The notes under the pieces were generated by a model that saw nothing but the letters and a program-made list of their open reading frames with translations, ran no database searches and was not told the DNA's origin. Source: a virus. From it: DNA of 26,232 bases. A program made the position numbers and the translations under genes. Location: the IMG/VR virus record IMGVR_UViG_3300045947_000369, positions 1-26,232 of that record; one strand, 5' to 3'. Of the stretch, positions 1 to 26,232 are shown piece by piece; the first letter of the stretch is position 1; each line of letters starts with the position of its first letter.

Positions 1-228
1 AGCGTCAGGGACAGCGTCAGGGACAGCGTCGGGGACAGCGTCTGGGCCAGCGTCGGGGACAGCGTCTGGGCCAACGTCTGGGACAACGTCTGGGACAACG
101 TCAGGGCCAGCGTCTGGGCTAGCGTCAGGAACAGCGTCTGGACTAGCGTCGGGGACAGTGTCGGGGCCAGCGTCAGGGACAGCGTCAGGGACAGCGTCGG
201 GGACAGCGTCGGGGACAACGTCGGGGAC
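1..228 (+). repeat. 12-bp in-frame coding tandem repeat (19 units visible)
   Basis: Nineteen consecutive 12-base units follow the pattern (a/g)(g/a)c-gtc-(a/t/g)gg-(g/a)(a/c)c, with no change in period, and each encodes one S/N-V-x-x tetrapeptide. Variation falls mainly at the third codon (agg, ggg, tgg give R, G, W) and the fourth (gac, gcc, aac, act, gct). The array starts before the window and ends where agcggttacgga begins at 229. Confidence 0.95.
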
Positions 229-852
229 AGCGGTTACGGACAGCACGATGCGAGTTGGATAGGGTTCTACGCGTACTTCCGCGATGTCTGTGGATTGCAA
301 GAAGAGACAGACAAACTGCGCGGCCTGACGGAACTTGCTCAATCCGCTGGATGGTTTCTGCCGCATGCGAACATCTGCTGGGTTGCGGAGCGGCACAACG
401 TTCTGAGTCGCGATGAGCAGGGGCGTCTGCACTCGCTGACAGGTCCCGCCGTCGCCTATCCGGACGGCTGGAGTATCTACGCCGTCCACGGCGTTCGCGT
501 GCCAGCGGACGTGATCGAGGAACCGGAGAGCGTCACTGTCGCACGCATCGAGAAAGAAGAGAATGCGGAAGTGCGCCGCGTGATGATTGAAAGAATGGGC
601 TACGAGCGGTACCTGCTGGAGTCTGGAGCGCAATTGATCCACTCCGACGAGTGCGGCGCGCTATACCGGAAGGAGATTCCGGACGATGAGCCGGTTGTCG
701 CGGTGCATGTCTTGAATGCCACGCCGGAAGCGGATGGAAGTTCAAAGCGCTACATGATCCGGGTTCCGCCGACCATGACGCGGGCGCGGGAAGCCGTGGC
801 CTGGACGTTCAACGTGCCGGAGCACGCATATCGACCGGCGATCGAGACATAA
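1..852 (+). CDS. DUF6745-like protein with N-terminal tetrapeptide repeats, 5' partial
   Basis: The frame is open from the first base of the window to the TAA at 850-852, so the true start lies upstream; the TTG at 295 is only an internal codon. The visible 283 residues have two parts. Residues 1-76 are nineteen tetrapeptides of the form (S/N)-V-(R/G/W)-(D/A/N/T). Residues 77-283 resemble the DUF6745 family, with stretches such as GLTELAQSAGW, GPAVAYPDGWSIYAVHGVRV, NAEVRRVMIERMG and a C-terminal RVPPT...AREAVAWTF. The molecular function of this family is unknown to me, and I see no catalytic motif. It is followed after 2 bases by the next gene of the operon. The family recognition is from memory of its conserved strings, not a search. 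Confidence 0.8.
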   Translation, partial: SVRDSVRDSVGDSVWASVGDSVWANVWDNVWDNVRASVWASVRNSVWTSVGDSVGASVRDSVRDSVGDSVGDNVGDSGYGQHDASWIGFYAYFRDVCGLQEETDKLRGLTELAQSAGWFLPHANICWVAERHNVLSRDEQGRLHSLTGPAVAYPDGWSIYAVHGVRVPADVIEEPESVTVARIEKEENAEVRRVMIERMGYERYLLESGAQLIHSDECGALYRKEIPDDEPVVAVHVLNATPEADGSSKRYMIRVPPTMTRAREAVAWTFNVPEHAYRPAIET

Positions 853-854
853 CC

Positions 855-1097
855 ATGAAGATCACCATCGAATCGACCACCAGGATTATCGAGCTGCGCA
901 TCGGCGCAGCCACCGTCCCGGCGCGAATCTGGGAAGGGATGACCGATACCGGCATTCCGGTGCATTGCTTCATCACGCGCCTGGCGCCGACGATTCCGAT
1001 CGACGATCCGCGCCAGGCCGAATTCCAGCAGGAGCTCGCGGAGCAGCGGGCGCCGACGCCGGACGTGGCGGTGTATCCGGCAAGGATGATCCTGTGA
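855..1097 (+). CDS. Hypothetical phage protein, 80 aa
   Basis: This frame encodes 80 residues beginning MKITIESTTRIIEL and ending PDVAVYPARMIL. The N-terminal half is strand-rich (alternating polar and hydrophobic residues), followed by a charged segment PRQAEFQQELAEQRA. It starts 2 bases after the DUF6745-like gene stop, and its own TGA overlaps the GTG of the next gene (GTGA at 1094-1097), which suggests translational coupling. I do not recognise the family and see no metal site, signal peptide or membrane segment. Confidence 0.65.
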   Translation: MKITIESTTRIIELRIGAATVPARIWEGMTDTGIPVHCFITRLAPTIPIDDPRQAEFQQELAEQRAPTPDVAVYPARMIL

Positions 1098-1294
1098 ATG
1101 AAATGCGTTGCGAATGTGAAGCCCTGGACGCAAGGGCATGTTGGGCAGTCCGCAATGGTGAAATCTATCTCTGGCTCGACCGCAGTCCGCGCTGCGGCTG
1201 CGCCTGCCATTTGCCGCAAGTGGAGAATGTCAGCGATCAGGAGCAGTTGCGACAACTCAGCGAATGCCGCGAATGGCGACGGCGGCATATTTAA
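1094..1294 (+). CDS. Small cysteine-rich protein, 66 aa
   Basis: I chose the GTG at 1094 because it overlaps the previous stop (GTGA) and has AAGGA about 7 bases upstream; an ATG at 1103 is the alternative. The product begins V/M-NEMRCECEALDARACW and includes RCGCACHLPQ, so six cysteines cluster in CxC and CxCxCH patterns that could bind zinc. The neighbouring frame starting at 1098 gives a low-complexity A/S-rich product and looks like a shadow. Function unknown. Confidence 0.6.
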   Translation: MNEMRCECEALDARACWAVRNGEIYLWLDRSPRCGCACHLPQVENVSDQEQLRQLSECREWRRRHI

Positions 1295-1334
1295 GCCTTA
1301 GTTCAGCCATAGTTCTGCTACCGGGAGAAAGTTT

Positions 1335-1991
1335 ATGAACATCACTTTGCGACCTGAACTCGAAACCCTTCCCGCTCGGTTGAAGAAGCTGCCGCTCGAC
1401 GAGCGCGGCTATCCCGTGCCGTGGTTCGTTGCCTGGATCGATGGCAAGCCGGAGTTTCGCGCAGCCGATAGCACCAAGTTTGTCCGCGCCATCAAGGAAA
1501 AACGCTGCTATGTCTGCGGCGATCCGCTTGGCGTGCATCTGTGCTTCGTTGCCGGACCGATGTGCGGCATCAACCGCACCTCGGCCGAGCCGCCCTGCCA
1601 TTACGAGTGCGCCCGCTGGAGCGCCTTGAATTGCCCGTTCCTCAATAACCCGCAGATGGTCCGGCGGGAAGATGAGGCGATCAACAACGAAGCCCTGCGC
1701 GAGCAGGGCCGCGGTCTCCCGCTTGCGCGCAATCCCGGCGTGACGCTGCTCTGGATCACGAAGGGCTACGAGGTCTTCGATCCCGGCAACGGCGGCCGCC
1801 TGATCACGATGGGCGAACCGGAGCGTGTCGAGTGGTACCGTGAAGGGCGGACGGCCACACGCGCCGAGGTCGAGGAATCCATCGCGAGCGGCCTGCCGAG
1901 TCTCGAAGTCGCCGCACGCTCCCAACCTGGCGCGATGGCGGCGCTCGAACGCGCCATTCAGAGGTTTGAGCGATGGCTGCCAAACGAGTGA
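1335..1991 (+). CDS. Hypothetical phage protein, 218 aa, with a CxxC pair
   Basis: The ATG at 1335 is preceded by GGGAGA about 6 bases upstream. The 218-residue product contains RCYVCGDPLGVHLCFVAGPM at roughly residues 57-76, then further cysteines in EPPCHYECARW and ALNCPF, which together look like a small metal-binding domain. The C-terminal third is helical and charged. Such proteins occur among uncharacterised phage accessory genes; I do not know a function. The last 19 bases overlap the next gene, in keeping with operon structure. Confidence 0.8.
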   Translation: MNITLRPELETLPARLKKLPLDERGYPVPWFVAWIDGKPEFRAADSTKFVRAIKEKRCYVCGDPLGVHLCFVAGPMCGINRTSAEPPCHYECARWSALNCPFLNNPQMVRREDEAINNEALREQGRGLPLARNPGVTLLWITKGYEVFDPGNGGRLITMGEPERVEWYREGRTATRAEVEESIASGLPSLEVAARSQPGAMAALERAIQRFERWLPNE

Positions 1992-2326
1992 GCACGATCG
2001 AGATCATCCGCACCACCGGCGAGCGCGAGACGCACGAGGTGCCGTTGAAGGGGCCGCGCCTGCTCAACTGGGTCTATGAACAGATCGGCTGCGAGTCGAT
2101 CGACGCGGTGAATCTCCGAAACGGAAAGATCATGGCGGTCGACGACAATGGCTGGGAATGCGAAATGGTGCAACTTGGGCCAGGACACTTCGCGATGAAA
2201 CCCCTCTGGCCGCGGAAGCCCATCAACGCCGAAGCTACGAAGATCTATCACACCGTCTGCCGGCCCGGGACGACGCACCAGATTGCTGGCGACGTGGCGA
2301 TCTGCCGGGATAAGGATTTCGCGTGA
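1973..2326 (+). CDS. DUF3846-like small phage protein, 117 aa
   Basis: The start ATG at 1973 lies inside the preceding gene, with GAGG about 8 bases before it. The 117-residue product has an early segment LLNWVYEQIGCESIDAVNLR followed by VDDNGW and later KPINAEATKIYHTV, then IAGDVAICRDKDF at the C-terminus. This order (index-like helix, DNG/NE-like turn, N-x-x-A-T, then G-D-V-x-I) resembles DUF3846 proteins of phages and plasmids, whose role is unknown. The stop overlaps the next gene by GTGA. Confidence 0.75.
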   Translation: MAAKRVSTIEIIRTTGERETHEVPLKGPRLLNWVYEQIGCESIDAVNLRNGKIMAVDDNGWECEMVQLGPGHFAMKPLWPRKPINAEATKIYHTVCRPGTTHQIAGDVAICRDKDFA

Positions 2327-2541
2327 TCTCGCTCTATCCTGGCGTGTGTTCCTACTGCAAAAAGCCGACCAAGGCCGGCGTCGACCACTACGACCGCGAC
2401 ACGAAGACGAACTATCACGAGGCCTGCGCCGCCGAAGACGAACTCTTCGCGGCGGCCGAAGCCGAGGCCCTGGCCGAGCGGCTGGGGTACCGGCGCGTGC
2501 CCTGGGACAAAGTGATATCACTGACGAAGGAGGGATCATGA
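2323..2541 (+). CDS. Small zinc-knuckle protein, 72 aa
   Basis: A GTG at 2323 overlaps the previous stop. The product starts V/M-ISLYPGVCSYCKKPTKAG and has a CxxC pair at residues 9 and 12, then DHY and a later YHEAC, giving a plausible C2HC zinc site in the first 36 residues. The rest is an acidic alanine-rich helix (EDELFAAAEAEALAERLG). The stop overlaps the next ATG (ATGA at 2538-2541). No specific family recognised. Confidence 0.7.
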   Translation: MISLYPGVCSYCKKPTKAGVDHYDRDTKTNYHEACAAEDELFAAAEAEALAERLGYRRVPWDKVISLTKEGS

Positions 2542-2948
2542 CGGACGACGAACGACTGGGCCGGCGGCGCGAGCTCCTCAAGGATGCGGGCTGGCGCGGC
2601 GCCCTGACGATCTTCTCGAGCCGGCTGCTGGCCGATCGCGGCGAGGTGTGGAACCACGTCGATCTCGACCGGCGCGAGATTCACATCGAGGCCATGCTCG
2701 ATGGTTACGGCGTCATGTCGAGCGGCGAGAAAGCTTTGATCGATTTCGCGCTGTCGCTCTACACGACGGGACCGCAGGTCAATCTCTACAGCGTGTTCGC
2801 GCGGGTGGATGATGACAAGGCCCTGCTGTTGCGGGATGCGATCTTCAACTTTCTCGCCGACTGTCGCGCGCTTCAACGGCGCATCGCCATCGACGTGGTT
2901 CTCGAGCGCATGGACAGAAGGCCGCGGTATGCCGTTTCCGAAGACTGA
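2538..2948 (+). CDS. Hypothetical phage protein, 136 aa
   Basis: The ATG at 2538 overlaps the previous stop and follows the strong ribosome site AAGGAGG by about 4 bases. I therefore reject the longer upstream extension of this frame to 2283. The product begins MTDDERLGRRRELLKDAGWR and is mostly helical, with EKALIDFALSLY and LLLRDAIFNFLADCRALQRR. No domain recognised; it is soluble by composition. Its 3' end overlaps the next gene. Confidence 0.7.
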   Translation: MTDDERLGRRRELLKDAGWRGALTIFSSRLLADRGEVWNHVDLDRREIHIEAMLDGYGVMSSGEKALIDFALSLYTTGPQVNLYSVFARVDDDKALLLRDAIFNFLADCRALQRRIAIDVVLERMDRRPRYAVSED

Positions 2949-3135
2949 GGACGAACTGATCGCGCAGGGTTATCGCTACAAGAACAGCGGGAAGTGCCGC
3001 GGCTGTCAGGCGGCGATCCAGTGGTGGACGACGCCGGCGACGAAGTTTATGCCGCTCGATCCCGGCACGCTCGAACCGCACTGGGGAACGTGTCCGGAGC
3101 GGGAACAGTTCAAGAAGAAGCTTTCAAAAACATAA
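2929..3135 (+). CDS. Small zinc-ribbon-like protein, 68 aa
   Basis: The start ATG at 2929 lies inside the preceding gene, with AAGG about 7 bases upstream. The 68 residues begin MPFPKTEDELIAQGYRYKNS and carry CRGCQAAIQWWTTP at residues 20-33, then FMPLDPGTLEPHWGTCPE. The pattern CxxC ... W-W-x-T-P ... M-P-L-D ... H-x-x-x-C-P belongs to a widespread small protein type in phages and bacteria, with C20, C23, H52 and C56 as likely zinc ligands. The biochemical role is not known. Confidence 0.75.
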   Translation: MPFPKTEDELIAQGYRYKNSGKCRGCQAAIQWWTTPATKFMPLDPGTLEPHWGTCPEREQFKKKLSKT

Positions 3136-3144
3136 GGAGCCCCC

Positions 3145-3693
3145 ATGTCCCAACCCCAGCGCCTGCCCGGAATGGAAGACCCGGCCATCGAAGAATTGCA
3201 GCAGGCCGCCATCGAATACGCCGCCACGCGCGACCGCCGACAGAAGCTGACCGCGCGCGAGTCCGAATTGAAGCAGACGCTGCTGGCGCTGATGCGCCGG
3301 CACAAGAAGCGGATTTATTCCTGCGACGGCGTGGAAATTGAACGGGTGTCGGAGGAAGAGACGGTGAAGGTGCGGGTGCGCAAGGCGACGGAAGACGACG
3401 ACGCGCCGGAAGTTGCAGACGAGGATGCCGCTGCGGTATGCTGCCGGCTCTGCGAGGCGCCGAACCCGGCATTCGTCACCCAGGACCGGAAATTTTATTA
3501 CTGCGAGAAATGTGAAGTGAACAAACAGGAGGGCGAGGTGCTCGTGCGCATCCGTGACAGCGCGAAGGCGGAGGCGATCGTCGAGGAATTATCGGGCGAC
3601 AGCGACGAGTCCGCGCGCGTCGATCCGCTCGAGGACGAGGCGCAGTTCATCAACCAGCGGAACCGCGGACGCCGGCGAAAGGTGAAACCATGA
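3145..3693 (+). CDS. Hypothetical phage protein with helical N-terminus and zinc-ribbon-like centre, 182 aa
   Basis: The ATG at 3145 follows AAGGAG by 5 bases. The N-terminal half (residues about 10-55) is a charged helix, possibly a coiled coil. It is followed by an acidic linker (ATEDDDAPEVADEDAA), then CCRLCEAPNPAF and FYYCEKCEVNK, a CxxC...CxxC zinc-ribbon candidate. The tail is basic (NRGRRRKVKP). This mix suggests nucleic-acid or protein binding, but that is inference. The stop overlaps the next ATG. Confidence 0.75.
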   Translation: MSQPQRLPGMEDPAIEELQQAAIEYAATRDRRQKLTARESELKQTLLALMRRHKKRIYSCDGVEIERVSEEETVKVRVRKATEDDDAPEVADEDAAAVCCRLCEAPNPAFVTQDRKFYYCEKCEVNKQEGEVLVRIRDSAKAEAIVEELSGDSDESARVDPLEDEAQFINQRNRGRRRKVKP

Positions 3694-3854
3694 TGTTGCC
3701 ACGTTGCTGCATCGAGAGTTTGGCTTTGAAAGGTCTGGCCACCTTCTTTGAATTGGCCGTCGAGGGTGACGAGTACGAGTGTGATCGCTGTGGGACGGTT
3801 CTGGTGCTGAAAGGCGACTACTGGACCGTGAAGGAGGCGCGCGCCAATGCCTGA
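3690..3854 (+). CDS. Small CxxC protein, 54 aa
   Basis: This short gene fills the gap between its neighbours. The ATG at 3690 overlaps the previous stop (ATGA), and its TGA at 3852-3854 overlaps the next start by 8 bases. An ATG at 3693 is an alternative. The product reads MMLPRCCIESLALKGLATFF, continues with YECDRCGTVLVLKGDYW and ends EARANA. The CC near the N-terminus and the CDRCG could form a zinc knuckle. Function unknown. Confidence 0.55.
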   Translation: MMLPRCCIESLALKGLATFFELAVEGDEYECDRCGTVLVLKGDYWTVKEARANA

Positions 3855-4278
3855 AGAGCGAACCCTCTGCCCCTGGTGCCGCGGCCTGCAGCATACCGGT
3901 TCCTGCGACCGCGAAGCCTTGAAGGAACAGATCCGTCTGCTGCGCCTGGAAGCGGCGGCGCGTGAGAAGCTGCCCGGCAAGAACGTGATCATGATCACCT
4001 CGTTGATCAGCCACCGCACCCGCAAGCCGCGGATCGATATCCAGCTGGGCGAGCTGCACACGCAGATGGACGCCGACGCTGCGGTGAAGATCGCCCGCGA
4101 TATCCTCGAAGTCGCCGCCGGCGCTTATGCCGATGCCTTCCTGTTCCACTTCCTCGGGGAAAAGATCGGCGTCGACGAAACACGGGCCGCCCAGATCATT
4201 CCCGAGTTCCGCGCCTATCGCGATGAGTTGCGGCGGGAGTTCGATGCGATGCAGAAGAAGGAAGGGCGGGAGGAATAG
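3847..4278 (+). CDS. Hypothetical phage protein, 143 aa, CPWC motif
   Basis: The ATG at 3847 is preceded by AAGGAGG about 9 bases upstream, inside the end of the previous gene. The N-terminus carries TLCPWCRGLQHTGSCDREAL, a C7xxC10 pair with H16 and C19 as further possible ligands. It is followed by a helical segment, a strand-rich part (NVIMITSLISHRTRKPRIDI) and a long C-terminal helix rich in charged residues. It is probably a small soluble phage protein; family not recognised. Confidence 0.75.
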   Translation: MPEERTLCPWCRGLQHTGSCDREALKEQIRLLRLEAAAREKLPGKNVIMITSLISHRTRKPRIDIQLGELHTQMDADAAVKIARDILEVAAGAYADAFLFHFLGEKIGVDETRAAQIIPEFRAYRDELRREFDAMQKKEGREE

Positions 4279-4280
4279 GC

Positions 4281-4523
4281 ATGCCCGAGCAGAGAACGCT
4301 GAAGCGCCGCGCCGATCTATCGACCAGCGTCTATCAAGTCTACGCGGACCAGATGGGATACCTCTGGGGCATCCGGCTCGGCGACAGCGACGCGCCCGAG
4401 GACTGGGAAGGCACTCCCGTGGACAACAATATGGCGCTCGTCGTCGATGGCGCGGACGGCGCTCTCGAAATGGAGCCGGTCACGCCGATGATGCTACAGA
4501 AAGAGGAAGGGCTCGAGGAGTGA
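4281..4523 (+). CDS. Hypothetical phage protein, 80 aa
   Basis: The ATG at 4281 follows GGAGGAATAGGC, a good ribosome site. The product is acidic in its second half (MQ/EEGLEE-type tail), starts MPEQRTLKRRADLSTSVYQV and includes YLWGIRLGDSDAPEDWEGTP. The opening MPEQRTL resembles MPEERTL of the gene just upstream, perhaps by chance. No domain recognised. Confidence 0.65.
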   Translation: MPEQRTLKRRADLSTSVYQVYADQMGYLWGIRLGDSDAPEDWEGTPVDNNMALVVDGADGALEMEPVTPMMLQKEEGLEE

Positions 4524-4554
4524 GCGTGGCGCACCTGTTCCCAAGAGCCTAATT

Positions 4555-4584
4555 TTATTACCGCCGGTAGGTAATATTATTACC
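4555..4584. promoter_or_regulatory. Palindromic TATTACC/GGTAATA cluster, candidate operator
   Basis: TTATTACC occurs at 4555-4562 and again at 4577-4584, with the inverted copy GGTAATA at 4570-4576 between them. GGTAATATTATTACC (4570-4584) is a perfect 15-base palindrome around a central T, and TATTACC (4556-4562) also pairs with GGTAATA across a 7-base loop. The cluster ends one base before the ATG at 4586. It is AT-rich against GC-rich surroundings. An operator for a repressor or a translational hairpin are both possible; which one is inference. Confidence 0.55.
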
Positions 4585-4585
4585 A

Positions 4586-4777
4586 ATGAGCGATCGAGAC
4601 CCCAACTACCACTGCCCCCTCTGCGGCACGCTGTCGACGCTGATCATCAGTCCCCTGCAGGCTTTCTGCACGAACACGGAAGGCTGCCAGGTGCTCTTGT
4701 TCAATCCATCGTTGCCCGACGGCGGCATGAGCGACGCCGCGGAAGTGGATCTGTCCGGCTTCGAGAAGCGCGACTAA
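4586..4777 (+). CDS. Small zinc-ribbon-like protein, 63 aa, last gene of the + operon
   Basis: The product starts MSDRDPNYHCPLCGTLSTLI, with C10xxC13 and later FCTNTEGCQVLLF (C29, C35), a compact four-cysteine zinc-ribbon candidate in the first 40 residues. There is no ribosome binding site before the ATG; the space is filled by the GGTAATA/TATTACC palindromes. This suggests separate control from the rest of the operon. The TAA overlaps, tail to tail, the stop of the first - strand gene (4774-4777). Confidence 0.6.
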   Translation: MSDRDPNYHCPLCGTLSTLIISPLQAFCTNTEGCQVLLFNPSLPDGGMSDAAEVDLSGFEKRD

Positions 4778-5025
4778 CCTTCCTTCCGCCCCGCCACCAT
4801 CACCGGCATGGTGGCTTTTGCCACAAAGCCATCGCCTTTGAATTCCACGCCGTCCGGATAATCCAGGTCCATCAGCGTCGCGCAGTCCTTGATGAAGGCT
4901 TCCGCTTCCTTCCGCGCCTGGCTGGCGATGGCCTGCCCTTGCTGGACCATCTGTTCGCCTTGCTGCATGGCAGCAATGAGTTTCTGCAATGTTCCCAGCC
5001 GTTCCGGGGTTAATGGATAATTCAT
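4774..5025 (-). CDS. Small helical phage protein, 83 aa, last gene of the late operon
   Basis: The ATG at 5025 follows GAGGT about 7 bases upstream. The 83 residues begin MNYPLTPERLGTLQKLIAAM, followed by a glutamine- and alanine-rich helix likely to form a coiled coil (about residues 10-45). A short strand-rich tail (GVEFKGDGFVAKATMPVMVA) follows. It is the most distal gene of the structural operon and could be a tail-fibre-associated protein or chaperone, but no family is recognised. Confidence 0.6.
   Translation of the reverse strand: MNYPLTPERLGTLQKLIAAMQQGEQMVQQGQAIASQARKEAEAFIKDCATLMDLDYPDGVEFKGDGFVAKATMPVMVAGRKEG
4793..4819 (+). terminator. Candidate intrinsic terminator of the + operon
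   Basis: GCCACCAT (4793-4800) and ATGGTGGC (4808-4815) form a perfect 8-bp stem with a 7-base loop, followed by TTTT (4816-4819). It lies 15 bases past the stop of the last + strand gene, inside the 3' end of the convergent gene. The T-run is short, so efficiency is uncertain. Confidence 0.45.
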
Positions 5026-5040
5026 GTGATCTACCTCGTT

Positions 5041-5376
5041 TTATGGCGCCGGCGCCGGATCGAGAATCACGGCGTCCACCGTCTGGTTGACCACGAACTG
5101 GATGTCCTGGTCGGTGGAAATGGTGCCGCCGGAAATGGAATCCGGACTTTGTTTGGTCTGCAGCGTCGGGTTCTGCACGAAATGCCACATCAGCTTTTCG
5201 TTTTCCGCCACCGGATCGCGGAAGGTGGCGTTGGCCCAGGCCAGCCGGGCCGTATGGTTGGCCGTGGCGGAACTTTCGGCCAGAATCTCGTTGGCCTTGA
5301 TGGTGCAGGCCGCGGTGGTGCGCTTGCGCAGCATCTCGTCGTAGCGCATGTTGTAGACTTCGTTCAATAGGGCCAT
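5041..5376 (-). CDS. Hypothetical phage protein downstream of tail fibre, 111 aa
   Basis: The ATG at 5376 has GGAGGA about 7 bases upstream. The product begins MALLNEVYNMRYDEMLRKRT and continues with an alanine-rich helix (AESSATANHTARLAWANATF). It ends in a strand-like segment IQFVVNQTVDAVILDPAPAP. Position directly after the fibre-like gene and size suggest a virion or assembly accessory protein, but there is no motif that proves it. Confidence 0.65.
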   Translation of the reverse strand: MALLNEVYNMRYDEMLRKRTTAACTIKANEILAESSATANHTARLAWANATFRDPVAENEKLMWHFVQNPTLQTKQSPDSISGGTISTDQDIQFVVNQTVDAVILDPAPAP

Positions 5377-5398
5377 TTAACGTCCTCCGTTGTGTCAT

Positions 5399-6820
5399 TC
5401 ACCACGCCGGGATGTAGCGGATGGTGCCGTTATCGTCAATCGGGATCCATTTCGTCGGGTTTCCGGCGGCCGGGGCGTTGGTCAGGGTTCCCGCCGCCGC
5501 GGCGGCCCCGTTGCCCAGGGCAACGCCTGCATGCAGCAGTGTGGTGGAGTGGTGGTACAAATCCATGAAGTAGCCGGCGCGCACCCGGTTGGAGGGCCGG
5601 CCGAGATCGCAGGCATTGTCCAGCTCCGGGCTGAACGTGTTCGGATCGAACACCCATTTTGAGGGGCCGCCGGGAGCGATATATAAGTCTCCGCCTGCGC
5701 CACCACTTCCAGCGCCCTGTGTTTGGATGTAAACATTACCGTCGGAATATGCCGCGATTGAAAATCGCCGCCAGTTTGCGCCATCGGTGTAGGTGTTGTA
5801 GAGGCGAAAGTCCTGCGGATTGGTCCCATTCCGCTGGGCCAGCTGGCCGGCGGCGTCGCGCAGCAGGAACGTGTCGTTGTTCCAGGCCAGGTTGCCGGAC
5901 AAATGGATATTCCGCACTTCGGCGGTCGCCCTGCCGATATCGTAGACGCCGGTCGCCAAAGGATACAGACTGTCCGTATGCAGAGCCCACAACAAGGCAT
6001 TGCCGACACCGAAATTCAATGGTCGGACGATTCCCGTGCCGTATGACGCCGTATACAGACTCAAGGCGTTGCCAATCCATCCCAGGTTCCCCGCTTCCCG
6101 GTTGGCCGGATCCGTGTACGTGTTGTAAACGGTGAAAAACTGCGGCGTCGCGCCATTCCGCAGCGCGAGATTGTTGGCCTGGTCCCGTACCAGGATCGTA
6201 TCGTTATTCCAATTCAGGTTGCCGCCGGCGCTGAGGTCGATGCCGGCGCCGAAGTAGCCGGCGCGCGCCCGGCTGGAGGCCGCGCCGATGTCGTAGGCGT
6301 TATCGCTGGCCGGCAGCCAGTGTCCGGCGGGCTCGATCCGCCACTTCGCCGGGCCGCCGAATTCAATCTGGTCGCTGGCGTTCAGCCTGAGGACGTCGAT
6401 CGGCGTCCCGGCGGCGTTCTTCCACTGCAGCGGCACGTTGTTGTCGAAAACGATAGGTAAGCCCAGGCTGCCGCTGCCGCCGCCGCTGATGATGCCCACC
6501 GCCAGCAGGTCGCAGAGATCCTGGGTCGCCGGCGTCGCTCCGATCTGAATACTGCCGAGCGTGACCTGGACGGAAACCCCCTCGATGATGCCGGCGAAGG
6601 TGACGAAATAAAAACGTGTCGGCGGGGTTGCGTCGAGCGTGGATTCCAGCAGGATGTTGATATTGCCGCTGGCGTCGAGCGTGGCGGTTTCCGCTTTCGG
6701 CACGATGATGTTGCAGTCGGCATCGAGCATCCAGTCGTTGAGCGTGAAGATGACGGTGCCGGACGTCGGGATGGTGCCGTTCGGATCGAGGACGGTTCCG
6801 GTAATCGTGATATGGGCCAT
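5399..6820 (-). CDS. Tail fibre-like / receptor-contact protein, 473 aa
   Basis: The 473-residue product has an N-terminal strand-rich domain (HITITGTVLDPNGTIPTSG, about residues 3-100) and a glycine-rich hinge (GGGSGSLG near 113-120). Repeating modules follow. WNNDT-(I/F)-L-(V/L)-RD...RNG...YNTYTD occurs twice (about 204-240 and 313-347). YDIG/CDLG...R.RAGYF-like motifs occur near 176-190, 293-306 and 404-418. Repeated beta motifs of this kind are typical of trimeric fibre shafts. It follows the tail-tip gene, the usual place for fibres. No enzymatic or chaperone motif is seen. The exact receptor is unknown. Confidence 0.75.
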   Translation of the reverse strand: MAHITITGTVLDPNGTIPTSGTVIFTLNDWMLDADCNIIVPKAETATLDASGNINILLESTLDATPPTRFYFVTFAGIIEGVSVQVTLGSIQIGATPATQDLCDLLAVGIISGGGSGSLGLPIVFDNNVPLQWKNAAGTPIDVLRLNASDQIEFGGPAKWRIEPAGHWLPASDNAYDIGAASSRARAGYFGAGIDLSAGGNLNWNNDTILVRDQANNLALRNGATPQFFTVYNTYTDPANREAGNLGWIGNALSLYTASYGTGIVRPLNFGVGNALLWALHTDSLYPLATGVYDIGRATAEVRNIHLSGNLAWNNDTFLLRDAAGQLAQRNGTNPQDFRLYNTYTDGANWRRFSIAAYSDGNVYIQTQGAGSGGAGGDLYIAPGGPSKWVFDPNTFSPELDNACDLGRPSNRVRAGYFMDLYHHSTTLLHAGVALGNGAAAAAGTLTNAPAAGNPTKWIPIDDNGTIRYIPAW

Positions 6821-6822
6821 GC

Positions 6823-7272
6823 TTACTCCGTTGATGGCGGATAGAGTGGCTGGTCCTCCGCAGGCGGCGGCGCCTGCCTGAAGACCGTCACGCCATTCAT
6901 CTGCACTTCGATATCGGTCAATCCCCAGACGCGCTCATTGGCCAGCGGCAGCAGGACGGTGGCGAAAAGATCGTCGAAAAACGCCTTCGGATAATTCCGC
7001 CGCAGGCTGCCGTTGTCGAGAAACAAGCCGGTAAAGGTCGGCTCGATAATGGACAGGTGGGCGAGGCTCGCCTGGCGCTGCGGGTCGAGGCGGAAGCGGT
7101 CGTCGGAGGCCACGCTGCCGAAACCCAGCACGAACTGCGCCACGAGATCGATGGCATTGATGCTGAACGACACCACGCGCACGCGGTCCACGTCGACGGC
7201 TTCGACGCTGCGCGCGGCCGGATCGATCATCACGGCCATGACGCCGAGCGCAGGGACGAGCTTTCCTTCCAT
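6823..7272 (-). CDS. Hypothetical tail-region protein, 149 aa
   Basis: This gene lies between the large tail-tip gene and the fibre-like gene, separated by 2-3 bases from each, so it is surely in the same transcript. The product begins MEGKLVPALGVMAVMIDPAA, is strand-rich in the first half and has an ANERVWGLTDIEVQMNG segment and a proline-rich end (APPPAEDQPLYPPSTE). It is likely a small tail-tip or fibre-attachment component by position only; the family is not recognised. Confidence 0.65.
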   Translation of the reverse strand: MEGKLVPALGVMAVMIDPAARSVEAVDVDRVRVVSFSINAIDLVAQFVLGFGSVASDDRFRLDPQRQASLAHLSIIEPTFTGLFLDNGSLRRNYPKAFFDDLFATVLLPLANERVWGLTDIEVQMNGVTVFRQAPPPAEDQPLYPPSTE

Positions 7273-7275
7273 ACG

Positions 7276-10200
7276 TTACACCGCGTTTCCTTTGATGAAG
7301 CCCGAACCGTCGATGAAAAGCGAATAGCGCGTGCCGGACAGCGTGATATGGGTGATCGTATCGCCGAAAGCGGCGCGCAGCTGGCCATCGGTGTAGATTT
7401 CGAAATTGTCGCCGAAAGCGATCGAGCTCGACTCATCCGACGCCAGCATGCCCTGGCCTTTCGGCACGCTCGGACTGCCGGGCCGCGTCCCGGACACCGG
7501 CACCTGAAAGCGTAATTGACCGGAAGCGTTGAAGGCCCGCAGGCCGTTGGTGGAATCCATCACGACGCGGGCGCCGCTCGCGGCCGTCTGGATGGTGGCG
7601 CCGGTAATCGTCCCGGCGGTGATGGTTCCCATATTCGCGTTGATGGCGCCGAGGTTCGCCACGCTGATTTTCGAGGCAATGACCGCGCCGGCCACAATCT
7701 TCGGCGTCGTCACGGCGTCCGGGCCGATCTTCGTTTCCGTTACGGCGCCGACCTCGAGCAGGTCTTCGGTAATGGCGGCCAGCGCGATGTGCAGGGTATC
7801 GACGGCGCCGGCCGCGATGTTGCCACCTTCAATGGCGCCGGCGCCGATCTCGCCGCCGGTAATGCCGTCGAAGGTTTCCGTCACCGTCGTGGCATGCACC
7901 TTGCCCTGGCCGTGCAGATTCCACAGCGCCACCCAAATATAAATCGTGGGAATGCCGGAGACGAATTTGATACGCCGCTTGCGCGAGCCGCGCTCGTCGG
8001 CCGTCGTCAGGATGCCTTCGTTGACGATCGGCGGCGGATAGTACTTCACCTTTTCTTCGAAGTGATGCCCGGCGCCGCTATCGATGACATGGAAGCCATA
8101 ACCGGACGCGCTGCGTTTCATCAATTGCGCCGGCGTGTCGATGGCGATCGTGTTGGCGCTATTCGAGACAATGCGGCCGGACCAGAACAGGCCCTCGAGG
8201 TCCCAGGAGGGCGAGACGGCGCGCGAGGGATGGAAGATCAGGAGATCTTTGCCGGCGAGCTCGTCCGCCGTCCAGCCGGGACTCGGCGTTACCGTCAGCG
8301 TCTGCGAGCCGGCCGCCATGGCGAGCGTATAACCGCTGGCGAAGCCGTCCACATACTTGGTCGACACCGGCAGGGTCGGGCTGTCGTGGATGATCGGCGA
8401 ATAGCCCCAATAGCTCGAGGAATTGGCGGTCGGGATCGTAAAGGAAATTTCAAACTCGTTGCCGGCCAGGTGGTCGCCGCCCGGATCGCCCTGCTTCAAA
8501 ACGCCCGGCGTGACCGCCGCCATGATGGCGGTATCTTCCGAGAGGTTGTCGTCGAAATTGGTGGCCCGCCCGAGCGTCGCCGACCAGGCCGAAAAGCCGA
8601 AACTGTTTTTCACCCGCGCGCGGAAATAATAGGTGCCGGGAAAGTTCGTCCGGAAGCCCTCGGTGAACGGCGGCCGCAGGCTATAGGACTGCTGGAGCGA
8701 GCGCCCGAGAGGAAACTCGAGAAAGTCGGCGCTGGTCGTGATCTCGAGTTCCGTCTCGACAATGCCGGCCCAGTTGGCGGCGCCACCGGGCTTGTCGATG
8801 CCGGCGAGAAACTCGTACTCATTGGTATTGAACGAGCCGATATTGCGCACCACGCCAATGAGCGGCGCCGCCGGGATGCCGGTATCGGCGCCGGCGCCCG
8901 AAGGCGAGGTGCTCGTCAGTGGCCCGGCCGCCGGGCCCTCGGAAAGCAGGATCGAGTAGCCCGTCACCCAGTAGTAGTAGGTCGTATCCGGCGCCACGCT
9001 GCCGTCGATGAACAGCGTCCCGTCGAGCGTATCGAGCGGCTCGAGCGGTCGCGTCGACGATGGGCTGCGGTAGATGCGGAACTCTTTGAACAGCGGCTGG
9101 AATTCCGGCGCGTATTTGTCCCAGCGCAGCGTCACGGTCGTGGCGCCGACGAAAATCTGGAAGTTGCCCGGCGCCGGCAGCACGTCGGTCACGCCGTCGA
9201 CCAGCAGCGTGAAGCGCGGATATTTGTAATTGCCGTCGGCGCCGCGGGTTTCGATGTCGGGAATAAAGCCGGTCAACGCCTTCGACAGCGCCGCAAAGAT
9301 CGTCACCACGCCCGTGACGGGAACGTGAATTGTCGTGCCTGGATTGAACAGCTCGATCACGCGGTCCCATTTCAGGCCGCCGTCCTCGCTCTTGTAGATC
9401 ACGCACGAGCGGTAATTGAGCAGCGGATCCGGTTCGGTATACAGGAACGTCAGCGCCGAGACGGGTTTGTTGTTGGCGTCGAAGGCGCCGGCCTCGAGGA
9501 CCGAAAAGGCGGTGACCGCCGGCGGTTCGGCATCGAAGGGCGGCGGCGGATCCACCCGCTCGAACTTCGTGACGGTAAATGCCGTATCGTCGAACATCGC
9601 ATTGTCATGGATCGAGGCCTCGATCACGCGCCCGAAGAGCAGTCCGCCGTCGTCGGTGCGGATCGGCTCATCATGCATGCGCAAGACGCGGAAATAGGCG
9701 GCGCCGGAGGACAGGCGCCGGCTGCGCAACTCGACGATATCGCCCGGCTCGAGGTCGGCGGTATCGCGATAGGCCGCCTTCCAGGTCGCGATGCGGTTAT
9801 TCGAGCGGCCGCCTTCGGCAAACTCCCCGGCGCGCAGGATCAGCGTGCCGATGCGGGCCGCTTCATCGAGCGTCGTCACGCCGGGCAGGCGCACGACCTT
9901 GACGAGCGGCTCCATCGACTGGTCGCCGCGCTTCAGGCCCGCTTCGCGCTGGGCGTCGCGATCCGCAATAATGGCCCGCACTTTCACATACTCGAACCCA
10001 GGCTCGAGGCTGACGAACTCGACGTGGACCTCGTTCGGTATTTCCGTCGAGAGGCGCCGGCGGAAGACGAGGCTCGAGCGGTCGTTTTCCCAGATCACGT
10101 TCCGGCCGGCAACGCTCGTGGCCGCCTCGTCGAATACCGGAATGCCCGTCAGGTTTTCCGCCTTCAGGACTTTCAGCTTCAGCTTGCCGTCTTTGTCGGG

Positions 10201-11964
10201 AAACGGCCGCAGGCACGACATCGACGAACAGAGGATGTGGAGCCATTCCGAATAGGCCTGTTTCGGGTCGACGATGCCATTGAACGTGTATCGGGGCACC
10301 AGGCCGCCTGTAAAGGTGTCCGTGACCGCTTCGTTGCAATAGGAGGCCGCCTGGACGAAAGAAGCGATATTCAGGCGCGCATGGTCGCGGCCGCCGCCGA
10401 AGCGTTTCGAGGTCATCAGGAGCATCAGGGCCCAAACCGGGTTCGTGGTGGGTTTCTCCTCGTAATCGTCCGCGTCGGCATAGACGCGCACGATTTGCCC
10501 GTACTGGATATCGGCCGCCGCGGTGATCGACTGGCCGCGGACATCCACGGCGGGATTGTTCTTCGTATTGATCCGCACCACCGCCCAGGCGGTGGCGGCG
10601 AAACCGAGGTGGTTATTGGCAAAATCCGGAATGCCGGTTCCGAAGGCCACCGTCGGATTCGGCTGGTCCTGCTGGCCGTTGTAATTCTCGAACCCGTATC
10701 CGGGCCGCGGGTCGTGGCGCGAGACGCCGTTGACGAAGAAGCTTGGACCGTTGCTCGCCGCATCGAAGATATACGCAGCCGTCCGCACGGACTGGTCGTC
10801 GTTGTCGGGATTGGTGGCGAGCAGGCCTTCCGAAATCGCCCAGAGCGATGCCATGAAGTCGTCTTCGCCTTTGGCAATCAACAGAATCGGACTGACGCGG
10901 GCGCGGCCGATGATGACCGGCAGCGTCATGCCGTAGGCGCTTTCATTGCCGGAAAACGTGATGCCATAGCTGCGGCGGCCGTCCTGCGGCGTGCGCCAGC
11001 GGCCGTATTCCGAACCCGACAGGAACGGGAAGCCGCCAAAATAATTCCGCCGCTTGATTCCGGCGCCGCTGTCGTAATTATCGTCGGGATTGTTGCCATA
11101 CATGCCGGCCCGAATACAATCCTGGGTCGTATAGGTACAGTTGGCCCGCAACACGTCCGTTCCCGGTTCATGGGCCGCCAGGGGCGTATTCATTTCCCCG
11201 CGGGAAGCCTGGATGGTTTGCTCGAAGCTGGCGTCGGGCAGGTCGGGCTGTTCAATAATCAGCAGCAGTTCATTGTCGATCCGAAGACGATGGCCTCGCC
11301 GGAATGCCGCTCCATTGGCGACGGCCACCTCCGGCCAGCGCACCGTGAAGGTCGCCGGATCCGTCGTGGCATCGATGGCGGGACTGAACCCCGACAGCAC
11401 CGGCCGGAAGCCGATATGGCCGCCGCGGCCATAGGGACAACCGGCGCCGTCGAAACGGAGCTGGCTTTGCCAATTGATGAAATTGCCGAAGTCATGCGGA
11501 CAGGGCAGCGCGATGGCGCGGCGCGGCACGCCGAAGCGCGTGGTGGCCGATTCCGGATAAGCCGTCAGGGTGGCGAATTCCGGGCTGATCTCGGACAGTT
11601 CGTCGAGCGAGCCGCTCCACTTGATGAGCGACTCATTCAGGCTCGGAATGAATTCGATGAATTCGCACGGCGCGCCGGCGAAGGATTCCGTCAGGTCGAG
11701 ATTGGTGATGGCGTCGTCCCAGTTGGCCAAAGTGATCGTCACCGGCGCGCTCTGCGCCGGATCGTGGTCGAGGCCGGAAATATCCGCCAGCCGCGGCGTA
11801 TAGATCTGCGGCGCCGGATCGCCAATGAGCTCGACGCCCTCCAGCCGGCGATTGGACCAGCGCTGTATGCCGGCGACGAGATGCACGCGCAGCGCATAGA
11901 CGATATCCGGCAGCGTCGTCTTGTTCAGCTCGGCCTGGATGGTTGGCGAGATCCCTTTCGGCAT
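7276..11964 (-). CDS. Tail-tip host-specificity protein (L-like plus J-like), 1562 aa
   Basis: Residues 1 to about 320 resemble lambda L / DUF2163-type minor tail proteins: VTITLANWDD, then cysteines 155, 176, 276 and 283 and a YFGGFPF end. This layout in relatives binds an iron-sulfur cluster or metal. Residues about 440-800 resemble the J family: NPVWALMLLMTSKRFGGG near 508-525, FNGIVDPKQAYSEWLHIL near 561-578 and DLEPGDIVEL near 737-746. Beta-rich, fibronectin-III-like modules follow. The C-terminal part is rich in G-A-I/V-T repeats (NANMGTITAGTITGATI), as in J-like proteins before their fibre ends. It would form the central tail tip that contacts the host. Antisense open frames of up to 1484 codons are artefacts of GC-rich codon use. 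Confidence 0.88.
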   Translation of the reverse strand: MPKGISPTIQAELNKTTLPDIVYALRVHLVAGIQRWSNRRLEGVELIGDPAPQIYTPRLADISGLDHDPAQSAPVTITLANWDDAITNLDLTESFAGAPCEFIEFIPSLNESLIKWSGSLDELSEISPEFATLTAYPESATTRFGVPRRAIALPCPHDFGNFINWQSQLRFDGAGCPYGRGGHIGFRPVLSGFSPAIDATTDPATFTVRWPEVAVANGAAFRRGHRLRIDNELLLIIEQPDLPDASFEQTIQASRGEMNTPLAAHEPGTDVLRANCTYTTQDCIRAGMYGNNPDDNYDSGAGIKRRNYFGGFPFLSGSEYGRWRTPQDGRRSYGITFSGNESAYGMTLPVIIGRARVSPILLIAKGEDDFMASLWAISEGLLATNPDNDDQSVRTAAYIFDAASNGPSFFVNGVSRHDPRPGYGFENYNGQQDQPNPTVAFGTGIPDFANNHLGFAATAWAVVRINTKNNPAVDVRGQSITAAADIQYGQIVRVYADADDYEEKPTTNPVWALMLLMTSKRFGGGRDHARLNIASFVQAASYCNEAVTDTFTGGLVPRYTFNGIVDPKQAYSEWLHILCSSMSCLRPFPDKDGKLKLKVLKAENLTGIPVFDEAATSVAGRNVIWENDRSSLVFRRRLSTEIPNEVHVEFVSLEPGFEYVKVRAIIADRDAQREAGLKRGDQSMEPLVKVVRLPGVTTLDEAARIGTLILRAGEFAEGGRSNNRIATWKAAYRDTADLEPGDIVELRSRRLSSGAAYFRVLRMHDEPIRTDDGGLLFGRVIEASIHDNAMFDDTAFTVTKFERVDPPPPFDAEPPAVTAFSVLEAGAFDANNKPVSALTFLYTEPDPLLNYRSCVIYKSEDGGLKWDRVIELFNPGTTIHVPVTGVVTIFAALSKALTGFIPDIETRGADGNYKYPRFTLLVDGVTDVLPAPGNFQIFVGATTVTLRWDKYAPEFQPLFKEFRIYRSPSSTRPLEPLDTLDGTLFIDGSVAPDTTYYYWVTGYSILLSEGPAAGPLTSTSPSGAGADTGIPAAPLIGVVRNIGSFNTNEYEFLAGIDKPGGAANWAGIVETELEITTSADFLEFPLGRSLQQSYSLRPPFTEGFRTNFPGTYYFRARVKNSFGFSAWSATLGRATNFDDNLSEDTAIMAAVTPGVLKQGDPGGDHLAGNEFEISFTIPTANSSSYWGYSPIIHDSPTLPVSTKYVDGFASGYTLAMAAGSQTLTVTPSPGWTADELAGKDLLIFHPSRAVSPSWDLEGLFWSGRIVSNSANTIAIDTPAQLMKRSASGYGFHVIDSGAGHHFEEKVKYYPPPIVNEGILTTADERGSRKRRIKFVSGIPTIYIWVALWNLHGQGKVHATTVTETFDGITGGEIGAGAIEGGNIAAGAVDTLHIALAAITEDLLEVGAVTETKIGPDAVTTPKIVAGAVIASKISVANLGAINANMGTITAGTITGATIQTAASGARVVMDSTNGLRAFNASGQLRFQVPVSGTRPGSPSVPKGQGMLASDESSSIAFGDNFEIYTDGQLRAAFGDTITHITLSGTRYSLFIDGSGFIKGNAV

Positions 11965-11970
11965 TTGTGA

Positions 11971-12411
11971 CTATTCGCGGACTTCGATCAATTCGATCTG
12001 GGAGCGGAAATACTGCAGCATGAACTGCTCGCGCGTCAGGTTCTGCTGCCGGTAACGCACAAGGTAGCGGCCGGTCTGATCGGTGCCGGTAATGTCCGGC
12101 TGGCCGCGCTCGACCGGGTTGTAAAAATAAAACGGATCGTAGCCGCCAAGCCGCGCCTTGAAAAAATTCCAGTGCTTGTTGGCTTCCTTGAATGCGTTGT
12201 TGGACTGATATTCCTGCGCGTTCATCGTCAGGCGAAAGATGTTGCGGCCGCGATAGGCAATGAGGCCGCCTTCGCCATTGGCCCGCGGTCCCCAGCTGCT
12301 GTTCAGGTTGATGCGCTGCTCGTAGCCGTCGCCAAAATCGAAGACATGCGTGCTGTAGACGAGCTCGTGAACGACCGGCCAGGTCAGGCGGATATTGAAA
12401 ACCGCCGGCAT
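11971..12411 (-). CDS. Minor tail protein, DUF2460-like, 146 aa
   Basis: The product begins MPAVFNIRLTWPVVHELVYS and carries THVFDFGDGYEQRINL, close to the FxxGxEQR signature of DUF2460 proteins, which are distal tail components of siphoviruses and gene transfer agents. The C-terminal half has FFKARLGGYDPFYFYNP, another typical stretch (FWRARRG..F.F.D-like). Placement directly after the tape measure gene and before the L/J-like gene matches a distal tail role. The gene abuts the tape-measure gene, with no intergenic base. Confidence 0.8.
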   Translation of the reverse strand: MPAVFNIRLTWPVVHELVYSTHVFDFGDGYEQRINLNSSWGPRANGEGGLIAYRGRNIFRLTMNAQEYQSNNAFKEANKHWNFFKARLGGYDPFYFYNPVERGQPDITGTDQTGRYLVRYRQQNLTREQFMLQYFRSQIELIEVRE

Positions 12412-14379
12412 TTAAAGTTCGTCCCCCGTCAGCTTGCTGCCCGAGGTGCGGCGAAACGTATTGTCGGTGTCGTAGAAGGTGCGCATTTTCGTTTTCAAAA
12501 ATGCGTCGGACGGCACGCCTTCCAGCCGCTCGAGGTTGCGGTTCAGGCGATCGAGCGTCGAGGTCAGTGGCGACATCATGCCGCCGCTTTCGAACGGGTT
12601 CTCGTTGAAGTAGAGCGTCCGTTCGCTGCCGGCGCGGTTGGCGAAGGGATCCGCGGTGAACGGCGCTTCCTGGGTTTTGTGGCCGAACAGCTTCGACAGG
12701 GCAAGGCCGCCGAGAATGCCGCCGCCGATGATCGCCGTCCAGGGATTCGTGAACAGCGCGCCCAGGCCGGCGAGCGCGCCGCCGCCGGCTGCCGCCGCAC
12801 CGCCCGCCACGCCGATCGACGGGATGGCCGGCGCCGCAATGGCGAGACCCGGGATCCACGAGGCATTCACGGCCGCGCCCGCCGCCACCGTGGAACCCAG
12901 CGAGGCCGCCGCGCCGCCACCGAAACCCAGCAGGCCGCCGAGTCCGGGCACGCGCCCGAGCTGGCCGAGCAGGCCGCCGCCGCCCTGGCCGCCGAGGATC
13001 GAGGTGGCGATGTTCTGGAACATCGTGCGGCCGGCCGTCAGGCCGATACCTTTGAAAAAGTCGGCGAGGCTGGCGCCCTGCTGAAAGATCATGTCGAAGA
13101 TCGCGCCCGCGGCGCTGTGGATATTCTGCAGCATCGTTTCCGTCGCGCGCTCCATCTGGGCCAGCATGCGCTCGTGCGCCGCCGCCTGGCTGTTGGCGAC
13201 ATCCTCGTTGGCTTTGATCAGCAGCGCCCGCCGTTCGTCGATCACTTCCTGGGTGCGCCGCATGATGGCGTCGAACTGCGATTCGAACATGGTGGTACTG
13301 CCAAGCGTGACCGGCGGCGGCACCACCAGGCCGCCTTTGAGGAGGGTTTCAAACTGACTGGGCGCTAATTCTTCACTGACCATGCGGGCGATCCGGGCCT
13401 GAATATCTTTCAATTGGATCAGTGCCTTGGCCGCGGCTTCTTCGGCGCGTTTTGTGGCTTCGGTCCAAGCCTTACTCGCCGCAGCGGCCGCCGCCTGATG
13501 CGCTTTGGCAGCGGCAGCGGCAGTTTCCTGCTGCGCCTTGGCGGTGTCCACAGCCGACTGCTTGACCGCCTCCGTCTGCTTGTATTCCAGCTTGGTGATT
13601 TCGAGGTTGATAGCGCGCATGTCCTCCTGTATGCGTTTCATCTCGTCCGTATCCCGGACAACGGGCCGCACGTCGGTCGGTCGCTTCGCCAGATTTTGAA
13701 ACTCCAGGCGTTCGGCCTTCTTGCGGGCTTCATCCAGTCCCGACTGCAACTGACGAAGCCGCGCCTGGCGATCGGCAATTTGCTTATCGAGCAGCTGTGC
13801 TTCGCTCGCGCCGGCAATCCGCAACATCGCCAGTTGGTGCTCTTCGAGCGCGTCCACAGCCTGCCGGTTATATTGAAGGAAATTCGCATATGCCCGCTTC
13901 GCCGTTTCATCCCAGCCGGTGATGGCGCCGGAAATCTTTTCAAACAGCGCCGGCAGCTGAGCGAGCACCTGGATCAGGCCGAGCACCGCGACGCCCGAGA
14001 ACGCCGCCGACATCGCCGGCCCGATCATGGAACTCTTCGATAAAAACTTGGTGACGCCTTCCGGCAGGTTGATGCCGATCTCGCGCGTCAGGAGCTGGAT
14101 CGACGCCGCCGCGTTTTCGGTCGACTTCACCGCCGTATCGCCGGCCTTCTTGTAGGCCTGGCCGAAGACGTCGGCTTTTTTAGCGGCGTTTTCCCAGCCC
14201 TGCGCGATCTTGTTGGCGGTGTCCGCCTTGAAGCCGCGCTCCATCAGGCCCATGGCCGCCTGCGTCTGGCGCGTCGTCTTGCCGAAATTGTCGACGGCCT
14301 GCTGCGAGGTCTTCAGGCCGTTATTGAAGTTCTGATTGGCGAGTTCGAGCTGAACGGTGAGGGTGGAGATGGGAGGCAT
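12412..14379 (-). CDS. Tail tape measure protein, 655 aa
   Basis: Tape measure proteins set tail length and leave through the tail tube. This one has an N-terminal helical part, a hydrophobic segment at about 117-146 (MIGPAMSAAFSGVAVLGLIQ), a long charged and alanine-rich coiled coil at about 170-340, and a second helical region to about 420. A glycine/alanine-rich hydrophobic block follows at about 462-565 (GGQGGGGLLGQLGRVPGLGG). It comes right after the tail chaperone/gp10-like genes. Using the general ratio of about 0.15 nm per residue, the tail would be near 100 nm, which is an estimate only. No peptidoglycan hydrolase motif is seen. Confidence 0.85.
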   Translation of the reverse strand: MPPISTLTVQLELANQNFNNGLKTSQQAVDNFGKTTRQTQAAMGLMERGFKADTANKIAQGWENAAKKADVFGQAYKKAGDTAVKSTENAAASIQLLTREIGINLPEGVTKFLSKSSMIGPAMSAAFSGVAVLGLIQVLAQLPALFEKISGAITGWDETAKRAYANFLQYNRQAVDALEEHQLAMLRIAGASEAQLLDKQIADRQARLRQLQSGLDEARKKAERLEFQNLAKRPTDVRPVVRDTDEMKRIQEDMRAINLEITKLEYKQTEAVKQSAVDTAKAQQETAAAAAKAHQAAAAAASKAWTEATKRAEEAAAKALIQLKDIQARIARMVSEELAPSQFETLLKGGLVVPPPVTLGSTTMFESQFDAIMRRTQEVIDERRALLIKANEDVANSQAAAHERMLAQMERATETMLQNIHSAAGAIFDMIFQQGASLADFFKGIGLTAGRTMFQNIATSILGGQGGGGLLGQLGRVPGLGGLLGFGGGAAASLGSTVAAGAAVNASWIPGLAIAAPAIPSIGVAGGAAAAGGGALAGLGALFTNPWTAIIGGGILGGLALSKLFGHKTQEAPFTADPFANRAGSERTLYFNENPFESGGMMSPLTSTLDRLNRNLERLEGVPSDAFLKTKMRTFYDTDNTFRRTSGSKLTGDEL

Positions 14380-14384
14380 TGGCG

Positions 14385-14786
14385 TTAATTGTTGCGGAAG
14401 TAGTCCTCTATGCCTTTGGCCAGGCGGGCCGCCATGCGCTTGACGGCGTTTTCCTTTTCGAGCTCAAAGGCGGGCCGGAGAAACGGCTTCGGCCGCTGGT
14501 GGACGGTGCCGAGTTCGGCGAAGCGGCCCATGAAACCTTTTCGCGATGGTCCGATTTTGGCGGCGAGGGTGTCCTTGGCGATCGGCTGAATATCGACCAC
14601 GATATTGTCGCGGATGCGCGAACCCGTCGTCTTCGGATCGTCCGGCGCCAGGGCTGCCGCCCGCTGCCGGATCGGCTCGGCGCCATCGCGCAAGGCGTCG
14701 ACCGCCAGTTCGACCTGGAGAACGGCCGGCAGCCCGCCGAGCGCCTTCAGCAAGGCATCGAGTCCCTGTACCGGTTCAGTCGCCAT
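14385..14786 (-). CDS. HK97 gp10-like neck/tail protein, 133 aa
   Basis: I chose the ATG at 14786 because the product from there (MATEPVQGLDALLKALGGLP) matches the start of HK97 gp10-like proteins; the longer frame upstream reads S/R-rich shadow sequence. Typical elements follow: RAAALAPDDPKTTGSRIRDN, AAKIGPSRKGFMGRFAELGT and PKPFLRPAFE with a basic helical end. The family (lambda Z / HK97 gp10) sits at the head-proximal end of the tail. Unusually, it lies after the tube and chaperone genes, just before the tape measure. Confidence 0.82.
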   Translation of the reverse strand: MATEPVQGLDALLKALGGLPAVLQVELAVDALRDGAEPIRQRAAALAPDDPKTTGSRIRDNIVVDIQPIAKDTLAAKIGPSRKGFMGRFAELGTVHQRPKPFLRPAFELEKENAVKRMAARLAKGIEDYFRNN

Positions 14787-14790
14787 TGTG

Positions 14791-15488
14791 CTAATTTTCC
14801 ACCGGTTTTCCCGCCGCCTCGATGGCGGCGTTCTGCGCCCGCTGGATCGCGCGCATGATCTCGAGCTGCTGGGCCGCCGTTTGCCGCACTGGCGGCCGGC
14901 TTTCCCACTCCAGCAGAAAATCGTTGATCCCGTAAGGCTGCGCCCGCCGCCGGCTGTCGCGGTAGATATTCGCGATGACCGAGGCCAGCATGGCGACCTG
15001 GATATCGCCGCGGCGGTCGCCAAACGGCTCGAGCTGTTCGTAGAGAGCGGCTTCGGCGAACTCGGAGGCCGGCATGCCGTCGATCTCGTGCGGGAATTTC
15101 CCTAGATAGCCGGCGAGGCGCCAGCGGAAGCGGCGGCCGGGTTCTCGGAGTTTTTTTTTGCCGCCTCGACGGCCGCGGCGGAAAAGCCGTTCAGTTCCGT
15201 GGCCTGCTCGATCAATCGCGCGGCGACGGTGCTGCTCATCCGGGCCAGGTTGGCGATATCGTCGTCGCTCGTGAACAGCCGCTGGCCGTTCGCGTCGACG
15301 ATCGACAGCGCCAGCTGGCGCGCCGGATCGCGCATGGCCGGATCGGTCAGCAATTGCTGGGCCTCGGCGATCGACAGCTCGCGCAGGATCACGGCACAGC
15401 CCCATTCCGGAATATCGACGGTCTTGGTCTTGCGCCGCGCTTCGAAATTCATCTGCCGGTCGAGATATTTCCCGTTGCTGCTCGTCAT
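14791..15488 (-). CDS. Tail assembly chaperone GT (predicted -1 frameshift product, 232 aa)
   Basis: Translation would start at 15488 as for the G-like protein, read 112 codons, shift back one base on the nine-A run and continue K-L-R-E-P-G-R-R to the stop at 14791-14793. The 119 residues after the junction include GKFPHEIDGMPASEFAEAAL and LEPFGDRRGDIQVAMLASVI, close to gpT-like/DUF4035 proteins. The T part has no usable own start, since the open frame before it is shadow, which supports the frameshift. G and GT chaperones coat the tape measure during tail building; this pairing is the classic arrangement of long-tailed phages. Confidence 0.82.
15102..15488 (-). CDS. Tail assembly chaperone G-like, 128 aa
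   Basis: The product of normal decoding begins MTSSNGKYLDRQMNFEARRK and includes GCAVILRELSIAEAQQLL and ARQLALSIVDANGQRLFTSD, which is typical of phage tail assembly chaperones: an N-terminal strand region with a WG/RELS element, then D-x-x-G-x-x-L-F. It ends soon after the slippery codons (residues 111-113, K-K-N). It lies between the tail tube gene and the gp10-like/tape measure genes, as expected for gpG. Confidence 0.83.
   Translation of the reverse strand: MTSSNGKYLDRQMNFEARRKTKTVDIPEWGCAVILRELSIAEAQQLLTDPAMRDPARQLALSIVDANGQRLFTSDDDIANLARMSSTVAARLIEQATELNGFSAAAVEAAKKNSENPAAASAGASPAI
15150..15159 (-). promoter_or_regulatory. Slippery sequence for programmed -1 frameshift
   Basis: The - strand reads GC-AAAAAAAAA-C. 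In the G frame this is GCA AAA AAA AAC, containing both A-AAA-AAA and A-AAA-AAC heptamers. Slipping back one base joins the G frame to the T frame. Nine T on the + strand at 15151-15159 is the longest homopolymer I noticed in the window. Confidence 0.85.
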
Positions 15489-15503
15489 ACGTTCTCTCCG
15501 TTG

Positions 15504-15917
15504 TTATGCCGGCCAGGTGATGGCGCCGCTGATTTTGATCGCGAAGGTCGCGTTGACGACGGCATTCGCCGTAATCGGGCCGACGCGAGACACGCGCACC
15601 AGACCGCTGAAGCTGATGGTTTCGCTGTTGGCATAGGGCGGCGGCGGGAAGACGACCTGGATGGCTTTGAGCGTCCGGGTCTGCTGCGCCGCGATCAGAC
15701 TTTTGTGGGTCGCGTCCGACGGACTGTAGTTGACCGTGACCGGAAATTCCACGCCGTCGGCCAGGCCATAGACGTACTCCTTCGCCGGCGAGGCCAGGTG
15801 CGTGGCCTCGATCAGGTCGGTTTCCTGGCCGAATTCGCCGATATTCGTCACTTCGAACACGGCCACGGTGTCGACTTTCAAGAGAACTTGCGAACCGATA
15901 AACGCGTCGGTGGGCAC
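15504..15917 (-). CDS. Major tail tube protein, 137 aa
   Basis: The 137-residue product is strand-rich and resembles lambda gpV N-terminal/tail tube proteins: VLLKVDTVAVFEVTNIGEF, then the DLIEATHLASPAKEYVYGL motif (about 34-52) and ADGVEFPVTVNY. A mid-segment FPPPPYANSETISFSGLVRV and the C-terminal ANAVVNATFAIKISGAITW follow. It would polymerise into the non-contractile tail tube. It directly precedes the chaperone G gene in transcription order, the standard position. No extra Ig-like C-terminal domain is present. Confidence 0.85.
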   Translation of the reverse strand: MPTDAFIGSQVLLKVDTVAVFEVTNIGEFGQETDLIEATHLASPAKEYVYGLADGVEFPVTVNYSPSDATHKSLIAAQQTRTLKAIQVVFPPPPYANSETISFSGLVRVSRVGPITANAVVNATFAIKISGAITWPA

Positions 15918-15944
15918 GGATGTTTACCTCCGGAAAAAGGGTTT

Positions 15945-16304
15945 TCAACTCGGCGGCCGGATGATAGGCAGCCCTTCGGCATAGTCACGCGCGATCGAGC
16001 CGAGGTGCGTGGCTTCGATCATTTCGCTGAAGTCGCATTCGATGACGACCAGACTTTTGCGGAGATCCGCTATGGCGCTGGTGATATTCCACAGCGCGCC
16101 CCAGAAGCGGATGCGGTGCGTATCCGGCCGCAGGTCGGCCCGGTAGCGCAGGGTGAAGCGCGCCTGCGTTTCGCTCAGCCGTTCCGGCTCGGCCGACAGC
16201 CGCAGCGCCGGCAGCCATTCGATGACGGCCTGATGGTGCGCGTTATAGGTGATCGTCTTGCGGTCGATGTCGATCACCTCCAGAAAACGCCCGGCGCGGC
16301 TCAT
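15945..16304 (-). CDS. Head closure / tail completion-like protein, 119 aa
   Basis: The product begins MSRAGRFLEVIDIDRKTITY and has the strand pattern of small head-closure proteins: ARFTLRYRADLRPDTHRIRF, then WGALWNITSAIADLRKSLVV followed by IECDF. R-x-x-x-x-x-W-N-I and LR...L-V-I-E-C-D match the GxxWxI...L-x-L-x-C layout of SPP1 gp16 / HK97 gp7-like proteins. The last 25 residues are odd: EMIEATHLGSIARDYAEGL copies a motif of the adjacent tail tube protein. Position between the connector and the tube gene supports the assignment. It starts 2 bases after the connector gene ends, without a clear ribosome site. Confidence 0.72.
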   Translation of the reverse strand: MSRAGRFLEVIDIDRKTITYNAHHQAVIEWLPALRLSAEPERLSETQARFTLRYRADLRPDTHRIRFWGALWNITSAIADLRKSLVVIECDFSEMIEATHLGSIARDYAEGLPIIRPPS

Positions 16305-16306
16305 GG

Positions 16307-16603
16307 TCAGGCGAGCGTCGGATCCCGATAGCGCTCGAGCAGCGCCACGACGGCCTCCGAAATCAGGTTGACGTTACTCGCTTCGCGGTTGTAGTAGAGC
16401 TCGCTGAGTTCGAGTAGCGTCGCCGCCTGCACGAGCGGCGGCGCCGGCGACGGCCAGTCCGCCGGAGTGTCTTTCCGCTTCAGGTAATTGAGCACGATCT
16501 CGGAGGCCTGGCGGATCTTGGCGGCGATATCGGCGTCGTGATCGCTGTCCTCCACGCGCAGGTGCCGCTTCGCCGTATCGAGCATCACGAGATCCGGGAT
16601 CAT
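16307..16603 (-). CDS. Head-tail connector protein (HK97 gp6-like), 98 aa
   Basis: I start at the ATG at 16603, which overlaps the stop of the previous gene (ATGA). Further upstream this frame is a shadow of the collagen-like gene. The product, MIPDLVMLDTAKRHLRVEDS then DADIAAKIRQASEIVLNYLK, follows the connector pattern L-x-x-A-K-x-H-L-R-V...D-x-D-I...I-x-x-A-x-x-x-V-x-x-Y-L. AATLLELSELYYNRE then gives the second helix. This small helical protein forms the ring under the portal. The call is strong for the size and motif order. Confidence 0.85.
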   Translation of the reverse strand: MIPDLVMLDTAKRHLRVEDSDHDADIAAKIRQASEIVLNYLKRKDTPADWPSPAPPLVQAATLLELSELYYNREASNVNLISEAVVALLERYRDPTLA

Positions 16604-17394
16604 GGCTTGCCATCCTTGCCGTCTTTGCCGTCCTTGCCCGGACTGCCGCGTTTGACGGCGAGCGTCCAATCCGCCGTGCCCGGCCGCGCCGTCGTCGTCT
16701 CGGCGTCGCAGTGCCACAACGAGCCGCTATAGGTGACGGCATCGCCGCGGCGGTACGTCTGGCCTTCCTGAAACACGCTGCGATAGATCAGCGCCGGGAC
16801 CGGGAAGCTGAAGTGATTCTTTGAGCCGCTCGAGCGGTGGACGGTGAAATCGAGCGTGCGGCCTTCGTCATGTTGCGCCATGTCCACGAAGCACACGCCG
16901 TCGACGATATTTTCCCAATCGAGGAAATGACTGGCTTCCGCCGGCCGCGTCTGCCGCACCGCCAACCACAGCCCGCCGGCGTGCCGCGCCAGCGTGCCGC
17001 GCGGATACGAACGCATGGGATCGATGGCGGACTCGATCGTCAGTTCGAAGGCGTCGCGGCCGTCCTTGCCGTCGTGGCCATCCCGGCCATCGCGGCCATC
17101 TTTACCGTCGCGGCCGTGCTCGACGACCGGCCGCCGCTCGAGCTCCTCGACGCGAAGCCGCAGGCCGTCGTCGCTCAAGCCATCCTTGCCGTCGCGGCCG
17201 TCTTTGCCGTCCCGGCCGTCTTTGCCATCATGGCCGTCGCGGCCGTCCTTGCCGTGCTCCACCGCGAGGCCGGCCAGGCGCCGCTCCAGTTCCTCCAGCC
17301 GGGCGACGATCGCGGTCAGGGCCTCGCCGACCGATCGCCGGACGAAGCCGGCCAGCGCCTTGACGAGCGCCGTGCGTTCGGCCGCCTCGATCAT
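16600..17394 (-). CDS. Collagen-like protein with two carbohydrate-binding-like modules, 264 aa
   Basis: The order is an N-terminal helix (1-45), a Gly-X-Y collagen-like block (about 48-72, GKDGRDGHDGKDG type), a short coiled segment (73-93) and a second collagen block (94-114). A beta domain follows, including YPRGTLARHAGGLWLAVRQT (130-149), then a second similar module YRRGDAVTYSGSLWHCDAET (214-233) with W243, and a third short collagen end (250-263). The two modules share Y-x-R-G...G-x-L-W, as in CBM5/12-like folds. It sits between portal and connector, overlapping both by ATGA. It may be a neck or head fibre that binds sugars, which is inference. Alternative: part of a tail whisker. Confidence 0.75.
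   Translation of the reverse strand: MIEAAERTALVKALAGFVRRSVGEALTAIVARLEELERRLAGLAVEHGKDGRDGHDGKDGRDGKDGRDGKDGLSDDGLRLRVEELERRPVVEHGRDGKDGRDGRDGHDGKDGRDAFELTIESAIDPMRSYPRGTLARHAGGLWLAVRQTRPAEASHFLDWENIVDGVCFVDMAQHDEGRTLDFTVHRSSGSKNHFSFPVPALIYRSVFQEGQTYRRGDAVTYSGSLWHCDAETTTARPGTADWTLAVKRGSPGKDGKDGKDGKP
16606..16647 (-). repeat. Gly-X-Y coding repeats, C-terminal block
   Basis: These 9-base-like repeats (GGC AAG GAC on the - strand) encode GSPGKDGKDGKDGK at the C-terminus of the collagen-like gene. Confidence 0.8.
17053..17115 (-). repeat. Gly-X-Y coding repeats, second block
   Basis: Tandem GGN-(AAG/CGC/CAT/CGG)-GAC codons encode GRDGKDGRDGRDGHDGKDGR (residues 94-113), a run of collagen triplets. 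Confidence 0.9.
17179..17253 (-). repeat. Gly-X-Y coding repeats, first block
   Basis: Eight collagen triplets beginning GKDGRDGHDGKDGRDGKDG are encoded at residues 48-72 by near-identical 9-base units, a likely site for repeat-number change. Confidence 0.9.
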
Positions 17395-18734
17395 CGACGG
17401 AGGACTGCCTCCTCCAGGTCGAACTCCGCTTCGTATTGCGCTTCGAGATCTTTCACCGCCGGCGGCGCCGGCGGCGCCGGCGTGATCGGCTGCGGCTCGC
17501 TATCGCGTTTCGCCAGTGCTTCAAGGCTGTAGTTCTGCTGCTGGATCATCGGCGAATCGCCGCCGTCGACCGGCTGGAGGTTCGCCCGGAAGCGGGCTTC
17601 GTTCGGCGACAGCCAGGCGCCGCTGACGCCCTTGTTGTTCGAGTCGTAGAGGCTCTGCGTATCCATACGCAACAGGTTTTCGATATCGAGCGTGCAGTGG
17701 TAATCGACGGGCAGGCGCAGGCCTTCCTCGAGGCACAGCTCCAGCGCCTCGACGAGCGGCTGCAGACAATCGGTGTAATACTGCATCGTCAGGGCTTCCG
17801 GCCCGCTCGAGTAGGGCGGCACGCCGCCGCCGAGCTTGTAGGTGGGATAGTGAAACGCCCGCGCGACGTCCTCGACGGTCCACTTCAACTGCTCGACCAG
17901 TTGACTCGATTCGGCCGTCAGTACCATCGGCTCGAATTTCAAGCCGTCGCCGAGCACCGCCAGGCGGCCGAAATTGGCGCCGCTGAAATTAGCCTCAAAC
18001 GCCGTCTTCAGGCGCAGCGCCGTGTCGTCGCCAATATGCCCGGGCGCCGTCAGGATGCCGCCCGGCATCGCGCGGTTGCCGAACAGGTGCGTCGAGCTTT
18101 CCTGAATCTTCAGTCCTTGATTCGCGCTCGCCGCGCAGGCGACGATCGGCGGCACGCCCACCAGCGGATGCCAGAGCGGGCACATCACGTCGTGGATCAT
18201 TTCGCCGGCCGGCACCGTCACGGCATCCTCGACCTGCGAGAGCGCGTCCGTATTGAGCTGGTAATAGACGCCGCCGTCATCGGTGACGAGCGGCCGCACG
18301 CGCAGCGGATCGAGGATGTACAACGTCGTCACGATGCCGCGCTCGTCGCGGCCCTTCAGTGCGTAGGTGTTGCCGGCCAGCAGTTTCGACACGATCCACT
18401 GCTGCAGAAACTGAAGGCGGTTCTGATAGTGATTGGGCTTCCGCAGCACCGGCAGCCAGGGCGAGCCCGTTTTGATCTCCGTCCAGATGCCATCGACGTC
18501 CTGCTCGAGCTTGATGCGCATCTTCGCGATATCGGAGGCAATGCCGGTCACAGTGGCATAGACCGCCGAGAAACACAGCAGGCCGGGCTGATTGGCAATG
18601 GTGACGTTCTGTTGCCAGGCGCCCGTGAAGGACTCGCGCACCCGCGGCCACCAGCCGAGCCAGCTGCCGGCGGGCGAGGCCGGCACGTAGGCTTTCGCAA
18701 TCGCCAGTTCGAAACCGAACGCGCGCAGCTTCAT
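17391..18734 (-). CDS. Portal protein, HK97 family, 447 aa
   Basis: The 447-residue protein is typical in length for HK97-type portals. Recognisable stretches include CFSAVYATVTGIASDIAKMR near the N-terminus, LLAGNTYALKGRDERG, LYILDPLRVRPLV and GEMIHDVMCPLWHPLVGVPP. Also present are QESSTHLFGNRAMPGGILTA, RLAVLGDGLKFEPMVLTAES and the C-terminal wing region with ARAFHYPTYKLG. The dodecameric portal forms the DNA entry ring at the capsid vertex. The C-terminus is proline-rich then acidic. It overlaps the following collagen-like gene by 4 bases. Confidence 0.93.
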   Translation of the reverse strand: MKLRAFGFELAIAKAYVPASPAGSWLGWWPRVRESFTGAWQQNVTIANQPGLLCFSAVYATVTGIASDIAKMRIKLEQDVDGIWTEIKTGSPWLPVLRKPNHYQNRLQFLQQWIVSKLLAGNTYALKGRDERGIVTTLYILDPLRVRPLVTDDGGVYYQLNTDALSQVEDAVTVPAGEMIHDVMCPLWHPLVGVPPIVACAASANQGLKIQESSTHLFGNRAMPGGILTAPGHIGDDTALRLKTAFEANFSGANFGRLAVLGDGLKFEPMVLTAESSQLVEQLKWTVEDVARAFHYPTYKLGGGVPPYSSGPEALTMQYYTDCLQPLVEALELCLEEGLRLPVDYHCTLDIENLLRMDTQSLYDSNNKGVSGAWLSPNEARFRANLQPVDGGDSPMIQQQNYSLEALAKRDSEPQPITPAPPAPPAVKDLEAQYEAEFDLEEAVLRR

Positions 18735-18946
18735 GGCTCGGCTCGCATGTCCCGCCGCTCATAGCGGCCGGCGGCCGGATCCGCCAGCCTGACGAATCCG
18801 GTTCCGGTCAGCGTCCGCACCATGTCGCGGCGCGCCTCGTACTCCTCGCCGGGTTCGCGCTTCACCCGGTCGTAGACATGCGCCTTCAGTACCACGACGC
18901 GAACGGTTGTTGCGGTGGGCACGTTCGGTTTCCTCGGCCGTGGCAT
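18731..18946 (-). CDS. Small hypothetical protein between capsid and portal genes, 71 aa
   Basis: I prefer the ATG at 18946, 7 bases after the capsid stop, over a TTG at 18964 that would overlap the capsid gene. The product begins MPRPRKPNVPTATTVRVVVL and includes KAHVYDRVKREPGEEYEARR and MVRTLTGTGFVRLAD. The layout V-x-V-L...Y-x-x-G-E-x-x-x-x...L-x-x-x-G-x-V resembles small beta proteins found near capsid genes in phages. No certain family. It ends overlapping the portal start by 4 bases. Confidence 0.68.
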   Translation of the reverse strand: MPRPRKPNVPTATTVRVVVLKAHVYDRVKREPGEEYEARRDMVRTLTGTGFVRLADPAAGRYERRDMRAEP

Positions 18947-18953
18947 CGCGTTG

Positions 18954-20882
18954 TTATCCGGCAACGTAGGCGGCCGGTGAGATAAAGGCGACGGAGGCGG
19001 TCTTGGCGCGCTTCCAGGTCACGAAGCGGTCGACGCGCAGGCCGACGAGGTTGTTTTGCCACAAGCTGACGAGCGCCTGGTCCGGCGGCACGTCCGGCGT
19101 GGTCGACATGATCAGCGACGCTTCCTCGCTGACGTCGATTTCCACGCCGCCGTCCTCGGCCAGCAGAATGTCGCTCGCGTTGACGAGAATGATCTTCGTT
19201 CCGACCGTTTCGCTCACCACCGCGGGCAGGCCCATGATGGTACCGCCGTTGACGCCGATACCCGGAAACTCGGACTGCCCGAGCGGGTTCTGCATCAAGC
19301 TCAAGTTCAGCGCCTGCGTCGCCGACATCAGCACGACGGCGCCGGTCGGGTCGTTATTGGCGGTCACGAAGGCGCCCATCAGCGTCCCCATATCTTTCCG
19401 GAAGGCGTCCGCCGTCGTGCCGGTCGGCGCCACCGGCGTGATGCCGTTGGTGATCGAGGCCGGGCTGACGTTGGCCACCTCCGCCACCGCCGGATCGACG
19501 AACTGCTGGTCCATGAACTGCGCCGTGCCTTTCACCATATCGTCGCGCACGATCGCTTCCGCCGAAGGGTTGGAGAACTTCACGAGCTCCTTCGTTAGCA
19601 CGATGATGCCGGCCACCTTCGCCCAGCGCAGGCTGACCTGCGAAAACGTCAGGGCGCCGACCGGCTTCTTCACGTTTTCCCCGACCCAGCCGTAAAGGCC
19701 GCCGGCAGTCTGCGCCGGCAGGGTGACGTTGAATGGCACGCGCCGTAAGCCCGGAATGCGGCCAATCACGGTGGCCGGCCGCAGCAGCTCGAGGAACTCG
19801 CCCATGACGTTCGTCGCGTTCGGCACGAGATAGCCCGCCCAGGCCGGCGCCGTGGTCGTGCCGGGCGGCGTGTCGGCCTTCAGCAGCAGCTCGACTTCCG
19901 GCGTCGAGTCCGCCCACTGCCGGCGCGCCATGTCGGCCGCTTCGAATTTGTTTCCGCGGCAGGAGGCCAGCGCCATCACATAACGCGAAAACGCCGTCCC
20001 CTTCGGCAGGTTCGAGCGTACCGTGACGACGCTCGATGCGCCGCCGTTCGCATGGCCGCCGCGCGTCGCCGAAGCCGCCGCGGCCGTCTGTGTCGTCTCC
20101 CCTGCAATCGCCGTGCCGCGCGTGATCAACGCTTTTTCATGCGCGCGCAGCCGCACCAGGTGATCGTCAACCGCTTTCACTTCGCGCGCGAGGCCGTCGT
20201 ATTCCTCGGTTTCCGCTTCGTCGAGCGTCCGGCCCTCATCGCCCGCCTTCGCCATGATGGCGGCCATGCGCGCCGCCGTCGCCGCGCGTTTGTTTTCAAA
20301 ATTCGCGATCTGCTCTTGTGTCGTCACGTCGTTGTCCCGTAATGCTGCGCCTGTAACGCCAGGCCGGATGATCGTGCCTCGTGCAGCCAGTCGCACCACC
20401 GGGCACTCGCCATTGCCGGACACGGCGGCGAGTGCAGCGGATTTGACGGCCAGTATCGTCGCTTCGGAATTGGCCGGGATGGTCACGGCCGAGAGTTCGA
20501 TCCATTCGGTGCGCAGAAAATGAAAGCCGCCGCTTTCCCGGTCGTAGCTTTCCTCGAGGCTCTTGAAGCCGATCGACAGGCCGCGCACCAGGCCCGCTTT
20601 GATCAGGTTCCAGGCCTCGTCAATGAAGCCGGCGACGCCGGCCGCGGCCACCTGGGCTTTGACCGTAATGCCGGCCTTCGTCACCTTTGCGGCCAGCACA
20701 TGGCCGATCGGCTGCCGCGAATTGTGCTGGTAGAGCAACGGCAGCGGCAGCTTGAATTCGACGCCCTCCGGGTCGATCACGTCGTTCATGCGATCCGGCG
20801 CCGGCGTGGTGGCGACGCCTTCGATGATGCGGCGATCCTCGTCGGCCGTCTTCCACTGCAATACTGCATAGGCTCGGTTCAT
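18954..20882 (-). CDS. Fused prohead protease and major capsid protein (HK97 type), 642 aa
   Basis: I choose the ATG at 20882: it is preceded by GAGG and lies downstream of the terminase stop. A TTG at 20906 would add 8 residues. Residues 1 to about 150 are an S78-type prohead protease: LLYQHNSRQPIGHV with H53, LVRGLSIGF with S103, and EWIELSAVTIPAN with E129. Residues about 189-254 form a charged helix like the scaffolding delta domain. From about residue 290 comes the HK97-fold capsid, including GYLVPNATNVMGEFLELLRP, SLRWAKVAGIIVLTKEL and ILLAEDGGVEI near the end. Self-cleavage would release the mature capsid protein. The fusion is in one uninterrupted frame. Confidence 0.92.
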   Translation of the reverse strand: MNRAYAVLQWKTADEDRRIIEGVATTPAPDRMNDVIDPEGVEFKLPLPLLYQHNSRQPIGHVLAAKVTKAGITVKAQVAAAGVAGFIDEAWNLIKAGLVRGLSIGFKSLEESYDRESGGFHFLRTEWIELSAVTIPANSEATILAVKSAALAAVSGNGECPVVRLAARGTIIRPGVTGAALRDNDVTTQEQIANFENKRAATAARMAAIMAKAGDEGRTLDEAETEEYDGLAREVKAVDDHLVRLRAHEKALITRGTAIAGETTQTAAAASATRGGHANGGASSVVTVRSNLPKGTAFSRYVMALASCRGNKFEAADMARRQWADSTPEVELLLKADTPPGTTTAPAWAGYLVPNATNVMGEFLELLRPATVIGRIPGLRRVPFNVTLPAQTAGGLYGWVGENVKKPVGALTFSQVSLRWAKVAGIIVLTKELVKFSNPSAEAIVRDDMVKGTAQFMDQQFVDPAVAEVANVSPASITNGITPVAPTGTTADAFRKDMGTLMGAFVTANNDPTGAVVLMSATQALNLSLMQNPLGQSEFPGIGVNGGTIMGLPAVVSETVGTKIILVNASDILLAEDGGVEIDVSEEASLIMSTTPDVPPDQALVSLWQNNLVGLRVDRFVTWKRAKTASVAFISPAAYVAG

Positions 20883-20898
20883 CAGCGCACCTCGTTTT

Positions 20899-22515
20899 TC
20901 AGACAAACAGCATCTGGTAATCGGGCGCCACGTTCTGCGACGCCGCCAGATTCAGCGCCATCGCCAGCGCCACCACGCCGTCGATTCGCCCCGTGGAGTT
21001 CTTCTTGTCGAATTTCCGATTGCCGGCCGCATCCCGCAACAGGCGCACGTTGTCCATGCACCAGGTCAGGACGGGATTGTTTGGATGCTGCAGTCGCCAG
21101 GCGAGCGCCAGATCCTCGAGCGTCCGGACGGCCGGATCGAGATCCTTGAAGCCCTGGCCGTGCTTGAAGAGCTGGATCTGATGCGCGCCGACATCGCTCA
21201 ACGCCTGATTGAATTTGTCGATCTGCCAGGGATCGCAGGCGACGGCCTTCAGCTCGTAAGGCGCCGTCAGCTCGGCAATCGCACTGGCAACGTATTCGTA
21301 ATCGATCACCTTGCCCGGCGTCGTCCGCAGATGTCCCTGCCGCGCCCACAGCGCGTAAGCCGCGCGATCCTTCGCGCCGCGGTCGTCGATGCCGTCCTGG
21401 CGTGTCCAGAAAAACGGCAACGCGACCACATGCTCGTCAAACGGAAACGCCAGCACGAACGCCGTCAGATCGTTCTTCTCCGACAGGTCGAGGCCGCCGT
21501 AACACGGCCGGCCCTTCAGCAGTTCGGCCAGCGCGTCGACTTCCGCCTGCGACTTGATGCCGCAGGCGTCCCAGTCCGGCCGCGGGATGTAACGCAGTTC
21601 GGCCGGCGAAAAACGCTGGTTGAGATAGAACAGCCGGAAGGCCGTTTCCTGTTCCGGAATACGCTGGGCCTTGACGGCGTAGTCCCGCATCTCCTGCAAC
21701 GAGCGAAAATCGCCGAGCGCCGGATTGCACGCATGCCAGGTTCGCTCGTCCCACGGGTCGGCATCGTCCGGCGCCGTATAAATGCAGCCGTAAAACGACG
21801 GATCCTCGATCACGCCGTCGCGCACCTGGCGGGCATAATCCACCCGCTCGCTCATGATGTGCTTCGGATCGCTCGATTGCGTCGAGATCACGATGCCGAG
21901 CGGCTCTCTGCGGGCGCCGGTCGAGGTCGACAACACGTCATAGAGCTTGCGGTCGTGCGCCTGCGCCAGTTCGTCGTACACCCAGAAGCTTGCCGAGAAG
22001 CCGTGCTTCGACTTGGCATCCGCCGACAGCGCGATGTACTTCGAGCCGGTCTCGATGTCCTCGATATCTTTCGTGAAATCCCGCACGTTGCACCGCCGCT
22101 CGAGCCACGGCACCTGCGCGATGATCGCTTTCATTTCGTCAAACAGCAGCGCCGCCTGCTTGCGCTCGGCCGCCGCGGAATACACCTGGCCGCGCGGCAC
22201 CGCTTCCGGCCCGCAGAGGTGACAGAGGGTTAAGGCGGCGATCAGTCCCGTTTTGCCGTTCTTTCGCGGCATGGTGATCAGCACTTCGCGGACAACTCGC
22301 TTGCCGTTGACGGTGCGGTACATGCCCTTGAGGATTTCGTGCTGCCAGGATCGCAGTTTGAACTTTTTGCCCGCGAGCGCGCCGGACGTCACCGGCAGCG
22401 CCTCGACAAAACACACGATCCGCTCGAGGCGGCCGAGGCCGGCTTTCATCCATGCCGGCTTGCCGCTGCGCTTGCGGATCGACAGCGGTTTGGCGTTAAT
22501 GCCGCGTAAGCCCAT
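20899..22515 (-). CDS. terL: Terminase large subunit, 538 aa
   Basis: This is the ATP-driven DNA packaging motor and nuclease. Visible motifs are the Walker A-like PRKNGKT at 83-89, Walker B FWVYDE at 177-182 with D181-E182, and coupling motif STQSS at 211-215. The nuclease acidic residues are D343 in GGLDLSEKNDL, D428 in ACDPWQ and D512 in GRIDGVVALAMA. The N-terminus MGLRGINAKPL is normal for HK97-like Terminase_1 proteins, so the start is likely right although no clear ribosome site precedes it. A TAG 12-14 bases upstream closes the frame. A small subunit is not recognisable next to it. Confidence 0.95.
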   Translation of the reverse strand: MGLRGINAKPLSIRKRSGKPAWMKAGLGRLERIVCFVEALPVTSGALAGKKFKLRSWQHEILKGMYRTVNGKRVVREVLITMPRKNGKTGLIAALTLCHLCGPEAVPRGQVYSAAAERKQAALLFDEMKAIIAQVPWLERRCNVRDFTKDIEDIETGSKYIALSADAKSKHGFSASFWVYDELAQAHDRKLYDVLSTSTGARREPLGIVISTQSSDPKHIMSERVDYARQVRDGVIEDPSFYGCIYTAPDDADPWDERTWHACNPALGDFRSLQEMRDYAVKAQRIPEQETAFRLFYLNQRFSPAELRYIPRPDWDACGIKSQAEVDALAELLKGRPCYGGLDLSEKNDLTAFVLAFPFDEHVVALPFFWTRQDGIDDRGAKDRAAYALWARQGHLRTTPGKVIDYEYVASAIAELTAPYELKAVACDPWQIDKFNQALSDVGAHQIQLFKHGQGFKDLDPAVRTLEDLALAWRLQHPNNPVLTWCMDNVRLLRDAAGNRKFDKKNSTGRIDGVVALAMALNLAASQNVAPDYQMLFV

Positions 22516-22607
22516 GAATCTATGTAGGGTCTAAGTCTCGGGAAAGGGGCGCACAGGTCTACGGAAATTTTCAATCATTTAATTTCCATCCCCCCGGTCT
22601 TTTCACC

Positions 22608-23369
22608 TCAGTACAAACGCATCTGAGCAAACCCTTTATTGCTTCTACGTGAATTGCAGCCGAAATGAGCGAGCCTCACATTGCGCGGCTCATGCGTTCC
22701 ACCTTTGGACAGAGGCACAATGTGATCGATTGTTTTGCTGAAAGGATGCGGTGATTTCAGGGATGGATTAACAAACTTCTTGCAGATACCGCATTTCCAT
22801 CCATCGCGCTCATAGATCTCGCGTCTGATGACGCGCTGAACAAAAGCCTTCTTGCGCTTTGCCTTCGATAGACGCTTTCGCTCTTTTCTGACGTCCTTTT
22901 TACGTTCAAGACTGCATTGAACGCAATACTTCTTGGAATAACAGCCTCGACCGCTTGTCTCAAAAGATCGCCCGCATTGCAGGCAGGCTGCTTTACGTGG
23001 CGACTTCGGTACATACCGCTCCCGTTGACTGGAATGAAGGCACGCTCGACTGCAGTATTTCATGCCAGTTCTCTTAGCGACGAATTGCTGCTGGCAACGA
23101 ATGCATTGAGGAAAGTACACAGGGCACGCCGGCCCTTTTGTTGCTTTTCTGTTGGCATAAAATGCGAACGAGCAATCACGCGAACAAAAGGTCGTGTACT
23201 TATTCGCTTTGGGTATGTAGGTACGTCCGCAATGCTGGCATTGACATGCGGGCCTTGAATGCGGATTCAGTCGATTCCATTTGCTCTGACAGCGATCTGA
23301 ACATGTGCGCCTGAGTATGCCGCGCCGGTTTGGTGGAGTAAATTCCACTCCACACTGCTTACAGGTCAC
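22608..23369 (-). CDS. HNH endonuclease with four zinc-finger repeats, 253 aa
   Basis: The GTG at 23369 overlaps the stop of the upstream HNH gene (GTGA). The product has four CxxC...CxxxC/CxxC fingers (C3-C6-C23-C27; C44-C47-C62-C66; C89-C92-C106-C110; C129-C132-C149-C152), a lysine/arginine-rich linker (155-180), then an HNH domain. The HNH has C193xxC196, DH at 215-216 in TIDHIVPLSKGG, N230, H235 and C238. Such HNH proteins with extra DNA-binding fingers are often free-standing homing nucleases. GC is lower than around it: about 45-53% in two lines I counted against 58-60% in the terminase gene, suggesting recent acquisition. It occupies the place where a small terminase is usual. Confidence 0.85.
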   Translation of the reverse strand: MTCKQCGVEFTPPNRRGILRRTCSDRCQSKWNRLNPHSRPACQCQHCGRTYIPKANKYTTFCSRDCSFAFYANRKATKGPACPVYFPQCIRCQQQFVAKRTGMKYCSRACLHSSQRERYVPKSPRKAACLQCGRSFETSGRGCYSKKYCVQCSLERKKDVRKERKRLSKAKRKKAFVQRVIRREIYERDGWKCGICKKFVNPSLKSPHPFSKTIDHIVPLSKGGTHEPRNVRLAHFGCNSRRSNKGFAQMRLY

Positions 23370-23704
23370 AACCGTATCAGCCCTTTCTTACGGTCTTCAT
23401 TCGTCTTGGAAACATGGCACGGCTTGCACAACGGCTGATGATTGGATGGAATCCAGAAGAGGGGATCGCTCGCGTGATGAACGGGAACGATATGATCAAT
23501 CTCCAGTGCCGCCGTCACGATCCCGGCCTCTTCGCATCGCAAGCACAGTGGATGCTCCAGCAAATAGCGGGCGCGGTAATCGCGCCAGCGCCTTCCATAA
23601 CCGCGCCTGGCCGCAGATAGACGTTCGTCTTTACGCGCATGGCCAGGATTCGGACACGGTATGGGGTTGAAACAGTGCGGATGTCTGCAGCGTTCGGTAA
23701 TCAC
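23366..23704 (-). CDS. HNH endonuclease, packaging-associated type, 112 aa
   Basis: Start is GTG at 23704; AGGTGA lies about 6 bases upstream and an in-frame TGA lies just before, so no longer product is possible. The 112 residues contain a zinc-binding C54xxC57 and C93xxC96. The HNH core is LEIDHIVPVHHASDPLFW with D70-H71, then N88-H89 and CKPCH with H97. RRGYGRRWRDYRARYLLEHP before the core is typical of phage HNH proteins next to terminase genes (HK97 gp74 type), which stimulate cos cleavage and packaging. Position fits. Confidence 0.88.
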   Translation of the reverse strand: MITERCRHPHCFNPIPCPNPGHARKDERLSAARRGYGRRWRDYRARYLLEHPLCLRCEEAGIVTAALEIDHIVPVHHASDPLFWIPSNHQPLCKPCHVSKTNEDRKKGLIRL

Positions 23705-23786
23705 GCACGTTCACCTGCAGTTCCATGTCAGCGCCAGTCGAGTCCTTCCGTGCGCCGCTCGAGCTAGGAACACGGACGGCGTACGT

Positions 23787-24203
23787 TCACGGCGTCAAGC
23801 TGCGTTCAAACCCAGCGGGCTCCGTGATCGAATAGCCGCTGAAGTTCACCGTCTCGTAGGTGTCGACGCCGGCCGCCGCGGTCGACTGCAGGGTCACGCT
23901 TTCACCGACGTTGCCCTGCAGATGCAAGCCGCTCAGATCGACCGTCCGGGTATCGCCGGCGGGCACGATGATCCGCCATATCCGCGCCACGGTGGCGCCG
24001 AACATCAACTGAAACACCGCCGGCGAGGATTTCGCCGTGCTCTCATTGGCGATCGACAGGGAAAGCGAGCAGACAATGTGGCGCACGCCAGCCGTCGCCG
24101 GCTGTTGAACCATGGCGGCCGTATTGACCGGCGGGTTATGGAATACCGACCACTCGCCCGGCTGCCGGACAGTGCCAATAATCGAATCCTTCAAAATACC
24201 CAT
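23787..24203 (-). CDS. Small beta-rich, probably virion, protein, 138 aa
   Basis: The ATG at 24203 follows GAGG closely. The product begins MGILKDSIIGTVRQPGEWSV and is strand-rich throughout, with FQLMFGATVARIWRIIVPAG and SGLHLQGNVGESVTLQSTAA. A YETVNFSGYSITE end follows. Composition (S, T, V, G, few charges) suits a capsid- or fibre-associated structural protein; the ordering of strands and Gly turns is like decoration or tail-associated proteins. Its place before the HNH and terminase genes is unusual for one. No family recognised. Confidence 0.68.
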   Translation of the reverse strand: MGILKDSIIGTVRQPGEWSVFHNPPVNTAAMVQQPATAGVRHIVCSLSLSIANESTAKSSPAVFQLMFGATVARIWRIIVPAGDTRTVDLSGLHLQGNVGESVTLQSTAAAGVDTYETVNFSGYSITEPAGFERSLTP

Positions 24204-24242
24204 AGCGCCTCAGTTTTTCATGATTCGCGGTTGCCTTGCCGG

Positions 24243-24449
24243 TCAGTGCCAGGCGAGGTTCTCCGTGCGCCGCTCGAGCTTGGAGGTGCGCCGGACGATG
24301 ATCTCCATCACGGCCATGTTGCCGGATATGGCCTTGCCCCACGGATTCGGGCTCTCGCCGCGGAAGGCGCGCCATTCGCGCTCTTCGGCCGACAGAGCTG
24401 TCCGCCGGTGTCTCGCGAACTTCTCGCGGCGCAGATCGTTCTTGGTCAG
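24243..24449 (-). CDS. Coding-looking frame without a normal start codon, about 68 aa
   Basis: The frame is open from a TAA at 24465-24467 to the TGA at 24243-24245 and reads LTKNDLRREKFARHRRTALS, then EEREWRAFRGESPNPWGKAI and ends RRTENLAWH. It is helical and basic, with protein-like composition. No ATG, GTG or TTG occurs in the first two thirds; the first ATG is near residue 43. I give the CTG at 24449 as the only plausible start; no ribosome site is seen. It may be a gene whose 5' end was lost, or one using CTG. It could be a remnant of a missing packaging gene; not shown. Confidence 0.4.
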   Translation of the reverse strand: MTKNDLRREKFARHRRTALSAEEREWRAFRGESPNPWGKAISGNMAVMEIIVRRTSKLERRTENLAWH

Positions 24450-24544
24450 GGTGGTGGTGTGGAGTTATGGTCCGCTCAACTTCAGCGGGACGCCTGTTGT
24501 TTTGATCGGCTCAACGTGCCTTCAGGTTGTGACAATTCGCGGAT

Positions 24545-24574
24545 ACTATAAACCAGCACGGTGGGAAAACACAA
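24545..24574 (-). promoter_or_regulatory. Candidate sigma70-type promoter
   Basis: On the - strand, TTGTGT (24569-24574) and TATAGT (24545-24550) are separated by 18 bases, in the only longer gap of the right-hand region (24465-24599). It would drive the packaging and structural genes to its left. The match to TTGACA/TATAAT is moderate. Confidence 0.4.
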
Positions 24575-24599
24575 AAATGCGGGCTCAGGCGAAGAAGAA

Positions 24600-24836
24600 T
24601 TATTCCGCAGTCCAGCCGCAGACGCACTGCTCGGACACGCCGAGGAGCCATGCCGCGATACTGCCGCCGACCAGCACCGTGACGCCGATCGCCGCGCTCC
24701 CGTCGGGATTGGTGACAGGATCGCCAAAACCCTCCGGTATCGGACCGGCCACGACGTCAACGGACTGGCCGGTGCGGTTGGCGAAATGATGAATATCATC
24801 GAGCAGGCAGCGGTTGCAGCGATGGCGCGCGCTCAT
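24600..24836 (-). CDS. Small hypothetical protein with terminal cysteines, 78 aa
   Basis: The ATG at 24836 overlaps the previous stop (ATGA). The product starts MSARHRCNRCLLDDIHHFAN and ends LLGVSEQCVCGWTAE, so a CxxC pair at the N-terminus and CxC at the C-terminus could share a metal ion. The middle is a strand/Gly-rich segment GVTVLVGGSIAAWLLG, too polar-flanked to be a clear membrane helix. Function unknown. Confidence 0.6.
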   Translation of the reverse strand: MSARHRCNRCLLDDIHHFANRTGQSVDVVAGPIPEGFGDPVTNPDGSAAIGVTVLVGGSIAAWLLGVSEQCVCGWTAE

Positions 24837-25177
24837 GTGCTGTAGAGATCCACGGCATGCCGATGCCCGATGATCTCCTCGGCTTCGGTCGCGTACCGTT
24901 CGCAGTATTCATCCTGGCGCGAATCCGGCGGAAACACCATCGTCTCGAAGATCAGCGGCAGACCCTTGCCCCAGCCGTGATCGAGGCCGAGCCAGACCGT
25001 CGACACAAAGTAACCGTTCGGCAGTGTATCCTGCCGCACGATCCTGTTGGCATGATCCCCGTAATCGCGTGTCCACTCGAGCAGGCCTTCCTGCGTCTTA
25101 GGATAGGGCATCCCGTCACGGCGGTACTTGTCATGCATGAGCCAGCCGAGGTCCGGGTTGTATTCACCGGAGGTCAT
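24833..25177 (-). CDS. Conserved hypothetical phage protein, 114 aa
   Basis: The product contains GWLMHDKYRRDGMPYPKTQE, then GYFVSTVWLGLDHGWGKGLP, LIFETMVFPP and ERYATEAEEIIGHRHAVDLY. This string order (VSTVWLGLDH...G..P.IFETMVF...ERY.TE..A..GH) is common to a widespread phage protein of unknown function. The ATG at 25177 overlaps the previous stop by 4 bases, and its own stop overlaps the next gene, so all are co-translated. Confidence 0.82.
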   Translation of the reverse strand: MTSGEYNPDLGWLMHDKYRRDGMPYPKTQEGLLEWTRDYGDHANRIVRQDTLPNGYFVSTVWLGLDHGWGKGLPLIFETMVFPPDSRQDEYCERYATEAEEIIGHRHAVDLYST

Positions 25178-25590
25178 TGCTTCGCGAAGACCGCCTGCGC
25201 ATCCGCACGCGCTTTCGGCAGGTCCGGCGTATCCGCCACGCCGGCAATGCGCCGCATGGCGAGTTCATGCTGGTAATTGTGCAGTACGGCGAGGATGTTG
25301 TGTTCCACATCGGTCTGCGCCGCTTCGCCTAACAGATCCAGTCTGTTGTCTAAATAGTTCTCCTGAAGTTCGGGGAATTGGCTCGGCGGGCTCTTGTCGT
25401 AATCCGATATGAGCTCGTACACGACAGCGGCGTCGCTGCGGAATACGCTGGTCTTCATCTCGATCTCTTTCTGTTCCTGCTGATATTCCGTCAGCCGCTG
25501 ATAGCCGGTCACGACGCCGGCCACCAACAGCAGCAATGCCAGCCCGCCGATAAACACTCCCAACGCCACTTGCTTCGTCAATGGATTCAT
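25174..25590 (-). CDS. Membrane-anchored phage protein, 138 aa
   Basis: I take the ATG at 25590, which has the perfect ribosome site AAGGAGG 4 bases upstream, over an upstream start at 25614. The product starts MNPLTKQVALGVFIGGLALL, then LLVAGVVTGYQRLTEY; residues about 8-29 form one membrane helix. A glutamine/glutamate-rich coil and a helical soluble domain follow. A spanin-like or lysis-control role can be imagined from the topology, but no family is recognised and no lysis genes are nearby. Confidence 0.65.
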   Translation of the reverse strand: MNPLTKQVALGVFIGGLALLLLVAGVVTGYQRLTEYQQEQKEIEMKTSVFRSDAAVVYELISDYDKSPPSQFPELQENYLDNRLDLLGEAAQTDVEHNILAVLHNYQHELAMRRIAGVADTPDLPKARADAQAVFAKQ

Positions 25591-25781
25591 TTTTCCTCCT
25601 TGAAATTCGTACACGACAGATGCCGGATCGCGAGCAGCATCTCGCGCGTCAGCGCCACTTCACCGCGCTCGCGCCGTGCGACGGTGTTGGCCGAGACGCC
25701 GAGCCGCCGGGCGACGTCTTCCTGCGTGCCGAGCGCTTCGCGCAGCGCGCGGTAGTCAGCGTGTGGCTGTTGTTGCGGCAT
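25587..25781 (-). CDS. XRE/Cro-type helix-turn-helix protein, 64 aa
   Basis: The product MPQQQPHADYRALREALGTQ followed by EDVARRLGVSANTVARRERG has the XRE pattern: a recognition pair of helices at about 19-42 (Q-E-D-V-A-x-x-L-G-V-S-x-x-T-V-x-x-x-E-x-G). The short remainder (about 45-64) is too small for a dimerisation domain. It is likely a small phage regulator that binds operators. It starts inside the end of the zinc-finger gene (26-base overlap) and overlaps the next gene by 4. Target sites are not identified; the palindrome at 4570-4584 is one candidate. Confidence 0.82.
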   Translation of the reverse strand: MPQQQPHADYRALREALGTQEDVARRLGVSANTVARRERGEVALTREMLLAIRHLSCTNFKEEK

Positions 25782-25956
25782 CCTGAATTTCTCCGTCGCG
25801 GATCATCTGCCACGCGACCAGGCGGCCCTTGCAAATGAAAAGCCGGCCTTTCACGTTGTGTTCTTTTTTACGATTGCACAGGATTCCGCGCGGTGCGCCG
25901 CAATCGGGGCACGCCACGGCTTTGACGGCTTTGTCTTCGCGGTATCGGCTGGCCAT
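25756..25956 (-). CDS. Small zinc-finger protein, 66 aa
   Basis: The product begins MASRYREDKAVKAVACPDCG and continues with APRGILCNRKKEH and GRLFICKGRLVAW. C16xxC19, C27 and H33 (or C42) fit the small phage zinc-binding fold with CPxCGAxxGxxC...H found near regulators and packaging genes. DNA or RNA binding is plausible, not shown. It shares its 3' end with the XRE gene. Confidence 0.72.
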   Translation of the reverse strand: MASRYREDKAVKAVACPDCGAPRGILCNRKKEHNVKGRLFICKGRLVAWQMIRDGEIQDAATTATR

Positions 25957-25960
25957 TGGC

Positions 25961-26158
25961 TTAGAACACCCGGAAAAGGATCGCGATCGTCAGCGCCAGC
26001 AGCGTGCCGAGCATCCAGCTGTGCAGGCGCTGGGTGGCCTGAATGCTGCCGATCTCACTTTCGTATTTCGCCACCGCGCGGCTGGCCGCCCGGGCCTTCT
26101 CGTCGCTGGCACCGGCTTCCTTCAGCGCATCGTAGAGTTCTTCGATCAGGACGCTCAT
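25961..26158 (-). CDS. Coiled-coil protein with C-terminal membrane anchor, 65 aa
   Basis: I choose the ATG at 26158, 6 bases after AGAGGA; another ATG at 26164 directly abuts that site. The product (MSVLIEELYDALKEAGASDE then KARAASRAVAKYESEIGSIQ) is a long coiled coil, ending with a hydrophobic helix MLGTLLALTIAILFRVF at the last 17 residues, so it is anchored by its tail. It resembles DUF1640/Bdr-like short membrane coiled-coil proteins. Function unknown. Confidence 0.65.
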   Translation of the reverse strand: MSVLIEELYDALKEAGASDEKARAASRAVAKYESEIGSIQATQRLHSWMLGTLLALTIAILFRVF

Positions 26159-26180
26159 TGTCATTCCTCTGAATTCACTC

Positions 26181-26232
26181 TCACCCCTGATGCTGCCGAT
26201 CGCGCTCTTCGAGAATCGCGACCCGTTCGCGG
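26181..26232 (-). CDS. 3' end of an upstream gene, partial
   Basis: A frame open through the window edge reads RERVAILEERDRQHQG and stops at TGA (26181-26183). Its charged helical composition fits the end of another coiled-coil protein of the same operon. Too short for more. Confidence 0.4.
   Translation of the reverse strand, partial: RERVAILEERDRQHQG

Follow-up and report, generated by a model that had tools for sequence, protein, structure and literature searches.

Several described systems bear on how a tail tube is joined to the head of a siphovirus. In SPP1, residues 43–51 of the head-completion protein (HCP) gp16 become a tunnel helix that narrows the channel to about 12 Å (PMC9701221). 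In RcGTA, the stopper directs its corresponding long loop, together with its C-terminus, toward the terminator, which docks on the tail tube protein (TTP) through a long loop of its own (PMC7296036). Within tail tubes, the main inter-ring contact is made by the β2-β3 loop, which folds onto the subjacent ring (PMC8718954). The neck of phage JBD30 has one ring fewer, and the ring beside the tube puts a long loop between the TTP loops L1 and L2, the site that also receives the hinge loop of the overlying TTP (PMC11445458). In 80alpha, the end of the DNA is capped by a gp10/Z-like completion protein (PMC11661146).

Here we analysed the virus record IMGVR_UViG_3300045947_000369 over its positions 1 to 26,232 (the window, 26,232 nt). 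Its HCP shares with the SPP1 gp16/HK97 gp7-type proteins (PF05521) the core match (PF05521, phrog_25) and the place after a gp6-like adaptor, but it is without the 12 residues that align with the gate helix and carries a C-terminal extension of 24–26 aa. As in lambda and HK97, the neck genes comprise portal, adaptor, HCP, a gp10/Z-like completion protein, G/T-like chaperones and tape measure, whereas a U/gp11-like terminator was not detected, the HCP gene directly precedes the TTP gene and the gp10-like gene follows the chaperones. The RcGTA neck is similar in that its stopper has a non-gating loop and a C-terminus that points toward the tail, but RcGTA possesses a separate terminator ring. 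The likeness to JBD30 would lie in a stack shorter by one ring from adaptor to tube and in a neck-ring loop using the hinge-loop pocket of the tube. In JBD30, however, that ring is the terminator-family protein gp42, while here the HCP is kept and no terminator was detected. JBD30 is a structural precedent for the docking of a neck ring on the tube without sequence copying; the gp42 loop does not resemble the tube protein of JBD30 in sequence (P = 0.43). We found no description of a copied tube loop in a neck protein in the open-access literature searched, which does not in itself prove novelty.

The gp42 protein (L043, 1509–1982), called "stopper" in PMC11445458, matches PF23840 Phage_tail_terminator with E = 1.2e-44. 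Judged from this match, the ring missing from JBD30 may be the stopper and not the terminator.

Morphogenesis operon and terminator search

Open reading frame, Pfam and PHROG searches identified a siphovirus morphogenesis operon on the minus strand of the window, in which some functions were given from gene position:

20899–22515 (-), terminase
18954–20906 (-), fused prohead protease-major capsid ORF, 650 aa (phrog_617)
17391–18734 (-), portal
16600–17394 (-), collagen-like/portal-C-terminal-like protein (phrog_1289, phrog_2271)
16307–16603 (-), gp6-like head-tail adaptor Ad1 (PF05135, phrog_40)
15945–16304 (-), HCP, head-completion (stopper-like) protein with TTP-like C-terminal extension, 119 aa (PF05521, E = 4e-6; phrog_25, head closure Hc1)
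15504–15917 (-), TTP, tail tube protein, 137 aa (PF16460, E = 5e-11; phrog_158, E = 1.5e-20)
15102–15488 (-), tail assembly chaperone (phrog_344, E = 2.5e-23)
14791–15105 (-), lambda T-like tail assembly protein (PF06223, E = 1.8e-16)
14385–14786 (-), approximate start, HK97 gp10-like tail completion/Neck1 protein (PF04883, phrog_5)
12412–14379 (-), tape measure protein (phrog_1538, E = 1e-4, and position)
beyond the tape measure in operon order, minor tail, hub and spike genes

Since a tape measure gene is present, a long tail is expected. The PF05521 match of the HCP scores 27.8 bits against the curated cut-off of 25 (29.4 bits in the distant relative described below), and the adaptor-HCP gene order of PF05521 proteins is present, with Ad1 directly upstream. 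The gene for the gp10/Z-like completion protein has been retained.

Three further features of the window were observed. Protease and capsid are joined in one ORF, as also annotated in PAJU2. The protein encoded at 16600–17394 has collagen-like repeats and, in its C-terminal half, a match to the C-terminus of long portal proteins, so that it looks as if split off the portal. At the left end of the window (1–250, plus strand), low-complexity five-residue repeats of the DSVxxSV type are open at the contig end.

A terminator gene was sought with four families. PF11367 had no match in the window, and PF23840, phrog_347 and phrog_78 had none in the window or in either of its two relatives, while the positive control for the phrog_347 search gave matches in three of four control phages. 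The HCP and TTP genes are separated by 27 bp, and the genes from portal to tape measure all follow closely on one another, leaving no terminator-sized gap; in the comparison phages the gp10-like and terminator genes lie between HCP and TTP. These sequence searches indicate that a terminator gene is likely absent from the phage; this is likely rather than proven because terminators diverge strongly, being poorly conserved in sequence across phages (PMC11784142).

A tube segment in the head-completion protein

Four elements of the HCP and TTP are considered here:

16170–16175 (-), approximate HCP S44-E45 junction, site of the 12-residue deletion (alignment with SPP1 gp16)
15948–16025 (-), HCP C-terminal extension past the core, about aa 94–119 (alignments with ordinary HCPs; kept in the distant relative)
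15969–16019 (-), copied motif IEATHLGSIARDYAEGL in the HCP, aa 96–112 (local alignment, profile comparison)
15762–15812 (-), original motif IEATHLASPAKEYVYGL in the TTP, aa 36–52 (13-TTP alignment, JBD30 gp44 alignment)

The first-pass annotation of this DNA had reported the motif pair, with 11 of 17 residues identical and 18 of 19 bases over the IEATHL part, and this description proved exact to the base. The TTP-like motif falls within the last 24 residues of the HCP. Its BLOSUM62 local score against the TTP is 59, compared with a maximum of 47 among 3,000 shuffles. When the alignment of the HCP (A1) was compared with that of 13 TTPs (A3) by hhalign, HCP residues 93–113 matched TTP residues 33–53 (E = 4e-6, 52% identity). 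The two profiles match nowhere else, hence a whole TTP fold or profile was not found in the HCP by this comparison. Twelve ordinary HCPs used as a control gave no match to the same TTP profile (probability 0.4%), nor did 13 HCP/TTP pairs of other phages show mutual similarity (P from 0.05 to 0.96). In ordinary HCPs the chain stops where the core does; none of the 16 HCPs compared has the 24–26-aa extension. Direct PDB matches to the alignments of the window lineage were nil or meaningless.

The TTP motif aligns with the solved hinge loop 42–62 of JBD30 gp44, usually called β2-β3; of the four columns invariant among the 13 aligned TTPs, it contains three (T39, G51 and L52). By alignment, we assign it as the probable β2-β3 inter-ring hinge loop that docks ring on ring. 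The HCPs of the window and of its distant relative moreover both lack 12 residues, QEEYYKAQQLQT, corresponding to gp16 43–54 in the alignment with ordinary HCPs and SPP1 gp16. The gate loop of the SPP1 gp16 type (β2′-β3, with the tunnel helix at gp16 43–51) is accordingly absent from both lineages in this alignment. The assignment of the motif as inter-ring loop, the absent terminator and the absent gate loop were not part of the first-pass annotation.

Relatives and origin of the copy

A near-identical contig was found, whose HCP and TTP are 97% and 99% identical to those of the window. The single independent relative is IMGVR_UViG_3300050498_000163, with 42% identity in the HCP and 55% in the TTP. 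Loss of the motif in relatives had been named as the finding that would speak for a chance match; the opposite was observed, as this relative has the motif in both genes (HCP IEVTHFQSLVREF, TTP VEVTHMQSTAKEY), and its own HCP and TTP motifs match better than in all of its 3,000 shuffles. Its Pfam match spans positions 54–104 of the 106 in the PF05521 profile, with 28 residues remaining beyond it. Between the two lineages 9 of 24 residues of the extension are identical, about the conservation of the core, and the extension retains residues that TTPs conserve. The motif residues agree within each genome, with A/A and V/V following IE and QS/QS in the relative, which would be compatible with co-evolution of the two motifs, although few sites are involved. 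Between the window and the near-identical contig, four codons of the HCP core carry nonsynonymous changes and no codon of the extension does, though the numbers are tiny. In contig L004, the copied motif lacks the terminal GL (IARHP).

The copied motif is thus represented by two independent lineages, and all three contigs are fragments. Neither scans of viral and genome contigs nor searches of phage and plasmid proteins yielded a third lineage. L037–L041 were rejected as relatives, having the motif in the TTP only and an HCP, where the contig shows one, without it. In these contigs gp10-like and terminator-like genes intervene, where shown, and they were used as controls. L011, L013 and L014 matched the pattern by chance; they encode a protein consisting of variable numbers of SGDARVYGDARV-like repeats, with out-of-frame GMQGF repeats on the same DNA. 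As a separate observation, the distant relative (L015) contains two similar glycosyltransferase-like genes within its morphogenesis module (about 2906–3715 and 7593–8246), one directly before the HCP gene and the other after the tape measure gene, and more non-structural-looking genes upstream.

With regard to the origin of the motif, 36 of 51 bases match between the two genes of the window, where 32.4 are expected from the proteins and the codon usage of the window (P = 0.09); in the relative, 26 bases match versus 28.2 expected (P = 0.88). The identity over 51 nt being unremarkable on this basis, the 18 of 19 identical bases add little. A recent DNA duplication or gene conversion was rejected, as the DNA match does not exceed the codon-usage expectation in either lineage. 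It follows that the copy is old and maintained at the protein level: judged from these sequences, the likeness of the motifs is protein-level conservation, not recent duplication. The earlier proposal of a local duplication may hold for the origin of the copy, but not for a recent event.

Proposed neck and alternative explanations

The reading we favour, at a probability of roughly 55%, is that the HCP gained a copy of the tube docking loop, joins the first tube ring directly and replaces the terminator. The HCP hexamer would be seated on the adaptor ring with its C-termini toward the tail. Its six copied loops would then fill the top pockets of the first TTP ring, which are normally taken by the loop of the TTP above. 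The HCP would thereby pose as the final ring of the tube and assume the joining role of the terminator. With the gate helix lost, the DNA would have to be retained by some other component, of which the gp10-like tail completion protein and the tape measure are the probable candidates. A fuller version is put forward more tentatively, at somewhat less than even odds: an exchange of loops would have produced a one-ring neck, the HCP giving up its gate/docking loop, obtaining that of the tube through duplication and rendering the terminator unnecessary, with the DNA held elsewhere. The first-pass annotation had considered mimicry of the tube surface. The paired motif in a distant relative, the identity of the docking loop and the loss of terminator and gate helix support this idea, while a direct contact between HCP and tube is what we infer, by analogy with JBD30. 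AlphaFold models of HCP and TTP built from three-sequence alignments reached pLDDT values of 42 and 36 and were not used.

The arrangement might also be a relic of fusion, an old deletion or duplication having joined a fragment of a second TTP to the HCP, where it persists as a tolerated, functionless tail. That the HCP gene abuts the TTP gene, with the intervening genes missing or moved, is as expected after a deletion. We nevertheless regard this as unlikely, because, after the HCPs have diverged to 42% identity, extension and core are still conserved to about the same degree, the extension keeps the residues conserved in TTPs, and the peptide persists while synonymous sites have been randomised. 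To be rated no higher is a role of the extension as an assembly chaperone, filling the loop pocket of the free TTP or capping tube growth at a set length without forming a permanent joint. Deletion of the β2-β3 loop releases ring formation in YSD1 and blocks tube growth in SPP1 and T5 (PMC8718954), effects indicating that this loop controls assembly. On the other hand, an HCP normally belongs to the head and is added after packaging, and in RcGTA the stopper has its C-terminus directed at the tail (PMC7296036). The chaperone reading overlaps with the docking explanation.

A divergent terminator could be encoded elsewhere, the HCP extension contacting that terminator or something else. Poor conservation of terminators (PMC11784142) and the fragmentary contigs leave room for this, and an unassigned 149-aa ORF at 6823–7272 is a possible place. 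The tight junctions from portal to tape measure and the null results for four families in the window, three of them also in two relatives, with positive controls, make it rather improbable; besides, it is the tube, and not a terminator partner, whose peptide has been copied. By far the least probable explanation is chance or convergence of short β-strand/loop segments, or residual homology from a shared fold, even though a common ancestral fold underlies HCP, terminator and TTP (PMC7296036). None of 3,000 shuffles reaches the score in either lineage, and together with the profile comparison and the paired motif of the relative this rules out a chance match. The motif lies at aa 36–52 in the TTP but after the barrel in the HCP, so that the positions are not homologous, and the lack of a TTP match in control HCPs rules out general HCP-TTP homology.

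Among phage neck and tube proteins, a single functional part has seemingly been transplanted between members of one fold and is still recognisable. If docking by the copied loop is true, it would illustrate how phages shorten the neck and provide a natural experiment on the necessity of the terminator. A short loop peptide would then be predicted to suffice for docking a foreign ring on a phage tube.

Finally, the terminator and tube protein of Streptomyces phage Chymera (L025, 3157–3582 and 3989–4420) resemble each other locally across the hinge-loop region of the tube protein (score 49, P about 0.001; one of 10 pairs tested), perhaps a further and weaker instance of loop likeness in a neck protein.
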